Below are positions 1 to 64,000 of a stretch of DNA of 64,000 nt, piece after piece (positions within the stretch are counted from its first letter, which is position 1; each line of letters starts with the position of its first letter). The notes beneath the pieces are model-generated. The model saw only the letters and a program-made list of their open reading frames with translations. It was not told the DNA's origin and did no database searches. Location: positions 5,041,001 through 5,105,000 of the forward strand of contig NZ_CP058649.1 of the NCBI RefSeq assembly GCF_018141445.1. Reading direction: 5' to 3'. A program made the translations under genes and the position numbers. The DNA comes from Vallitalea pronyensis (GTDB lineage Bacteria; Bacillota; Clostridia; Lachnospirales; Vallitaleaceae).

Positions 1-928
1 TCTTGGCATACTCATAAACAAAATTTTCCACCATAATGGGGCCTTCTTTTAAGACATCAAAATAATAATTTATCGCTTTGATTCTCATACCCTTATGATT
101 CTCAGGCACATATCTCATCTCAAATATAGCCTGTTTTAAATCCATTCCTGTTTTATCATAAAATCGTTCTGCAAATGCCTTTCCGTAAAGTCTTTCTCTA
201 AAAGGTTTCCACATGGCTTGAAAAGGTGGCGTTATTGGCATGGATTTGAACTCATCTAACCCGATGCCATCAAATGGAATCTCTGCATACCTATTAATGG
301 CGTCATTAAAACTATTAATCGAAAACTGACTGAATAAATCTGGACTTCTATGATAATGAGCCGTTAAGATATAGGCTGTGTACCTTGCATATTTTACCCC
401 TTCATCAATCTTAATTTTTATTCTTTCTTCATCTGAGTATAGGACTTGACATTGTTGCGTAATGTCCATCAATGAATCCTCTGCATAAAACCCTGCTCCA
501 ACTTTTTCAAATAATACAACGCTAAATAATTCGCTTTTTAGACTTTCTTGATTGCGATGACCTCTTGTATGTGCTTCATATTCCAACATGCCATCATCAT
601 CTAATAATGCTTCACCTTCAACAATCAAGGCTAAAGCATCATCCATACCTACAGCTTCGGCATTCCGCCATAATTGGAGACCTATTTTCACACCTAATTC
701 ATGTGCTCTTTCTACTGTTTCTTTAAAGGGTACTACCACATCATCGTAATCAAAAAAGGACAGCCCATCTCTAGAGGTAAGAAATAATAAATCAAAAGGC
801 ATTGTTTTACATATCTGCTCTAATTCCTGTATATAGGTTTTATTTTTTATCATATCTGGTGTCCAAAACCAATAGAGAATTTCAGGATGATTACTGTTAC
901 CAATTTCCTTCACATACTTGATTTTCAT
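1..928 (-). CDS. Glycosidase-like TIM-barrel protein, C-terminus cut off by window edge
   Basis: An open frame reads from an ATG at 928 off the left edge, giving about 309 residues. It starts MKIKYVKEIGNSNHPEILYW and contains DGIGLDEFKSMP near residue 235, where a strand end carries adjacent acidic residues, as in catalytic TIM barrels. There is no signal peptide. It is the last visible gene of the pectin locus, 110 bp after the isomerase/epimerase gene on the same strand, so a role in trimming imported oligosaccharides is inferred. I cannot assign a GH family. The Asp-Glu pair as catalytic residues is a guess. Confidence 0.6.
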   Translation of the reverse strand, partial: MKIKYVKEIGNSNHPEILYWFWTPDMIKNKTYIQELEQICKTMPFDLLFLTSRDGLSFFDYDDVVVPFKETVERAHELGVKIGLQLWRNAEAVGMDDALALIVEGEALLDDDGMLEYEAHTRGHRNQESLKSELFSVVLFEKVGAGFYAEDSLMDITQQCQVLYSDEERIKIKIDEGVKYARYTAYILTAHYHRSPDLFSQFSINSFNDAINRYAEIPFDGIGLDEFKSMPITPPFQAMWKPFRERLYGKAFAERFYDKTGMDLKQAIFEMRYVPENHKGMRIKAINYYFDVLKEGPIMVENFVYEYAK

Positions 929-1038
929 CTATTTCTCCTTTATAACTATTTTCAAAGCCTTTGCTAACGTTTAAATTTTACACTCCGTCACAAAATAAAT
1001 CATGCTGAAACGATAAATTAACACCTTTATTTTTTTAT

Positions 1039-1863
1039 TTATTGAAATAAGGTTAAGATATTCTCTAAATCTTTAACGTTCGTATTTTCTAATAAAATAT
1101 CAATGGATTGAGACGAACTTGAAACCGCCTCGACTAAATATGAAAAATTATAATCTCCCGTACCATGATATGTTTCGATAATTTTGTTCTCCTGAACCCT
1201 AAAATCTTTTGAATGAACAATTAAAACATCATCTCCAAACAAATCAAATGCCTCTTTTAGAACAGATTCTTGCATTAAATAATTGTCACTTGTCAATAAA
1301 TTGACAGGGTCCAAAATCACCTTCACATATTTTGACTGCATATCTTTTATAATTTGTTTCATCTTTTTATTCGAATGAATGATATGATCTGCGACGCCCT
1401 CAATAGCAATCGTGACTTCCTTTTCTTGCGCTTCTATCAATAAAGCTTCCAAACTTCTTGCAAATACTAAATAAGCTTCTTTGGTATGATTATCTGGATG
1501 AAAGGCGTAGTCAGCTAAAACTGATCCTGTCTCCGTACCAATAACACGCGCATCCAAATCATTAGCATATGCTATATGGTTTTTGAATGTTTCTAGATGT
1601 TGTTCACGTATTCTTTTATTGGGGTGTGCATAATTCAGATAACAACCTAGTACAGCAATTGAGACGCATTCCCTTTTAAAATGATTGGCTATCATTTGCA
1701 ACGTTTCTTTTGCTATATAATCGCTGATACTATCAATGCCTTTAATCGCCTTATGGAGTGGCAATTGGACCGAATTCAGATTATTTTTTCTAACGATCTT
1801 TGCTAATTGATCACTCTCAAGTTTTCCAAAATCACTGGCACGTATACCTATACTATGAATCAT
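1039..1863 (-). CDS. Sugar phosphate isomerase/epimerase (xylose isomerase-like TIM barrel)
   Basis: About 274 residues with the pattern of the AP endonuclease 2 / xylose isomerase-like superfamily (PF01261): a VIGTETGS segment, AIEGVADHI, VILDPVNLL, VHSKDF and a late LLENTN segment, which place acidic and His metal ligands at strand ends. Such enzymes isomerise or epimerise sugars or keto-sugars in the cytoplasm. The ATG at 1863 is preferred because AGAAAGG lies about 8 bases upstream; an in-frame ATG at 1872 touches that ribosome site. The gene overlaps the end of the upstream GH105 gene, so the two are probably co-translated. The substrate is unknown, and a pectin-derived monosaccharide is inferred from context. 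Confidence 0.75.
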   Translation of the reverse strand: MIHSIGIRASDFGKLESDQLAKIVRKNNLNSVQLPLHKAIKGIDSISDYIAKETLQMIANHFKRECVSIAVLGCYLNYAHPNKRIREQHLETFKNHIAYANDLDARVIGTETGSVLADYAFHPDNHTKEAYLVFARSLEALLIEAQEKEVTIAIEGVADHIIHSNKKMKQIIKDMQSKYVKVILDPVNLLTSDNYLMQESVLKEAFDLFGDDVLIVHSKDFRVQENKIIETYHGTGDYNFSYLVEAVSSSSQSIDILLENTNVKDLENILTLFQ

Positions 1864-3022
1864 TGCAATCATTCCTTTCTAAAAAGTCTAGTGCTTCAAC
1901 ACATGCTAACATGGCCATTGCTTGACCGTAAGGTTTGGGTTCAATGGGTATATTTAAGTAAAAATCCAAACTATCTTTTCCCATTGCAGTTCCTCCGGAT
2001 ACTTGTTCTAAAACACCTTCCTCATTGATGTAAGTCAATACGCCATCTGTTGCTTTCATGGCACAGGTGGTGTATTTATCTTTAGCTTGGTCGTGATCTA
2101 TGATAGCACTATTCATTGCTTTGAAGATACCATAGGTAAACCCAGCTGAAGCACTTGTTTCCACATACGACTGCTTATGATCTAATAACGTATGCCATAA
2201 TCCAGACTGATCCTGTACCTTGCATAATGCTTCAAGTTGTTTTGTAAGGATGTTAATCATGTATCGATATACCGATTGACTGATGGCATAGTCTTTACAG
2301 ATATCCAGAAATTCTGGAATAAAAATGGTAATCCATGAGTTACCTCTTGCCCATTGTGCCTTAACAAAATTGTGATAACCATCAAAAGTCCACCCATGGT
2401 ACCAAAAACCTGTTTCTTTATTAAGAAGGTATTTACTATGTAATAAAAATTGATAGATTGCTTCATCAATATAGTGGGGCTTATGCCACACCACACCTGC
2501 TTTTGCTAAGAATAATACGGACATAAACAACGTATCATCCCATAATTCTTGTGCGTTATCAGCTTCACAGGTTAAATGGGATAAGCCTCCTTCATGGGTT
2601 CTTGGATGTTTTTCATACAGCCAATTTGCCCATTCCTTACATATTTCTACATACACGTTCTTTTTTGAAGGGTCAACATGTGGGTTTTCTGTTAGGCAAA
2701 GCAACGTTAGCATGGGTGCCATGGCATTAATATTTTTAGGTGGCAATCCATCTTCAATCCTTATGTCAAAATATTTTATGATTGTCTCCAGATGTTTCCG
2801 ATTACCTGTTAGTGCATACATTTTATAATAACCATATAACCCTACACCTTGAAACCAATCAAATAGTTCGATACGGCGAATATCATCTTCTTGATACCCC
2901 AACTTGGTCAAGGATTGTACCACGTTCATATTGGATTCATATAGAAAAGGCTCAAATGACCTTCCCAATCGGTCAAGTTTTTCAAATAATTGTTTTTTTA
3001 ACTTTTCATTATGTTTATTCAT
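1853..3022 (-). CDS. Unsaturated rhamnogalacturonyl hydrolase, GH105/GH88 family (copy 1)
   Basis: A 389-residue protein matching the YteR/YesR-type (alpha/alpha)6 barrel. This family removes the 4,5-unsaturated uronic acid left at the non-reducing end by pectin lyases. The WDDTLFM motif at residues 161-167 matches the W-x-D-T-L-x-M segment carrying the catalytic Asp of YteR. WFQGVGLYGYYK (56-67) and YHGWTFDGYHNFVKAQWARGN are also typical. There is no signal peptide, so it is cytoplasmic. The ATG at 3022 is chosen because AGAGAGG precedes it and it overlaps the PL22 stop by 8 bp. The frame opens further upstream inside the PL22 gene, but that extension is unlikely to be translated. A second copy lies at 14143-15249. 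Confidence 0.88.
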   Translation of the reverse strand: MNKHNEKLKKQLFEKLDRLGRSFEPFLYESNMNVVQSLTKLGYQEDDIRRIELFDWFQGVGLYGYYKMYALTGNRKHLETIIKYFDIRIEDGLPPKNINAMAPMLTLLCLTENPHVDPSKKNVYVEICKEWANWLYEKHPRTHEGGLSHLTCEADNAQELWDDTLFMSVLFLAKAGVVWHKPHYIDEAIYQFLLHSKYLLNKETGFWYHGWTFDGYHNFVKAQWARGNSWITIFIPEFLDICKDYAISQSVYRYMINILTKQLEALCKVQDQSGLWHTLLDHKQSYVETSASAGFTYGIFKAMNSAIIDHDQAKDKYTTCAMKATDGVLTYINEEGVLEQVSGGTAMGKDSLDFYLNIPIEPKPYGQAMAMLACVEALDFLERNDCNDS

Positions 3023-4226
3023 TCCTTTTATCCTCTCTAACGAATTCTTCAACAGATGCCATATAAATGGCTGGATATCCTTCCATATCCGAAACAAATA
3101 GGATATGGTTACTATCTGGCGTAAATACAGGATGGGGATGTGCATCTTGTGTGTTACCATAACTTTTCATTGAAGAATTGTGTAACAGTAATGGGATTGT
3201 TTTTTTCTTGTTTATATCAATAAAATAAAGATAAGGCTTTGCAGGGTAATCTGCATCTGCAATGATATAGTTATCCTTTGCATCGGTTATAAAATGTGAA
3301 CATCTGGGTAAGTCCATGATGGTCTCTTCCTTAAATGTATTCATATTAACAAATCGTAGGCTACCTTTATCTGAATCATCATGAGCAATTCTCACAAAGC
3401 CCAATTTTTCACCATCATGTGTAAAAAATTCATGGGATATAATCTCCCCTTCATAGGTATGTTTTCTTGGACAATGAATGTCTCTCGTGATGGTATTCAT
3501 TAACCATATCCGTGCATCTACTGTACCACCAAATCCTTCATGGCAATAAGATATCATATGATTGTCCCCTGGCTTAAATTGAGGATGACCTAACCATTGA
3601 TTCTTTTTTAAACCATATGCTTCATAATAAAAAGTGTCCAATAACATGTCTACTTCTTTAGATTCAATATGTATCTTTAATAACTTGGATCTTAAGCCTC
3701 TTTGTCCTTGAAGCATAAAATCTTCCCAATTGCTGTTATCTTTATTGACATAATCTGATTTTAGAAAATCAATGGTGACTAAATACTGCCCATCGGATGA
3801 ACCATCAACAACACTATAAGTTTCCCAGCCTACTTCTGGTTCATATAATACGTCCACATGACCACTTTCTATGTTTAAACGAACCACCTGATTATGGACA
3901 ACATAGATCAGGGTGGAACCATCTGGTCCAAATCTTGGTCCAAAATCTTGAAACCCATCGCTTTTATGATAAAAAGTGACTTGTTTAGCCGTTTCCTTCT
4001 CCATATCTAAGAGAAATATATTTCTATTACCTTCATGCTCTAAAATCATCAGGAGTGTGTTGCCTGCTTGGTTAAACATGTTTAAATAAAAATAAGGATA
4101 ATGAGCAAGTATGCCTTTAGGAGAAATTCGCCGATAGCCCTTTCCTGTACTTGTATCTTCAAATGTTTCAAATGGATAGGTAAATGTTGATTCACGATGT
4201 AAATGATTTGTATGTAATTTCTTCAT
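3015..4226 (-). CDS. ogl: Oligogalacturonate lyase, PL22 family
   Basis: A 403-residue beta-propeller protein close in pattern to oligogalacturonate lyases, which beta-eliminate short oligogalacturonides in the cytoplasm to 5-keto-4-deoxyuronate. The diagnostic segments are NQWLGHPQFKPGDNHMISYC, VDARIWLMN, HEFFTHDG and TQDAHPHP. In characterised PL22 enzymes the Mn site uses three His and a Gln; here Q360, H363 and H365 fit the Q-x2-H-x-H part and the His of HEFF is the likely fourth ligand. There is no signal peptide. It is the first gene of the operon PL22-GH105-isomerase-glycosidase and is divergent from the AraC gene, which is its likely regulator. Confidence 0.88.
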   Translation of the reverse strand: MKKLHTNHLHRESTFTYPFETFEDTSTGKGYRRISPKGILAHYPYFYLNMFNQAGNTLLMILEHEGNRNIFLLDMEKETAKQVTFYHKSDGFQDFGPRFGPDGSTLIYVVHNQVVRLNIESGHVDVLYEPEVGWETYSVVDGSSDGQYLVTIDFLKSDYVNKDNSNWEDFMLQGQRGLRSKLLKIHIESKEVDMLLDTFYYEAYGLKKNQWLGHPQFKPGDNHMISYCHEGFGGTVDARIWLMNTITRDIHCPRKHTYEGEIISHEFFTHDGEKLGFVRIAHDDSDKGSLRFVNMNTFKEETIMDLPRCSHFITDAKDNYIIADADYPAKPYLYFIDINKKKTIPLLLHNSSMKSYGNTQDAHPHPVFTPDSNHILFVSDMEGYPAIYMASVEEFVREDKRNE

Positions 4227-4342
4227 TAACTTTTATGTCCCCCTTAACTAAAACCATTGATTATCATGTCCCCTGCTCCCTCATACCAGACTTTCTACAT
4301 AAGCAATATTAGCAACTATTTTCGATACATTATTGAGTAACA

Positions 4343-4371
4343 TTGCATATATTGTTCTTATTTGCTATAAT
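4343..4371 (+). promoter_or_regulatory. Sigma-A promoter for the araC-type regulator
   Basis: TTGCAT (4343-4348), a 17-bp spacer, then TATAAT (4366-4371), 40 bp before the regulator's ATG. The -35 element lies within AACATTGCATAT (4339-4350), a 12-mer repeated upstream of the 825-aa protein gene at 17816-17827. This hints at a regulator-binding site overlapping the promoter. Confidence 0.65.
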
Positions 4372-4411
4372 ATAACTCAATAAAACGACGATAGAAAGCT
4401 GTGATGATTCC

Positions 4412-5302
4412 ATGAAACAAACGATTCTGTATGATGAAGCCTATGAGTATAATATTCATTTTGATCAGTCAACGGCAGTTAGTCTGCATTTTGATTATGG
4501 CACACGCTACAACAGGATTAATATGCATTTTCCACATTTTCATCCTAATTATGAGATTTACTTTTTGCTTAATGGAAATGCACTTCATTTTGTGGAAGGT
4601 ACTGTCTATGATATTCAGGCTCATGATTTTGTACTTCTTAAACCCTATCGCTTACACAAAACCAGCTATTTTGAAAAAACGCCCTGTAAAAGACTGGTTT
4701 TTACATTTGACTCAGCTTTATTTGACAAACTCTTTCCTGAGGCCAGCCAAGCCTTCAAAGAGCCTTTTAATGCGCAACAACCGGTTTTTCGTTTTGGTGA
4801 AGAGATTACCCATGCATTTATTGAGTTATTTAATAACATGTACAAAACCTCCAAAGAACAGAAACCAACCAGTCATGTCCTCATATTGAGTTACTTTATA
4901 CAACTGTTAGCTAAACTGACGGATTTTCGTCGTTCAAATAAATATTTTATTGGGTCCAATAACAATAGTTCCTTGGTCAATAAAATATATGAAATAACGT
5001 CCTACATACATACTCACTATAAAGAGAATTTAACATTGGCATCTTTATCAAAGAAATTTTATATCAGCCCTCATTATTTATCACGGCAATTTAAGTCCGT
5101 TACGACCTTTACTTTAATCCAATATATTCAAGAAACGAGAATCAAAAAGGCTCAGGAATTATTGTTAGATACGGATCTTAAGATAATAGAAATTATCGAT
5201 GCTTGTGGTTTTGGAAGCTTGTCACAGTTTAACCGTGTATTTAATAAGCTTGTTCATTGTTCACCTTCTTCATACCGAAGTGAGAATAAGCTTCATGACT
5301 AA
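4412..5302 (+). CDS. AraC-family transcriptional regulator with cupin sensor domain
   Basis: A 296-residue regulator. The N-terminal half (about 30-130) is an AraC-type cupin, with the pattern HFHPNYEIYFLLNG and later a DFVLLKPYRLHKT segment. The C-terminal 100 residues hold two helix-turn-helix motifs, including LASLSKKFYISPHYLSRQFK and IIEIIDACGFGSLSQFNRVF. AraC-type pectin regulators usually activate when a sugar binds the cupin. The gene is divergent from the PL22-GH105 operon (185 bp apart) and convergent with the Opp transporter operon, so it probably controls one or both. The effector is unknown. Confidence 0.9.
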   Translation: MKQTILYDEAYEYNIHFDQSTAVSLHFDYGTRYNRINMHFPHFHPNYEIYFLLNGNALHFVEGTVYDIQAHDFVLLKPYRLHKTSYFEKTPCKRLVFTFDSALFDKLFPEASQAFKEPFNAQQPVFRFGEEITHAFIELFNNMYKTSKEQKPTSHVLILSYFIQLLAKLTDFRRSNKYFIGSNNNSSLVNKIYEITSYIHTHYKENLTLASLSKKFYISPHYLSRQFKSVTTFTLIQYIQETRIKKAQELLLDTDLKIIEIIDACGFGSLSQFNRVFNKLVHCSPSSYRSENKLHD

Positions 5303-5384
5303 AAAAGGGCGCTCATAAAAGCAATATGGCGTCTAGCGGTTTTATTACATATAGACAGGTTTTGCTTTCATGGAACAGCCCTTT
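5303..5384. terminator. Degenerate palindromic terminator between convergent genes
   Basis: AAAGGGC...ATAAAAGCA (about 5304-5322) is inverted against TGCTTTCATGGAACAGCCCTTT (5363-5384). It sits in the 135-bp gap between the convergent regulator and oppF-like genes, with A and T tracts outside the stem, consistent with a bidirectional terminator. The AAGGGC/GCCCTT stem resembles the dispersed family at 9717-9841, 17881-17920 and 40198-40319. Confidence 0.5.
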
Positions 5385-5437
5385 CACGGATACCAAACAT
5401 AGATGGCACATTGATTTATAACCCTATAAAAAGGTCA

Positions 5438-6442
5438 TCAAACACCTTTTAAATCTAAGGCATCAGCAAAATGACAGGCAACCTGATGCTCCTTACCTAT
5501 TTCTCTTAATTTGGGTATTTCCTGTCGACACACGTCTTGGCAATAACGGCACCGGGGATGAAACAGACACCCTGATGGCAAGTTAATGGGACTTGGTACT
5601 TCACCCTCTAGAATAATTCTTTTCATTTTCTGACTTGGGTCTGCCTTAGGTACAGCAGATAACAGCGCTTCCGTATAAGGGTGTTTAGGTGAAAAGAACA
5701 AATCATCCGTATTGGCAATTTCAATCATATTACCTAAATACATGACAGCAACCCGATCTGAAATATGTTCAACCACGGATAAATCATGGGCAATAAAAAT
5801 ATAGGTAATGCCCAATTCTTGTTGAAGGTCTTTCAATAAATTGATAATTTGTGCTTGAATGGAAACATCTAATGCTGAAACCGCTTCATCACAAACAACA
5901 ATATCCGGTCTTGTAACCAATGCTCTAGCTATACCGATTCTTTGTCGTTGACCACCTGAAAAAGCATGTGGGTATCGTCTTAAATAGTTTACATTTAACC
6001 CTACTAACTGGGCTATATGTCTCACTTTTTCCTCTATTTCTTTTTTAGATAATTTAAAATTGGCTTTTAGGGGCTCTCGAATAATATCGAATACCGTCAT
6101 GCGTGGGTCTAAGGATGAATAAGGGTCTTGAAAAATCATTTGTATGTCTTTTCGAAGCCGTTTATAGTCTTGCTTATTGACCTTCAAAAAGTCTACTTGC
6201 TCATGCTCATTTACTTGATATAATACTTGTCCAGAATCCGCCTTTATGCCCCTGACGATACAACGTCCAAGGGTTGTTTTACCACAACCGGATTCACCAA
6301 CGATGCTTAATGTTTCTCCTTTTTTTACTTCCAAAGAAACATCCATGACTGCTTTTACAGGAGGTATGGGTTTGCTGAATAATTTTTTCTTTGAATAAAA
6401 GTTTTTATTCAGATTTCTTATTTGCAACACATGTTCAGACAT
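5438..6442 (-). CDS. ABC importer ATPase, OppF/DppF type
   Basis: A 334-residue nucleotide-binding subunit with Walker A GESGCGKTT, signature SGGQRQRIGIARAL, Walker B DIVVCDEAVSALD and the His of the switch (IAHDLSVVEHI). The C-terminal oligopeptide/dipeptide extension (LPSGCLFHPRCRYCQDVCRQ) carries the Cys cluster typical of OppD/OppF. It is the last gene of the operon and overlaps the OppD-like gene by 8 bp. AGGAGG precedes its ATG. It energises uptake together with the OppD-like subunit. Context suggests pectin oligosaccharides rather than peptides. Confidence 0.92.
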   Translation of the reverse strand: MSEHVLQIRNLNKNFYSKKKLFSKPIPPVKAVMDVSLEVKKGETLSIVGESGCGKTTLGRCIVRGIKADSGQVLYQVNEHEQVDFLKVNKQDYKRLRKDIQMIFQDPYSSLDPRMTVFDIIREPLKANFKLSKKEIEEKVRHIAQLVGLNVNYLRRYPHAFSGGQRQRIGIARALVTRPDIVVCDEAVSALDVSIQAQIINLLKDLQQELGITYIFIAHDLSVVEHISDRVAVMYLGNMIEIANTDDLFFSPKHPYTEALLSAVPKADPSQKMKRIILEGEVPSPINLPSGCLFHPRCRYCQDVCRQEIPKLREIGKEHQVACHFADALDLKGV

Positions 6443-7469
6443 TTTTATCCTCCTTTATTACTTCTTGGTCATATAGAAAACACCTTACAGCCTGATGGGC
6501 ATTCACTTCATATAGTTCAACAGGCTTGCAATCACATACACCATCAATTTTGTGTTCACATCGTTCATAAAAACCACAGCGGTTAGGTAAATCAATGGGA
6601 ATGGGAACTGTGCCTTCAATGGATTCTAAGACATGGTGGCTTCGATCACCAAGTTTTGGGATAGAACGCAGCAGCCCTTTCGTATAAGGGTGTTTGGGAT
6701 GATGAAAGATGCTCATGGCATCACCAGTTTCTACTATTTTACCTAAATACATGACAGCGACTTCATCGCACATTTCAGCAACGACACCTAAATCATGGGT
6801 GATAAAAAGTATGGCCATGCCTAAATCTTCTTGGAGGGCTTTCATCATTTGAAGTACTTGCGCTTGTATGGTAACATCCAATGCTGTTGTTGGTTCATCT
6901 GCTATGAGGATATCCGGGTTACAGGATAATGCCATAGCGATCATGGCTCTTTGACGCATACCTCCAGAGAATTCCATAGGGTACTGGTTATATCTTTTTT
7001 CAGGGTTGGCGATTCCTACTTTTTCCATCATGTTGATGGCAATTTTTTTAGCCTCTTTTTTATCTTTTGTTCGGTGTAACAACACATTTTCAACAATCTG
7101 ATTGCCGATGGTATATAGTGGTGAAAAGGCTGTCATGGGTTCTTGGAATATCATGGAGATATGGCCACCTCGTACTTTTCGAATCTCAGAACCATTCTTG
7201 GCAAGACTTAATAAGTCTAGGGGCTCCTGGTCATCATAGCCATAATAGTTAATTTTCCCAAAGGTTTCACTATTTTTGGGTTGAATACCAATAATTGTCT
7301 TACTGGTTAAGCTCTTACCACAACCTGACTCACCCACTAGACCTAGGGTTTTACCTTTTTTAAGGGAAAGATTAATCCCATCAACAGCCTTAATGCATCC
7401 ATCTTCCGTATCAAATTGTACTTTGAGGTTTTCTATTGTTAGAATATCCTTTATTTGCTCTTGTTTCAT
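6435..7469 (-). CDS. ABC importer ATPase, OppD/DppD type
   Basis: A 344-residue ATPase with Walker A GESGCGKS, Q-loop (MIFQEPMTAF), signature SGGMRQRAMIAMAL, Walker B DILIADEPTTALD and H-loop FITHDLGVVAE. The C-terminal oligopeptide-transporter domain has the Cys-rich LPNRCGFYERCEHKIDGVCD. It pairs with the OppF-like subunit and lies 23 bp after the OppC-like gene. A peptide transporter is possible on family grounds. Its place among pectin enzymes, and the known use of Opp-family systems for oligosaccharides in some bacteria such as Thermotoga, favour a sugar substrate. Confidence 0.92.
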   Translation of the reverse strand: MKQEQIKDILTIENLKVQFDTEDGCIKAVDGINLSLKKGKTLGLVGESGCGKSLTSKTIIGIQPKNSETFGKINYYGYDDQEPLDLLSLAKNGSEIRKVRGGHISMIFQEPMTAFSPLYTIGNQIVENVLLHRTKDKKEAKKIAINMMEKVGIANPEKRYNQYPMEFSGGMRQRAMIAMALSCNPDILIADEPTTALDVTIQAQVLQMMKALQEDLGMAILFITHDLGVVAEMCDEVAVMYLGKIVETGDAMSIFHHPKHPYTKGLLRSIPKLGDRSHHVLESIEGTVPIPIDLPNRCGFYERCEHKIDGVCDCKPVELYEVNAHQAVRCFLYDQEVIKEDKNV

Positions 7470-7492
7470 ACCTATTCCTCATTTCAATCCAA

Positions 7493-8635
7493 TTATTTAT
7501 AGGGGTCTGCTGCATCCCTTAAACCATCACCAAAAAAGTTAAATGCAAGTACAGTAAGTACAACAAACAGCAGCGGTATTAACTTCCATGGATAAAGGGC
7601 TATATTTTGTACTTGTTGAGCTTCTTGTAATAGAACACCCCAACTTGTTGCTGGTGGCCGAATACCCAGCCCAAGGAAACTCATGGATGTTTCACCAATA
7701 ATCATCCCAGGGATAGCTAATGTCATGTTCACCACAAGATAACTTAGAAATCCAGGTATCATATGGGTCACAATAATTTTAAAATCGCTTACCCCAGAAA
7801 CCTTGGCTGCCAAAATATAATCTTCTGTTTTTAGGGACATGAATTTACTTCTGACAACTCTGGCTAACCCTGTCCATTGTATAAAAGACAAGATAATGGT
7901 AATCAATAAAAACATCTTTACCACAGGAATTCTAGGTGGTATTGCGGCTGATAAGGCCATCCAAAGGGGTAAGGTAGGAAAGGAACGTATCACTTCAATA
8001 ATTCTTTGAATAATGGTATCGACGAAGCCTCCAAAATAACCGGATATACTGCCTATTGCAACCCCCAGTATAAAACTGATAGCAACACCTGCAAGGGGTA
8101 TGGTCAATGATATCTGGCTACCTAAGACAATTCTCGAAAAAATATCTCGCCCTAAACCATCCGTTCCAAATAGGAATATTCTTGCAGGATCGTCCACACC
8201 GTAAAGATGAATATCCGTTTTAAAAAGCCCTAATAAGGTATAGGGTTCGCCTTTTACAAATAATTTGATGGGATAGGTTTCATCTGTATTTTCTGTGTAT
8301 TTTTTTCTTAACGTTTCCTTATCTCTAACAGAATCATAGGCATACACAAAGGGCCGAATATGAAACTTGCCTTTCTTATCGATAAAATGTATCTTCGTAG
8401 GGGGCGCATTCATGAATCGACTATCATAGCTTTCTAAACCATAAGGGGCAATGAATTGACCCAACAGCATTTGTATGTACAGAAAACCAAGAATAAACAT
8501 GCTTATTCTTGCCAGTTTATGCCGTTTTAACTTCCTCCCCATTAATGACCACTGGGATGCAAAGTAATACTTCTCTTCATCTGCTTTATTCGATTGTTTA
8601 TGTCTTCGATTAAATAATTTCATTTGTTTTTTCAT
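7493..8635 (-). CDS. ABC importer permease, OppC/DppC type
   Basis: A 380-residue inner-membrane permease. One N-terminal membrane segment (about 40-60) is followed by an unusually long external stretch (about 65-165) and then the five-helix binding-protein-dependent permease core. The coupling motif is in EDYILAAKVSGVSDFKIIVTH, and the FGTDGLGRDIFSRIVLGSQIS segment is a hallmark of OppC/DppC proteins. The insert before that hallmark makes it longer than typical OppC (about 300 aa), as seen in some oligosaccharide-linked members. It starts only 3 bp after the OppB-like gene. Confidence 0.9.
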   Translation of the reverse strand: MKKQMKLFNRRHKQSNKADEEKYYFASQWSLMGRKLKRHKLARISMFILGFLYIQMLLGQFIAPYGLESYDSRFMNAPPTKIHFIDKKGKFHIRPFVYAYDSVRDKETLRKKYTENTDETYPIKLFVKGEPYTLLGLFKTDIHLYGVDDPARIFLFGTDGLGRDIFSRIVLGSQISLTIPLAGVAISFILGVAIGSISGYFGGFVDTIIQRIIEVIRSFPTLPLWMALSAAIPPRIPVVKMFLLITIILSFIQWTGLARVVRSKFMSLKTEDYILAAKVSGVSDFKIIVTHMIPGFLSYLVVNMTLAIPGMIIGETSMSFLGLGIRPPATSWGVLLQEAQQVQNIALYPWKLIPLLFVVLTVLAFNFFGDGLRDAADPYK

Positions 8636-8638
8636 AGG

Positions 8639-9640
8639 CTACATCCTCTTATCCATAAGTCGTATACGTGGGTCCAACCAAGCTAACATAATATCTGAAA
8701 TCAACGTTCCTATGACGGTTAATACGGCCATCATTAACAACCAGCTTCCAGCAAGATACATGTCCTGACTTCGTAAGGCAGCATACATAACGGGACCTTG
8801 TGTTGGTAAATTAAGTACAATGGCTGTTATGGTAGAACCTGTAAAAATACCTGTTAATGACCACCCAATAGAGCTTGCAATGGGGTTAAGTGCTGCTCGG
8901 ACAACATATTTATTTCTAATCTTTTTCTCACTTAGTCCTTTTGAACGTCCTGTTAAAACGTATTGCTGATCCAGTTCATCTAGCATCTGTCCCCGCATGA
9001 CACGAATCAAACCACATGTACTACCTGTACCAATGACAATGACTGGAATAATAAGATGTTTCGCTAAATCGAATACTTTGGCAAGACTCCAAGAGGCATC
9101 TACATATTCTGCTGACATGATACCCAGCATGGGATCGCCAAAAACCTTAAACGAGAAAAACATGAGTAAAATAGCTAAGAGAAAGTTAGGCGTGGCCATA
9201 CCGAGAAATCCAATAATCGTTGCAACATAGTCTCCAAAAGAATATTGACGCAACGCACTATAAATACCGATTGGAATAGCCACGAGATAGGTAAACAGCA
9301 TGGTGAGGGATGAAATTAATAACGTGATACCCATCCGCTCACCGATGACATCCAACACCGGTTTATTATAAGAAAACGAATAGCCAAAATCACCCTCCGT
9401 CAATATACCTTTCATCCATTTATAATATTGCACATACAAAGGCTTATCCAAGCCATACTGTTCTCTCAGATCTTCGATGATCTGCATATCCACTGTTTCC
9501 CCTTCTTCTTGCAGCGTCGCAATGTATGTTGATACAAAATCACCAGGTGGCAGTTGTATCACAAAAAATACGACCATGGATACTAACAAGATAATAGGAA
9601 TCATTATAATCATTCTTCTTGCAATATATTTTAGCACCAT
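8639..9640 (-). CDS. ABC importer permease, OppB/DppB type
   Basis: A 333-residue permease of the OppB type. One N-terminal membrane helix (VSMVVFFVIQLPPGDFV) precedes a periplasmic-side loop with LREQYGLDKPLYVQYYKW, then five further helices and the EAA-like loop (YVLTGRSKGLSEKKIRNKYV). It forms the pore with the OppC-like subunit. The ATG at 9640 is preferred because AGAAAGGTGATA lies just upstream; an ATG at 9661 has a poorer site. A strong hairpin separates it from the binding-protein gene upstream. Confidence 0.9.
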   Translation of the reverse strand: MVLKYIARRMIIMIPIILLVSMVVFFVIQLPPGDFVSTYIATLQEEGETVDMQIIEDLREQYGLDKPLYVQYYKWMKGILTEGDFGYSFSYNKPVLDVIGERMGITLLISSLTMLFTYLVAIPIGIYSALRQYSFGDYVATIIGFLGMATPNFLLAILLMFFSFKVFGDPMLGIMSAEYVDASWSLAKVFDLAKHLIIPVIVIGTGSTCGLIRVMRGQMLDELDQQYVLTGRSKGLSEKKIRNKYVVRAALNPIASSIGWSLTGIFTGSTITAIVLNLPTQGPVMYAALRSQDMYLAGSWLLMMAVLTVIGTLISDIMLAWLDPRIRLMDKRM

Positions 9641-9716
9641 TATCACCTTTCTTATGTCCATACCCTGATCAGATATGGTGATAAGGCTGTTACATTAAAA
9701 GCATTAGCGTCCTAAT

Positions 9717-9841
9717 GAAGGCTATCCATAAAAGTAAAAAACGTCCATCTCACAGTAAAATATAAGAGGTTGAAATCAAGCATAACCTCTTATATTTTGC
9801 GAAATCTCTAGCTAACGAAATGACTTTTACAGGACAGCCCC
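9717..9841. repeat. Structured inverted-repeat element between binding-protein and permease genes
   Basis: The outer arms GGCTATCCATAAAAGT (9720-9735) and ACTTTTACAGGACAGCCCC (9823-9841) are complementary with few mismatches. Inside lies a perfect 15-bp hairpin: AAAATATAAGAGGTT (9757-9771) against its reverse complement (9784-9798). It lies in the 248-bp gap after the solute-binding gene. It probably works as an intercistronic stem-loop that lets the binding protein be made in excess over the permeases. The outer stem belongs to the dispersed GGGCTGTCC family. Confidence 0.6.
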
Positions 9842-9888
9842 AGAAAACGCTTCAAAACCCAATACTTTTTAAGTCAACTGCCTATCCC

Positions 9889-11886
9889 TTATCGATCAAA
9901 ATAGAATTGAACGGGTTTCGCATGTCCATATCCTCTAAATGGATCATTATATAATAACGTATTTGGTACGTTCTTTAAATCATTCTTTACCAGAAGAACC
10001 AATGGGTTTGGACTGGCATAACCGATATACCATTGATTTTTTTGATGCAAGTCAATGATTTTTTCAGCATACTCCAGAGCCACTTCTTTTTTCGTTGCTG
10101 ATGCAATCTTGTCCCAATGCTCCACCAATGTTGCAATGTCCCCTTCAGGAGCTATACCCTGATCACCATTACTTGCAATATAGGAAGCATATTGCCCAAA
10201 CAAAGGTGAATTAATGGTAACAGGTACTAAATTATCCGGACGAAGAATTAAATCAAATGAACCTACCTTCTGAGATACACCTTCTAAGCCATTGTTTAAT
10301 TTTAATTCTTCATATAATGTTTCATCCACTGCTTTTACATTGGTTTTGATACCCACTGCTTCATAATACATTTTTAACAATTCTTCCGCTTGACCTTCTG
10401 ATTGTTTCGTACTGTGATAAAGGATGAATGTAAAATCAGAACCATCTGCATAGGTTCTAAAACCTGTACTCTCATTCATGGGCAGCCCCATATCATCTAA
10501 CAATTCATTTGCTCTTGCTACGTCATATGTATTCCATTGATCAGCCCAGCCTTCTCTGTAATACTTTAAGCCTTCTGGAATACTTGCCTGTTGTGGCACA
10601 GCAAGTCCATCGGTTATTAATTCCGTTAACTCTGCTCGATCAACAGCTACAGATAACGCTTCTCTAAAACGAATATCTTGGAATACCTTTCGTAACTTTT
10701 CATCTTCAACAGTTTGGTTTAATACGATACCGATACTTGTCCAGTCCGATGAACTCCATTTTGTGATGCGGTAATCACCAGCATCTTTGTTTTCCATCAA
10801 TAAGGTAAACTCCGTGAAATCATAACCACGAATATCAATATTACCAGCAATACCCTCTAAAATAAAGTGATCTTTGCTTTCTACTTTGTCACATACAATA
10901 CGGTCAATATAAGGTAATTGTTTACCTTCTTCGTCTACTTTAAAATAGTATGGATTTCTTTCAAATACTGTTCTAGAATCATCCGGATCATTTTGAATAA
11001 TCCAAGGTCTTAAGGTTGGTCGATTCACTTCGATCCAATAATAATAGCCTGTTTGCTTTCCTAAGGTTTTAATGTCTTCATAGCCCAGCTCCTTAGCTTT
11101 AGCTAATGCTGTATCTTCTCCAACAATATGAGGGAGCAATTGCTCATGGTAGTGCTTTGGAGCAAATAACCACTTATTATCAATAGCTAACCGCTCTAGG
11201 AACATGACACTGGGATACTTGTGAATGACTCTAAATGTATAATCGTCAACTTTTGTCACTTCAGCTAAAGCCTTATCTCCTGTCTCTGGATCAACAGAAT
11301 AGTAGCAGTTATACACGGATTTTCCAAATGTTTCTTTTAGCACCATTTCATGATAGTAGAAGATAACATCATCTGCTGTAAAAGGTACCCCATCTGACCA
11401 TTTCATGCCTTCTCTTAAATAAATGGTATAGACTGTAGCATCATCATTCACCTGATAACCTTTTGCTACATTGGGCTCAATACCTGAACCGTCTTGTTTA
11501 AATCGAAATAAAGCTTCCTCTGTAATCTTTTCTAAAGTCCACTTGTCTTTTGATCCTCTCCAAGGAAAATGCAAGTCACCACCATATTTTCCAATGGCAT
11601 CAAAAACAGGCTCAATCATCATATCCGCAGCAACCGGAAGTCTTTCCTCAACTTTTGGTAAGTCACCTGCTGTCACCATATCTGAAAGCATGGGGGCTTC
11701 TTGGAGGGTTGCAATATCAGCTCCTGTAATATCAACTGCCTTGGCTTCATCTAATGCTTCTTCCACAGCATCATCACTGGTTGCAGGTACATCTTCCTCT
11801 GGTTCGGTATCTTTTGACTGACACCCTGTAAACATGGATAGCATGCATGAAACAGCTATTAATAGTGCTAAAAAACTCTTTTTCAT
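9889..11886 (-). CDS. Extracellular solute-binding lipoprotein, family 5 (OppA-like)
   Basis: A 665-residue lipoprotein with signal MKKSFLALLIAVSCMLSMFTGC; the lipobox Cys is about residue 22. The SBP family 5 pattern is clear: YTIYLREGMKWSDGVPFTADDVIFYY, RFREALSVAVDRAEL and NELLDDMGL. It is over 100 residues longer than typical OppA, which suits a bulky ligand. GGGAGG precedes the ATG at 11886; longer upstream starts lie inside the HAD gene and would hide the signal peptide. It captures substrate outside the membrane for the Opp-type permeases downstream. Given the surrounding PL22, GH105 and GH28 genes, an oligogalacturonide or rhamnogalacturonan fragment is the inferred ligand. Confidence 0.9.
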   Translation of the reverse strand: MKKSFLALLIAVSCMLSMFTGCQSKDTEPEEDVPATSDDAVEEALDEAKAVDITGADIATLQEAPMLSDMVTAGDLPKVEERLPVAADMMIEPVFDAIGKYGGDLHFPWRGSKDKWTLEKITEEALFRFKQDGSGIEPNVAKGYQVNDDATVYTIYLREGMKWSDGVPFTADDVIFYYHEMVLKETFGKSVYNCYYSVDPETGDKALAEVTKVDDYTFRVIHKYPSVMFLERLAIDNKWLFAPKHYHEQLLPHIVGEDTALAKAKELGYEDIKTLGKQTGYYYWIEVNRPTLRPWIIQNDPDDSRTVFERNPYYFKVDEEGKQLPYIDRIVCDKVESKDHFILEGIAGNIDIRGYDFTEFTLLMENKDAGDYRITKWSSSDWTSIGIVLNQTVEDEKLRKVFQDIRFREALSVAVDRAELTELITDGLAVPQQASIPEGLKYYREGWADQWNTYDVARANELLDDMGLPMNESTGFRTYADGSDFTFILYHSTKQSEGQAEELLKMYYEAVGIKTNVKAVDETLYEELKLNNGLEGVSQKVGSFDLILRPDNLVPVTINSPLFGQYASYIASNGDQGIAPEGDIATLVEHWDKIASATKKEVALEYAEKIIDLHQKNQWYIGYASPNPLVLLVKNDLKNVPNTLLYNDPFRGYGHAKPVQFYFDR

Positions 11887-11890
11887 TTTT

Positions 11891-12460
11891 CTACCTCCCA
11901 TTTTTGTTGTAAGTGTAATCACCATACTTATTGTGAAGCTTCCTTTCCAGCTCATGAACCAATGTGATTAATTCTTTCGGCTCATGAATGGTATAGTCTG
12001 GTTCTTCTTCTTGGCAATTTGGTGCATAAGCATATCTTGGCGACCAATCAAGGAGTATACTTGTTATGCCTAAGTGATTGGCACCTTTTATATCCCTTTT
12101 AATATTATTTCCTACCATTAAAATCCTAGAGGTATCTGCATGGGTTAAACCCGCTGCACCCATTGCTGCCAGAAACATACTTGGGTGGGGCTTTTTTTGT
12201 TTAATCGTCTCAGAATAAATCATGGATGTAAAATAATCATAGACCCCATTTTGTTGAAGGACATTTTTAAAAGACTGGGCAAGCCCGTCAGCTACTAATA
12301 CTAACGTATACCCTTCTTCATAGAGGGCTTTAATTGTCTCAACTGCTCCTGGTATGACTTTTGCAGATAGCACAACGTCTTCATGATCTCTTGTTTCTGT
12401 TGATTCATCAATAATGGTATCCCCACTATCCATAAAGATGACAAGTTTTTTATTTTTCAC
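11891..12460 (-). CDS. HAD-family hydrolase
   Basis: About 189 residues with HAD motifs: motif I FMDSGDTI near the N-terminus (nucleophile Asp, then GDT in place of the common DGT), motif II LVLVADG, motif III KPHPSMF and motif IV MVGNNIKRDIKGANH. Such enzymes are cytoplasmic phosphatases or related hydrolases; the substrate is not evident. GGAGG sits 9 bases before GTG at 12460, so that start is preferred to the TTG at 12469. It ends 4 bp before the binding-protein gene and so looks like part of the transporter operon. That is unusual for a HAD protein and suggests a sugar-phosphate role. Confidence 0.75.
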   Translation of the reverse strand: MKNKKLVIFMDSGDTIIDESTETRDHEDVVLSAKVIPGAVETIKALYEEGYTLVLVADGLAQSFKNVLQQNGVYDYFTSMIYSETIKQKKPHPSMFLAAMGAAGLTHADTSRILMVGNNIKRDIKGANHLGITSILLDWSPRYAYAPNCQEEEPDYTIHEPKELITLVHELERKLHNKYGDYTYNKNGR

Positions 12461-12616
12461 GTCAACCAACCTCCAACATTTTTGTGTATACTATACGATA
12501 TTTAGGTATAACTTAACCTAAATTTAATATATTTTTTACATTCTTTCAATCTAATCACTAATCACTTTCACCAAATACGCCCTTGTTTCCATCATACACC
12601 CATCCAATAACAATTA

Positions 12617-13978
12617 CTACTCAATTTTTGCTAATAAATCAGAAATACTATGCATATTTTGTCCTTCCAGGGTGATTAGATTTTCTTTATAGGGTTCTAA
12701 CAAGGGCGCATGAATATGCATCTTATGGATATTCTTTAACCAAAGAGCTGACATATCGAACAGGTCCCTTTCTTCTGGCCAAGTCACCATGAAATTATCC
12801 ATATAGAGATGATGAACGCCATCTGCGACACATGCGGTTCTTGCCACACGTGCCTCTTTGCTTTTATTGGAGAATTGTGCACTGGACCAATCTTTGTATA
12901 ATCGTGCATCCGAAAAGCCTTTATCATAGATCAGGTGGATGTCTCTTAAAAATATATGATTAAGATAAGCACCTTTTTCAGCTGTTAGCATAATCTTACC
13001 TTTTGTTCTAGCAATAAAATTGGTGATCTGCACATTGTTAATACTGCCTAATTTTGAATCTTCGTTCCTTCTTCTTAAATCAAGATGTATAGGAATCCCT
13101 AAACCAACGGATGGTGTACCATGGGTATCAGCAACAATATTCGTTATGGTGATGTCTTCCATTGAACCGCCTTCCAAGGCATAGATACCAATAGGCCTTG
13201 TGGCGTGATAGATAATACTGTTACTGAATGTAATCTGCCGCATATCATAAAAAGATTCCGTTGCACCAAGCTTAAAGCCCACACAATTTGAACGCAATAA
13301 ACAATTTGTTACGGTTATTCTTTCACAAACGCCAGCATCAGGGGTGGTTTTTAAGACAATGGCATCATCGCCTGCTTCTATATGACAGTCACTAATCATA
13401 ACATCTTGGCAACCATTGATATCAATAGCATCGGTATTCGGTCCTAAGATATGGTTTAAGATTCTTATGCTCCTCATGTTAATCTGTTTACAGACGTTCA
13501 GATGAATGGTCCAACCAGGAGAATCCAAGATGGTAAAATCATGAAAGGTAATATTTCTGCACTGGGTCAACTCAAACAAGGGGCTGACTCTCTGCTGTTT
13601 CTCTTTATACCAGCCTCTAGCATCTGGTTTGTCTTTCCAGAATAAAGGACCCTGTCCATTAATAATACCTTTACCATCAATGAGGATATTCTCACAATGA
13701 TCACCTATAAATAAATGATAAGGTTGTCGATCCTTATTATGTCCCTGTTCATTGACATCATAGTGGTGAAGATTCTCAGATGCCACTAATTCAGAGCCCA
13801 CTTCAAAATGAATATGTACATTGCTTTTTAGATAAAGATTGGATACGAGGTATTTGCCAGCAGGTATATAAATCATATCCCCGCCAGAATGATGTGCTTG
13901 ATTGATGGCTAACTGGAAGACTTCCGTGTTTAATGTTTTTCCATCATTGACGCCGCCCAGCTCTAATATATTTATCAT
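12617..13978 (-). CDS. Glycoside hydrolase family 28 (polygalacturonase-like)
   Basis: A 453-residue right-handed beta-helix protein. The GH28 acid residues are present: NTDAID (Asp183) and GDDAIVLK (Asp204, Asp205). The classical Gly-His-Gly and Arg-Ile-Lys motifs are replaced around SNCVGFKLG (230-238), a variant I associate with bacterial exo-acting or rhamnogalacturonan-type members. The N-terminus shows the pectate-lyase-3-like start with TEVFQLAINQA and MIYIPAGKYLVSNLYLKSNV. There is no signal peptide, so it acts on imported oligosaccharides. It stands between the GH105 gene and the HAD/transporter operon. The exact linkage cleaved cannot be told from sequence. Confidence 0.85.
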   Translation of the reverse strand: MINILELGGVNDGKTLNTEVFQLAINQAHHSGGDMIYIPAGKYLVSNLYLKSNVHIHFEVGSELVASENLHHYDVNEQGHNKDRQPYHLFIGDHCENILIDGKGIINGQGPLFWKDKPDARGWYKEKQQRVSPLFELTQCRNITFHDFTILDSPGWTIHLNVCKQINMRSIRILNHILGPNTDAIDINGCQDVMISDCHIEAGDDAIVLKTTPDAGVCERITVTNCLLRSNCVGFKLGATESFYDMRQITFSNSIIYHATRPIGIYALEGGSMEDITITNIVADTHGTPSVGLGIPIHLDLRRRNEDSKLGSINNVQITNFIARTKGKIMLTAEKGAYLNHIFLRDIHLIYDKGFSDARLYKDWSSAQFSNKSKEARVARTACVADGVHHLYMDNFMVTWPEERDLFDMSALWLKNIHKMHIHAPLLEPYKENLITLEGQNMHSISDLLAKIE

Positions 13979-14142
13979 GCCAATTTCTCCTTATGGTCAA
14001 TATAAAATGGATTAGTAAAAAGTACATTTTGCAATCATGGTGTTTAACCTATGTTCATCGTACGTTTATGTCATTCATATTATATAACATCCTATAAACT
14101 TTCGTCTTTGGTTATTTATTACAACCCATCTCTCCTTGCTTT

Positions 14143-15249
14143 TTATTGGGCTTTCTTGTTGGCATCTTGATACATTAAGCCTTCAATAAAAAATAACAGT
14201 GCTAGGGCTTGACCATATGGCATGGGCTCTAGGGGTATATTTTTATAAAAATCTTTGTGGTCTCTTCCCATGGGTGTACCATAGGATACCTGCTTAACCA
14301 CGCCATCTTTATCAATGCGCTTCAATATAGGTTCTATAGCCTTTAATGCAACTTTTCTATATTTTTCATCAAGTATGCCTAAGCGACATGCCTTTAGAAT
14401 ACCGTATCCAAATCCTGCTGTAGCGCTGGATTCTGCATAGGACTCCTTATCATCGATAAGGGTATGCCACATACCTTCTTCATTTTGGAATTTACGTAAA
14501 CTAATGACTTGTCTTTCAAGTGTATGCATGAGGTATTTTTTCATACTGTCTTCAAGTTCAATCATCTCTATAAATTCAGGAATGGCCATGGTAACCCAAC
14601 AATTTCCTCTTCCCCAAAGAGCTTTCACAAAATTATGACTGCCATTAAATGTCCACCCATGATACCATAGACCTGTTTTGGCATGCGCTAAGTACTTGAT
14701 GTGTAATAAAAATTGATATTTTGCTTCTTCTATGTAGGCCCGATTATCCGTCATCTTACCCATTTTAGCTAGAAATAAAACCGTCATAAAAAGTGTATCA
14801 TCCCAGAGTTCCTGGTCATTCAACGTGTCCGACGTCATATGCTGAAAACCACCCTCTTTGGTTCTTGGCAGTTCATGCATGATCCATTCTGCCCAAGAAA
14901 TACATGCATCTAAATAGGTTGGGTTTTTGTTAAATTCACATAAGTTGGCTAATGTTAACATGGGTGTTGTGGTATTAATATTCTTAGAGGGCAGCCCTTC
15001 TTTAAAACGTTCTTCATAATACTTCTCTAATGTTTCCAGATAATAGGTATTTTTTGTATGCTGAAACAGTTTCCAAAATCCATACAATCCCACGCCCTGA
15101 GTCCACTCCCAGAAACGATATTTTGAAATATCGTCACCACCAAGATTATTGTTCTCCATATTATCCAGAAACTTAACATCATCTGTATAGAGTACCTTTT
15201 TAAAGGATTCACTTAATACGTTGATTTTTTCTTCTAGGTTATTCTTCAT
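14143..15249 (-). CDS. Unsaturated rhamnogalacturonyl hydrolase, GH105/GH88 family (copy 2)
   Basis: A 368-residue (alpha/alpha)6-barrel enzyme like the copy at 1853-3022. WDDTLFM (149-155) carries the catalytic Asp; WTQGVGLYGFWK (49-60) and YHGWTFNGSHNFVKALWGRGN are shared with copy 1. It should hydrate and release unsaturated galacturonate from lyase products in the cytoplasm. Its start overlaps the end of the 825-aa gene by 11 bp, so the two are translationally coupled. That makes it likely that the unknown upstream protein produces or modifies its substrate. Two divergent copies in one locus suggest different oligosaccharide specificities. Confidence 0.88.
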   Translation of the reverse strand: MKNNLEEKINVLSESFKKVLYTDDVKFLDNMENNNLGGDDISKYRFWEWTQGVGLYGFWKLFQHTKNTYYLETLEKYYEERFKEGLPSKNINTTTPMLTLANLCEFNKNPTYLDACISWAEWIMHELPRTKEGGFQHMTSDTLNDQELWDDTLFMTVLFLAKMGKMTDNRAYIEEAKYQFLLHIKYLAHAKTGLWYHGWTFNGSHNFVKALWGRGNCWVTMAIPEFIEMIELEDSMKKYLMHTLERQVISLRKFQNEEGMWHTLIDDKESYAESSATAGFGYGILKACRLGILDEKYRKVALKAIEPILKRIDKDGVVKQVSYGTPMGRDHKDFYKNIPLEPMPYGQALALLFFIEGLMYQDANKKAQ

Positions 15250-17716
15250 GACTGCTCTCCTTATATACTCTTAAAACTTTTTCTAAATGTATTTCATGTT
15301 TCCCAGCTTGTTCAATAACCTTACCATTACGATATAAACACTGATCATCACGTATTTCCAAAGTTCCATAATGAGGATCGATTATTTTAAGTTCTGTCTC
15401 GCCATTATATTCAAATACTGTTTCTTTCATTGATTTTTTAAAGGCATGAAAGCTACCCCATTCTTTTTTTGCACCACATTTTATATATACGCCATGATGT
15501 CGTCCATTGGATATACATTCTTTTCCTGTGGCTGCACCATAGGTGGTTATCTTTACATCATGACTAAATCGTATATAGACATACGTATCCTTTACTTGAA
15601 GATATAATTCTTTTTCTTGACATATGATCTCATCCATTCGCTCAGGCATTATATACGTGTGAATAAAATGAACTTGCTGACTTTCATCGATATTAAATAC
15701 CATTAACATAGCATTTCTATATTGTCTAACTAGAGGCATCATGCCATTACCTGCCCAGTAACTGGGTCTTTCCTCACCACTCATAGGCTTTTCCCCGGGA
15801 TGGTTAATAAATAGTTGTGTACTATCACCACTCATTGCAAGGTTCATGATATGTTGCTGGTGTCCTTGTGTAAAGGGTTTGTAACCTTGAACACAACTCA
15901 GAGCATAATCATCGGTCGTATACGTATACAAATGAGCATGGCTTTCACCTTGGGTGAGCTCGATCACAGCACCTTCATCATCACCAAGTGCTATTTCCTG
16001 ATAGTAATCTGGAGGCACATAGGATGATATACCGTACATGACCACTGCTCGGATTCTAAAATTCATAAACCCTTTTCCTGAAGTTATCCATTCAATAAAG
16101 GATGGTTCTGATAATTCTCTTGCTTTTAGTGTTTCCTCATATACCCTTCCATAAGAAGAAGATATAATGCCATTATAATTATGATAAGCCATCAGCTTAA
16201 AAAGAAAATCTAAGGCTTTTTTTGCCAATTGCTTTATATCGTCATCAGGAGCCTGATCATATAGATTAAAAAAACCAATCATATCAATGGGGACATAGGT
16301 CACAGAGTTCCATTCACCCAGACCATATTGAAAGAAATGATCAAACCAATGTACTAGCCTTTTCTTACCTATTTCTTTCTGTTTTTTTCCCTTTCTACCG
16401 CTTACAGTAAATACGTCATCTTCAAAGTAATCACCTGCCAAGTATTGTCCTACATGAAAGAGTAAGGCATGATTTTCGCTAAAATACCACATGACATCAT
16501 TACCTGGTTCATCAATCCAATATCTAAAGTCCAACAGTACCTTTTTTATTTGACAAACCGTTTCATCGGATAAAAAGTTTCTATAGTGTTTCAATAAATG
16601 AATCATCGTACCTAAATAAAAGTCAGCGCAGTCCTCTTTTTTTTCAATTTTTTTAATCGCTGTTTCTAATATTTCTTGAGCTTCATCCGTGAGTCTACCT
16701 TGGGTTTCTAGAATAGCAATGGTTTTCATAAGGAAATTTTCACCATGCTTGGATAAAAACACAAGCGCTTGTTTTTTTCTTTCATAAATGGTGTTTGCCT
16801 GCATATCATTAGATATCTTATGGCAATAATTACCAACCACCAACCTTCTCTTAATGGCTAAACGTCCAATGTCAATCTTCACATCCACTTTAAACATACC
16901 TACAGCTACGTCCAAAACATGACCTACACATAGCGAATGCGTACCTTTTTTCACTGTGTATTGTCGTATCTTATGCCTATCTTCTGGGCTTGGTAAACCA
17001 AGTATCTGTAGCTCTATATCGGATTGGACCAAATCAGGATTATAGTTGAGTATCATATGGCCTTCAGCATAAACATCTCGCTCAAAATATAAGCTTTCCA
17101 GAAAATTTTCCATGTGCTGAACCATTGTATCATCCTCATTCATATGAACAATACCTACTAATGGCTCTGTATCCACATATCTTAATTCTATATAGAAAAT
17201 AACATCTCTTTCTGCCAGCTCATCGGCATAAAGATGGAGTGTATTTTCTCCTTTTTTGCATGTAATCTTAATCTTCTTTAATGACCCTATATTTCTAGAA
17301 TAGGGGGTAAACGATGCTGCTAATTCATCATTGACCCAAAGCTTTACCCCACCACATGTATAAAGTTCAAATGCCAATTCGCAATCTCTTTCCACATAAA
17401 TCTTTGTCTCACCTGAAAAAGATATATAGTGGGGTGTATGAATAAAGGTTGTAAATTCAACACGATTATTTTCAAATGGAAAATAAAAATCTGTCAGACA
17501 TACCTTCTTCACATCGCCAAGAGAAATTTGGTTAATTGGCATCTTCTCTAAAAATGCTTCTCTTACAGGATAAAGAACAGGTATATACTCTTCCCCTGGA
17601 TTAACCTCCTCATGAAAGCATTTGGATTCTGATTGAAAGGGGGTTCTTTTTATCTTGGAGATGAACCAACGATTGACTGCTTGACTTTGATTAATTACAT
17701 ACTTATACTGATGCAT
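15239..17716 (-). CDS. Uncharacterised 825-aa pectin-locus protein, possible lyase-like enzyme
   Basis: I do not recognise the family. By inspection, residues about 65-190 look like a beta-sandwich with a carbohydrate-binding flavour (GGVKLWVNDELAASF, LHLYADELAERD). Residues about 310-580 are helical and resemble an (alpha/alpha) toroid, with YFSENHALLFHVGQYLAGD (411-429), GEWNS (467-471) and SSSYGRVY (519-526). The C-terminal 240 residues look beta-rich. This order resembles toroid polysaccharide lyases, in which Asn, His and Tyr catalyse. N415, H416 and Y522/Y526 are candidates, but this is inference. No signal peptide is seen. Coupled to the GH105 gene and close to GH28, it probably acts on the same oligosaccharides. 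Confidence 0.6.
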   Translation of the reverse strand: MHQYKYVINQSQAVNRWFISKIKRTPFQSESKCFHEEVNPGEEYIPVLYPVREAFLEKMPINQISLGDVKKVCLTDFYFPFENNRVEFTTFIHTPHYISFSGETKIYVERDCELAFELYTCGGVKLWVNDELAASFTPYSRNIGSLKKIKITCKKGENTLHLYADELAERDVIFYIELRYVDTEPLVGIVHMNEDDTMVQHMENFLESLYFERDVYAEGHMILNYNPDLVQSDIELQILGLPSPEDRHKIRQYTVKKGTHSLCVGHVLDVAVGMFKVDVKIDIGRLAIKRRLVVGNYCHKISNDMQANTIYERKKQALVFLSKHGENFLMKTIAILETQGRLTDEAQEILETAIKKIEKKEDCADFYLGTMIHLLKHYRNFLSDETVCQIKKVLLDFRYWIDEPGNDVMWYFSENHALLFHVGQYLAGDYFEDDVFTVSGRKGKKQKEIGKKRLVHWFDHFFQYGLGEWNSVTYVPIDMIGFFNLYDQAPDDDIKQLAKKALDFLFKLMAYHNYNGIISSSYGRVYEETLKARELSEPSFIEWITSGKGFMNFRIRAVVMYGISSYVPPDYYQEIALGDDEGAVIELTQGESHAHLYTYTTDDYALSCVQGYKPFTQGHQQHIMNLAMSGDSTQLFINHPGEKPMSGEERPSYWAGNGMMPLVRQYRNAMLMVFNIDESQQVHFIHTYIMPERMDEIICQEKELYLQVKDTYVYIRFSHDVKITTYGAATGKECISNGRHHGVYIKCGAKKEWGSFHAFKKSMKETVFEYNGETELKIIDPHYGTLEIRDDQCLYRNGKVIEQAGKHEIHLEKVLRVYKESSHEE

Positions 17717-17841
17717 TTTATCACTCTTTTCTTAATAATAGCATTCCTAAGTTATCTTAAATGATACAGGGAATAAGGAACAAAAACAACGCATATACAT
17801 GTTATCTTTATTTAAAACATTGCATATTTTGCTTTTTTACT

Positions 17842-17864
17842 CATGGTTTAATCGTTAAAACATG
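17842..17864. promoter_or_regulatory. Palindromic operator candidate upstream of the 825-aa gene operon
   Basis: CATGGTTTAA, then TCG, then TTAAAACATG: ten-base arms with nine complementary positions. It lies in the 231-bp gap between the end of the IclR gene and the start of the 825-aa protein gene. IclR-family proteins bind such palindromes, and the adjacent IclR gene makes it the natural candidate. AACATTGCATAT (17816-17827), also found at the araC promoter, lies just downstream in the direction of transcription. Confidence 0.4.
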
Positions 17865-17880
17865 GAATGGATGACATTAA

Positions 17881-17920
17881 AAAGAGGCTATCCAAAAATA
17901 CATTTTAGGACAGCCCCTTG
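17881..17920 (-). terminator. Intrinsic terminator after the IclR gene
   Basis: On the minus strand AAGGGGCTGTCC pairs with GGATAGCCTCTT around a 14-base AT-rich loop and is followed by a T run, 28 bp after the IclR stop. The loop sequence AAAATACATTTTAGGA is also found in the repeat at 40198-40319. Confidence 0.7.
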
Positions 17921-17947
17921 ATGTGCAACGTGTTATTAAGGCATCCG

Positions 17948-18685
17948 CTATGATTTAAAACACTGACTTCTAATGTTATCTACTGCTTTTATCATTTTAC
18001 ATATCAAAGCACTGCGACTACCTTCAAGATGCTGTTGGAAAGTTCCTGCTCCCAGTATGGCTATGGGCTTTTCCTCGCCACCATATAGGGGTATACCAAT
18101 ACGAAGGATATTTTTCTTCAGATACCCATCATCCACCATAATGCCTTCCTGCTGAAATTGTGCTTCCATTCGCTGTAAATCATGAAGTGACATCTTTGTA
18201 TCATCATGGTAGCTTGCCATGATCTGTTCTTTTAAGGATGCATTCAGATGCATCACATAGGGCATCCCCCAAACCATGGAACGGGCATATGGATAGCTCT
18301 CCCCAATAGCCATCATGGTCAAATTATCTTTATGAGCATGTTTCGTTAATACAATATATTGATCTTCTGTATACACAATGAGCAAAAGGCTCACTCCAAA
18401 TGTCTCACTAATTTCTACTAAATATTGCTTTGCAATTTGTTTCAGATGCTGCCATGGATTATTTTTCTGGGCTAAGCTAAAAAACTTTAAACCAAGAATA
18501 TATTTATTATCCAAGTTCTTTTGAACATAATCACCATGTCTCAGGGTATGCAAATAGCGATTCAGGCTACTAACATTGTATCCTGTTAAACTTTGTAGTT
18601 GGTTAAAACTTACCTGCTCTTCCTTAGCAATAATTTCTAGAATCTTAAGTCCTTTTTCCAGTGCAGGAGCTGGCGTAATGGCCAT
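17948..18685 (-). CDS. IclR-family transcriptional regulator
   Basis: About 245 residues. PALEKGLKILEIIAKEE followed by VSFNQLQSLTGYNVSSLNRYL is the standard IclR winged-helix start, and the remainder (about 75-245) fits the IclR effector domain. KdgR, a pectin regulator of enterobacteria, is from this family, so sensing of a pectin intermediate is plausible. The ATG at 18685 gives the conserved N-terminus; AGAAAGG is 13 bases upstream, and in-frame ATG/GTG codons at 18697/18694 lie closer to it, so the exact start is uncertain. It follows the MFS gene by 60-70 bp and is followed by a terminator. Confidence 0.85.
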   Translation of the reverse strand: MAITPAPALEKGLKILEIIAKEEQVSFNQLQSLTGYNVSSLNRYLHTLRHGDYVQKNLDNKYILGLKFFSLAQKNNPWQHLKQIAKQYLVEISETFGVSLLLIVYTEDQYIVLTKHAHKDNLTMMAIGESYPYARSMVWGMPYVMHLNASLKEQIMASYHDDTKMSLHDLQRMEAQFQQEGIMVDDGYLKKNILRIGIPLYGGEEKPIAILGAGTFQQHLEGSRSALICKMIKAVDNIRSQCFKS

Positions 18686-18757
18686 ACATATCACCATACC
18701 TTTCTACTTCTTGTACGCATATACCACTTATTTCTTCCCCGAAAGATCATATGCTAT

Positions 18758-19990
18758 CTACCATTTTCTTCTCATAATATAGAAAATAGCCAGTAGGTAT
18801 AATAACCCAGCTATAGCAAATAATACTTGAAATATATCCAGAGACCATAGAGTCCATTCTTGATTAATACCTCGAATAATCATGGTACTGATGTTGGTAC
18901 TTACAAATGAAAACACAGCCATGATAGCTGCATTGACAGCCAAATAGGATAATCGATACGCATGGTCTGTTAATTGTAGATTAACATTAAATTTAGCAAT
19001 ATTTAACCCTATCATAAATATACCATTTAAAAAGATAAAAATAAAGTAAATCACGTGGGTTTCTAAGGCTATGAATAGCCATAAAAAGTGAGATACAGCA
19101 AATAATAGACCCGTGTAGCCCATGATCTTCTTCCATCCATAATGGTCCACACCTGCTCCCCAAAGCTTAGCAAGTAACAGCTTGACGATAGCTGTAATGC
19201 TTGAAACAAGAGCAATGTAACTATAGGATAACCGTAGATGTGAAATGGCATAGACATTGAAAAAAGGTCTTGCAAAACTCCATGCAAACATCCATAAAAG
19301 TGAAAATATCATGAAACGACGATACTTCTTATCCTTTAAAGGCATGACCAATAACTTATTCAGAGGTCTATTACTCTTTGTTTCTAAAGGGTGGTCATGA
19401 AGCTTGGTAATAATCCATAATTCGCCTAATGCAAAGACTATACTAACGCAAAAAATAATCATAAATAAGCCAGACGTATGTACATAATGATCAAGAATTT
19501 TACCCAGTATAATTGGTAGTAATATACCAATGGCATTTGCTATAAGGTTACGGGTTGCATAATATCTTCCCTTTCTCTCTAATGGAATAATCTGATCATT
19601 CCATGCAAGAAATGTCCCACCCATAAATGCGGTAAAGGATAGAGAACTGAATATAATAAATAGGAGAATAACATATCGATAACTCTGAAACCAAGGTAGT
19701 AACATCATGAAATAAAAGATAACAAATCGTAGGGACCTGGCTACTAAAGTCATACGTTTAGGACTTTTAAATTTTTCATAGAACATGGGTGAAAATAGTT
19801 GAAGCACATTGGTCAGTGCAATAAAACCTACCACATACCCAATCTGATAGTCCATTAAACCTAGAAAAAGCATGTAACTGGTTAAAAACAATCCTCCTGG
19901 ATTAGCAAAAAATTCAAACATACTTCGCATGGTAATACTCAATAAAAATGTATCCTTCTGCTGTAATTTCTTTGTGTTTAATTTTATCAA
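18758..19990 (-). CDS. Major facilitator superfamily transporter
   Basis: A 410-residue protein with about 12 hydrophobic segments and MFS-like loops between helices (FYEKFKSPKRMTLVAR after helix 2; AKLWGAGVDHYGWKKIMG in the second half). It begins with a TTG at 19990 preceded by GGAAG about 11 bases upstream; no better start is evident. It lies upstream of the IclR gene on the same strand, so the pair may form a regulated sugar or uronate uptake unit, or an efflux system. The substrate cannot be read from sequence. Confidence 0.8.
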   Translation of the reverse strand: MIKLNTKKLQQKDTFLLSITMRSMFEFFANPGGLFLTSYMLFLGLMDYQIGYVVGFIALTNVLQLFSPMFYEKFKSPKRMTLVARSLRFVIFYFMMLLPWFQSYRYVILLFIIFSSLSFTAFMGGTFLAWNDQIIPLERKGRYYATRNLIANAIGILLPIILGKILDHYVHTSGLFMIIFCVSIVFALGELWIITKLHDHPLETKSNRPLNKLLVMPLKDKKYRRFMIFSLLWMFAWSFARPFFNVYAISHLRLSYSYIALVSSITAIVKLLLAKLWGAGVDHYGWKKIMGYTGLLFAVSHFLWLFIALETHVIYFIFIFLNGIFMIGLNIAKFNVNLQLTDHAYRLSYLAVNAAIMAVFSFVSTNISTMIIRGINQEWTLWSLDIFQVLFAIAGLLYLLAIFYIMRRKW

Positions 19991-20130
19991 AAGACATTCA
20001 CTTCCATATATGATATTTATACTTTCATATATTATAACACATTATAGCATCAATAACATCCCCATTACGTTTCTTTTCATGATCGTTATAACATTTTATT
20101 TGGTAACAGCTCCTAGAAATAGTGTATCCT

Positions 20131-20158
20131 AAAAAACGCCTCCTATTTGATGGAGGCG
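20131..20158 (-). terminator. Intrinsic terminator overlapping the lacI-type stop codon
   Basis: On the minus strand CGCCTCC pairs with GGAGGCG (20152-20158 against 20137-20143) and is followed by TTTTTT. The regulator's TAG stop sits at the loop-proximal end, so the last codons form half of the stem. Confidence 0.85.
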
Positions 20159-21156
20159 CAAGAATTTCTTTTGATCATATGTGTACTAATTATCTTTTGG
20201 ATAGGTGGTAGCTTTTTATCACTAATTGCTTTCAATAAAATATCACAACAAGCTTTTCCAATTTCTTTATAATCTTGTGCCACTGTTGTTAAGGCTGGCG
20301 TAATCCAATCCAATAATTTGACATTATCAAAACCTATAATAGAAAGGTCTTCTGGCACTCTAATGTGCCGCTCATAACACGCTTGAATAGCTCCAAGAGC
20401 CATAATGTCACCTGATACAAAAACAGCCGTAGGCGGCGTCTCTAAGGCTAATAATTCCACCATGGCTTTTTTACCATATTTAAAATCAAAATACCCGCCA
20501 CAGACAAGGTATTCGTCCAATACCTTTATGTGATGCTGGTTTAATACATCCATATAGCCTCTTTTTCGCTCTGCACCAGCAAATGTTAATGTATTACCAT
20601 AGATATGAGCAATCTTACGATGGCCTTTGTCTATTAAATAGTTAACGGCTTCTAAAGCTCCTTCATAATGATTGGAAATAACCGAGTGGGTATCCCCATC
20701 TGGTATATCAAAAAGTACCGTGGGTATGTCGCTATGAATTAACGCTTGAATGCCCTCATCATCTGTATTGGTGCATAAAATAAACACCCCGTCCACATTT
20801 CTTTGTTTGCAGTGATCAAGATAGCTTCCAATAAGGCTATTACCAATCTGATTGGATATTAATATCATACTATAGCCACGTTCTTCCACAACTTCTCTAA
20901 AAGCTTGTACTACACCTGCAAAGAAAGGATGGGTTAAGCCAAGTCCCAAAATTTCATCCAGCATCACCCCAATTGTGAACGACCTTTTCATGACCAACCC
21001 TCTAGCTTGGGCATTAGGTATATAACCCAGCTCATCTGCTTTAGCAAGAATCGTATTACGTGCTTTTTCACTGATATCTGTATAATTATTGAAGGCTTTA
21101 GAAACGGTTGTAACCGAATAACCCGTTGCTTTAGCAATATCACCAATCTTAATCAT
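20143..21156 (-). CDS. LacI-family transcriptional regulator
   Basis: About 337 residues. The N-terminal helix-turn-helix MIKIGDIAKATGYSVTTVSKAF and hinge (ARGLVMKRSFTIGVMLDEI) are followed by a periplasmic-binding-protein-like sensor domain. The C-terminal PEDLSIIGFDNVKLLDWITPALTTVAQD is typical of the family. GAGG lies 6 bases before the ATG at 21156. It sits 121 bp downstream of the GH94-like gene on the same strand. Two LacI-type operators flank the transcription start of that operon, so it is the probable repressor, relieved by an oligosaccharide or its product. Confidence 0.9.
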   Translation of the reverse strand: MIKIGDIAKATGYSVTTVSKAFNNYTDISEKARNTILAKADELGYIPNAQARGLVMKRSFTIGVMLDEILGLGLTHPFFAGVVQAFREVVEERGYSMILISNQIGNSLIGSYLDHCKQRNVDGVFILCTNTDDEGIQALIHSDIPTVLFDIPDGDTHSVISNHYEGALEAVNYLIDKGHRKIAHIYGNTLTFAGAERKRGYMDVLNQHHIKVLDEYLVCGGYFDFKYGKKAMVELLALETPPTAVFVSGDIMALGAIQACYERHIRVPEDLSIIGFDNVKLLDWITPALTTVAQDYKEIGKACCDILLKAISDKKLPPIQKIISTHMIKRNSCASIK

Positions 21157-21277
21157 CATTAACCTCAACTTATCTGTATGTTCTTTTTAACAGTTATCCC
21201 TTTTATGTTAAATCTTCTATTCTCGTTTGTCAATCCATGTATTACCATCTTTCCAATGATTATCTCTGTACAAACCT

Positions 21278-24200
21278 CTATTCGAATGTAATGGTTATAC
21301 CTTTTATTTTCTTATCTCGGAGCGCTTTTGCCATGTCCTCTTCTAAGTATGCTTTATGATATCTTTTACCATCAATGATGATCTCAGTGATGGTAGCTTT
21401 GGCGTCTCCAAAAGTATCTTTCTTCTTTCTATTAATATAGGTAACATCTGTAGTACTAAATAACCGAAATGTAATTTTACCCTCATGGTCAAAGAGACTT
21501 CCTTTTAAAACAGGTGCAAATGTAAAGATCAAGTGACCCTTCTTCATAGAAAATCCTTTTTCTCCAACAAACATATACAGCCACATACTCAACACTTCTG
21601 CTGTAGAGCCACTTAACCTTGCAAAGAATCCTTGCCCGATAATCTGCTCATCTGGATTAACACTGCTTACAATGAATGACGAGTTCTCTGTGGTTGGTCT
21701 ACCATAGATGATTGGGTCCATAAATGGCACGAGATTTGTGGTCATATCTTCATAAAAATGATCATATAACTTTGCTTTAAGGACACTTAATAAGTACTTA
21801 TACGTCATATGTAAGAAGATGGATTCCCTTTCAAGCCAGCCAGGTGTAAATGCTCGAATACGCCCTATTTCCATGGTTTCATTTTCTAGACTTTCAGATG
21901 TTTTATACATCCTTAATGCTTGATCATAGATATCTGTCAACCTCATTTTTTTATATAATACACCTGCGGCTTTTGGATCCAATGTCTTCAAATATCTGGC
22001 TGGTGCTTCTAAAAATAGAGGTAACGCTCTTGCATTAAACTTTAAGGGTTTGGCAGCTTGTAATCCAAAGTTTGTTTGGCTGTTTAACAGGTCATATTCC
22101 AAGACTTCCATAATAAAGTAACTTGGCAATATGCCCTCCCCAACAGTTAAGGCTTTTTGTATGCCCTGCTCAAGTTTTATTTCCATTGCATTAAGTATAT
22201 GAATGATTTCTTTTAGTTCAACATCACATTCTTGAGAAGAAAGTTGATACCTGGTTTTATAACGATAGTCTTCTTTAATGCCATTACATTGATCCCAAAA
22301 GGTTAAAGCATCTTGAATGTCCATGATATTCCCTATCTGTTTAGCTAACTCATAGATATCCTCTAGCACAAGGATATGGCTCATGTTTATACCTATTGCC
22401 ATCAGCTCTTCTTTTAAAAAAGTAATGGACCGCTTTAATTCAACGGTTTCACTCATGCCTGAGCCAAAAAGTCCAGGTAACCCATTCAGGGCATCATTCC
22501 ATCCAGGTTTATCCCCTTCCATCTCTATGCCCATGCCAAAAGGGTCGAGATTCATAAACTTCGTTAAACATAACACGAGCATTTTATTAAATAGATTGGT
22601 TTGAACTTTTTTTCCATGACCATCAACTAACCATTCATATGGGTATTTTTTCTTTTTAGCGATACCCTTATATTGCCGAACTTTATGGTCATCAGTAAGT
22701 CCATATTTTTTATGTCGGGGTAAGACATAATAGGGGGCATTATAAAAACCATAATCTTTTCTCTCCAGCAATAATGCTTCCATTTTATCAGGATACATAT
22801 ATTTAAAACTGTCTACTAAATCTTGATTATAGGTAAAATGATCACTCCAAAAGCCTTCAGCAAAATCAACATCGATTTCTTGGGAAGCATGGGATAGAAC
22901 AAGTTCTAAAACAGGTCGGATATGCGCATCTTTCCTAAGATGTGATTGGATAACATGGGCTAGACTACCTGGGGTAAATGGCTGTTCAATCATATCAGAA
23001 ATGGCATCCATAAGACCTTGGTTTATCAAGACATCTTGCTTTTCAAGAGCATCCACCCAAGCCCCTTTACCCTTTCTGTCCATGATGAATTTTGTTCCTT
23101 TAATGCTTAGTGGGTTATAGCCATCAGCTTGTATTAAGCTATAAAATAGCCAAATATTGAAATCAAACACTTCCGGTTCAAACACTAAATCATTTCTTCT
23201 GTTTTGATTCATATCCCTAAAATTACCATTCCCTTGAGAATAATAGGATGGTTCTATGGAAAAGAAATTATAATCCCTTTCTTGGTCACCATGCTTTCTT
23301 GAAAAAACATGATAAACATGTTTATTTTCTTTTCCTTGAAATAATAAAGGCTTTCCACCTCGCATGACATTATCCAGATAGCTTTGTCGCATATATTGAT
23401 CAAATACTTTATTGCCCGTCGTCATCTGAATAGAACTGCATAGCTGATTAATTTCCTTCTTAGCTGCTTTCAATTGGAACGTTACCAAGTTTCTTAAATC
23501 CATTGTTTTTCCAAATTGATCCACTTCTTCGTAAGTATGACAGAATCCAAAAACACTGTCCATATACGCTGTTTTGTTCGGTTGAAGGTGAAGTTGTTTT
23601 AATTGAAATGCTGATGGTACTTTGTTGGCATACACTTGTTTTTTACAGGTTAAGTCCAAATAATCCCTCTGAATAAAACCAACAGGCTGTTGCAAATCTG
23701 TTCGATAACCAAATACAATATCTGGGTCATAGATGGTATACACTGAATCATCATGGATACTTTCATTGATATAAAAATAGCCTTCTCGAATGTCTTTTAC
23801 AACGGATTCATCTTTGGAGCTGGAACGAAATTTATAATAGGGTATCTTCTGGTCTGTTTGACTAACCTCCATAAAGCTTCGCATTAAGTTACTCATTTCC
23901 TTATAAACACTGTTTTCAACACCATAAGGTAAAAGAGCTGGCATCCCATCAATCATTTCAATATGTTTTTCTTCATCCCCTAGGTTGTGAAGTTCAACCC
24001 TTCTTACAAGTCCCCCAAAAGGAAGATTAACAAGTGTTGAATACGTGACTTTAATAACTAAAGATTCTCCAAGTATATTCTCTTGTATAAAAAAGCCGTC
24101 TTTCTCGATACCCATGCTTCTATTGGATGCATCACTTGTCTGATTAAAAGGTTCAAGAACACGGGTTTCATGTTTATCCAATATTTTTATGAATGTACGA

Positions 24201-24436
24201 AAGCCATAAGTACTTACATATTGGTAGGCACTATTAGCTGGAAAAAACTCCATGATTGGGTGATTTTTATCTTCAATACCAAAACTGCTAATACCTTGCC
24301 CTCTATTCACGTAAAATGCCCATATGGGTATGCCCTTTTCACCAGCAATACCTGGTAAAAAACTGCTGAAAGGTTTTGCCTTGTGATAATTATGAATGAT
24401 AAATCGTTCTTTGTTGTCAAAATAGTATGGTTCCAT
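21278..24436 (-). CDS. GH94-like glycoside phosphorylase
   Basis: About 1052 residues. The N-terminal beta-sandwich has GIPIWAFYVNRGQGISSFG and a PFGGLVRRVELHN segment. A long (alpha/alpha)6 region follows with KPGWNDALNGLPGLFGSG, in which Asp648 matches the GH94 catalytic acid position, and the end is beta-rich. Length and motifs resemble the large Listeria lin1839-type 1,2-beta-oligoglucan phosphorylases (about 1086 aa) more than classic cellobiose phosphorylases (about 800 aa). Such enzymes split glucosides with phosphate to give alpha-glucose-1-phosphate. The ATG at 24436 has AAAGGAG 6 bases upstream; earlier in-frame ATGs lack this. It is downstream of a matching sugar importer. The beta-1,2 specificity is inference. 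Confidence 0.75.
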   Translation of the reverse strand: MEPYYFDNKERFIIHNYHKAKPFSSFLPGIAGEKGIPIWAFYVNRGQGISSFGIEDKNHPIMEFFPANSAYQYVSTYGFRTFIKILDKHETRVLEPFNQTSDASNRSMGIEKDGFFIQENILGESLVIKVTYSTLVNLPFGGLVRRVELHNLGDEEKHIEMIDGMPALLPYGVENSVYKEMSNLMRSFMEVSQTDQKIPYYKFRSSSKDESVVKDIREGYFYINESIHDDSVYTIYDPDIVFGYRTDLQQPVGFIQRDYLDLTCKKQVYANKVPSAFQLKQLHLQPNKTAYMDSVFGFCHTYEEVDQFGKTMDLRNLVTFQLKAAKKEINQLCSSIQMTTGNKVFDQYMRQSYLDNVMRGGKPLLFQGKENKHVYHVFSRKHGDQERDYNFFSIEPSYYSQGNGNFRDMNQNRRNDLVFEPEVFDFNIWLFYSLIQADGYNPLSIKGTKFIMDRKGKGAWVDALEKQDVLINQGLMDAISDMIEQPFTPGSLAHVIQSHLRKDAHIRPVLELVLSHASQEIDVDFAEGFWSDHFTYNQDLVDSFKYMYPDKMEALLLERKDYGFYNAPYYVLPRHKKYGLTDDHKVRQYKGIAKKKKYPYEWLVDGHGKKVQTNLFNKMLVLCLTKFMNLDPFGMGIEMEGDKPGWNDALNGLPGLFGSGMSETVELKRSITFLKEELMAIGINMSHILVLEDIYELAKQIGNIMDIQDALTFWDQCNGIKEDYRYKTRYQLSSQECDVELKEIIHILNAMEIKLEQGIQKALTVGEGILPSYFIMEVLEYDLLNSQTNFGLQAAKPLKFNARALPLFLEAPARYLKTLDPKAAGVLYKKMRLTDIYDQALRMYKTSESLENETMEIGRIRAFTPGWLERESIFLHMTYKYLLSVLKAKLYDHFYEDMTTNLVPFMDPIIYGRPTTENSSFIVSSVNPDEQIIGQGFFARLSGSTAEVLSMWLYMFVGEKGFSMKKGHLIFTFAPVLKGSLFDHEGKITFRLFSTTDVTYINRKKKDTFGDAKATITEIIIDGKRYHKAYLEEDMAKALRDKKIKGITITFE

Positions 24437-24506
24437 ATTGAGCTCCTTTATTAACTTATGATTCATTTTGGTTGCTACATCCATCTTGCCAATGTGTGTA
24501 GTCTTT

Positions 24507-24537
24507 ACAAAAGGGGCTGTAACAGCCCCTTTTTTTA
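24507..24537. terminator. Intercistronic terminator between binding protein and phosphorylase genes
   Basis: AAAGGGGCTG and CAGCCCCTTT flank a three-base TAA loop, with T runs on both strands. It lies between the stop of the binding-protein gene and the start of the GH94-like gene. It should reduce readthrough, making the phosphorylase less abundant than the binding protein. Confidence 0.85.
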
Positions 24538-24548
24538 TTATATGAGCA

Positions 24549-26237
24549 CTATTTTATACCAAGTTTTTCTTTATTGGTATCTACTTTCTCTTGTTGATAT
24601 GTTACAATTTCTTTAAAATTATTTTCATCTCTATAGGATAAAAACGCTTCAAGTTGTTTATCAAGTTCATCATCACTTTTAGCCATCAGTAATTGAGGTA
24701 ATACTTGCCCCCACTTATTATCTATCTTAAGATAATCAGCGCCAATATCTGAATCTGATGGTGGGTAAATATCATCAAATTGACCCATCCATGTGACATA
24801 AGGTGACGTCCATTCTTTAAACTGTTTTATTGGCTCTGTTAGTGGTGGGTTCCATTGACTTTGTATGGCTAAGTCCATGAACATCCAGAAGGTATTTTCT
24901 CCGCCATATTGTTGGTCAAATGCCGCTCTATCCGTGTTCATAAGTTCCAGTACTTCTGGTTTAAATGTATCCTTACCATCTACTGTATGATAATTACTTG
25001 GAGCACCTAAGTACGTATCATGCTGTCCTTCTTCACTCATTAAGTAACTCATGAATTGAATAGCACGTTCTGGATTTTTACAGTTTTTAGATATAAATGT
25101 GAGTGTCCAACCCGCAACACCTGTTGCCCCCAATGTTGGGTCATCACCTTTACTGTTTTTGGGCCCATGGATAGCGATGTATTGTTGTTCAGGGTTCTCA
25201 TCATATAAGGATTTAATCGGTGCTAAAGCATCTTGCCCTTGATATAACATACAAAAATAACGACCTTGAGCAATTTTTTCTTCCATTTGAATTCTTTTGT
25301 CAATAAAGACATCATCCATCAGTAAGCCTTCGCTATAAGCCTGTCTAAAGGTTTTTAGCCAGGTCACCATGTCTGGATCAAATGCTCTATCATGTTTTTC
25401 ATATACCTTACCATCTTTCTCTTTTGGAATGGCTAGGAAATTAGGAAGCATTTTATCAATGGATGCATTTCCAATATCCGTAAATTCTTGCAATCCAAAT
25501 GGAATAATGGGTTGATTATTAATGACTGGGAACATCTCTTTAACATCTCTCAAGGCTTGTAAGAATCCTTCAGGTGTACTCATATCAGGTGAACCAATCG
25601 CTTCATACATGTCTTTTCTAACCAAGAAGGTTTCATTGGAATAAATGGTATCGTATTTTTCATAGTCTGATGGTGTATAAGACGCATTGGGATAACCATA
25701 TGTGTGCCCATCTTCTTTTGCATACCAACCTAACTTAGCTGGATCTGCAACTTTAAAGAAGTAGGGATCATATGCTTCTGCTAATGTGTCAAGAGCGTGT
25801 ACTAAGCCACCTTCAATCATGGTATTGACTTGGGGTTCCCACCAACCAAGTGTTACAATATCAGGCAATGTATTAGAAGCAATCATGGCGTTAATTTTTT
25901 CAGCTTCATTACCTGCTGGTACAATAAATTCAATATCAACACCTGTTTTTTCAGTAATGTATTGACTGGTATCATCAACACCCCATTGATTTGGAAACCA
26001 TGAGAAGTTCAGGTACCATGTAAATTTTACGTCATCATCTGCATAATCTTTCCAGCCAATCCCTGTTGTTGAATCCTCTACAACTGCATCTGATGAGTCC
26101 TCTTTTTTGGCATCTGCAGTTGAGGTGCTTTGCTTTTCATTACTGTCTTCTTTTGATGAACATGCCGTAAATACTGATACAATCAGTACAGCGACACATA
26201 ACCATGTTAAAAATCTACTCAAATTTTTCTTTTTCAT
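24549..26237 (-). CDS. Sugar ABC transporter lipoprotein binding protein (YtcQ/LipO-like)
   Basis: A 562-residue lipoprotein with signal KKKNLSRFLTWLCVAVLIVS and the lipobox ending FTACSS (Cys about 26). An acidic, Ser-rich linker follows, then family 1 binding-protein segments: NAMIASNTLPDIVTLGWW, GWTLTFISKNCKNPERAIQF and a YLMSEEGQ motif. AGGGAGGG precedes the ATG. It belongs with the two permease genes upstream and should deliver an oligosaccharide to them. Its Trp- and Tyr-rich composition suits sugar binding. Confidence 0.88.
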   Translation of the reverse strand: MKKKNLSRFLTWLCVAVLIVSVFTACSSKEDSNEKQSTSTADAKKEDSSDAVVEDSTTGIGWKDYADDDVKFTWYLNFSWFPNQWGVDDTSQYITEKTGVDIEFIVPAGNEAEKINAMIASNTLPDIVTLGWWEPQVNTMIEGGLVHALDTLAEAYDPYFFKVADPAKLGWYAKEDGHTYGYPNASYTPSDYEKYDTIYSNETFLVRKDMYEAIGSPDMSTPEGFLQALRDVKEMFPVINNQPIIPFGLQEFTDIGNASIDKMLPNFLAIPKEKDGKVYEKHDRAFDPDMVTWLKTFRQAYSEGLLMDDVFIDKRIQMEEKIAQGRYFCMLYQGQDALAPIKSLYDENPEQQYIAIHGPKNSKGDDPTLGATGVAGWTLTFISKNCKNPERAIQFMSYLMSEEGQHDTYLGAPSNYHTVDGKDTFKPEVLELMNTDRAAFDQQYGGENTFWMFMDLAIQSQWNPPLTEPIKQFKEWTSPYVTWMGQFDDIYPPSDSDIGADYLKIDNKWGQVLPQLLMAKSDDELDKQLEAFLSYRDENNFKEIVTYQQEKVDTNKEKLGIK

Positions 26238-26278
26238 TGTTTACCCTCCCTAAATTGTTTAACTTATTTATTTTTAGC

Positions 26279-27175
26279 CTAACCTTTAACAGCGCCAAGC
26301 ATAACGCCTTTTACAAAATACTTCTGCAAAAATGGGTATACAAGCACAATGGGTAGTGTTGTCACTACCATGGTTGCATATTTGATGGAGTTGGACGTAA
26401 TATTACTCTTACTGACACCAACTGGACTGGATATGGCCATTCTTGAAGAACCTGCTTCAGCCACAATCTTGTAGAGATACGTTTGAATGGGTTGAAGACT
26501 GGTCTTATTGATATAAATCACACCAAAGAAGTAATCGTTCCAATGCCACACACCTGTAAATAAGGCAATTGTAGCTAACACAGGTTTTGATAGGGGTAAG
26601 ATGATTCTTAAGAAAATAACAAAATCATTAGCCCCATCGATTTTAGCTGATTCCTCTAAAGAATCAGGTATTTCTCTAAAGAAAGCCATGAATATGAGCA
26701 AGTTAAAAAAATTAAACATGGTTGGTATAATATAAACCAAGAAATTATCCAGCAGATTTAAGTTTTTTAATAGTAAGAAGAATGGAATAAGCCCACCGTT
26801 GAAAAACATGGTAATTGTACCCAACGTCATGTAGACTTTTCTTCCAAATAAATTCTTCTTTGAAAAAGCATAGGCTACCATTGCTGTAAAGAACACATTG
26901 GTCACTGTTCCTATAAATGTTCTTAAAACAGTTACTGAATAGGCTGTAATAATGCCACTATTTCGAAATACCGCTCTATAGTTATCTAATGTAAATACCC
27001 TTGGAAACCAGAATATGCCACCCTTCATGGCATCTCCACCATCATTAAAAGACAGAATAACCGTATACCATATAGGGTACAGTGTGACAAAACAAATGAT
27101 GAGCATGATTACTACATTCGTACGATCAAATAGCCTTTCTTTTTTACTTATACGAATGCTATTTGCATGTCTCAT
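26279..27175 (-). CDS. Sugar ABC transporter permease, YtcP/CarB type
   Basis: A 298-residue MalG-like permease with six hydrophobic segments, the EAA loop (SLEESAKIDGANDFVIFLRIILPLS across residues about 178-203) and the conserved C-terminal ending YFVKGVMLGAVKG. AGGAGG precedes the ATG, 11 bp after the first permease gene. No ATPase gene lies in this operon; such systems commonly borrow a shared MsmX-type ATPase encoded elsewhere. Confidence 0.9.
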   Translation of the reverse strand: MRHANSIRISKKERLFDRTNVVIMLIICFVTLYPIWYTVILSFNDGGDAMKGGIFWFPRVFTLDNYRAVFRNSGIITAYSVTVLRTFIGTVTNVFFTAMVAYAFSKKNLFGRKVYMTLGTITMFFNGGLIPFFLLLKNLNLLDNFLVYIIPTMFNFFNLLIFMAFFREIPDSLEESAKIDGANDFVIFLRIILPLSKPVLATIALFTGVWHWNDYFFGVIYINKTSLQPIQTYLYKIVAEAGSSRMAISSPVGVSKSNITSNSIKYATMVVTTLPIVLVYPFLQKYFVKGVMLGAVKG

Positions 27176-27186
27176 ATAACCACCTC

Positions 27187-28098
27187 CTAGTATAAACCAT
27201 GACCTGTTAGTTTTTTGGTTACTTTATTCGCTGTTAACAATAAGCATAATGCAACAATTGATTTAAATAATCCAATAGCCGTTGCATAAGAAAATCTTCC
27301 AGACTGAACCCCCATACGGTATACATATGTATCAATAACTTCTGCCATGGAGGCATTTAACGCATTTTTCAACACCAATATTTGTTCAAAGTTGGTATTC
27401 AGCAAATTGGCCACTGCAAGGACAAATAAAATGGAGATGGTTCCTTTAATACTCGGTAAAGTGATATGCCAGATCTTTTGAAACCTTGTGGCACCATCCA
27501 CAGTAGCAGCTTCATACATCTGTGGGTCAATACCACTGATTGCTGCAAGATAGATAATGGCACTCCACCCCAATTCCTTCCAAATATCTGAAAAGACAGT
27601 GATCAACCAGAAATATTTAGGTTTTGCTAAATAATTAATGGGGGTATGACTTGGGTTAATCATCGTCTGTAACTCATTAAATAGACCCACATCTGCTAAC
27701 CACGCCATGAGGATACCACCTAAGATAACCCATGAAAGAAAGTGTGGTAGATAGGATACCGTTTGAACAAATCTCTTAAGCTTTACTTGCCTAATTTCAT
27801 TTAACATAATGGCAAAAAGAATCGGTAAAGGAAACCCAATGATTAATTTCATGAAACTGATGGCAAGGGTGTTTCGCATGATAGGTATAAAATTTTCATC
27901 CGTAAAAACCTCTTTGAACCATGCCAACCCAACCCAATCCACTTCTGAGATTTTCTTAATGATGCTATAGTCTTTGAAGGCTATAATGATGCCATACATT
28001 GGCGCATAATTAAAAACAATGATCCATGCAATGCCTAAAAGAGCCATCATCTGGAGATACTTTTCTTTTCTCAGTCTTAAAAATAGTTTTGTCTTCAT
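27187..28098 (-). CDS. Sugar ABC transporter permease, LplB type
   Basis: A 303-residue MalF-like permease with six membrane helices. The N-terminal IVFNYAPMYGIIIAFKDY is characteristic of LplB, the EAA loop is at MYEAATVDGATRFQKIWHIT, and the C-terminus is short. AGAGG precedes the ATG. It is the first gene of the operon LplB-YtcP-binding protein-GH94 and is preceded by a 196-nt region carrying a promoter and two LacI-type operators. Confidence 0.9.
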   Translation of the reverse strand: MKTKLFLRLRKEKYLQMMALLGIAWIIVFNYAPMYGIIIAFKDYSIIKKISEVDWVGLAWFKEVFTDENFIPIMRNTLAISFMKLIIGFPLPILFAIMLNEIRQVKLKRFVQTVSYLPHFLSWVILGGILMAWLADVGLFNELQTMINPSHTPINYLAKPKYFWLITVFSDIWKELGWSAIIYLAAISGIDPQMYEAATVDGATRFQKIWHITLPSIKGTISILFVLAVANLLNTNFEQILVLKNALNASMAEVIDTYVYRMGVQSGRFSYATAIGLFKSIVALCLLLTANKVTKKLTGHGLY

Positions 28099-28129
28099 AG
28101 TAACCTCTTTTCACATGAGTTGTTGTGAT

Positions 28130-28147
28130 AACGAAATCGTTTTCGTT
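28130..28147. promoter_or_regulatory. LacI-family operator, downstream copy
   Basis: AACGAAATCGTTTTCGTT, an 18-bp palindrome centred on CG, lies 32 bp before the LplB-type start codon, within the transcribed leader. The CGAAATCGTTTTCG core is identical to the copy at 28272-28285. Candidate binder: the LacI-family protein at 20143-21156. Confidence 0.7.
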
Positions 28148-28270
28148 TTTTGTAAAAAAAATTTGTCTTTTTACTATTATATAAGTAATTATAAATTCTA
28201 AATTCTAAATTGTTTAGACATGCTCTAATGATTAATTTCGTTACATTTGTAACAACTATATAGGCATATA

Positions 28271-28286
28271 TCGAAATCGTTTTCGT
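28271..28286. promoter_or_regulatory. LacI-family operator at the transcription start
   Basis: TCGAAATCGTTTTCGT, with the same 14-bp core as 28132-28145. It begins 8 bp downstream of the -10 box, so bound repressor would cover the start site. The two cores are 140 bp apart, a distance that permits looping. Confidence 0.7.
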
Positions 28287-28293
28287 TGTCATT

Positions 28294-28322
28294 ATTATAA
28301 ACAATTGTATACGTATTGTCAA
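28294..28322 (-). promoter_or_regulatory. Consensus sigma-A promoter of the GH94/ABC operon
   Basis: On the minus strand TTGACA (28317-28322), a 17-bp spacer and TATAAT (28294-28299) match the consensus perfectly. The start site should be about 28287, leaving a leader of roughly 190 nt. A perfect promoter needs strong repression, which the two operators would provide. Confidence 0.85.
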
Positions 28323-28367
28323 TACTATTTTTAGTAAAATAGGATAATAATACTTTCCAAGAGTTTA

Positions 28368-28399
28368 AAAAACACACTGGTAGTTATCCAATGTGTTTT
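28368..28399 (-). terminator. Terminator after the dihydrofolate reductase gene
   Basis: On the minus strand AAAACACATTGG pairs with CCAGTGTGTTTTT around a 7-base loop, ending in a T run, about 39 bp after the dfrA-type stop. Confidence 0.8.
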
Positions 28400-28437
28400 A
28401 TCCATTTTAAATAAATGTTTCCATGCTCTATGAACTT

Positions 28438-28929
28438 TTATGCTTGATTTTCATAAATGGTCCATTGATAACTTAATCCCTTATGTTCTTGCATATCACT
28501 CTTCCATGTCAAAACCCAGTTATCGCGCTTATCCAAACTGTTGATAGAGGTATCTGCTGGTAATGCATCATAGATTTTTGTAATGTATGCTTTCTTACAG
28601 TCATCCATAAATAAGTTATAAACCTCTGCCCCGCCAATAACATAAACATCTTCCTCGTCATAGTCCTTTACATAATCCAGTACTTCTTCCTTACTATGAC
28701 AGACTACGGCATCATCACGTACAAATGATGGATTACGTGTCAGTATGATATTTGTTCGATGTTTAAGGGGTTTCCCTCCGGGTAGTGATGCAAGTGTTTT
28801 TCTTCCCATAATCACTACTTTTCCTGCTGTTTTTTCTTTAAAATAAGGTAAGTCACCTGGTAAATACGTCAGCAATCCACCTTTATATCCAATGGCCCAA
28901 TTGTTATCCACCACTACAATGAAATTCAT
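28438..28929 (-). CDS. dfrA: Dihydrofolate reductase
   Basis: A 163-residue protein, the usual DHFR size. NNWAIGYKGGLLTYLPGDLPYFK (residues about 8-30) carries the folate/NADPH loop and the active acidic residue; VVIMGRKTLASLPGGKPL and VYVIGGAEVYNLFM are the cofactor signatures. It reduces dihydrofolate to tetrahydrofolate, which thymidylate synthase consumes. The ATG at 28929 has AAAGGGG 8 bases upstream; an earlier in-frame ATG at 28947 is too close to that site. It lies 107 bp after thyA on the same strand. Confidence 0.95.
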   Translation of the reverse strand: MNFIVVVDNNWAIGYKGGLLTYLPGDLPYFKEKTAGKVVIMGRKTLASLPGGKPLKHRTNIILTRNPSFVRDDAVVCHSKEEVLDYVKDYDEEDVYVIGGAEVYNLFMDDCKKAYITKIYDALPADTSINSLDKRDNWVLTWKSDMQEHKGLSYQWTIYENQA

Positions 28930-29036
28930 CCACATGTCCCCTTTCATTTTGAGATGTTGTCCACAATCTATAACGTATCATGCACATGGCTTGTTTATAA
29001 GTCTAAGTTATCCACGTATGGAAGCTTTGGCACTAA

Positions 29037-29867
29037 CTATACAGCTACTGGTATGCCTTTTACGGGTTCACCTTTTTTATAACCCACTAACTTAAAGTCA
29101 TCCACTGTAAAATCGTAAAAATCTTTTACATCTGGATTAATGATAAGCTTAGGTACTTCAAAGGCCTCTCGGGCAATCAATTCTTCTACTATGGGTACAT
29201 GTCTATCGTAGATATGGGCATCTGCAATCACATGAACAAATTCTCCTACTTCCAGATTCGATACTTGGGCAAACATATGGACAAGGGCTGCATATTGAAC
29301 CACGTTCCAATTGTTAGCCACTAAAACATCGTTGGATCGCTGATGTAAGATGGCATTTAACCGATTACCCGTCACATTAAAGGTTACGCTATAGGCACAT
29401 GGATAGAGATGCATGGCATGTAGATCGTCATGGTTATAGATATTGGTTATGATTCGCCGACTATAAGGATTGTGTTTTAAATCATAAAGCACACGGTCCA
29501 CTTGATCAAACAAACCTTCTTTGTATTGGTGTTTGACACCTAATTGATAGCCATAAGCTTTGCCAATTGAACCGTCTTCATCAGCCCAACTATCCCATAT
29601 TTTACTTTTAAGCTCTTTGATGTTATTGGACTTCTTCTGCCAGATCCATAATATTTCATCAATGGCTGACTTAAGATACGTGGGTCTTAATGTGAGAATT
29701 GGAAACTCTTTTGATAAATCGTATCGGTTAACAACACCAAATTTTTTGATGGTATGGGCAGGAGCACCATCTTCCCATCGCGGTCTAACTTCTTGACCTT
29801 CAGAGCTGTATCCATTATCTAATATATCACGACACATGTCTATAAATATGCTATCTGCTTGACTCAT
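29037..29867 (-). CDS. thyA: Thymidylate synthase
   Basis: A 276-residue ThyA with the catalytic Cys in YPCAYSVTFNV, then ILHQRSNDVLVANNWNVVQY (dUMP/folate site) and HVIADAHIYDRHV. It methylates dUMP to dTMP using methylene-tetrahydrofolate. The ending NPDVKDFYDFTVDDFKLVGY resembles the ThyA of Bacillus subtilis rather than E. coli. GAGGAGG lies before the ATG. Pairing with dfrA downstream recycles the folate it oxidises. Confidence 0.95.
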   Translation of the reverse strand: MSQADSIFIDMCRDILDNGYSSEGQEVRPRWEDGAPAHTIKKFGVVNRYDLSKEFPILTLRPTYLKSAIDEILWIWQKKSNNIKELKSKIWDSWADEDGSIGKAYGYQLGVKHQYKEGLFDQVDRVLYDLKHNPYSRRIITNIYNHDDLHAMHLYPCAYSVTFNVTGNRLNAILHQRSNDVLVANNWNVVQYAALVHMFAQVSNLEVGEFVHVIADAHIYDRHVPIVEELIAREAFEVPKLIINPDVKDFYDFTVDDFKLVGYKKGEPVKGIPVAV

Positions 29868-30050
29868 GATGAACCCTCCTCAACTGCTTTTTCTTGTTTA
29901 ATATTACATGATTTGCACAAGATTGTCCACCTCTCTTCCTATTGATTTTTTGAGAGATAGCCTTAACACGATTTGAATTATGGGCTATGGCCGTGTTATA
30001 GTATATATAGGCTAATCAATAATACCTATAGATCACAAGGAGGTTTTCTT

Positions 30051-30515
30051 ATGCATGATAATACGACGCTTATCTATTTAGAATGCCCAATTCAAAAAGA
30101 CATTGGAGCTGTATGGAAGCTATTAAGTACAAAGGAAGGATTAAAAAGTTTCTTTGCACCTGATATTGATGTGAATTTCAAAGTGGGTGGTAAGTTTGAA
30201 ATCCTGTTTGATATGGATCAACCAGCAGGACTACGAGGATCAGAAGGTATGATTATCTTAAATATTGAACCCGAATCCATGCTGTCTTTTACTTGGAATG
30301 CTCCTCCATCCATACCGGACATTCGCGCTCAAATGACCGTTGTTCACATTTATTTAGAACCAACAGAGGATGGGTGTCTCCTTAAACTTATTAATTCTGG
30401 CTATGGCAAAAGTGAATCTTGGCAAAAAGCTCGCCGTTATTTTATTCGTGCATGGGGTGACATTGTATTACCACGTCTAAAAAAAGTAGCAGAAGAAGGT
30501 ACTCATTCATTTTAG
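30051..30515 (+). CDS. SRPBCC / AHSA1-domain protein
   Basis: A 154-residue START-like protein. The pattern KDIGAVWKLLSTKEGLKSFFAP, VGGKFEILFDM, ILNIEPESMLSFTWNAPP and a C-terminal helix (WQKARRYFIRAWGDIVLPRLKK) fits the activator-of-Hsp90-ATPase-homology family, which binds hydrophobic ligands. AAGGAGG lies just before the ATG at 30051; the frame is open further upstream without a site. It stands alone on the plus strand between thyA and nrdD. The ligand is unknown. Confidence 0.85.
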   Translation: MHDNTTLIYLECPIQKDIGAVWKLLSTKEGLKSFFAPDIDVNFKVGGKFEILFDMDQPAGLRGSEGMIILNIEPESMLSFTWNAPPSIPDIRAQMTVVHIYLEPTEDGCLLKLINSGYGKSESWQKARRYFIRAWGDIVLPRLKKVAEEGTHSF

Positions 30516-30530
30516 ATCTATGGAACTAAA

Positions 30531-30586
30531 AATAGGATAACAATTGGCACCCTTTATTCTACTGGATGACTAACTGTTATCCTATT
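30531..30586. repeat. Perfect 12-bp inverted repeat
   Basis: AATAGGATAACA (30531-30542) and TGTTATCCTATT (30575-30586) flank a 32-base loop, 15 bp after the SRPBCC stop and 74 bp from the convergent nrdD stop. It is probably a shared terminator stem, though neither side has a clear T run. Confidence 0.5.
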
Positions 30587-30659
30587 CATTATCCGCTTTA
30601 ATGCATGACTAACCCATATAACGTGTGCATTCTTTTAAATAAAAGATATCATATACAAA

Positions 30660-33038
30660 TCAGGCATTTAATTTTTGACATTCCGCATACTTTCGAATAT
30701 CGGATAGCCCCATATATTGATTGACTTTATCCTTATCAATAACCAGTAATGTGGGCGCTGTTCTTACTTTATATTGGGTTGCCAGCTCTGCATGTTCATC
30801 TGCATCCACAACTTTTATCTGATGGTTTACTAAGTACGATTTAGCCATATGACAATTTGGACATGTTTTTGTCGTAAATAACAGTTTACTCACATCTCGA
30901 CTCTTATCATGTGTCGTTGCTATTTCCTCTTTTGCCTTGGTTTTTAGATGGGTTACTTTTATGTTGGCGTTTTGTGGTTCATATTCTTTTCGATGTTTGA
31001 ATTCTTGTGCCTTGCCATCATTCCAATGCTGTACTGGACGATAATACCCTGTTATACGACTGTAAACTTCGGCTACTTCTCCGCAATCCGGACAGGTATA
31101 CACTTCACCTGCAATATAACCATGGGTTTTGCACACGGAGTAAGTTGGTGACATGGTATAATAAGGCAATGTGTAATTCTCTGCTATGGTGCGTACAAGG
31201 TTAGCTGCTGCTTTCCAATCGGGTAATTTCTCACCTAAGAAGGCATGGAATACTGTACCTGATGTATATTTGTTTTGGAACTCATCCTGTAAATCAAGGG
31301 CATCAAAAACATCCACGGTATAACTAACTGGTAAATGCGTACTGTTTGTGTAATAAGGTGTTTCCCCTTCACTTGCAGCCGATTGGATATCATTGTAACG
31401 CTTTTTATCATGTTTTGCTAAGCGATAGCTGGTTGACTCAGCTGGTGTGGCTTCTAAGTTATAGAGATCACCATATAATTCTTGATAATCCGATAAGCGA
31501 TTACGCATATGGTCCAGCACATCAAGAGCAAAAGCTCTGGCTTTATCATCTGTTAAATCTTGTTGTAACCACTTAGCATTACGTGTAGCTTCATTCATAC
31601 CCACTAAGCCAATGGTTGAAAAATGGCTGCTGAAACTACCAAGGTACTTTTTAGTATAAGGGTATAGGCCTTCCTTCAATAATTTGGTGATTACATCTCT
31701 TTTTATTTTCAATGAACGAGCAGATATATCCATCATATGATCAAGACGCTCGTAGAATTCTTCCTCATTATGGGATAAATAAGCAATCCGAGGCATGTTG
31801 ATGGTTACAACCCCAACAGAACCTGTGCTTTCACCTGAGCCAAAAAAACCGCCTTGTTTCTTGCGTAATTCTCTTAAATCAAGACGTAGACGACAACACA
31901 TACTTCGAATATCACTTGGTTCCATATCACTGTTAACGTAATTGCTGAAATATGGTGTACCGTATTTTGCTGTCATTTCAAATAAGAGTTTATTATTTTC
32001 TGTTTCATCCCAATTAAAATCTTTTGTAATGGAATACGTTGGAATTGGATATTGGAAACCACGACCATTGGCATCACCTTCAATCATAATCTCAATAAAT
32101 GCCTTGTTAATCATATCCATCTCTGCTTGACAATCACCGAATGTAAAGTCTTGCTCTACACCCGATACAATGGCTGGTAAATGGGCTAAATCATCTGGTA
32201 CCATCCAATCCAAAGTAATATTAGAAAAGGGTGATTGTGTTCCCCAACGACTAGGTGTATTCACACCGAACACAAAGGATTGAATACATTGTTTTGTCTC
32301 TTTATAAGAAAGATTATCCACTTTGACAAATGGTGCTAAATAGGTGTCAAAAGATGAAAAAGCTTGTGCCCCTGCCCATTCATTCTGCATAATACCTAAG
32401 AAGTTAACCATTTGATTACAGAGTGTTGATAAATGGCTTGCTGGTGCTGATGTAATCTTACCAGGTATGCCACCTAAACCTTCTTCTATTAACTGTTTTA
32501 ATGACCAACCTGCACAGTAGCCTGTTAACATGGATAAGTCATGAATATGTAAATCTCCATTACGATGGGCTTTTGCAATTTCCCCATCATAAATTTCTGA
32601 TAACCAATAATTAGCTGTTATTGCACCTGAATTATGTAAGATAAGTCCTCCAACAGAATATGTAACGGTAGAATTTTCCTTCACACGCCAATCTTCTTCT
32701 TTCACATAGCTGTTGACAATGTCTTTGTAATCCAATATGGTAGATTTCATGTTACGAATCTTTTCTCTTTGCTTACGGTATAAGATATAAGCCTTTGCTA
32801 CATCCGTATATCCCGTTTGTTCAAGGGTATTTTCAACACTATCTTGAATATCCTCAACGGTAATCTTGTTTTCTTCAATTTTACTCTGAAAATCGGATGT
32901 TACTCTCAATACCAAAATGTCTAATATGTCGTCCGTAAATACCTTATCTGTAGCTCGGAATGCCTTTGTGATGGCTTCCTTAATCTTACCTAAATTGAAC
33001 TGACTAACCTTTCCGTCTCGTTTTACAACCTCAAACAT
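30660..33038 (-). CDS. nrdD: Anaerobic (class III) ribonucleotide reductase fused to a glutaredoxin-like domain
   Basis: A 792-residue protein. Residues about 1-95 form an ATP-cone regulatory domain (VVKRDGKVSQFNLGKIKEAI). The catalytic body includes SMCCRLRLDLREL. A zinc site of type C636-x2-H639...C649-x2-C652 precedes the glycyl radical motif RITGYY (Gly664). Residues about 720-792 form a glutaredoxin/NrdH-like domain with C726-P-N-C729 and a cis-Pro segment RTAPTLLVI. It makes dNTPs anaerobically; the fused redoxin could supply electrons. GAGAGGAG precedes the ATG. No nrdG activase gene is in the window. Two pairs of NrdR-type boxes lie upstream. Confidence 0.93.
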   Translation of the reverse strand: MFEVVKRDGKVSQFNLGKIKEAITKAFRATDKVFTDDILDILVLRVTSDFQSKIEENKITVEDIQDSVENTLEQTGYTDVAKAYILYRKQREKIRNMKSTILDYKDIVNSYVKEEDWRVKENSTVTYSVGGLILHNSGAITANYWLSEIYDGEIAKAHRNGDLHIHDLSMLTGYCAGWSLKQLIEEGLGGIPGKITSAPASHLSTLCNQMVNFLGIMQNEWAGAQAFSSFDTYLAPFVKVDNLSYKETKQCIQSFVFGVNTPSRWGTQSPFSNITLDWMVPDDLAHLPAIVSGVEQDFTFGDCQAEMDMINKAFIEIMIEGDANGRGFQYPIPTYSITKDFNWDETENNKLLFEMTAKYGTPYFSNYVNSDMEPSDIRSMCCRLRLDLRELRKKQGGFFGSGESTGSVGVVTINMPRIAYLSHNEEEFYERLDHMMDISARSLKIKRDVITKLLKEGLYPYTKKYLGSFSSHFSTIGLVGMNEATRNAKWLQQDLTDDKARAFALDVLDHMRNRLSDYQELYGDLYNLEATPAESTSYRLAKHDKKRYNDIQSAASEGETPYYTNSTHLPVSYTVDVFDALDLQDEFQNKYTSGTVFHAFLGEKLPDWKAAANLVRTIAENYTLPYYTMSPTYSVCKTHGYIAGEVYTCPDCGEVAEVYSRITGYYRPVQHWNDGKAQEFKHRKEYEPQNANIKVTHLKTKAKEEIATTHDKSRDVSKLLFTTKTCPNCHMAKSYLVNHQIKVVDADEHAELATQYKVRTAPTLLVIDKDKVNQYMGLSDIRKYAECQKLNA

Positions 33039-33108
33039 GCATTGTGCTCCTCTCTATTGGCAATTACTAATAATATACCACAATTCACCAACAGGGTCAA
33101 TATAAAAA

Positions 33109-33155
33109 ACACTATATAATGTGTTATGCTCATAGCAAAACACAACATATGGTGT
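33109..33155. promoter_or_regulatory. NrdR box pair, proximal
   Basis: ACACTATATAATGTGT (33109-33124) and ACACAACATATGGTGT (33140-33155) match the NrdR consensus acaCwAtATaTwGtgt and are separated by 15 bp (31 bp start to start), the spacing expected for cooperative NrdR binding. They lie 71-117 bp before the nrdD start. Confidence 0.8.
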
Positions 33156-33248
33156 TTTTCTTTTAGTCTAAAGTACCTATAAAAAAATAATTTATAAGGC
33201 TTTTTATCCATTTTTCTACAAAATTCAACCCATTAGCCTTACAAAATA

Positions 33249-33298
33249 CCACAGCATATTGTATTTTTAAAATTACCTATTGACACAATATATTGTGG
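33249..33298. promoter_or_regulatory. NrdR box pair, distal
   Basis: ACACAATATATTGTGG (33283-33298) is a near-perfect NrdR box. CCACAGCATATTGTAT (33249-33264) is a weaker one, 34 bp away start to start. On the minus strand a possible promoter (GTGTCA, 17 bp, TACAAT) runs between them, so bound NrdR would cover both promoter elements. Confidence 0.65.
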
Positions 33299-33345
33299 TA
33301 TTTTTTTATTCCCTACAACAAACCATGTCTTTCAGAGAAAAACAC

Positions 33346-34617
33346 TCATGAAAGCTCCATGACTTTCTTCCATTCACCATATAACCGTTCATCAACATAA
33401 GCTTCAATGTAAGTCCCATCATTTTCATAAGATTCATGAACAATTTGCCCATTAGTACGAATTTGATTCAGTAATGTACCTTGAGCATAGGGTATGGTGG
33501 ATTTTAATAACATCTTATCTTCTTGAATCTTTTTTTCTATAGCCTCTAACAATGTGTCAAGACCTGTACCTTCTTTGGCTGAAATCTCCACCGTTTTAAA
33601 AGCTTTGTCATCGGTTAGGTACTTTTCTGCACATTGATCCATTTTATTAAAGGCTGTGATAACAGGTTTTCCTGTTGCACCTAATCTATCTAAAGTTTCA
33701 TAGACAACTTGAATATGCTTTTCTGCCTGCTCATTGGATGTATCCACGATATGCAATAACATATCTGCTACAACTGCCTCTTCTAAGGTTGAATGAAAGG
33801 CTTTTATCAGATGATGAGGTAATTTACGAATAAAACCAACCGTATCGGTCATAAAAACCTCTGTACCATTGGGTAACACCAGTTGTCTGGTGGTTGGATC
33901 TAGTGTGGCAAATAACTTATCCTCTGATAACACATCAGCATCTGTTAAAGCATTAATTAAAGTGGATTTCCCTGCATTGGTGTAACCCACAATGGCGATG
34001 CGCAGCTTGCCTTGTTTCTTTCTTCGCTGACGAATAAGGTCACGGTGATGTTTTACCTCGGATAACTCTTTACGCAGTTGGGACATCCTTTTTCTAATAT
34101 GTCGCCGGTCCGTTTCCAATTTTTTCTCACCTGGACCTCTTGTACCAATGCCGCCACCCAGTCTTGATAAAGATGTTCCAAGACCAATTAACCGGGAGCT
34201 TCGATACTGCAACTGAGCAAGTTCTACTTGAATAATACCTTCTCGCGTATGGGCATGCTTGGCAAATATATCAAGAATCAACATGGTTCGATCGATGACT
34301 TTACAATCTAATATCTCTTCAAGATTCTTTAATTGAGCTGGTGATAATTCATCATCACATATGATACCTACAGCTCCTAAAGTCTTAACTGCCATGCTTA
34401 CTTCTTCAATCTTACCTTTTCCTAGATAGGTGCCTGGATGCAACCCTTCACGATTTTGTACGATTTTTTCTAATGTCATTGCACCTGCTGTTTTAGCTAA
34501 TTCTTCTAATTCATCCATTGAATCCTTGATATCATATTCATTGTCTCTTGTGGCTATACCCACTAAAATTACTTGTTCCATTATGTCATTCTCTGTTTGT
34601 AATGCTGTTTTCGTCAT
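33346..34617 (-). CDS. hflX: Ribosome-associated GTPase HflX
   Basis: A 423-residue GTPase. The N-terminal HflX domain contains GLHPGTYLGKGKIEEV, and the glycine-rich linker reads SRLGGGIGTRGPGE followed by KKLETDRRHIRKR. The G domain has G1 GYTNAGKSTL, a G3 segment DTVGFIRKLPHHLI and G4 NKMD. HflX binds and splits stalled ribosomes. The ATG at 34617 has AGGAGG 9 bases upstream, and part of that site is in a small hairpin (34629-34650). The gene lies between nrdD and the TPR lipoprotein gene. Confidence 0.95.
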   Translation of the reverse strand: MTKTALQTENDIMEQVILVGIATRDNEYDIKDSMDELEELAKTAGAMTLEKIVQNREGLHPGTYLGKGKIEEVSMAVKTLGAVGIICDDELSPAQLKNLEEILDCKVIDRTMLILDIFAKHAHTREGIIQVELAQLQYRSSRLIGLGTSLSRLGGGIGTRGPGEKKLETDRRHIRKRMSQLRKELSEVKHHRDLIRQRRKKQGKLRIAIVGYTNAGKSTLINALTDADVLSEDKLFATLDPTTRQLVLPNGTEVFMTDTVGFIRKLPHHLIKAFHSTLEEAVVADMLLHIVDTSNEQAEKHIQVVYETLDRLGATGKPVITAFNKMDQCAEKYLTDDKAFKTVEISAKEGTGLDTLLEAIEKKIQEDKMLLKSTIPYAQGTLLNQIRTNGQIVHESYENDGTYIEAYVDERLYGEWKKVMELS

Positions 34618-34625
34618 AAATAATA

Positions 34626-34650
34626 CCTCCTATCGAAACTAAACGATAGG
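34626..34650 (-). promoter_or_regulatory. Hairpin overlapping the hflX ribosome binding site
   Basis: On the minus strand CCTATCG (34650-34644) can pair with CGATAGG (34635-34629) around an 8-base loop. The 3' arm runs into AGGAGG (34631-34626), so half of the ribosome site is in the stem. Confidence 0.4.
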
Positions 34651-34677
34651 TTTACCTTGGTAACGTTTATTACCTCA

Positions 34678-35937
34678 CTATCCCTTTCGTTTCTTTTCAA
34701 TCCATTCAATTTCTTTTTTTGCTTCTTCCAAATCATGTTTCGTTAAAACAAGATTCATCATGTCTAACGCCTCCTCATATTTTTCTTGATATTTTAAAGA
34801 TAAACCCTTTGAATAATAAGCTAAATAATGCTGAGGGTCTATCTCAATGGCTTGATCATAATAGGTAATCGATTCTTCATACTGACTTAATTGTTGATAC
34901 CCATTACCTATCTCCACAAGAACAAGGTAATTATTAGGTTTTACCTCATTATATTGCTTAAATGCCTGAAGTCCATCTTCATATTGTTCCAATGTCATAT
35001 GCAAATATCCTTTTTGGACCATGGCATCAAGATTCCCGTTACTAGCAGCTACTGAAAAATCAGTTAATGCTCTGGCAAAGTCTTCTTTTAATAGATATTC
35101 ATTGCCTCTGCCAATGTATGCATCATTATAATGGGGCCATCTGGTGATCATGTAATCATAGATTTCAATGGCTGTATCCTTTTCACCTATTGCACTGTGA
35201 ATAAGTGCTTTGGTGTTATACACCTGTGGAATACTGGCGTCTATTTCAATAGCCGTGTCCACATCTGCTAGTGCTTTGGTGTATTCCTCTTTTATAAAAA
35301 ACACAAACCCTCTGTTTCCATAAGCGTATGCATAGGATTGGTCGATGGTTATGGCTTCGTTATAAGCTTCAATGGCCTCATCATACTTTTCCCAATCTTT
35401 CAGTAAAATACCTTTTGCATTATAGAAGGTTTTGTCATTTTTGTTAATGGCTAAAGCTTCATCAAAGGACGCTATGCCTTTCTCAAAAGCACCAATCATA
35501 CCATAAGCTGAACCTTGGGTAACGTAAGTTAAGGCTAAAAGCTGTTTGTCATCAAAGTTCTTTTTTAAGGCAATGGCTTCATCCAAGTTTTTAAGTGCTT
35601 CATTTACTTGACCCATAGCCAATTGAAAATAACCTCGATTACTGTAGGCCACTGGATCTTTTGGATTGACCTCAATGGCTTTGTTCATATCTGCTAAAGC
35701 TTCTTCATATTTTCCAAGGTAAAAATGAATCATACCCCGATTAGCATAGGCTGTGGAATAACTGGAATCTGCGGTTATTGCCTCATTATATTTTTCTAAA
35801 GCACCTTGATAATCTCCACTGATATATAGCTTATAACCTTCCTCATTAATGGCCACAGCAGGGCTCTTAGAACCACAGCCTGTGCTTATGAGAATCAGTA
35901 GAATCAATAGTGTACTTATCCGTCGTATTTTCTTCAT
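34678..35937 (-). CDS. TPR-repeat lipoprotein
   Basis: A 419-residue protein with a lipoprotein signal (KKIRRISTLLILLILISTGC; Cys about 21) and then tandem 34-residue tetratricopeptide repeats, roughly eleven, with the usual A/Y/G/P pattern (AYANRGMIHFYLGKYEEALA; PVAYSNRGYFQLAMGQVNEA). It is exported, membrane-anchored and probably a protein-interaction scaffold; the partner is unknown. The ATG at 35937 is preceded by GGAG at 8 bases and gives the signal peptide, unlike the longer frame. It follows the tandem subtilase gene by 122 bp on the same strand. Confidence 0.88.
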   Translation of the reverse strand: MKKIRRISTLLILLILISTGCGSKSPAVAINEEGYKLYISGDYQGALEKYNEAITADSSYSTAYANRGMIHFYLGKYEEALADMNKAIEVNPKDPVAYSNRGYFQLAMGQVNEALKNLDEAIALKKNFDDKQLLALTYVTQGSAYGMIGAFEKGIASFDEALAINKNDKTFYNAKGILLKDWEKYDEAIEAYNEAITIDQSYAYAYGNRGFVFFIKEEYTKALADVDTAIEIDASIPQVYNTKALIHSAIGEKDTAIEIYDYMITRWPHYNDAYIGRGNEYLLKEDFARALTDFSVAASNGNLDAMVQKGYLHMTLEQYEDGLQAFKQYNEVKPNNYLVLVEIGNGYQQLSQYEESITYYDQAIEIDPQHYLAYYSKGLSLKYQEKYEEALDMMNLVLTKHDLEEAKKEIEWIEKKRKG

Positions 35938-36059
35938 ATAGCTAACTCCATTCTTTTTGAAACAATAAGGTTCAACAACAGAAGTTAAGCTTTTACTTCC
36001 GCAGTTAAACCTTATTATACCATAATACATGGCAATTATTAAATTAATTTTCTATGAGG

Positions 36060-39000
36060 TTACTGGCGGGTTCCTCTTATAGCTTCAAAAGAACCAAGGA
36101 GATTCAGTTCCCCATAACCCCATTCTCGATTAGGATAATCTCTTGCACTTGTGCGGGTTGCACCTCGGATCAGGTAATTACGCACGTCATTGGTATCCAT
36201 CACCGAATCATTTCCTTGAACAATGCCCCACTCTAACAACAATGCTGCTGCTCCTGCTGTAATGGCGGTACTGACACTGGTACCGGACATGGGGCCAAAT
36301 TGGTTATTGGGTAATGGACCGACAACGCCCACACCTGGTGCTACAAGATCTGGCTTTTGGGCATAATCCCGTGTAAGCCCCCTTCCAGATGGCAGATAGA
36401 GGCTGCCTGTCTGATGGTTATAGGCACCTACTGTAATGACACCAATGGTTGTAGAAGGATCCGTCACAGTGGTATATGGATCTGGCTGTAAAAATTGTGT
36501 TTCTTTATCAATCCACCCCTCTCTTGGCAGCCATATATCAAATCGACCGTTAATAATCAGGTCACCATAGAGGGTAAAGGTCCAGATGCCTTCGGTGGGT
36601 TCAACCATCCTTATAAAAATAGCTTCATCACCGGTTCTTGCCTCTGAAAGCTGATATTCAATAAAGATGACCGTTCTTTCCAGCAGCAGCTTCACTTCTT
36701 CTTTGGCTGTTAAGGTTGCTGGAATACGTTCAATGACTTCCCCAGTTGGCGACGTGACGGATAATGAGATTTTATCCGGCGCATTACTCCATATGGTCAT
36801 GGTGAAACCTGATTCATTAGGCGCTACCTTTATTTCCACATTTTTGCTTTCCTCTTCTTCTGTAAACTGCCCCCGATAGTGATGGGCAAGGTTAGCCTCA
36901 TTACCTGCAGCAACAATGATAGCATTGCCGTTACGCTGGGCAAGGGATTGAACATATGTTTCCATGATGGATGTACCATCGTGAGCACCTTGATTACTAC
37001 CCAGGCCAACGATAATAGCCACAGGCATGTGCAGTTTGTCAGCCATTTCCGTTATATACTTTAGACCAAGCATCATATCGGTATCTTGATAGATTTCTAC
37101 ATCGTCATCAATTAAATAAAAATCACGGAAACATTGCTTCGCCTGCTTGAGTTTAACCACAACCAATGAGGCATCAGGTGCTGCCCCCACAAAACTGCCG
37201 TTGGGGTCCTGACGACCTGCAGCCATGCCAGCAAGAAAGGTCCCATGCCCAGAAGTATCCACTGAGGGCACTACGGATAAGGGGTCTTCTGCATTCAATG
37301 CTTCATTAATTTGTTCTTCTGTATAGACGGTTCCATATGAGAAGCCTTCCGGTGGAGGTCCTTCTGCAATGGTTTGATCCCATAGACCTACTATTTTTGT
37401 GGTATTGTTCTCATATTTAAATATATCGTCGTTATAATCAATGCCTGAATCCACAATCCCAATGAGCACCCCTGAACCTAGTAACGGCACAAAAGGCTGG
37501 TCATGGAACGTCAGAATACCCGATGTATCAAGAGCACTTCGGGCATAGGGACCATATATCTGCGGGATATGACTGAGATCTGCATCAATGAGACACGCAC
37601 CATTTCTTGATATATGAACAATGGCATAGGCTGGATTAATAATTTGAACACATGTGGGTTCATAGGTCTCATATATATCATCTAATTCCTCATATTCAAC
37701 TAGCAGGTCCAGATAGTCATCGGATATAATGGCTGTTTTACATTCCTCTAAATTGCTGTCGTCATCAATACGTGTCTCGTTCAACTCATGATGCTTCTCA
37801 AGCCCTGAAGGATTATATTGGGTGTAATGACTGGACTGGTTCATCTTTGCATAGGTCTCAAGGGTATCTACTGCCTGCCCACTCAAGTTATCAAATACGT
37901 TGGCTAAGCATAATACCCCATAACCTGTTGCCATACTTGGATAGTCAAACAATTGAAAATTTCTTCTTGCTGCTCTTTGTAAATAGGACTTTATTTTTTC
38001 ACCGTAAAGATACGGGTCATTACCTTGAACAATTCCCCATTCCATTAAGAGGGCTGCTGAGCCTGTAACAAAGGGTGTAGCCATACTTGTGCCACTAAAG
38101 GTATCATAACCACCTCCAGGAACTGGTGCTGTAATATCAACGCCTGGGGCTACTAAATCAGGTTTTATGGTCATGACATTGGAAGGTCTTGTAAATCCTC
38201 TACCTGAAAAAGGGGCTAGGCTGCTGGTTGCTGAATTGTACGCTCCTACAGTAATGGCTTTGGTGGCAGTGGATGGCATGGTTAATGTTCTTTCAATGGT
38301 AGGCTTTAAAAACTTGGTTTGTTTTCCCACAGAACTGGGCAACCACATATCGAAAACCCCTGATACGATATTAATACCTCTTAACTTAATCTTCCAGACA
38401 CCTTCCGTAATAAATTCTCTCAATGTTGGTATCATCTCTATATAGATTTGTTGATCAAGGTTATAAGGTGAAGGTTCGCCATAGTAGAGCAAAATCTGAG
38501 TACCATCCAGAACAAATTGCTGTTTACCCAGAATCTGCTTAATGGGGCCAGACGATGTGCCATTTGGCGCTTCAATCTCAACAGTCATTTCATCGGAGTA
38601 ACTTTTCCATAGCTGTATCGTCATGTTTTTTTCACCTGTAAATATGGCAATTTCAATGGTTCTCTCTTCATCTTCTTCTACTGCTCCATTTGTATGTAAG
38701 CCCGTATCCCCTTCATTTCCTGTTCCTACGACAATGACATTTTTCCATTCATCTGCCATGGTATCGATAAAGGTCTCAAAGAGGGATTTTCCATCATGAG
38801 GACCTGCATTGTTCCCAAAAGATAAATTGATGGCAATGGGTTTTCCAAGTGCTTCTGCCTCACGTATAACAAAGACCAATGCCCTCATAATATCCACTGA
38901 ACTGGGGAACGGGTCCCTTGTATTACCTAACTTAACAATGATAAATTCTGCTTCAGGTGCTACACCTTTGTATCTGCCACCACTAGCTCTTCCATTGCCC

Positions 39001-39626
39001 CCGGCGATTCCTGCAACATGGGTACCATGTCCAGAGAAATCGTCTGATGGTACCACTTCCAGCATATCAAATTTGTCCCCTGCTTCTAATGCGCTGTTTA
39101 TATCATCTGAAGTGTAGATAGAACCTTCTGAAAACCCTGGTGGTGGATTTCCTGGTATGGTTTGATCCCATAGACTGGCAATTCTTGTTGTACCATCTTC
39201 ATTGCGAAAATCTGGATGGGAATAATCAATGCCTGAATCCAAGATACCTAATAGCACGCCTTCTCCTTGTAGACCGTAAACATTTTGAACAGTGGCAATA
39301 CAAGCAGAACTGAGACTTGTATCGAGAGCAAAATATAAACGACTAGGTTTCTCCACAAATTCAATTTGAGGAAAAGTTGCAAAAGCATCTATATTTTCCT
39401 GTAAAATCGTAACAATCGCATAATCTTTTGTCAGGATTTCAATATTCTCAGTTAGGGCATTAATATCTTCGTTAGCAATAATATTACCGTTATACTTGAC
39501 AATAATATCCCACATATTGGCTTCCACATCATATCCAACATTAAGGTCCGTTGTAAATTCTCTTTGTCGCTCGTTTAAATTCATGGCAAGATTTAATCGA
39601 TCATCAACCTTTTGGCTATTATTCAT
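36060..39626 (-). CDS. Tandem subtilisin-like (S8) protease, Csp-like, two complete domains
   Basis: 1188 residues holding two S8 units. Unit 1: Asp130 (GILDSGID), His200 (SGHGTHVAG), oxyanion Asn304 (GTGNEG) and Ser514 (SGTSMATPF). Unit 2: Asp726 (GIVDSGID), His794 (TSGHGTFLAG), Asn909 (AAGNEA) and Ser1117 (SGTSVSTA). Each has the Csp-type insert LWDQTI...GF...YT..DIN and a jelly-roll insertion ending FD(M/I)WLP. This layout resembles the CspBA germination protease of Clostridioides difficile (1132 aa), but there one half is a pseudoprotease, while here both look active. There is no signal peptide. AAGGGG precedes the ATG at 39626. A spore germination role is inferred from family only. Confidence 0.85.
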   Translation of the reverse strand: MNNSQKVDDRLNLAMNLNERQREFTTDLNVGYDVEANMWDIIVKYNGNIIANEDINALTENIEILTKDYAIVTILQENIDAFATFPQIEFVEKPSRLYFALDTSLSSACIATVQNVYGLQGEGVLLGILDSGIDYSHPDFRNEDGTTRIASLWDQTIPGNPPPGFSEGSIYTSDDINSALEAGDKFDMLEVVPSDDFSGHGTHVAGIAGGNGRASGGRYKGVAPEAEFIIVKLGNTRDPFPSSVDIMRALVFVIREAEALGKPIAINLSFGNNAGPHDGKSLFETFIDTMADEWKNVIVVGTGNEGDTGLHTNGAVEEDEERTIEIAIFTGEKNMTIQLWKSYSDEMTVEIEAPNGTSSGPIKQILGKQQFVLDGTQILLYYGEPSPYNLDQQIYIEMIPTLREFITEGVWKIKLRGINIVSGVFDMWLPSSVGKQTKFLKPTIERTLTMPSTATKAITVGAYNSATSSLAPFSGRGFTRPSNVMTIKPDLVAPGVDITAPVPGGGYDTFSGTSMATPFVTGSAALLMEWGIVQGNDPYLYGEKIKSYLQRAARRNFQLFDYPSMATGYGVLCLANVFDNLSGQAVDTLETYAKMNQSSHYTQYNPSGLEKHHELNETRIDDDSNLEECKTAIISDDYLDLLVEYEELDDIYETYEPTCVQIINPAYAIVHISRNGACLIDADLSHIPQIYGPYARSALDTSGILTFHDQPFVPLLGSGVLIGIVDSGIDYNDDIFKYENNTTKIVGLWDQTIAEGPPPEGFSYGTVYTEEQINEALNAEDPLSVVPSVDTSGHGTFLAGMAAGRQDPNGSFVGAAPDASLVVVKLKQAKQCFRDFYLIDDDVEIYQDTDMMLGLKYITEMADKLHMPVAIIVGLGSNQGAHDGTSIMETYVQSLAQRNGNAIIVAAGNEANLAHHYRGQFTEEEESKNVEIKVAPNESGFTMTIWSNAPDKISLSVTSPTGEVIERIPATLTAKEEVKLLLERTVIFIEYQLSEARTGDEAIFIRMVEPTEGIWTFTLYGDLIINGRFDIWLPREGWIDKETQFLQPDPYTTVTDPSTTIGVITVGAYNHQTGSLYLPSGRGLTRDYAQKPDLVAPGVGVVGPLPNNQFGPMSGTSVSTAITAGAAALLLEWGIVQGNDSVMDTNDVRNYLIRGATRTSARDYPNREWGYGELNLLGSFEAIRGTRQ

Positions 39627-39785
39627 ATTGACCCCTTTTAGTATCTTCATTAAAGTCTATGAAAAAAAAGAGAATTTATTTGTATAAAATACATGTTATT
39701 GCTAAATAATATGAAAGACATAGTTCCTATGTCCACTTTTTGACCTACCAACACTGGTAAAAATACAAAATAACTATCCTCCCTT

Positions 39786-39810
39786 AAAAACGGCCTATTG
39801 GCCGTTTTTT
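39786..39810. terminator. Strong bidirectional terminator with no gene ending nearby
   Basis: AAAAACGGCC, loop TATT, GGCCGTTTTTT: perfect stem with T runs on both strands. It lies between two divergent gene starts, so it must end a leader or small RNA rather than a known gene. Confidence 0.85.
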
Positions 39811-39890
39811 ACTGTTTTATAATTAAATCTAAATAGACACGGGATATTTCCAGCTTTTGAAATGATCGCGTTTATCCTCTATAAAACAAT

Positions 39891-39919
39891 TTGACTTTCA
39901 TTTTTTTATGAAATATACT
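39891..39919 (+). promoter_or_regulatory. Sigma-A promoter of the 67-aa membrane protein
   Basis: TTGACT (39891-39896), a 17-bp spacer, TATACT (39914-39919), 48 bp before the ATG. Confidence 0.75.
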
Positions 39920-39966
39920 TATGAGTAAATGAGTTTCTCCATTAATACATGGATTGAGGTGATGAT

Positions 39967-40170
39967 ATGTCCAAATTAAAAAGATTGGCATACCTAAGTG
40001 TGGTTTTCGTCTTGTTAGGTCTCTATGCTGTAGCTATATATTATGCGCTATCCAATAATAAAAACAGTGGTGAAATTGTTGTCTATTGTTTCGCCTCAAC
40101 TTTTGTTCTTTCCGTCTTTATTACCGTGTTGTTGCGTGTTAAAAAGTATTTGGATCAAAAAGACAGCTAA
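39967..40170 (+). CDS. Small membrane protein of unknown function
   Basis: 67 residues with two hydrophobic segments: AYLSVVFVLLGLYAVAIYYAL (about 8-28) and IVVYCFASTFVLSVFITVLL (about 37-56). Positive residues sit at both ends (SKLKR, RVKKYLDQKDS), suggesting a helical hairpin with both termini inside. GAGGTGATGAT lies before the ATG and a good promoter before that, so it is probably expressed. No family is recognised. It ends before the hairpin repeat at 40198-40319. Confidence 0.7.
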   Translation: MSKLKRLAYLSVVFVLLGLYAVAIYYALSNNKNSGEIVVYCFASTFVLSVFITVLLRVKKYLDQKDS

Positions 40171-40197
40171 ATAAAAAGCGTGCTAGTCAATCAAAAA

Positions 40198-40319
40198 AAA
40201 AAGGGGCTGTCAGAAAATACATTTTAGGATACTTAATGGCCTAGGAAGATATACTTCGCTTTCGCATAATACTGTATATCTCCCATGTAGTATCGTGAGA
40301 TGATTTTCGGACAGCCCTT
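40198..40319. repeat. Long palindromic terminator-type repeat
   Basis: AAGGGGCTGTCAGAAAAT at the left end pairs with ATTTTCGGACAGCCCTT at the right end. An inner stem GGAAGATATAC / GTATATCTCCC fills much of the 80-bp middle. A run of Ts follows on the minus strand, so it ends the gene at 40326; on the plus strand it follows the small membrane gene. AAAATACATTTTAGGA inside is shared with 17881-17920. Confidence 0.75.
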
Positions 40320-40325
40320 GCTTAT

Positions 40326-40946
40326 TTATATAATGCGTTCAATAATTCTGTCTTCATGGTCTTTGGATGTGACTCTATCCAAGAAAATGTCAAATGAACT
40401 TTCCATGATATAGACGATTTCTATTAATTCTTCCACATGATGATACGCAAAATATTCTTCTATATGGCAAGCTTTCATGCTCTTTTCTAATTCAACATCA
40501 AGGACTTGTTCTTCAAGTTCTTGAGCCATTTGCAAACTATCTAATGATGTTAACGCATGGGTTATTATGAGTTTTAAATAAGCTTTTTTTACTGCATAAT
40601 AGTAAGCTAATTGAATAAAACTAAAGCGATCTAATACCATATGAGTCGTTTCAATACATAATTCGCAAAGCACGATAAGAGCATCTTCTTCTGTCACTTG
40701 ATGTTCTTTTAAGTACTTATAAATAGCATGTATTGCCTGTGCAAAATCTAAATATACCATATATATGTTCTGAAATCTATGTGTTTCATTTTTTAATTTT
40801 TCATACATGCAATAAATATCTTCCACATATGTAGCCATATTTTCTTCCATAAGTACTCTTGAAAATAACGCTTCACTTTCTTGTAAAACCTGTTTAAATC
40901 GAATCTTTAACATTCCTGCACACATATCCTCTCTAATCGAAACCAT
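40326..40946 (-). CDS. Helical protein of unknown function
   Basis: Up to 206 residues, almost entirely predicted helical by inspection, acidic, with heptad-like stretches (MARY-like patterns such as YVEDIYCMYEKLKNE; LQMAQELEEQVLDVELEKSM). There is no signal peptide or clear membrane helix. Several starts are possible: ATG at 40946 has no ribosome site, ATG at 40925 follows AGAGAGG too closely, and ATG at 40913 is also possible. It is a lone gene ended by the repeat at 40198-40319. No family or function is recognised. Confidence 0.6.
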   Translation of the reverse strand: MVSIREDMCAGMLKIRFKQVLQESEALFSRVLMEENMATYVEDIYCMYEKLKNETHRFQNIYMVYLDFAQAIHAIYKYLKEHQVTEEDALIVLCELCIETTHMVLDRFSFIQLAYYYAVKKAYLKLIITHALTSLDSLQMAQELEEQVLDVELEKSMKACHIEEYFAYHHVEELIEIVYIMESSFDIFLDRVTSKDHEDRIIERII

Positions 40947-41278
40947 AATAAGGGGTCACAATCATTATATATATGCAATTCCCTATAAAAATATGACAAT
41001 TTTTTGAAAAATAATATATAACTGTAATATTTCGCTACTGTTTAATCCATCACAAAAGTAAAATAATTTATGAGGTAATTATACAAATCAACTTCTAAAA
41101 TAACTTCATCAAAGGTAATATCCTATTAAAAAAGGACCATCACATCAAGCTTTACATGTTGTTAATGTTTTTTTCAAAGTATAATAGGTCATCTATTATG
41201 TTGTTCCACATTAACGTTGCGTCTTGACACGATAGGCCTTTCACTTCCATCTACTATTATTATCGGCTATCTGTGCAT
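40947..41278. other. Intergenic region without a recognisable gene
   Basis: 332 AT-rich bases between the unknown helical protein and the end of the cobalamin ATPase gene. A small inverted repeat (ATAATAG, 5-base loop, CTATTAT; 41181-41199) is present without a T run. No convincing open frame, RNA or promoter was found. Confidence 0.5.
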
Positions 41279-42055
41279 TTATTTAACAACTACTTTTTTG
41301 TCTTTCATTGTAGGGTGGTCAATCAGTTCTACATCTACGGCATAGACATCTTTTATGGATGTTTTGGTTATGACATCTTCCGGTTTACCTGCACCATAGA
41401 TTGCGCCATCTTTCAACATAAATATCTGGTCGCTATAACGCATGGCAATATTCAGATCATGAACAATATTAATAACCGTTATGCCTTTTGTTTTGCATAA
41501 ATCATAGACCAATTCACTGATTTCATATTGGTAGCCTATGTCCAAATGAGATATGGGTTCATCCAGTAACATGATTTCTGTCTCTTGTGCAATGGCTCGA
41601 GCTAAGATGACACGCTGTAGCTCGCCACCACTTAATTGAGTTATTTTTTTATCGCGAAAGGCATAAACACCTGTTTCTTTCATGGCTTTGACAACGGACT
41701 CTTCATCCACGGTGTTCGCTTTACCAAATCGAGACGTGTAGGGTGCTCTCCCCATCATCACAATATCATATACAGAAAATTCATATTGCATATCTGTTAT
41801 TTGAGGTACTACCGATACACGTTTAGCCATATCTTTTGGCTTAAGCTTATCAATGTCATCACCATTAATAAATACACGCTTATGTTCTGTTGGTAATAGA
41901 CGAGCAATGAGTTTCAGCAAAGTGGTCTTTCCAGAGCCATTAGGACCAATGATGCTATAGAATAACCCTTTCTTCATCTGAATGGACAAATTCTCCAATA
42001 TGCTTCTTTCGCCGTAACTAAAATCTAATTTTTCTGTTTGAACCACACAATTCAT
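41279..42055 (-). CDS. btuD: Cobalamin/iron-siderophore ABC transporter ATPase (BtuD/FecE type)
   Basis: About 258 residues with Walker A GPNGSGKTT, signature LSGGELQRVILARAI, Walker B IMLLDEPISHLD and H-loop VHDLNIAM. The family pattern (YDIVMMGRAPYTSRFG) is typical of FecE/BtuD. AAGGG lies 8 bases before the ATG at 42055; a GTG at 42064 is less likely. It is the last gene of a three-gene importer operon whose leader has a cobalamin riboswitch, so corrinoid is the likely cargo. Confidence 0.88.
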   Translation of the reverse strand: MNCVVQTEKLDFSYGERSILENLSIQMKKGLFYSIIGPNGSGKTTLLKLIARLLPTEHKRVFINGDDIDKLKPKDMAKRVSVVPQITDMQYEFSVYDIVMMGRAPYTSRFGKANTVDEESVVKAMKETGVYAFRDKKITQLSGGELQRVILARAIAQETEIMLLDEPISHLDIGYQYEISELVYDLCKTKGITVINIVHDLNIAMRYSDQIFMLKDGAIYGAGKPEDVITKTSIKDVYAVDVELIDHPTMKDKKVVVK

Positions 42056-42084
42056 AGACTTCACCCTTTTAATGTCCTATTTAT

Positions 42085-43143
42085 TTATACCATTTTTTTC
42101 TTACTCTGGTAGAGTAAACCTAAGAAAAATGGTACACCGAATAACGATGTAATAATACCCACAGATAACTCTGCTGGTGAAATAACTGTACGTGCAATGG
42201 TGTCGCAAATCACCATAAATATACCACCGACAATCATGGCAAGAGGTATCAAACGCTTATGGTTAGGGCCACTTAGTATCCTAACGGTATGGGGAATAAT
42301 TAACCCCACAAAGGCTATAATGCCACTTGCGGATACCACTACGGCTACCATTAACGAGGAGACACATAGTATGATTTTCTTGGTACGATGGACATGAATA
42401 CCTAAGGTACTTGCATCATCATCACCAAGGAGCATAATGTTAAGTTCCTTAGAATACATCCACAAGATAGCAGAACCGATCACCACAACGGGTATAATGA
42501 GCATGACTTCACTCCATTTGGATGCATTAAAACTACCTAATGTCCACAAATAGACACTCTCTAATTTATGCCGATTCAGAATCATCAACAATGAAATCAA
42601 TGCAGAAAATAGATAGTTAATGGATATCCCTGCTAATAGTAAAGTGGTGGTGGGTAATTTCTTTTGTATGGCTGCTATCTTCAGCACAACAAGTACCGTA
42701 ACCAAAGCGCCAAAAAAAGCACATATACTCACCCCAGTAAACCCAAATACATTACTGCTCAAGTTAAGGATTAATCCGATGGTTGCACCGAGGGCAGCAC
42801 CTGATGAAATACCAATAACAAACGGGTCTGCCATAGGATTTTTGAATACACCTTGAAAAGCACATCCAACAATAGCCAGTGCAGCACCTGTAAACAAGGC
42901 TACGATAATACGAGGCAGTCGTAAATCCATAATAATCGTTACATGAGACGCTTTAATACCATCTAACGATATAATCTGATCAAGTTTTGGAATATGATGT
43001 CCCACGATCTTTAAGGTGTTCATAAAATTAACGTTTACCGCCCCAAAACCAAGAGCCAAGAGCACAACCAATATCATCATAACCAATGTTAATATAATTA
43101 AGTTCATATTCATGTAGCTTTTTTTTACCATATGTCTACCCAC
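42085..43143 (-). CDS. btuC: Cobalamin/iron ABC transporter permease (BtuC/FecCD type)
   Basis: About 352 residues with around ten hydrophobic segments and FecCD family hallmarks: LRLPRIIVALFTGAALAIVG, FKNPMADPFVIGISSGAALG and GLIIPHTVRILSGPNHKRLIP. It forms the channel as a dimer. GTG at 43143 has AGGAAAG about 8 bases upstream; ATG at 43131 is the alternative. It lies between the binding-protein and ATPase genes with gaps under 40 bp. Confidence 0.9.
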   Translation of the reverse strand: MGRHMVKKSYMNMNLIILTLVMMILVVLLALGFGAVNVNFMNTLKIVGHHIPKLDQIISLDGIKASHVTIIMDLRLPRIIVALFTGAALAIVGCAFQGVFKNPMADPFVIGISSGAALGATIGLILNLSSNVFGFTGVSICAFFGALVTVLVVLKIAAIQKKLPTTTLLLAGISINYLFSALISLLMILNRHKLESVYLWTLGSFNASKWSEVMLIIPVVVIGSAILWMYSKELNIMLLGDDDASTLGIHVHRTKKIILCVSSLMVAVVVSASGIIAFVGLIIPHTVRILSGPNHKRLIPLAMIVGGIFMVICDTIARTVISPAELSVGIITSLFGVPFFLGLLYQSKKKMV

Positions 43144-43179
43144 TTTGTTATCTTTCCTAAGTCGTTTATTGCATGTTCA

Positions 43180-44232
43180 TTACTCTTTGCCAATATCAAT
43201 TTTTGCTGCTTCTGGATGGAATATCTCTACTAATCGTGCAAAACCATCTGCCAACCTTGGTCCTTGTCTAAAAAATAGATTTTCATCCACTTCATATAAA
43301 TGACCTTCTTTAACAGCTGTTAATGTTTTATAACCTTCTAATCCTTCAATTTGCTGTTTACTATTGTATGAAGAAGAACACATCAGGTACTGAGGATCTT
43401 TCTCCACTAATTTCTCAATACTATAACTCCACATGGTACCGTCTGCAGCTGCATTCTCTGCACCAGCCATTTCAATGAGTTGACCAAGGAACGTATCGCC
43501 TGTAGCTGCAAAATCACCATATTCACCAAATCCTGTGATAAAATAAGCCGTAGGCTTTTCAAGATCAGCCACTGCTTTGGTATATTGGTCAAAGATTTCT
43601 TTCATCTTCGTTACCAAATCTTCTGTCTCCTGTGTACGATTAACCACTTGACCAATGGTTGTCATATAACCATATACACCCTCAAGATTTTCATTCCATG
43701 ATAAGGCAACCACCTTTACACCTTGCTCATTTAATTGAGCAACGGATTCATCATTCACATGGGAAGAAGCAAATACCACATCGGCTCCTGATTCAATGAT
43801 CTTCTCTATATTGGGTTCAGTTAAACTCCCTATGGATTCAATGGATAATACGTCACTTGGATAATCACAATAATCTGTTCTTCCAATGACTTTATCACCT
43901 ACGCCTATTGCGAAAAGGGTTTCTGTCATTTCTGGTGAAATGGAGATGATCTTTTCTGGTTCTTGTTCAATGACAACATCTTTTCCAAAACGATCTTGTA
44001 TGGTTATGGGGTAATAGTCACCCTCAGCTTCATCTGATGCGTTTTCTTGATCTTCTGTTGTATCCTTCTCTTGTTGCTCATCTTGCGCTTTATCCTCTTC
44101 TTGTTCAACCGGATTATTAGCATCTTGATAGGTATCATCTGTTGCCTTCTTCTCACCACAAGCAACTAAACCGAATACCATTAGCCCAACGATTAATAAT
44201 ATGGATATCCATAATCTTATCCCTTTTTTCAT
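43180..44232 (-). CDS. btuF: Cobalamin-type ABC substrate-binding lipoprotein (BtuF-like)
   Basis: A 350-residue lipoprotein: signal RLWISILLIVGLMVFGLVAC (Cys about 25), then an unusually acidic Gln/Glu/Asp linker of about 45 residues. The class III binding-protein fold follows (VVIEQEPEKIISISPEMTET, VIGRTDYCDYP, IIESGADVVFASS). AAGGAGG precedes the ATG. The gene follows a cobalamin riboswitch and terminator, which supports vitamin B12 or a related corrinoid over iron siderophores. Confidence 0.88.
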   Translation of the reverse strand: MKKGIRLWISILLIVGLMVFGLVACGEKKATDDTYQDANNPVEQEEDKAQDEQQEKDTTEDQENASDEAEGDYYPITIQDRFGKDVVIEQEPEKIISISPEMTETLFAIGVGDKVIGRTDYCDYPSDVLSIESIGSLTEPNIEKIIESGADVVFASSHVNDESVAQLNEQGVKVVALSWNENLEGVYGYMTTIGQVVNRTQETEDLVTKMKEIFDQYTKAVADLEKPTAYFITGFGEYGDFAATGDTFLGQLIEMAGAENAAADGTMWSYSIEKLVEKDPQYLMCSSSYNSKQQIEGLEGYKTLTAVKEGHLYEVDENLFFRQGPRLADGFARLVEIFHPEAAKIDIGKE

Positions 44233-44333
44233 GTTACATGTCCTCCTTATACTTTCCTCTTTTTGATTTTACTGCTTTCATGGTAGTGTCTTGTTATTGA
44301 AAAGCATAGGTAACAGTAGCGTATTATATCAAT

Positions 44334-44357
44334 AAAAAAACTGTGCATCGGCACAGT
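44334..44357 (-). terminator. Riboswitch-associated intrinsic terminator
   Basis: On the minus strand ACTGTGC, loop CGAT, GCACAGT, then TTTTTTT. It lies between the cobalamin riboswitch and btuF, so it is the likely OFF structure of the switch. Confidence 0.85.
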
Positions 44358-44407
44358 AGATTATTCATTCTTATGTTATCTACACCTTCCCACCGAAAGC
44401 TTAAAAC

Positions 44408-44566
44408 GTTTAAAAGGCAGGTTTCCTGACTCATGGTTCATCTTACTTTCTCGCCTTCTCGGTTTCCCAATGGCTTATGAGATTTCATCACCAATTACAG
44501 TAGCGGGGGCTGTAGTGGATTTTAACCACTTTCCCTTTTAACTTGTGTTGACAAGCACCTTTTACT
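44408..44566 (-). ncRNA. Cobalamin riboswitch
   Basis: On the minus strand the leader contains the conserved core: GGGAAAGTGGTTAAAATCC, then CCCCCGCTACTGTAATTGG, and near the 3' end the B12 box GAGTCAGGAAACCTGCC (44432-44416). These match the cobalamin riboswitch consensus. The aptamer lies about 180 bases before btuF and is followed by a terminator, implying transcriptional shut-off when cobalamin is plentiful. Outer ends are approximate. Confidence 0.93.
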
Positions 44567-44683
44567 ATGAAATTGTATCTTCTAGTTTTACTAGATACCT
44601 TCATTATAAGCCGTAATGAGAATATGTCAAGAAGAAATTGTTTAATAGGACAACAAATATACCCTGTCAATATCTGCATGGTA

Positions 44684-46006
44684 TTAATCATTCCCTTTTA
44701 TCTTCTTAAAATGTTCCTTAATCGTCTTCTCATAACCCTGTTCAGTTATATGGTAATATTCCTTACCCACTAATTCATCGGGCAGGTATTGCTGGTCCAC
44801 ATAGTGGTTTTCAAAATTATGAGCATATTGATAGCCAATGCCATGACCTAAGTCTCTGGCTCCCCCATAACTGGCATCTTGTAAATATGGCGGTATGGTA
44901 TGCACTTGTATACGTTTTACATCTTCTAATGCTTTGTTAATGGCCACATATGCTGCATTGCTTTTAGGTGCGCAAGCCACATAGGTAGCTGCCTGTGATA
45001 AAATAATGCGTCCTTCAGGCATGCCGATAAAGTTAACGGCATCTGCCGCTGCCATGGCTACTTGAATGGCGTTAGGATCTGCATTACCTACATCTTCCGC
45101 CGCACAGATGACAATACGTCTTGCAATAAATTTGGGGTCTTCTCCTGCATAGATCATCTTTGCCAGATAGTAAACGGCTGCATCTGGGTCGGACCCCCGC
45201 ATGCTTTTTATAAAAGCTGATATGGTGTCATAATGATTATCGCCATCTTTATCGTAATGAATGACTCTCTTTTGGATGCATTCACTGGCCACATCTAAGT
45301 CAATATGAATGATGCCTTGTCCATTAGGCTCTGTTGTCAAGATACCTAATTCTATAGCATTCAGTGCTGCTCTTGCATCACCATTAGCCCGATCAGCTAA
45401 GAAATCAAGGGCATCTTCTTCAATATGGGCTTCTATATTCCCCATCCCTTTCTCTTTATCCGTGACAGCTCGACGTATAAGTATACGTATCGCTTCCTTG
45501 GATAGTGGTTTTAATTCAAATATCCTTGACCTGGATACCAAGGCATTATTCACTTCAAAATATGGATTCTCTGTGGTTGCACCGATGAGTGTGATGGTAC
45601 CATCTTCCACATAAGGCAATAGTGCATCTTGTTGTGCTTTATTAAATCGATGAATCTCATCAATAAATAGGATGGTCTTACCTAAAGTCATGCCTAACCT
45701 GCTGGATGCTTCTTCCACTACTTTCTGGATATCCTTTTTACCAGCCACCGTTGCATTAAGTTGAACAAATTCAGATTTTGTTGTGTTGGCAATAACCTTT
45801 GCCAAGGTGGTTTTACCTGTTCCAGGTGGGCCATAGAAAATTAAGGAGCCAAGCTTGTCTGCTTTGATGGCTCTATAAAGCAATTTTCCTTTTCCTATAA
45901 TATGTTCTTGTCCCACAACCTCTTCAATGGTGGTAGGTCGTAATCTTGCAGCTAAGGGTGACTCTGTTTCTAATGTTTTTTCCCGCATCATATCAAATAA
46001 ATCCAT
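44684..46006 (-). CDS. rarA: Replication-associated recombination protein A (MgsA/RarA AAA+ ATPase)
   Basis: A 440-residue protein. SPLAARLRPTTIEEVVGQEHIIG begins the RarA family pattern; Walker A is GPPGTGKTTLA, Walker B TILFIDEIHRFNKAQQD, sensor 1 GATTENPYF and the Arg finger in LVSRSRIFEL. The C-terminal tetramerisation region has MRGSDPDAAVYYLAKM and YGGARDLGHGIGYQYAH. It acts at stalled replication forks. GAGGCG precedes the ATG. It is a single-gene unit upstream of the cobalamin leader. Confidence 0.95.
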   Translation of the reverse strand: MDLFDMMREKTLETESPLAARLRPTTIEEVVGQEHIIGKGKLLYRAIKADKLGSLIFYGPPGTGKTTLAKVIANTTKSEFVQLNATVAGKKDIQKVVEEASSRLGMTLGKTILFIDEIHRFNKAQQDALLPYVEDGTITLIGATTENPYFEVNNALVSRSRIFELKPLSKEAIRILIRRAVTDKEKGMGNIEAHIEEDALDFLADRANGDARAALNAIELGILTTEPNGQGIIHIDLDVASECIQKRVIHYDKDGDNHYDTISAFIKSMRGSDPDAAVYYLAKMIYAGEDPKFIARRIVICAAEDVGNADPNAIQVAMAAADAVNFIGMPEGRIILSQAATYVACAPKSNAAYVAINKALEDVKRIQVHTIPPYLQDASYGGARDLGHGIGYQYAHNFENHYVDQQYLPDELVGKEYYHITEQGYEKTIKEHFKKIKGND

Positions 46007-46255
46007 GTCTATCGCCTCTATTCTTCAAAATCCTTCACCCTTCATTCAATGTTTTCTAGAAATATATGCAATGGCCTTATTCTGTAAATAATTCCATAAA
46101 AACATGTCCAATTATCCATGAAGTAAAATATATTAAACTATAGGGTAAAGTTTATATTATCTTTCCTTTACTATATTTATGTTTACAGTCTTATCAATAA
46201 TAGGTTTATTATACCACAAGTTGGTGTTCTATTAATATGCCTTCTATGTTTTAAC

Positions 46256-46284
46256 TTGACAAAATAATCAACTTGTTTTATAGT
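46256..46284 (+). promoter_or_regulatory. Sigma-A promoter of the TrmB-lysA unit
   Basis: TTGACA (46256-46261), a 17-bp spacer and TATAGT (46279-46284), 35 bp before the ATG of the regulator. Confidence 0.85.
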
Positions 46285-46305
46285 AGTTCTATATAGAAAC
46301 ACTAT
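46280..46305. promoter_or_regulatory. Palindromic operator over the -10 box and start site
   Basis: A 26-bp near-perfect palindrome: ATAGT, two bases, TTCTATATAGAA, two bases, ACTAT. It covers the -10 box and likely start site of the TrmB-type gene, as expected for autorepression. Confidence 0.6.
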
Positions 46306-46318
46306 CCGAGGTGATAAA

Positions 46319-46999
46319 ATGGAACTTATAACAGCATTAAAAAATATTGGATTCACCCAACAAGAATCTATTATCTATATAACCTTGTGTAAACACGGTG
46401 AATTAACCGGTTATGAAGCTGCTAAGTTATCCGGTATTTCACGTTCCAATGCTTATGCTGCTTTATCTAGCCTTGTTGATAAAGGAAGCGCTTATATTAT
46501 AGAAGGAACTTCTATTAAATACATTGCGGTTACCAAAGATGAATTAATCAACAATGCCACAAGGTCTTTTAATGAAAATCTTAGCATTATAAAAGAAAGT
46601 TTAGATTACAACCCCATTACCAATGACCCCTATGTAACCATCACCAATCCGAACCATGTTATCGATAAAATTAAAAATATGATTATGACATCCAATCATC
46701 GCTTATATTTTAGTGCAACGAACGAAATCATTCATACGTTTCATCATGAACTGGTGGATGCTGCTGACCGTCAGATTAAAATTGTGATTTTGTCACCAGA
46801 AGAGCCTGATTGTCATTATGATATACATCATCCGACGTATAGTCATGAATCATTAAAGTTGATTGTTGATACGGAAGAAGTCATTACAGGTACGCTGAAC
46901 CAAGCACTTTATTCCCGTAATAAAACATTGGTAAGACTCATACGGGAAGCGATTATTAACGAAATAGAACTCATCAATAGAAGGACCAACAAAGAATAA
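46319..46999 (+). CDS. TrmB-family transcriptional regulator
   Basis: A 226-residue protein. The N-terminal winged helix has the TrmB pattern LKNIGFTQQESIIYITLCKHGELTGYE (about 7-33) and SGISRSNAYAALSSLVDKG. The C-terminal domain (about 105-225) resembles the phospholipase-D-like sensor part of TrmB proteins (SNHRLYFSATNEIIHTF). GAGGTGATAAA precedes the ATG. It is 45 bp upstream of lysA on the same strand and has a palindrome over its own promoter. TrmB members usually sense sugars; linkage to lysA is unusual, and the effector is unknown. Confidence 0.85.
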   Translation: MELITALKNIGFTQQESIIYITLCKHGELTGYEAAKLSGISRSNAYAALSSLVDKGSAYIIEGTSIKYIAVTKDELINNATRSFNENLSIIKESLDYNPITNDPYVTITNPNHVIDKIKNMIMTSNHRLYFSATNEIIHTFHHELVDAADRQIKIVILSPEEPDCHYDIHHPTYSHESLKLIVDTEEVITGTLNQALYSRNKTLVRLIREAIINEIELINRRTNKE

Positions 47000-47044
47000 A
47001 AATGTACCTCATGGTCCATCCATCCACAGAAGGGAGCTTACATT

Positions 47045-48301
47045 ATGCTATCATTACATAATAAAGTATCAGAAGTTACCAATTTTTTTGGAAAGACTAA
47101 TCCAGTGGATTTAGTCAAGGAATTTGGCAGTCCACTGTATGTGTACAACGAAAATATTTTTAGAGAACGATGCAGCGAACTCAAAAACTTATTAACCTAT
47201 CCTCATTTTTCCGTTAACTATTCTGTTAAAGCCAATGGCAATCTATCATTAATAAAAATCGCACGTGATGAAGGTCTCAGTGTGGATGCTATGTCACCAG
47301 GTGAAATATACGTGGAATTAAAAGCTGGGTTCAAACCTGAGCAAATCTTATATATTAGCAATAACGTATCCAAAGAAGAAATGCAATTTGCAATTGATCA
47401 TGGTATTCTTACAAGTGTGGATTCCCTGTCTCAATTAGAGATGTTTGGTCAGATTAATGAAGGTGGTCGCGTTTGCGTGCGTTTTAATCCAGGTGTTGGC
47501 GCTGGTCATCATGAAAAAGTAGTGACAGGTGGTAAAAAAACAAAGTTTGGTGTGGATCCCAATTTTGTGCCACAAGTCAAAGCCCTTCTTGCGAAATATA
47601 AGTTACGATTAGTTGGTATCAACCAACACATTGGGTCACTTTTCATGGAAGGTGGTCATTATGTTGAAGGTGTTCAATCTGTCCTTCGACTGGCTGAGCA
47701 ATTTGAAAACCTTGAATTTGTCGATATGGGTGGAGGATTTGGTATTCCATACCACAAACAAGCTGGTCAAAAACGCTTGGACCTAAAAGAGTTAGCAACA
47801 CAACTGGATCAAGTGCTTTTCGACTGGACAAAACGATACGGCAAACAAATTACGTTTAAAATTGAGCCTGGCCGTTACGTGGTAGCCGAAAGTGGTTCTC
47901 TACTGGGTACAGCTCATGCCATTAAAGAAAATTACGGTATGAAATATGTGGGAACTGACCTTGGTTTTAATGTGCTTAAGCGTCCTGTCCTGTATGATTC
48001 ACATCATGATGTGGAAATCTATCGTGAGTCCAACAGACCTTCTACCCATACAGAAGTGGTTAATATTGTTGGTAACATCTGTGAAAGTGGCGATATTATT
48101 GCTAAAGAAAGAGAACTTCCCGAAATATTTGAAGGAGATATTATCAATGTATTAGATGCTGGTGCTTATGGCTATTGTATGGCATCGAATTATAATAATC
48201 GCCTGCGTCCTGCTGAAGTATTGATTACATCCAGCGGCGAAGCAAAACTTATACGTCGTCGTGATACCTTTGAAGATCTTATACGTAATTTTGAAGAATA
48301 G
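47045..48301 (+). CDS. lysA: Diaminopimelate decarboxylase
   Basis: A 418-residue PLP enzyme of the alanine-racemase-fold decarboxylase group. The PLP Lys is in FSVNYSVKANGN (about 58-69); GINQHIGSLF, VDMGGGFGIPY, KIEPGRYVVAESG and the Cys motif GNICESGDIIAKER are the standard signatures. It converts meso-diaminopimelate to L-lysine. AAGGGAG lies before the ATG. No lysine riboswitch is present; transcription appears to come from the TrmB promoter. A strong hairpin follows the stop. Confidence 0.93.
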   Translation: MLSLHNKVSEVTNFFGKTNPVDLVKEFGSPLYVYNENIFRERCSELKNLLTYPHFSVNYSVKANGNLSLIKIARDEGLSVDAMSPGEIYVELKAGFKPEQILYISNNVSKEEMQFAIDHGILTSVDSLSQLEMFGQINEGGRVCVRFNPGVGAGHHEKVVTGGKKTKFGVDPNFVPQVKALLAKYKLRLVGINQHIGSLFMEGGHYVEGVQSVLRLAEQFENLEFVDMGGGFGIPYHKQAGQKRLDLKELATQLDQVLFDWTKRYGKQITFKIEPGRYVVAESGSLLGTAHAIKENYGMKYVGTDLGFNVLKRPVLYDSHHDVEIYRESNRPSTHTEVVNIVGNICESGDIIAKERELPEIFEGDIINVLDAGAYGYCMASNYNNRLRPAEVLITSSGEAKLIRRRDTFEDLIRNFEE

Positions 48302-48306
48302 ATAAA

Positions 48307-48367
48307 ATGGGCTGTTCATCAGAAGCACCTCCACATGGTTGTGTTGGTGCTTGATGCAACAGCCCAT
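48307..48367. terminator. Two-part hairpin terminator after lysA
   Basis: Outer stem ATGGGCTGTT / AACAGCCCAT and inner stem AAGCACC / GGTGCTT form a long hairpin between the convergent lysA and unknown 396-aa genes. The outer stem is related to the GGGCTGT family. Confidence 0.8.
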
Positions 48368-48394
48368 CTATAATGTTTTTCACAGATTGGTGTC

Positions 48395-49585
48395 TTATAA
48401 AACCAGCTTACTTAAATTCTTATAGTATACCTCATTCTCTTGTTCTTTTTCCTTGTAATCTTCTTCTGACATCTTCATGACACCTAAATTATTGATGTCA
48501 ATCTGACTAAGCACCGATGCGTTGCCCACAAGCTTTCCTAAGTTTTCAATACTGCTAATTTTTTCTACGACTAATTCTGGATTAACAGAATCATCAAATT
48601 TTAATTTACCCATATTTTCAATATGTTTTTTTTCAGATAGCCCTAATAAATAGGCTTCATTAATGACCAATTTCCCTACGTTCTGGATGATATTGGGCAA
48701 CTCTACTTTTACACTTGCTTGATTCATGGATAATGTTCTTGCCGCATTGATTAGTGATTTATCACAATAGATGCCTTGAGAATAGATACCTTGGATATGT
48801 TCTTTTAATGCATCTTCTGTTAAGTCCTCTATATGCACCATACCATCAACCACTAATGTCGCATCATCATAATCTGTTATGTTTTCAGGGTTTAGGCAAA
48901 CCTTCCCTTCATGATAGATACTGTGTTCAGGTACAATACATACATCCACTTCATCAAATTCATCCAGCATATGCCGCATACGATTTAGATTTGATTTTGT
49001 TATATAGGCTTGCTCTTGAATTTGAATCTTATTAATGTATGCTTCAAAGTCCTCTACAACAGGTTCAATAGCGATTAATTTGTTGACACATAATTTTTCA
49101 TGACTGTATCGTAATATATTGTTCTCTGTTAAATACAATGTATGGCTAAGGGGTTTAAAACCCTCTTTGTAATCTAATATAGGACCGTTAATGGAACCTT
49201 TTGCTAAAATTAATCCTTTTAATATGCGTGGACAATATAGTTCCCCATTTACATCTAAGGCATATATTTTTTCTTTAAATAGCTCAGGATTTATTTCCTT
49301 AACTAAGCATTGACCATTGATTAAAACATACGCTTTTTCTTGAATACCCTCTAATAATGTATCATCAATTTTACCATTCCCATTAATATTAATAAACTCA
49401 AGCTCCAAGTCATTTGGAATTTTTACAAAGCTTGCCACATTGCTTTTATGAATAGGATCTAATAATTTGGCTGTTTCTTCTGTACAAATAAGTAAGGCAA
49501 CATTTTCTATTTTTGTAATATGCTTCAGGGATTCTTCTGTTGCTTTTCGAGCATCTAAAAAAGAAATATTCTTAATGATTCCCAT
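48395..49585 (-). CDS. Unknown repeat protein coupled to an ECF sigma factor
   Basis: 396 residues; no family is recognised. An Asn-centred repeat is visible: Asn at 28, 49, 70, 90, 113 and 133 (period about 20-23; the last four read N-G) and again at 302, 324, 348 and 366 (I-x-N-x-G-K-L). Hydrophobic residues alternate around each Asn, which suggests a strand-helix solenoid. There is no signal peptide, membrane helix or zinc motif, so it is not a classic anti-sigma factor. Its ATG follows the sigma-factor stop directly (0 bp), so the two are made together. It may bind the sigma factor or be a structural assembly protein. Both are inference. Confidence 0.7.
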   Translation of the reverse strand: MGIIKNISFLDARKATEESLKHITKIENVALLICTEETAKLLDPIHKSNVASFVKIPNDLELEFININGNGKIDDTLLEGIQEKAYVLINGQCLVKEINPELFKEKIYALDVNGELYCPRILKGLILAKGSINGPILDYKEGFKPLSHTLYLTENNILRYSHEKLCVNKLIAIEPVVEDFEAYINKIQIQEQAYITKSNLNRMRHMLDEFDEVDVCIVPEHSIYHEGKVCLNPENITDYDDATLVVDGMVHIEDLTEDALKEHIQGIYSQGIYCDKSLINAARTLSMNQASVKVELPNIIQNVGKLVINEAYLLGLSEKKHIENMGKLKFDDSVNPELVVEKISSIENLGKLVGNASVLSQIDINNLGVMKMSEEDYKEKEQENEVYYKNLSKLVL

Positions 49586-50038
49586 TTATAACGCCTCCAT
49601 TTTTAATTTTTGTAAGCCTAGACTTAATCTATTCCTTACGGTTGACGGTGATATACCTTGCAGCTTACCTATCTCTTTACTGTTTAAACCCTTTTGATAT
49701 TTGAGTATAATGGGTAACCTTAGGTGATCTGGCAAAGTGGCGACCATCTCTTTGAAGAAAATATCGGTTTCTATAAACACATGTGTTGACACCTGTTCTT
49801 CTTCATAGAAGATAATTCGCTTATTTTTCCTTATTTGATCAATAAATTGATTTTTGATTACCCGAAAAAACCATCCTTTTATTTGGTATTCATTCATCTG
49901 CTCAAAAATCTCTTCACGTTCAATGGCTTTGATATATGTTTCTTGAACCAAATCATAAGCGTCTTCTTTTCGTGTAACAAGACTTTTAGCGTATCGAATG
50001 AAATCATGATGATATCGGTTATATACTTGATAGATCAT
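49586..50038 (-). CDS. ECF-type RNA polymerase sigma factor
   Basis: A 150-residue sigma-70-family protein. Region 2 shows YHHDFIRYAKSLVTRKEDAYDLVQETYIKA and WFFRVIKNQFIDQIRKNKR; region 4 shows LPDHLRLPIILKYQKGLNSKEIGKLQGISPSTVRNRL. It has only regions 2 and 4, as in ECF factors. GGGAG precedes the ATG by about 10 bases. No membrane anti-sigma gene follows; instead the next gene encodes the 396-aa repeat protein. Target promoters are unknown. Confidence 0.9.
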   Translation of the reverse strand: MIYQVYNRYHHDFIRYAKSLVTRKEDAYDLVQETYIKAIEREEIFEQMNEYQIKGWFFRVIKNQFIDQIRKNKRIIFYEEEQVSTHVFIETDIFFKEMVATLPDHLRLPIILKYQKGLNSKEIGKLQGISPSTVRNRLSLGLQKLKMEAL

Positions 50039-50193
50039 GCTTTTTTCGCTCCCGTATTATCTTCTATGGTGAATCATAAGTGCTAGCCCTTACATCTATT
50101 TAACGGGTGAAGTTATAAAAGTGTCCTGTAATTTTAAAGAAATTTTTTTAATGCTTCATGTTTGCGGATAAAGCTATTTAAACAATTATACAG

Positions 50194-51021
50194 TTATACA
50201 AAGTCTGCACCTGCAACATAACAGATAACATCATCACAAGTTTCTTGCAAATGCTTAGGAAATTGTTTGACACGGTTTGGTATTAATACAAATTGTCCTT
50301 GTTCATCTTCCTGCTCATCCCATATTATTTTTTTTAAGCCTAATGCTTCACTAAGTTTACGGTAAAACTCACTGTATAAAATGGTATCAATGGATGCTAA
50401 GTGAAAGATTCCAGTTAGTTCATGACCCATAATATGGGCTACTTGTTTAGCAATCATATGATCCGATGCTACATTATAATGGAGTTTTGGATATAGGGTT
50501 ATACGTTTACCATGGTTATTAGCTTCTCTTAACTGATCCAATCGTATACAGGATTTCCCCCATACTTGAGGTAATCGAAGTATAACAGCTCGTTGGTCAA
50601 GGATATCCAAGAGTAACTTCTCGCAGTCAATCTTGAATTGACCGTATTCTGAAGATGCTTGAGGTTTATCTTCTTCATGATGTCCTTGGGAGATGTCTTG
50701 GTCAAAGACATTTAATGTGGAACAATAATAAAGCCATCCATTATGTTTTTTTATATAGGCTGCTACTTCCTTGTGACAGGCTAACTGTTGTTTAAAATCG
50801 CCTCGGAGACAGGATATGACATGGGTAGGTTGGACTTTTTTTAATAATTGCTTTACACTTTCTATATCGTCTACGTCTAGCGGATAACTTGTACCCATCG
50901 TATATCGTGTTGAAGAATGATAGGTAGTAGAGATCTTGACGTGCTTATCCATCATAAGTTGCCCCATAATGGCTCTGCCAACTAATCCGCTTCCACCTAG
51001 TATAAGAACTTGTTTTTTCAT
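50194..51021 (-). CDS. RmlD-like NAD(P)-dependent sugar epimerase/reductase
   Basis: A 275-residue extended short-chain dehydrogenase. The Rossmann start is VLILGGSGLVGRAI, the mid region has THVISCLRGDF, and the active-site region has YYCSTLNVFD with a later EYGQFKIDCEKLL (Tyr-x3-Lys). The RmlD_sub_bind pattern follows (AVILRLPQVWGKS, GIFHLASIDTILYSEFYRKL). It probably reduces or epimerises a nucleotide-linked or other sugar. AAGGGG lies before the ATG. It is isolated, flanked by a 155-bp gap and the palindromic element region, so the pathway is not evident. Confidence 0.85.
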   Translation of the reverse strand: MKKQVLILGGSGLVGRAIMGQLMMDKHVKISTTYHSSTRYTMGTSYPLDVDDIESVKQLLKKVQPTHVISCLRGDFKQQLACHKEVAAYIKKHNGWLYYCSTLNVFDQDISQGHHEEDKPQASSEYGQFKIDCEKLLLDILDQRAVILRLPQVWGKSCIRLDQLREANNHGKRITLYPKLHYNVASDHMIAKQVAHIMGHELTGIFHLASIDTILYSEFYRKLSEALGLKKIIWDEQEDEQGQFVLIPNRVKQFPKHLQETCDDVICYVAGADFV

Positions 51022-51619
51022 GTATTAACACCCCTTATCTATGGTTTTCAGTTATGGTCATAATATGATTTTATTAATTACTTATTATTAGGTATCTTAT
51101 GTATTTATATCTTACGCCATTTTAATTGTTTTATCAATGATATTACCATAGGGGTAAGTTGAAGAGATTGGGGGGGTGGGTTAAAGTATGGGTGGATTTT
51201 CCGTAGATGTATAGCTGGTGCTACAATACGTTCCTGTTAAAGAATGAAGGAAATACTAAATTCATGCTAAGGTAACGACCTAAAACTTAAGAACTCCCTA
51301 TGGTCAGACACTTAAGTTTCTTAACGGTAGTTACCTTAGCATTCATTAAGTATTTCTATTTCATTCTTTAAAAATCACGTATTGTAGCACCAGCTATACA
51401 TCTACTGGGCTATTGTTAATTTGTATATAAGTTAGCTATTATAATTGTATATGGCTGTGATTAAGGGTTAATGCTTTTGAAGAATAATTAGAAAGACTTG
51501 ATTTAATCTTAGCGTTTAATCACTATTTAACGGAAGATATTATTAAATTCTTAACCAATACATATCTTATGTATTATTAATACTTGCATTAATCCCAGCC
51601 TTAGTCATATCATTCTAGA
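51022..51619. other. 598-bp intergenic region with palindromic element
   Basis: It contains a G-rich tract (51170-51192), the 203-bp palindromic element (51203-51405), and an AT-rich stretch (51410-51610). Within the last, 51472-51579 reads as a protein-like fragment (e.g. LERLDLILAFNHYLTEDIIK) interrupted by a stop codon, possibly a gene relic. Confidence 0.5.
51203..51405. mobile_element. 203-bp palindromic element (MITE-like), perfect 29-bp terminal inverted repeats
   Basis: Bases 51203-51231 are the exact reverse complement of 51377-51405. The match continues with few differences through 51276 (TAAAGAATGAA, AAATACT, ATGCTAAGGTAAC) against 51330-51376. A small inner stem (AACTTAAG / CTTAAGTT) closes the centre. 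It encodes no protein. A non-autonomous miniature transposable element is the best guess; a structured RNA is the alternative. No obvious target-site duplication is seen. Confidence 0.75.
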
Positions 51620-52555
51620 TTATAGCTTTATATTTTTGATTTCTAACTTATCCTTTATGGATTCAATGGTGTCCAAATCAGCCATTAGGGTTCCTTCTTT
51701 TTGAACGGTGGCCGTGCTGGTGGCAACGGCATAATGAAATGCATCTTTTAATTGCATGCCTTTAGCTATGCAAAATGCCATAGCTCCAACCATAGAATCG
51801 CCTGCGCCAACGGTACTTTTTACATGGACGGACAGACCAGGTGTATAGTAGGCTTCATGAGCTGTGAAGAGGTATGCTCCTTGACTACCTAAGGATAGTA
51901 CAATGACTTGGATACCATATATGAATAATTCGGATAAGCGGTTGGTAATATCCTGTAGGGACTTAAATGTTGTATTGAGAAGCCGCTCTAATTCATGAAT
52001 ATTAGGCTTAATCATATAAGGACCTGCTTGTACGGCTTCTTTTAAAGGTTCGTGGTCAGCATCTAATATGACCTTAATACCTTTACGATTAGCCTTATCA
52101 ATCCATTTTCTATAAATGGTTTTGTCTACATTATCTGGTACCCGGCCGGATAAGATGAGCAAATCGCCTTCTGAGGCTTGTTGAAAAATCTTAGCTTCCA
52201 GTTCAGCTATTTTTTCTGGCGATATGTACCCTCCGCCTTCGTTAATATCGGTAAATGTTTTTCTTTGTCTATCGACAATTTTTATATTATACCGTGATGG
52301 CTGGTCAACTTGTATAAAATCACATGGAATATTGTCATCGTCTAATTTTTTCTTGATAATATGCCCCACTTCTCCACCAATCAATCCAATAGCTAAGGTA
52401 TCCCCTTGAAGCTTTTTGACCATTTTTGATACGTTGATGCCTTTTCCTCCTGCATCTTCTCGGGTACCTTTCATGTCATTTATAGCATCCATTTTTAAAC
52501 CATCTACAAAGATTGTTTTATCAATGGTGGGACTAAGTGTTACGGTTATGATCAT
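51620..52555 (-). CDS. 1-phosphofructokinase / tagatose-6-phosphate kinase family (PfkB)
   Basis: A 311-residue ribokinase-fold protein. MIITVTLSPTIDKTIFV and AGGKGINVSKMVKKL form the N-terminal signature; VKSTVGAGDSMVGAMAF is the C-terminal ATP/catalytic motif with Asp as base. These match FruK/LacC. It phosphorylates a sugar phosphate to a bisphosphate. AAGGAG precedes the ATG. No PTS, FruR or aldolase gene is nearby, so it cannot be assigned to fructose rather than tagatose. Confidence 0.85.
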   Translation of the reverse strand: MIITVTLSPTIDKTIFVDGLKMDAINDMKGTREDAGGKGINVSKMVKKLQGDTLAIGLIGGEVGHIIKKKLDDDNIPCDFIQVDQPSRYNIKIVDRQRKTFTDINEGGGYISPEKIAELEAKIFQQASEGDLLILSGRVPDNVDKTIYRKWIDKANRKGIKVILDADHEPLKEAVQAGPYMIKPNIHELERLLNTTFKSLQDITNRLSELFIYGIQVIVLSLGSQGAYLFTAHEAYYTPGLSVHVKSTVGAGDSMVGAMAFCIAKGMQLKDAFHYAVATSTATVQKEGTLMADLDTIESIKDKLEIKNIKL

Positions 52556-52724
52556 TGCCTTACTCCTTCCTAGGTGTTTCTATAATTTTTTTTCATAATA
52601 AGCTGTTACTTCACACAATCTTCACAAATACACTCTACACTTTTAGTGGGATGTTCTACAAATGAAAGATGATCCAAGTAGGAAATGTGTTGTTGAAAAA
52701 ATACATAAATAATGACAGGTATCT

Positions 52725-53015
52725 ATGATAAATACAAACGATAATTTTAAAAGGATTCAAATGAATGAAATTAGAAAATTCATTAAGCCAACATGCGATA
52801 TATCCCTAAAAGAAAAACATTTTAAACCCCCTACGCCTAAGGAGGTCATGGAAAGTATGCGATCTTTAAACAGGTCTCTCCTCAAGATCGTTCATATGGA
52901 CCATATACATGTAACAAGCCCTGATAACCTATATACAAATGATAAACTTGTAGCTGCTTATAAAAAAAGAAAGCATGGCATTGAATCTTCAATAACAATT
53001 TCCGTTCGTGTTTAA
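52725..53015 (+). CDS. Hypothetical 96-aa protein
   Basis: A 96-residue, basic, hydrophilic protein (IRKFIKPTCDISLKEKHFKP, KEVMESMRSLNRSLLKI, AAYKKRKHGIES). There is no signal or membrane segment. ACAGG precedes the ATG weakly; an internal ATG (MNEIRKF) is possible. Codon use and amphipathic pattern look coding, but no family is recognised. It lies on the plus strand between two minus-strand genes. Confidence 0.5.
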   Translation: MINTNDNFKRIQMNEIRKFIKPTCDISLKEKHFKPPTPKEVMESMRSLNRSLLKIVHMDHIHVTSPDNLYTNDKLVAAYKKRKHGIESSITISVRV

Positions 53016-53078
53016 TCCTATCAATTGTAGAATGTCTCTATCCCCTTCAAATAGAAAGAAATAGAGACATGTATATGT

Positions 53079-54827
53079 TTAATCAATTTCATCTGGAATA
53101 TATCCTTTGAACTGAGCTTTATATAACTTGGCATATGTACCTTCAATTTGTAATAAATCATGGTGACTGCCTTTTTCTTTAATCCCGTCTTCTGTAATGA
53201 CCACAATCTCATCTGCATTCTTAATGGTAGATAAACGATGGGCAATAACAAGGGTGGTTCTACCTTTGGATAGCTTTTCAAGAGCCCGTTGAATCTTAAT
53301 CTCTGTTTCATTATCAAGAGCAGAAGTTGCCTCATCTAAAATAAGTATTGGTGGGTTCTTCAGAAATACGCGGGCAATACTAATACGCTGTTTTTGACCA
53401 CCAGATAGACGTATGCCCCTTTCTCCCACATTGGTATCATAGCCATCGGGTAAATCTTTTATGAAATCATGGATTTCTGCATTCTTAGCTGCTAGTATGA
53501 GTTCTTCTTCATTAGCATTCACATTACCATACATGATGTTATCTTTAATGGTTCCAGCAAATAGGAACACATCTTGAGATACCAGTCCAATATTTTCTCG
53601 TAACGATTTTATTTTCACATGCTTAATATCTTTGTCATCAATGGTAATCTCCCCTTCGTCCACTTCATAGAAACGCGGTATGAGATGACATAATGTTGTC
53701 TTTCCACCACCTGATGGACCTACGAGGGCTAACGTTTTACCTGCATCAATATCTAATTTTATATTATTCAATACTTTCTCATGGTCGTTATAAGAGAATG
53801 TAACATTGTTAAACCGAATGTGTCCTTTTACATCTTTTAGTTGTGTCGCATGGGGTAAATCATTAATGAGGGGTTTAATTTCCATAATTTCCATGAAACG
53901 ATCAAATCCAGCCATACCTGATTCAAACTGTTGAACAAAGTTCGTAAGCTTTCTAATGGGTTGTGAAAATGCATTCACGTATAGAATAAAGGCTAATAAG
54001 GTATTAAGATCCATATAGCCGCCGTAAATCAGATAACCTCCAAAACCGATAACCACTAAATTCAAAATATTAGTGGTAAATCCCATACCTAACATAAAAA
54101 TAGACATGTTTTTAAAGGCTGTATTTTTCGATACCCGAAAAGCTTTATTTCCTTCTGTAAACTTATCCATCTCATGTTCTTCATTTGCAAAAGACTTGGA
54201 CACACGTATTCCAGATATACTGCTTTCTAACTGGGCATTCACATTGGCTATCTTCTTCTTCACATTACGAAATCCTTCTGACATCTTAACCCGTTGCTTA
54301 ACGGCAAACCATATAAGAAAAGGTATGAATAAGTAGACCGCTAAGGCCAATCGCCATTCCATAAATACCATAGCAAAGAAGGCGCCAATTAACATCATAA
54401 ATGATAAAAATAAATCTTCTGGACCATGATGGGCTAATTCTGTCATTTCATTTAAGTCATTCACCATTCTTGACATGATATGACCTGTCCTTGTCTTGTC
54501 ATAATATCGAAAGGATAAGGATTGTAAATGTCTAAACAAGTCTTTACGCATATCATATTCCATCCGCACACCTAATATATGACCCCAGTAGTCCACGATG
54601 TATTGTAGAGCTGCACGTATAATATGCGCAACAAGAATACCTAAAATGATTAAAAAGAATGTATTGAAGTCCTTTTCGGCAATTAAGTCCAGTGCATGTT
54701 TAGATACCATAGGTATGCTTAATCCAATCACTGCAATTAATAATGCACAAACCATATCCAGTATAAATAATCCTTTGTGGGGTTTATAGTAACTGATAAA
54801 CTTCTTTAATCTCTCTTGTTTTTTCAC
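53079..54827 (-). CDS. ABC exporter, fused membrane and ATPase domains (MsbA/LmrA type)
   Basis: A 582-residue half-transporter. Residues about 15-310 hold six membrane helices with coupling loops (HLQSLSFRYYDKTRTGHIMSR); residues about 340-575 hold the ATPase with Walker A GPSGGGKTTL, signature LSGGQKQRISIARVF, Walker B ILILDEATSALD and H-loop IAHRLSTI. It works as a dimer to export lipids, drugs or peptides. The start is GTG with GAGGTGG upstream. A good promoter lies at 54942-54970. Confidence 0.93.
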   Translation of the reverse strand: MKKQERLKKFISYYKPHKGLFILDMVCALLIAVIGLSIPMVSKHALDLIAEKDFNTFFLIILGILVAHIIRAALQYIVDYWGHILGVRMEYDMRKDLFRHLQSLSFRYYDKTRTGHIMSRMVNDLNEMTELAHHGPEDLFLSFMMLIGAFFAMVFMEWRLALAVYLFIPFLIWFAVKQRVKMSEGFRNVKKKIANVNAQLESSISGIRVSKSFANEEHEMDKFTEGNKAFRVSKNTAFKNMSIFMLGMGFTTNILNLVVIGFGGYLIYGGYMDLNTLLAFILYVNAFSQPIRKLTNFVQQFESGMAGFDRFMEIMEIKPLINDLPHATQLKDVKGHIRFNNVTFSYNDHEKVLNNIKLDIDAGKTLALVGPSGGGKTTLCHLIPRFYEVDEGEITIDDKDIKHVKIKSLRENIGLVSQDVFLFAGTIKDNIMYGNVNANEEELILAAKNAEIHDFIKDLPDGYDTNVGERGIRLSGGQKQRISIARVFLKNPPILILDEATSALDNETEIKIQRALEKLSKGRTTLVIAHRLSTIKNADEIVVITEDGIKEKGSHHDLLQIEGTYAKLYKAQFKGYIPDEID

Positions 54828-55144
54828 ATTACCACCTCTTCACCTTAATTCTCATTCCCAAGTTACCCATCACAAACCTAAATAAAACTCGCTTAATTGC
54901 AAGTCCATCGATTTGCTTTATGATTATATGTATAGCAAATTATTATAGCATATCTGTAATAGGGGTTCAACTATTTCTTAAAATGACAATATTTATTTTA
55001 AAATAAATTTTTCTTACTTTAATTCTATCATATATACGAATATCTCGCATATACGTTTACTATGTCGTAGATTATAAACATGCTTATTATTCTATTTTGA
55101 ACTCCTACATAAGAATACCACTCTAGATAGAAAGGGCGATTATT
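54828..55144. other. Divergent intergenic region between ABC exporter and mntP
   Basis: 317 AT-rich bases. It holds the exporter promoter (54942-54970). I looked for a manganese (yybP-ykoY) riboswitch before mntP and did not recognise one. No gene was seen. Confidence 0.5.
54942..54970 (-). promoter_or_regulatory. Sigma-A promoter of the ABC exporter
   Basis: On the minus strand TTGAAC (54965-54970), a 17-bp spacer, TATAAT (54942-54947), about 115 bp before the GTG start. Confidence 0.75.
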
Positions 55145-55711
55145 TTGAGTTTATATGCTATTCTCCTCATTGCACTAAGCCTATCTATGGATGCTTTTGC
55201 TGTATCAATTTCCTTAGGCTTAACATGTAAGCGTCGTTTTCCTCAAATCGCGTTGAAGGCTGGTTTATCTTTTGGTTTTTTCCAAGCTGTTATGGCCATA
55301 GTGGGTTGGTTTTTGGGCTGTTCCTTAAAAGAGATTATTGACCCTATCGACCACTGGATAGCCTTTCTATTGCTTGGTGCTATTGGTTGTAGTTTTATAA
55401 AAGAGTCAAAAGAACCATGTTTAAAAAGATTATCCATTGATCGTATTAAATTATTACTGACTTTATCAATTGCAACCAGCATTGATGCTTTAGCAACTGG
55501 TGTTACGTTTTCCTTGCTGGATGTGGATATAGCTTTAGCAGCTGCCCTTATTGGTCAGATTACTTACTTTTCATCGGTATTAGGCGTTACAATTGGTCAT
55601 GGTCTTAGCCACCAGACAAAGCTTCAATCCCATATGAATATTCTAGGTGGCATCATACTTATTCTTATTGGATGTAAAATTTTGATAGCCCATCTTCTTC
55701 AAGGTATATAA
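55145..55711 (+). CDS. mntP: Manganese efflux pump MntP
   Basis: A 188-residue membrane protein with six hydrophobic segments. LSLSMDAFAVSISLGL near the N-terminus and ATSIDALATGVTFSLL in the second half are the paired Asp motifs of MntP/YebN. It exports Mn(II). The start is TTG at 55145, with AAAGGG about 9 bases upstream. It is a single gene followed by a clear terminator. Confidence 0.92.
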   Translation: MSLYAILLIALSLSMDAFAVSISLGLTCKRRFPQIALKAGLSFGFFQAVMAIVGWFLGCSLKEIIDPIDHWIAFLLLGAIGCSFIKESKEPCLKRLSIDRIKLLLTLSIATSIDALATGVTFSLLDVDIALAAALIGQITYFSSVLGVTIGHGLSHQTKLQSHMNILGGIILILIGCKILIAHLLQGI

Positions 55712-55722
55712 TATGATATACT

Positions 55723-55763
55723 AAAAACCTCAGAATCATTTCACATGACATACTGAGGTTTTT
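55723..55763 (+). terminator. Terminator after mntP
   Basis: AAAAACCTCAG and CTGAGGTTTTT flank a 19-base loop, 12 bp after the mntP stop; the T run suits the plus strand and the A run allows the reverse direction. Confidence 0.85.
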
Positions 55764-55896
55764 AAAACTATATTTAATTCTAATTCATGTTTTTTTCGTC
55801 TGGTCTAAGATCTTACCAGAATCATTATAGTATTATGATTAAATGGTTATTTAGCGTCTTAATCATACAATAAGCTTAATTGATCTTACATTGAGA

Positions 55897-56475
55897 TTAC
55901 ATTTCACATTTGATGTTAAATAATCCATTATCATACTGATTACACTCTTTAATCTTAAACCCATTTTCAATAAGGATATCCTTAATACAGGACATTTTCT
56001 GTTCTTTTTCTTTCATCATTACAGCATATCCAGTATCAATGGCCTTTTGAGGTAAATCAATTTCCAATCGTAAGACAAATATATCCTTCTCTCCTCCGTC
56101 ATAACTAGGTATGTACGTATCCCAAATCTCAAATATACCTCCTGGCTTTAATACTCTTTTAACTTCTGATATACATTCTATTTTTTCTTCTTCTTTCATG
56201 TACATCAATGTATAAAATAAGGTGGCTACGTCAAACTGATTATTAGTAAATTTTAAATCACATGCATCCATGATAACTTTAATTGAATCATTATTGGTCT
56301 CATTTAGTTCTTCTAACCTTCTATCAATAGCAATAACATTTCTTCCATAAAGACTTCCGATAACACCTTCTCCACCACCACCAATGTCTAAAATCAACAT
56401 ATCTTTATAGTCTTCTTTCAACATAATGTGTTTTTTTTCACTTTCCAAGAATCGCTTTGGATCAATTTGACTCAT
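55897..56475 (-). CDS. SAM-dependent methyltransferase, class I
   Basis: About 192 residues. Motif I is LILDIGGGGEGVIG (about 28-41), followed by NVIAIDRR (motif post-I acidic), FDVATLFYTLMYM (motif II) and VLKPGGIFEIWD (motif III). GGGGAG lies 8 bases before the ATG at 56475; a GTG at 56484 is too close to that site. The substrate is unknown. It stands alone after the convergent mntP terminator. Confidence 0.85.
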   Translation of the reverse strand: MSQIDPKRFLESEKKHIMLKEDYKDMLILDIGGGGEGVIGSLYGRNVIAIDRRLEELNETNNDSIKVIMDACDLKFTNNQFDVATLFYTLMYMKEEEKIECISEVKRVLKPGGIFEIWDTYIPSYDGGEKDIFVLRLEIDLPQKAIDTGYAVMMKEKEQKMSCIKDILIENGFKIKECNQYDNGLFNIKCEM

Positions 56476-56634
56476 ACTGAACACTCCCCTGTATTAATTT
56501 TTAGTTATCATCAAATTACCTAGTGATATCCATATGAATATCTTTATTTATATGGTTTTACACTTCTTTACTCTAAGTTTATCATATATTCTACCTATTT
56601 TCTATTTTTCATTTCATATTATATCGTTTATATA

Positions 56635-58353
56635 TTATTTAAATTTTAATTCTCGTTTTTCTACGTCTAGACCTAAAGTTCCACCTGGATTCATAATATT
56701 ATCTGGATCAAAATGTTCTTTCAGTGTCTTAATAATGGAATAACCATTGGCACCAAGATCATGTTCTAACCAGGGACCAAAGGATTTACCTACACCATGA
56801 TGATGGCTAATAGCGGCTCCATACTTAATGTAGTTATCCAAGATACCCGCTTGATAATCCAGATATTCCTCCATTTCCATCCGTGCGATAATGATGAAGT
56901 AAAGGTTCGCACCTTGTGGGTACACATGAGACATATGGGTTAAGCATATGGTTTCTGGGCGAGCTTTACAATATTCCCTTAGTCCTTGATGGACTTCTGG
57001 CATGGTGTCCCAAGTGACGGAACATTCCATGGTATCAATAATGACACCAAAATCACCAAGGGCATCACGCATATAAGGGTCCTTGAACCGCCCTTTTTCC
57101 CATTCCTTTGTTGGATAACCTGTCAGATACATGGCACCATATTTTTTACATATTCTATGAAGCTTCTTTTTCATGTTCTTACAGAATCCTTTTTCACCAT
57201 CTGTAAAACCTAAGAATAGACAACGCTCCATGGGTTTATAACCTCTTTTGGATATAATAGAGCCTAATTTTGTTCCCTCAACGTTATAAAGTTTTAGCAT
57301 TAGACTGGTTTCTTCTGGGTCCGATAGACGAAATACGGAAGGCATGCCAAACTCTCCTTGGGTGATTTCTTTTGCGGCTGCTTGGGCATTTTCCCAACTT
57401 GGGAAAATGTAACTAAAGCGTATACGATTCTCAGGCATATAACGAAAAACTTTTAACGTGACATGGGTAAGTACACCAAAAGCTCCTTCACTCCCCATCA
57501 TGATCTGGTCAATGGATGGTCCTGTTGCCATGGCTGGGTATTCCTCGGTCTTAATCACACCTACTGGTGTGGCGTATTCTTGACAAATCACAATATCTTC
57601 GATCTTACCATAATAACTGGAGTTCTGCCCTGCTCCACGGGTAACAACCCATCCCCCAACACCGGAATACTCAAAGGACTGTGGAAAGTGACCACAGGTA
57701 TATGGTTTGGAGGCCCCCAATAACTCGGGTGCACCATTAAGTACCCGCTCAAGTTCAGGACCTTGCATTCCCGATTCCACGGTAATGGTCTGATTCTTTT
57801 CATTAAATGCTATGACTTTGTTGAAGTTAACGGCAAGGTCTAGGCTTACGCCGCCTTTTACGGCTTCCATACCTCTTGTTACTGTTGAGCCCCCTGACTT
57901 ACAATAGATGGGTATTTTTTCTTGACTGCAATAACGCACAATGGCTTCAATTTGAGTCTTATTGCTTGGGTAGAGAACCACATCGGGCAGATGCTCAATG
58001 ATGCCTTTTCGAAGTCGCATAAGATCAATCATGGTATTGCCATAAGATACCTTTAGTCTTGTATAGGTATCCTTTTTTATATGTTCCTGACCAACAATGC
58101 TGCTAAATGTCTCGATCTGCTCCTGGGATAGTTGAATGGGTACTTCCACATCAACTGTTTTAAGTCCTTCTTCTTGCTTTTTCTTAAAATAGTCATCTGT
58201 GAGACCAAAGGTGTCTTTCATCACTTTATATAAGCGTTCGTTGGGACTTTTATATTCTGTTGGGCTTCCCCATTTAAAGATGGATCGAAAACTTTTTTCA
58301 GGTGGTGCCGTATGTTCCCATTCAGGCATAAATCCGTCATATTTTTTCGTCAT
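56635..58353 (-). CDS. FAD-binding oxidase, alkyl-dihydroxyacetone-phosphate synthase-like
   Basis: 572 residues with a vanillyl-alcohol-oxidase-type FAD domain: VVLYPSNKTQIEAIVRYCSQ, the pyrophosphate loop KSGGSTVTRGMEAVKGGVSLDL and SGVGGWVVTRGAGQNSSYYGKI. ISHHHGVGKSFGPWL near the C-terminus matches the active-site His motif of alkyl-DHAP synthase, and FDPDNIMNPGGTLGL ends the fold. AGPS makes ether-linked glycerolipids, so a role in plasmalogen-like lipids is possible. It is 61 bp downstream of an FGGY kinase gene, which suggests joint action on a polyol or glycerol phosphate. Confidence 0.85.
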   Translation of the reverse strand: MTKKYDGFMPEWEHTAPPEKSFRSIFKWGSPTEYKSPNERLYKVMKDTFGLTDDYFKKKQEEGLKTVDVEVPIQLSQEQIETFSSIVGQEHIKKDTYTRLKVSYGNTMIDLMRLRKGIIEHLPDVVLYPSNKTQIEAIVRYCSQEKIPIYCKSGGSTVTRGMEAVKGGVSLDLAVNFNKVIAFNEKNQTITVESGMQGPELERVLNGAPELLGASKPYTCGHFPQSFEYSGVGGWVVTRGAGQNSSYYGKIEDIVICQEYATPVGVIKTEEYPAMATGPSIDQIMMGSEGAFGVLTHVTLKVFRYMPENRIRFSYIFPSWENAQAAAKEITQGEFGMPSVFRLSDPEETSLMLKLYNVEGTKLGSIISKRGYKPMERCLFLGFTDGEKGFCKNMKKKLHRICKKYGAMYLTGYPTKEWEKGRFKDPYMRDALGDFGVIIDTMECSVTWDTMPEVHQGLREYCKARPETICLTHMSHVYPQGANLYFIIIARMEMEEYLDYQAGILDNYIKYGAAISHHHGVGKSFGPWLEHDLGANGYSIIKTLKEHFDPDNIMNPGGTLGLDVEKRELKFK

Positions 58354-58414
58354 ACAAACCCTCCTCTACTATGAATTCTGTCTTCTCCTTAGCTGTCTTT
58401 TTAAAACAAGAGAC

Positions 58415-59944
58415 CTATCCATGCATGGCTTTATAGAGAGGCTTTAACTTTTTATAAATCTTACGGTAGATATCTTCGTAGATGTTTTTATAGATCGCCA
58501 CATTCTTTTCATCGGGCTGGAATGCGTCCTTTATACGCACCATGTTTTTAACAGCATCTTTGTAACTCTTGTATTCTCCCTGGGCTACATAACCTATAAT
58601 AGCGGCACCTAAACCCGATGTTTCATAGGTCTGAACACGGTATACAGGTCGATTAAATAAATCAGCTGTAATCTGACATATGGCATCACTCTGAGAGCCG
58701 CCACCCGATATCATAATGCGGTCAATGGTTTTACCAGATTTCTTTTCTATGTACCCTAACCCTTCAAATAAACCAAAACCTATTCCTTCAATGATTGCAC
58801 GGTATATATGTATCCTTGTATGATAATCATCAAACCCAATAATAGCACCTTTACCTTCTGGCCGTTTTGCTCCAGGTCCCCAGAAAGGTTGAAATACCAA
58901 TCCATCACAACCAGGTGACACATCATTCAGGCGTTTATTCAAGAGTTCTTCTGGTGAAATATTGAGTTCTTTTGCTTGACGAACTTCTTTCTGAGCAAAT
59001 TCCTTTTTGAACCAAGAAATCATCCAATAACCTCGATAAATTTGGATTTCTGGATTGTATGCTCCCATAATAACTGCTGGAAATGGGCATATAAACCGTA
59101 AAGCTTCATAATATTTTTTAGTAGTGGTCTGAATGGATGCATTGGACCCAAGAGAGATACTCGCCGTATGATTATTAAAACACCCTACCCCCAATGTTTC
59201 ACAACCTTTATCGGAACCACCTGCTATAACCTTTATCCCTGCTCTAAGACCTGTCTCTTTTGCTGTACCTTCTGTGATAGTTCCAATTAATTTTCCTGGC
59301 GCTACCAAATCACATAATTTTTCCTTCTCAATATGGAAGAGCTGACTCTTTTGCCCGTTTTTATGGTCCCATCTAAACTTCTTATAATTAAAGGGAATAT
59401 GACCAATCTGTGACGCAATACTGTCTTTAAATTCACCTGTTAATTTGTAGTTTAAATAACCTGATATCTGTAGGTACTTGTAAGTTTTCTTCCAATTTTC
59501 AGGTTCATATTCTTGTATCCAATGGGCATTACAATTCATGCTAAACTTATTTGCTGTGGGCAGCATACCAACAGCAGCAATGGTCAGCTTATGATACAAA
59601 TTCATCTCTCTTGGTTTTTTTATTTTTCTTTGATCCATCCATAAAATAGCTGGCCTTACCACCTGACCTTGTTTATCAAGTAACACACAAGAATCACGTT
59701 GTGTCGTTACGACAATGCTGTCAATAGCACCAAATATATCTGGCTCTTGTTCTTTTATGGCCTGGGTGGTCTCACATAGACGCTGCCAGTATATATCTGG
59801 ATCTTGTTCGGCCCATCCAGGCTCAACAGAATAATAGGGGGTAAATTCTTTCTTTACTTTCACCAATAGATTACCATGTTTATCAAAGATTATTCCTCGT
59901 AGGCTCTGTGTGCCACAATCAATGGATAATACATATTTCCCCAT
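58415..59944 (-). CDS. FGGY-family carbohydrate kinase
   Basis: A 509-residue kinase with the actin-like ATPase fold. LSIDCGTQSLRGIIFDKHGN is the first phosphate motif; WAEQDPDIYWQ, WMDQRKI, ASISLGSNASIQTT and ISGGGSQSDAICQITADLFNRPVYR are FGGY signatures. It phosphorylates a polyol or ketose. AGGAGG lies 8 bases before the ATG at 59944; an upstream ATG at 59965 is less likely. It is operonic with the AGPS-like flavoprotein. Glycerol, xylulose or another polyol is possible; the sequence does not decide. Confidence 0.88.
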   Translation of the reverse strand: MGKYVLSIDCGTQSLRGIIFDKHGNLLVKVKKEFTPYYSVEPGWAEQDPDIYWQRLCETTQAIKEQEPDIFGAIDSIVVTTQRDSCVLLDKQGQVVRPAILWMDQRKIKKPREMNLYHKLTIAAVGMLPTANKFSMNCNAHWIQEYEPENWKKTYKYLQISGYLNYKLTGEFKDSIASQIGHIPFNYKKFRWDHKNGQKSQLFHIEKEKLCDLVAPGKLIGTITEGTAKETGLRAGIKVIAGGSDKGCETLGVGCFNNHTASISLGSNASIQTTTKKYYEALRFICPFPAVIMGAYNPEIQIYRGYWMISWFKKEFAQKEVRQAKELNISPEELLNKRLNDVSPGCDGLVFQPFWGPGAKRPEGKGAIIGFDDYHTRIHIYRAIIEGIGFGLFEGLGYIEKKSGKTIDRIMISGGGSQSDAICQITADLFNRPVYRVQTYETSGLGAAIIGYVAQGEYKSYKDAVKNMVRIKDAFQPDEKNVAIYKNIYEDIYRKIYKKLKPLYKAMHG

Positions 59945-60292
59945 GCCATTCTCCTCCTGTATCAATCTTTATTATTCATATTTTAACACAGGTTAAACAT
60001 TAAAACTACTCCTACATGGTCATGATGCCGTTCTAAAAAATAGCCTCCTTTCCGAGATGAAGTCACATGTCATTCGGTCGTCCATATGTCTCTATGTCTA
60101 TTCTATCACCATTTGGTCTTTAATTCAAGAATTATCCATCTTGATATGGTTAAATTAGTATGACACGCTTGCTCCACCAAATCCGCCTAAGGATAGATAA
60201 TCATAGAAAGGCTTAGACAGGATACGATACATCTTTTTTTGGATAAAACTATTGACATTTATGGCATATTACAGTATAATTTTTCTTGCTGT
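59945..60292. other. Divergent intergenic region between kinase gene and tRNA cluster
   Basis: 348 bases holding the tRNA promoter (60252-60280) at its right end. No coding frame or other RNA was recognised in the rest. Confidence 0.5.
60252..60280 (+). promoter_or_regulatory. Consensus sigma-A promoter of the tRNA cluster
   Basis: TTGACA (60252-60257), a 17-bp spacer, TATAAT (60275-60280), 12 bp before the first tRNA. A perfect consensus match fits high tRNA transcription. Confidence 0.92.
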
Positions 60293-60364
<72 letters not shown>

Positions 60365-60401
60365 TTGTGAAGACCTTAAGAAATTAAGGGATGATGCACA
60401 T

Positions 60402-60476
<75 letters not shown>

Positions 60477-60483
60477 TTCGTGT

Positions 60484-60560
60484 GTGCCTGTAGCTCAGCA
60501 GGATAGAGCAGTGGCCTTCTAAGCCACGTGTCCGGGGTTCGAGTCCCTGCAGGCACGCCA
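60484..60560 (+). tRNA. tRNA-Arg (anticodon TCT)
   Basis: Acceptor GTGCCTG/CAGGCAC, anticodon stem GTGGC/GCCAC with loop CTTCTAA, T arm with GGTTCGAGTCC. Unlike the other three, CCA is encoded (60558-60560). Confidence 0.95.
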
Positions 60561-60580
60561 TTACAAACACTATATTTCAT

Positions 60581-60654
60581 GGGTCACTAGCTCAGTCGGC
60601 TAGAGCACTGGACTTTTAATCCAGGTGTCCCGGGTTCGAGTCCCGGGTGACTCA
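60581..60654 (+). tRNA. tRNA-Lys (anticodon TTT)
   Basis: Acceptor GGGTCAC/GTGACTC with one G-U pair, anticodon stem CTGGA/TCCAG with loop CTTTTAA, T arm CCCGGGTTCGAGTCCCGGG. No encoded CCA. Confidence 0.95.
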
Positions 60655-60680
60655 CTGGTACAAGCTATATTAAGGGTAGG

Positions 60681-60706
60681 ATGCTACTTTTTATATAGCA
60701 TTTTTT
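60681..60706 (+). terminator. Terminator of the tRNA cluster
   Basis: ATGCTA, 9-base loop, TAGCAT, then a T run, 27 bp after tRNA-Lys. Confidence 0.75.
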
Positions 60707-60712
60707 GCGCCA

Positions 60713-60758
60713 AAAATAGGCTGTTTGAGCAAAAGTGATTTCTTGCTTAAAACAACCT
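60713..60758 (-). terminator. Terminator of the MATE transporter gene
   Basis: On the minus strand AGGTTGTTTTAAGCAA pairs with TTGCTCAAACAGCCT around a 10-base loop and is followed by TATTTTT, just after the transporter stop at 60776. Confidence 0.85.
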
Positions 60759-60775
60759 AAATTACTTCTTCAAAA

Positions 60776-62149
60776 TTATTCCCCAACCAATTTTAATTCT
60801 TTATACTGTCGGGCATATAAGATCAGTGCAACAATGCCAGTGAGTATATTACTGAATAACATGGCGTACCAAATACTGTATTCTTCTAGGGTTGAAAATT
60901 CCATGAGTAGGATGATTAAGGGTAATCGAAAAGCGTATATCCTTACGATGGACATGCCTAAATTTATTTTTGTATGCCCTGTACCTTGAAAAACCCCTAT
61001 GACAACTTGAAAAACTGCCCAAGGAATGACGGAAATGGAGTATACACCCATTGCATTGACGGTATGGTATAAGATGTCTGCATCTTGTTTCGCAAACAGT
61101 CCTGCTATTTTATAACGCATCAATAAAATAACAATAATAATCACCGTTGCCGACACCACACTCACGATAAATGTTTTTTTAACACCATCTCTAGCCCGGT
61201 CAGGTTGATTAGCACCAAGATTCTGGCTAATAATGGCTGCAAGCCCTGTTCCAAATCCAGCAACACAAGAAAAAATGAGTGAGTTGATTCGATTAGTAAT
61301 ACCATATCCAGCCAATACCTTTTCCCCAAAAGCCAATACATATTTATTCATCATGATAAAACCATAAGCAACGGATGATTTTTCTAATATAATGGGCAGT
61401 CCTATGATCATCAGTAATTTCACAACATGGCTTTTAAAAGCAAAATGCTTAAAGGATAACCTCATCATGTGTTTCTTAAGAAACAAATCATAAAAGGCAT
61501 ATAAGCTTACAATACCATTGCCTACAAGAGTGGATATGGCTAAACTGCTAATACCCATACCCCATCTAAAAATCAGAAAATACGTCAGTATAACTTTAAT
61601 GATGATGGCAATCCCATTGATTATCATTGCTCTTAATGTTTCCCCATTTGCTCTCTTTGTGGCCAGATACGCCGAATTAATAAACATCAAAGGGGTACTT
61701 AAGAGGGTTATTTTGAAATAAATATTAGCTACACCCATCATGCTATCTGTAATAGAGGCGGCTATTAATATCTGCCTAGAACCCATAAAGCATATAACTG
61801 TAATGAGGCAACCTAATAGGCAGGCAATAGCTATAAGTTGAACAGCTATGGACTTTGATTTCTCATAGTCTTCTCTACCTATTTCTCTTGCAATAAGGTT
61901 GGTACCCCCTACTGCTAAACCATCACTTATGGCTCGAATCAAGTTATTAATGGGACCAACAAAAGCGATGGCTGATAACTCCAACCCTCCTATTTGCGCC
62001 ACATACAAGGTATCTGCCAAGTTGTAAGCCGAATGGATAAAATTATTGATAGCTACAGGTAAGGCTAAAAGGTATATAGCGTGCCACATGGAGCCACTGA
62101 TAATAACATGCCTGCGTTCTTGTATATGTCCTTTTCTCAATTGTGCCAC
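60776..62149 (-). CDS. MATE-family efflux transporter
   Basis: About 457 residues with twelve hydrophobic segments and MATE patterns: LALPVAINNFIHSAYNLADTLYV, GGTNLIAREIGREDYEKSKS and GFGTGLAAIISQNLGANQPDRARD. It probably exports drugs or metabolites in exchange for cations. The start is uncertain: GTG at 62149, or TTG at 62140, which has GAGGTGG at a better distance. It lies downstream of the SDR gene but is separated from it by a strong terminator. Confidence 0.9.
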   Translation of the reverse strand: MAQLRKGHIQERRHVIISGSMWHAIYLLALPVAINNFIHSAYNLADTLYVAQIGGLELSAIAFVGPINNLIRAISDGLAVGGTNLIAREIGREDYEKSKSIAVQLIAIACLLGCLITVICFMGSRQILIAASITDSMMGVANIYFKITLLSTPLMFINSAYLATKRANGETLRAMIINGIAIIIKVILTYFLIFRWGMGISSLAISTLVGNGIVSLYAFYDLFLKKHMMRLSFKHFAFKSHVVKLLMIIGLPIILEKSSVAYGFIMMNKYVLAFGEKVLAGYGITNRINSLIFSCVAGFGTGLAAIISQNLGANQPDRARDGVKKTFIVSVVSATVIIIVILLMRYKIAGLFAKQDADILYHTVNAMGVYSISVIPWAVFQVVIGVFQGTGHTKINLGMSIVRIYAFRLPLIILLMEFSTLEEYSIWYAMLFSNILTGIVALILYARQYKELKLVGE

Positions 62150-62156
62150 CTCAACT

Positions 62157-62198
62157 CAAAAAAAGGGGCTGATACGTTTGATGCAACCAGCCCCTTTT
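62157..62198 (-). terminator. Terminator of the uronate operon
   Basis: On the minus strand AAAAGGGGCTG pairs with CAGCCCCTTTT around a 16-base loop, ending in a T run, 17 bp after the SDR stop. Confidence 0.88.
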
Positions 62199-62214
62199 AT
62201 TCATCATCAATTTT

Positions 62215-62964
62215 TTATATAAATGCTTGCCCACCGTTAATTTGAATAATTTCACCTGTTAAAAAGGATGCCTTTTCACTGACTAAGAATTCAATAACCG
62301 ATGCAACCTCACTTGGTTGACCAAATCGTTGTAATAAGATGTTCTTTTTCCAAGAATTGAAAAGGTTGATATCTTTTTCTTTTGTGGCTTGGTGGAATGG
62401 TGTGTCAATGGTTCCTGGTGAAACCGCATTCACCCTTATACCATACTCGGCTAAATCCTTAGCCAAAGCTCTTGTAAGTGTTGTTACAGCCGCTTTTGAA
62501 GCACCGTAGATACCAGCTCCAGGTCCGCCTGAATTCCATCCTGCAATGGATGTAAAGTTCACGATGGAAGGTGCATCACTTTTTTTAAGTAATGGAATGG
62601 CAGCTCTTGTTACATAGAACACACTATCAAGATTAAGAGCCATGACTTTTCGATAAAAACTTGTTTCCATGTCTTCGAAGCGACTTCTGCCACCAAGACC
62701 ACCAGCATTATTAACCAGTACATCAATTTTATCGTAGGTATCACTGATTTTCTTAAAGCTGTCAATCACCTGTTGCTCATTGGTCACATCAAATAAGTAA
62801 AAATCCACATCAATGTTACAATCTTTTAATGTTTTTAAAGCTGTTTCAGCCTGTGCTTCATCAATACCATTTAAAATAATTTTATAACCATTTTGCCCTA
62901 GATTTTTGGCTGTTTCTAAGCCAATTCCACCTGTTCCTCCTGTTATTAAAGCATATCTATTCAT
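62215..62964 (-). CDS. Short-chain dehydrogenase, probable uronate/DEH reductase
   Basis: A 249-residue classical SDR: cofactor motif TGGTGGIGLET, NNAGG, catalytic Ser in NFTSIAGW and Tyr-x3-Lys in YGASKAAV, and substrate-loop VSPGTIDTPF. The start overlaps the KdgF-like stop by one base (TAATG), so they are coupled. The operon lyase, KdgF and SDR suggests that it reduces the linearised 4-deoxy-5-keto-uronate or its isomer (KduD or DEH-reductase role). The exact substrate is inferred. Confidence 0.85.
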   Translation of the reverse strand: MNRYALITGGTGGIGLETAKNLGQNGYKIILNGIDEAQAETALKTLKDCNIDVDFYLFDVTNEQQVIDSFKKISDTYDKIDVLVNNAGGLGGRSRFEDMETSFYRKVMALNLDSVFYVTRAAIPLLKKSDAPSIVNFTSIAGWNSGGPGAGIYGASKAAVTTLTRALAKDLAEYGIRVNAVSPGTIDTPFHQATKEKDINLFNSWKKNILLQRFGQPSEVASVIEFLVSEKASFLTGEIIQINGGQAFI

Positions 62965-63320
62965 TATTCCTGTTCCTCCTTTTTATTAATAAAATCTTGA
63001 CGACAAGGGGTAAAAATATCTAATAGTTTCCCCTTTTTTAGACATACAGCACCATGCATAATATCTGGCTCTTTGAATGTACTGTCTCCTTTTCTAAGTA
63101 TTTTTTTGTGACCATTAATATTGAACTCAAATTCACCTTCTAAAATATAAGTGATTTGCTCATGGGGGTGTGTATGCAATGTGCCAACAGCATCTTTTTC
63201 AAAATGTACTTCAACTACCATAAGATTGTCATGGTAAGCTAGAATTTTTCTTTTGATGCCATGGCCCAGATCCTCTAATTCAGCTTCTTCGTGAAGAAAA
63301 TAATTTTTTATATCCACCAT
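62964..63320 (-). CDS. kdgF: KdgF-like cupin (unsaturated uronate linearisation)
   Basis: A 118-residue single-domain cupin. Metal ligands are suggested by GTLHTHPHEQITYILEGEFEF (His49, His51, Gln55) and MHG (His89). DIFTPCRQDF gives Asp101, Phe103 and Arg107, matching the D-x-F-x3-R pattern of KdgF, which converts 4,5-unsaturated uronates to the open-chain keto form. Its ATG directly follows the lyase stop, with AAGGAGG inside the upstream coding end. It links the lyase to the SDR in one pathway. Confidence 0.85.
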   Translation of the reverse strand: MVDIKNYFLHEEAELEDLGHGIKRKILAYHDNLMVVEVHFEKDAVGTLHTHPHEQITYILEGEFEFNINGHKKILRKGDSTFKEPDIMHGAVCLKKGKLLDIFTPCRQDFINKKEEQE

Positions 63321-64000
63321 CTATACCTCCTTCTTTAAGGTCCATTTTAATTGATACCTTGCTTGTTTTGCCTTCGCACGAATGATGATTGTTGTTCTTG
63401 ATGATGTAACCGGGTTATCGGGAGATCGACCAACAAACAATGCTTGTTGATTTAATTGGATGCTGCTTGTTAGGATTTGGCTGCCTATTTTCCAATCCAA
63501 ATGTATCATGGATTCATCGGCTATCACCCTTTGAACATCTCTAATATGCTGATAACCGTTGTCCTTATAGCCTAGGGAGGCTGGTTCTGTTGTATGCTTT
63601 GACATCAATTCCCCTTCTACGTGGAAAAAAAAGTCATAGGTATGTTCTTTTTCTGAATCCACTTGGAATTCATCTGTGTACCCATTGTCAAAGAGCTCAA
63701 GCTTTCTCCTATAATCCACGCCAGGATAAACATCTCTCACCCTTGTATCTATGCTATTTGATTGAAATGCCAAGCATTCCCCTGCTTCCATTGACACATG
63801 GTTCTTTCCATCTACAACCACCGTATTATGTGACACACTCATACGATGCCACTCGTTACACAAAGCATTACCATAGCCAGAGTTGGATAAATCACGGCTA
63901 AGACAGTCCTCACCAATGACCACTTCAATGTTCATCTTATCAGGATGGGCATGAGAAGGACCGTTATGACCATATTTACAAAATATGTTGATGGTTTTAT
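63321..64000 (-). CDS. Heparinase II/III-like polysaccharide lyase, N-terminus beyond window
   Basis: The visible C-terminal part is about 226 residues, entering from the right edge. HNGPSHAHPDKMNIEV is the conserved heparinase II/III (PF07940) motif at the junction of the toroid and beta-sandwich, followed by SVSHNTVVVDGKN and a beta-rich remainder. Such enzymes (PL12/15/17/21) release unsaturated uronic acids. The following KdgF and SDR genes are exactly what is needed to process that product. Alginate, ulvan-type or glycosaminoglycan oligosaccharides are all possible substrates; the family cannot be fixed without the N-terminal half. Confidence 0.85.
   Translation of the reverse strand, partial: KTINIFCKYGHNGPSHAHPDKMNIEVVIGEDCLSRDLSNSGYGNALCNEWHRMSVSHNTVVVDGKNHVSMEAGECLAFQSNSIDTRVRDVYPGVDYRRKLELFDNGYTDEFQVDSEKEHTYDFFFHVEGELMSKHTTEPASLGYKDNGYQHIRDVQRVIADESMIHLDWKIGSQILTSSIQLNQQALFVGRSPDNPVTSSRTTIIIRAKAKQARYQLKWTLKKEV

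Follow-up and report, generated by a model that had tools for sequence, protein, structure and literature searches.

A putative polysaccharide lyase family encoded beside GH105 unsaturated uronyl hydrolase genes

Known lyases and the P825 locus

GH105 enzymes require an unsaturated substrate, and the products of GH105, kduI, and kduD genes act on unsaturated uronates; epimerases do not form such compounds. The PL26 exo-rhamnogalacturonan lyase PcRGLX, an enzyme of three domains, yields unsaturated rhamnogalacturonan products of the type used by GH105, and PL22 oligogalacturonate lyases act on pectic oligosaccharides. The PL17 lyases belong to alginate loci, and one of them, the oligoalginate lyase Alg17C, is exolytic on oligosaccharides. 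Helical toroid lyases with an Asn/His/Tyr set are known from PL8, PL12, PL15, PL21, PL33 (the last from a portion of PMC11848413), and PL39. Residue numbers printed in the available portions of descriptions of known toroid lyases place the Asn and Tyr 53-63 positions apart: six families have spacings of 53-57, PL8 has 59, and PL23 has 63. An active-site His in the β-sandwich is found in most, not all, toroid lyase families.

The window analyzed here, a 64-kb stretch of the Vallitalea pronyensis genome, contains on its minus strand an open reading frame of 825 codons (15239-17716) for a protein of 825 amino acids, here called P825, in which a hydrophobicity scan saw no N-terminal signal sequence. 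This gene lies upstream of one for a GH105/GH88 unsaturated uronyl hydrolase (14143-15249, GH88/GH105 Pfam E 7.2e-98), whose closest solved relatives (3qwt, 3pmm, and 4xuv) are named GH105. The two genes are on the same strand and overlap by 11 bp (15239-15249), an overlap that the initial annotation had claimed without giving a strand, and a GGAG-like ribosome site for the GH105 gene sits inside the 3' end of the P825 gene. The third gene in this order encodes a GH28 hydrolase (12617-13978, minus strand, Pfam match), and profile matches identify an IclR-type regulator upstream of P825 (17948-18697) and an MFS transporter (18758-19990), both on the P825 strand. The description of this region as a pectin locus was borne out by the GH28 gene, a PL22 oligogalacturonate lyase gene (3015-4226, minus strand, PF14583 match), and a second GH105 gene (1853-3160, minus strand). 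PL22 had also been called the only other lyase here; it is present, but "only" is qualified by a heparinase II/III-type match that starts at window position 63591 (genome positions 5104591-5105022) and runs past the right edge of the window. The 64-kb window has no kduI gene, there are no tandem repeats within the P825 gene, and promoter- and terminator-like sites were no more frequent than in shuffled sequence. In the whole genome, the PL1, PL11, and PL26 Pfam models tried, among them PF21345 for the second domain of PcRGLX, found no match; one short PL9-type match above the cut-off (29 bits) could be another lyase source.

As the initial annotation had it, P825 fits no known family: it matched nothing in Pfam at E ≤ 1, and its one NCBIfam match (E 0.11) is a chance match, as are its one match to PDB sequences (E 1) and those of a family profile to the PDB. 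Among 13 proteins (P825 and 12 relatives), none matched the lyase Pfam models, including heparinase II/III (PF07940) and those of PcRGLX, at E ≤ 1. PF14583, the β-propeller model that the window's PL22 matches, is absent from P825, so the two belong to different families by sequence. When P825-family profiles of 62 and 74 sequences were compared by hhalign with 30 Hepar_II_III_C proteins, the probabilities were 0.4% and 0.1%, and sequence-level membership in heparinase II/III was dropped. A search of open-licence PMC found no recognizable description of the P825 family. Because no library profile ties it to a known lyase family, we regard it as a candidate new family, as judged against Pfam and NCBIfam profiles, with PL35 compared by structure alone.

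Predicted fold and conserved residues

The whole-protein model of P825 (pLDDT 92.7, pTM 0.92) has the β/helical/β domain order that had been claimed from the translation. Its N-terminal jelly roll (residues 9-184; 17165-17692, minus strand) resembles the sugar-binding domain of GH2 β-glucuronidases and PA14 domains, with matches to 6m8m (Z 9.8, rmsd 3.8, 142 aligned) and 6mvg_A (Z 9.3, rmsd 3.3, 123 aligned). Predicted models and structure matches place a helical (α/α) toroid at residues ∼305-575 (15992-16804, minus strand), followed by a predicted C-terminal antiparallel β-sandwich at residues ∼576-805 (15302-15991, minus strand); the matches to lyases span residues 305-805. Because GH2 enzymes filled the whole-model Foldseek list through the N-terminal domain, residues 300-825 were folded and searched separately. 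All eight Foldseek matches at E ≤ 1e-3 were then lyases (PL35, PL17, PL15, PL39, and a chondroitinase), as were those at ranks 9 and 10, and the first non-lyase appeared at E 8.8e-3; TM-scores were only 0.36-0.41. Of the 50 rows listed by VIA-align for the same segment, 49 were lyase entries, with many from a single protein, and the other was a uronyl epimerase. The best row had a Z of 11.0 (rmsd 5.5, 403 aligned), short of the ∼13 recommended by the tool for helical repeats. PL26, PL27, and PL38 are absent from the structure rows listed, an absence that carries no weight against them. The (α/α) toroid on which the lyase proposal depended is thus present in the predicted structure, and the model of P825 has the toroid plus β-sandwich fold of polysaccharide lyases.

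Some of the best structural matches to the toroid and β-sandwich are the PL35 GAGases (GAGase II, 8khv; GAGase VII, 8khw), with 10-12% identity over the aligned part. Unlike them, P825 has a GH2-type N-terminal domain, adjoins GH105, and is without an evident N-terminal signal. The PL17 enzyme Alg17C (4nei, 4ok4, and 4ojz) and its relatives have the same fold, at 8-11% identity across the PL17 rows seen, whereas P825 is without a Pfam match and keeps the company of GH105, GH28, and kduI.

Conservation was assessed in an alignment of 74 sequences, in which Asn415, His416, Glu468, Tyr474, and Arg524 are invariant (74/74). Both motifs reported in the translation, SENH (413-416) and SSSYGRVY (519-526), were confirmed. 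The first contains Asn415-His416 (16469-16474, minus strand), the candidate carboxylate neutralizer and base. Since the pattern by which 80 loci were found demanded [ST]ENH, the 62-row alignment partly presupposes the conservation of these two residues; they are also conserved in 13 of 13 proteins (P825 included) found without that pattern. From the 80 loci 61 were aligned, and the 19 omitted by choice, without a computed cut-off, were mostly close kin of those kept. Within the second motif, Arg524 and Tyr526 of GR.Y (16139-16147, minus strand) are conserved in 74/74 and 72/74 sequences. Tyr522 is a Tyr in just 14/74 and was rejected as a catalytic residue: the proposed trio of Asn415, His416, and Tyr522 keeps its first two members and loses the third to the initial annotation's own conservation test. 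Tyr474, in an E-W-N-S-x-x-Y motif (16295-16297, minus strand), is a better candidate for the catalytic acid/base, because it is invariant and lies 59 residues after Asn415, within the spacings of known toroid lyases. Asn415-His416 and Tyr474 thus correspond to the Asn/Tyr arrangement of these enzymes, in which the Asn is often followed by His, an equivalence based on spacing and fold rather than superposition. According to the portions of the structural descriptions used, the spacing is likewise 59 in the PL8 entry 1RWA, 57 in Alg17C (Asn201 and Tyr258), and 54 in the PL35 GAGases. If a β-sandwich His takes part in catalysis, it may be His686 (15659-15661, minus strand; His in 73/74, with one gap), and rival candidates are His639 (67/74) and His622 (58/74), the latter position being Thr in the relatives from Phyllobacterium and Pseudosulfitobacter, both carriers of kduI.

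Distribution and gene linkage

A species-genome scan with an alignment query confirmed P825 relatives in 549 of 560 stretches, and 200 plasmid records had a match; an earlier scan with the single P825 sequence had matched 85 stretches, with no relative confirmed. Carriers include Bacillota, Spirochaetota, Halanaerobium, rhizobial megaplasmids, gammaproteobacteria, and a haloarchaeon with a short form, and hundreds of species probably carry a P825-type gene. The loci described below are the best 80 of the 549 confirmed stretches, and the plasmid observations come from seven annotated regions inspected among the 200 records; the plasmid gene tables describe themselves as incomplete. Because many loci come from related species (Paenibacillus, Lacrimispora, Hungatella, and Mesorhizobium), locus counts do not represent independent events. 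The annotated plasmid records seen label the gene "hypothetical protein" though it lies within uronate-type operons. A simple scan found no N-terminal hydrophobic stretch in any of 79 loci, with open reading frames taken from the first possible start codon, so that some of the N-termini tested lie upstream of the true one.

By tblastn, a GH105 gene was on the same strand as the P825 homologue in 67 of these 80 loci, and in 49 of the 55 flanked by 7 kb or more on each side; the chance of a GH105 gene in one stretch of such size is about 1.5% in the V. pronyensis genome. Open reading frame calls gave 60 of 79, a lower count partly because long antisense frames hid genes in GC-rich loci. These calls placed GH105 immediately downstream in 40 of 79 loci and overlapping in 25, some overlaps being overstated by the choice of start codon, and one protein of 1161 amino acids is a P825-GH105 fusion. 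Among more distant relatives, GH105 was nearby in just 4 of 11 loci, and in a phylum sample 2 of 5 carrier genomes were without a GH88-family match at E ≤ 1e-3. In Paenibacillus amylolyticus 27C64, the mass of the P825-linked GH105 (40.6 kDa if translation begins at the first start codon) has no counterpart among the GH105 table rows in the available part of PMC6339884. The expression data for this strain in that part of the article weigh neither for nor against P825.

The kduI gene is present in 8 of the best 80 loci and lies directly upstream of the P825 homologue in several alphaproteobacteria. In Phyllobacterium and Pseudosulfitobacter this arrangement is accompanied by kduD within about 5 kb, and the stretches examined carry no annotation for another lyase.

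Proposed activity and substrate

We consider P825 very likely to be a cytoplasmic β-elimination lyase of poly- or oligosaccharides that supplies the unsaturated oligosaccharides that GH105 trims. The original lyase guess is strengthened by the toroid lyase fold, by the invariant Asn415 and His416, and by a GH105 linkage that extends beyond this genome, although its catalytic Tyr522 has to be given up. Computation shows the fold, the residues that are invariant, the gene linkage, and that no N-terminal signal is evident; the chemistry, the part played by each residue, the use of imported oligosaccharides, and the identity of the substrate are inferred. After import, an oligosaccharide carrying a 4-linked uronic acid would dock between the helical toroid and the C-terminal β-sandwich, where Asn415, together with His416 or Arg524, may neutralize the carboxylate. 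Tyr474, aided by His416 or a β-sandwich His, would take the C5 proton and/or protonate the leaving oxygen, and β-elimination would break the chain, so that its new non-reducing end is a 4,5-unsaturated uronic acid. This residue would be hydrolyzed by the GH105 enzyme from the overlapping next gene and then processed by KduI/KduD-type enzymes.

Rhamnogalacturonan or an oligogalacturonide is a plausible substrate, and a pectic oligosaccharide of rhamnogalacturonan or galacturonan type is our leading guess at the V. pronyensis locus, held with about even confidence. The tentative alternative is that the glycan cleaved by P825 is of glucuronate type, such as glucuronan, arabinogalactan caps, or an algal glycan, and that the pectin setting of the window is incidental. 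GH28 is near the P825 homologue in only 3 of the best 80 loci, the N-terminal domain resembles that of GH2 β-glucuronidases, and a P825 paralog in the same genome sits beside GH2. Carriers include a Roseobacter from diatom cultures, and the locus of an alga-associated Catenovulum holds GH2, β-galactosidase, and fucosidase genes. Arguing for pectin instead, the P825-GH105-GH28 order is common to the window and three inspected Rhizobium plasmids, and the window also holds PL22 and the second GH105 gene. Moreover, the GH28 of R. johnstonii passes the PglB model, and Agrobacterium PglB is linked to polygalacturonate degradation in the available part of a review.

Three further readings concern the activity itself. 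If P825 were an (α/α) toroid glycoside hydrolase taking off a saturated sugar before GH105 acts, this would account for the weak Foldseek similarity to GH63, GH127, and GH146 enzymes; these matches start at E 8.8e-3, after ten lyase chains, and the invariant set is Asn-His/Tyr/Arg, making this reading unlikely. A uronyl C5-epimerase resembling human dermatan sulfate epimerase 1 would have the same fold (6hzn_A, Z 10.3, rmsd 5.6, 437 aligned) and, from the part of PMC11848413 used, the catalytic set that this enzyme has in common with lyases, but it is very improbable with operon partners (GH105, kduI, and kduD) that use unsaturated uronates. A non-catalytic carbohydrate-binding partner of GH105 could explain the jelly roll, the gene overlap, and the fusion, and is scarcely credible for a protein whose invariant polar residues sit, by spacing, at lyase active-site positions.

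Returning to the lyase reading, we think it probable that P825 founds a new polysaccharide lyase family that is cytoplasmic, has a GH2-type N-terminal domain, and feeds GH105 inside the cell. As GH105 needs an unsaturated substrate, such an enzyme would close a gap in GH105 pathways, and the family, if real, would explain GH105/kduI operons without a recognized lyase. It would also serve as a tool enzyme on uronate oligosaccharides, pectic or other, and provide a testable sugar-acid pathway for rhizobial plasmids and for gut, soil, and marine bacteria. P825 may therefore be a missing step in the bacterial use of plant and algal sugar acids.

Predicted fold and candidate active site of P825

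The 825-aa protein encoded at 15239–17716 (− strand) of the window (P825) matched no Pfam family at E ≤ 1, in agreement with the initial annotation, which had placed it outside known families; NCBIfam gave a chance match only (E 0.11), and a sequence search for solved relatives returned a single chance match (E 1). In an AlphaFold2 model of P825 (pTM 0.92, mean pLDDT 92.7), residues 9–184 resemble the jelly roll of GH2 beta-glucuronidases and PA14 domains, and residues 305–805 match polysaccharide lyases, as the toroid-lyase fold proposed by the initial annotation predicts. When residues 300–825 were folded separately (pLDDT 92.2) and used in a structure search, Foldseek found eight matches at E ≤ 1e-3, every one a polysaccharide lyase: a chondroitinase (9o3q) and members of PL35 (8khw, 8khv), PL17 (4ok4, 7bjt, 4ojz), PL15 (3a0o), and PL39 (6jp4), with PL numbers taken from entry titles or the excerpted table of PMC12088678. 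The matches ranked 9 and 10 are also lyases, the first nonlyase is a GH63 enzyme (E 8.8e-3), and the nonlyase rows fall clearly behind the lyases. Of the 50 rows that VIA-align gave for the same model, 49 are lyases, a single protein accounting for many of these entries, and the remaining row is human dermatan sulfate epimerase 1. The matches span both domains; the best row aligned 403 residues (rmsd 5.5 Å) with a Z of 11.0, a value that helical models can reach through a common arrangement. Sequence profiles showed no relation of the P825 family to 30 heparinase II/III proteins.

An alignment of P825 with 12 diverse and 61 nearer relatives (n = 74) showed that E414, N415, H416, E468, Y474, G523, and R524 are invariant (74/74). 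This result upholds N415 and H416 as proposed catalytic residues, but the third one proposed, Y522, is Tyr in only 14 sequences (Phe in 29, Gln in 11, and His in 8). Y526 occurs in 72/74 sequences, H686 in 73/74 (with one gap), H639 in 67/74, and H622 in 58/74. In the excerpted part of PMC12088678, the neutralizer Asn/Tyr pairs are 192/246 in GAGase II, 187/241 in GAGase VII, 240/294 in heparinase III, 336/390 in exo-heparinase, 201/258 in PL17, 186/239 in PL39, 183/242 in PL8 (entry 1RWA), and 236/299 in PL23; the pair in PL33 is 238/291 (excerpt of PMC11848413). The Asn-to-Tyr spacing in the known lyases of these excerpts is 53–57, with 59 in PL8 and 63 in PL23. The N415–Y474 spacing of 59 lies in this range, which, together with the predicted fold, makes Y474, within an E-W-N-S-x-x-Y motif, the likely catalytic tyrosine.

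Distribution of the P825 family

When 84,980 species genomes were scanned with a profile, 560 stretches matched a pattern demanding [ST]ENH, and 549 of these encode a P825 relative by tblastn (the E-values refer solely to the set of candidate stretches). The best 80 of the 549 stretches, retained as named loci, come from Bacillota, Halanaerobium, Spirochaetota, Rhizobiales, and Kosakonia, among others. P825 relatives are also present in 200 of 72,556 plasmid records (Rhizobium, 123; Pseudosulfitobacter, 40; Catenovulum and Haladaptatus, single or few records); among the plasmid rows listed, the product name, wherever given, is "hypothetical protein" or "hypothetical conserved protein." Matches were found in 5 of 398 genomes in an even sample of the phylum of V. 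pronyensis, its own genome counted, and in 5 of the 22 genomes of its family, so the P825 family is widespread yet patchy. P825 is thus a genuine protein, and the large family to which it belongs has no model in the libraries searched.

The second family member in the V. pronyensis genome (C1 ∼3476200–3479100; L016 8540–11612) has 677 aa and lacks the N-terminal domain; next to it are a GH2 gene and a gene of the GH88 family that is divergent. Eisenbergiella tayi carries three relatives within 18 kb (L044 5543–17390), and another stretch holds two short relatives in tandem, immediately next to each other, the first with a strongly hydrophobic N terminus (L030 7165–11319).

Gene neighborhoods

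In the window, P825 is the first gene of a P825-GH105-GH28 order; the GH105 gene (14143–15249, −) lies 3′ of it with the 11-bp overlap reported initially, and genes for an IclR regulator and an MFS transporter lie 5′ on the same strand. The window PL22 gene and a second GH105 gene are ∼11–13 kb distant. NCBIfam labels the adjacent GH105 protein, like those of Rhizobium and Kosakonia, "beta-galactosidase BglB," which looks misleading for a GH88/GH105 enzyme of uronate operons.

A GH105 gene is present on the same strand in 67 of the 80 named loci, and in 49 of the 55 that extend 7 kb or more to both sides. By ORFs, it is directly 3′ (gap ≤300 bp) in 40/79 loci and overlapping in 25, some overlaps being an effect of starts placed too early. 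The chance of a GH88-family gene in a stretch of this size is ∼1.5% (5 own-genome matches, one partial), and both own-genome P825-family members adjoin one. In L015 (8040–11525, −), a P825 relative and a GH105 domain are fused in a single 1161-aa frame. Among carriers in the phylum sample, GH88-family genes over the cut-off were found in 3/5, versus 40/398 of the sample; the other two carriers gave no GH88-family match. Of the three positive genomes, one carries these genes on different contigs from the P825 relative.

Because KduI and KduD act on unsaturated uronates in their open form, loci that encode them are expected to contain a lyase. kduI is present in 8/80 loci and kduD in 2/80, and in six Hyphomicrobiales loci kduI ends 30–60 bases ahead of the P825 match. 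In Phyllobacterium, the genes run GH88-kduI-P825-ABC-kduD; in Pseudosulfitobacter, one strand carries kduD, kduI, and P825, with a TRAP transporter, and a GH88 gene is on the opposite strand. As far as the gene tables reach, these stretches (18 and 22 kb) contain no other annotated lyase, and P825 is the only lyase candidate in view at the kduI/kduD loci. The window has no kduI match and a weak kduD-like match (62230–62796). The Catenovulum order is P825-GH88-MFS.

Recurring neighbor gene clusters (loose families) across 92 sources, including the window, were ABC permeases (69 and 67), an AraC regulator (62), and a solute-binding protein (62). A simple hydrophobicity scan found no signal-like N-terminal stretch in 79/79 loci and one in 2 of the 12 diverse relatives. 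Given that an uptake transporter is often adjacent, the likeliest site of action of P825 is the cytoplasm, where it would act on oligosaccharides brought in from outside.

None of the PL1, PL11, and PL26 models tried matched the own genome, which has one short PL9-type match over the cut-off (29 bits). At 63321–63998 (−), a further toroid lyase-like gene, indicated by a heparinase II/III-type match (own genome C1 5104591–5105022), crosses the right edge of the window. The 1068-aa protein encoded at 21278–24484 (−) lacks a meaningful Pfam assignment (best E 0.18) and scores 103 bits, below the cut-off of 1150, against the GH149 beta-1,3-glucan phosphorylase model; it may be an unclassified disaccharide phosphorylase.

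Function and substrates of the family

Based on fold, residues, and gene company, P825 probably has lyase chemistry. For the window locus, a pectic substrate has about an even chance. The R. johnstonii, R. leguminosarum, and R. etli plasmids examined have the order P825-GH88-GH28-UgpC-permeases, as in the window, and Agrobacterium PglB participates in polygalacturonate degradation (excerpt of a review, PMC6683767). Against the PglB model (cut-off 600), the R. johnstonii GH28 passes (708 bits), whereas the window GH28 fails (221.5 bits). That every branch of the family acts on pectin is opposed by the presence of GH28 near just 3/80 loci and by the algal or diatom-associated carriers.

Some results speak against a general pairing with GH105, among them the phylum-sample carriers that have no GH88-family match or have one on another contig. 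No GH105 is near in 7 of 11 loci of the diverse relatives. The short haloarchaeal relative on a Haladaptatus plasmid (L146 7782–9767) has no annotated GH88 nearby, sits among Gfo/Idh/MocA oxidoreductases, and possibly has a different substrate. The P825 family is of a known fold class and not a new kind of chemistry; compared with the libraries searched, it qualifies as a candidate for a new lyase family, for which an existing CAZy number is possible. From the relatives that lack a nearby GH105 or GH88 gene, we infer that some branches of this family may have a different partner or act on a different substrate.
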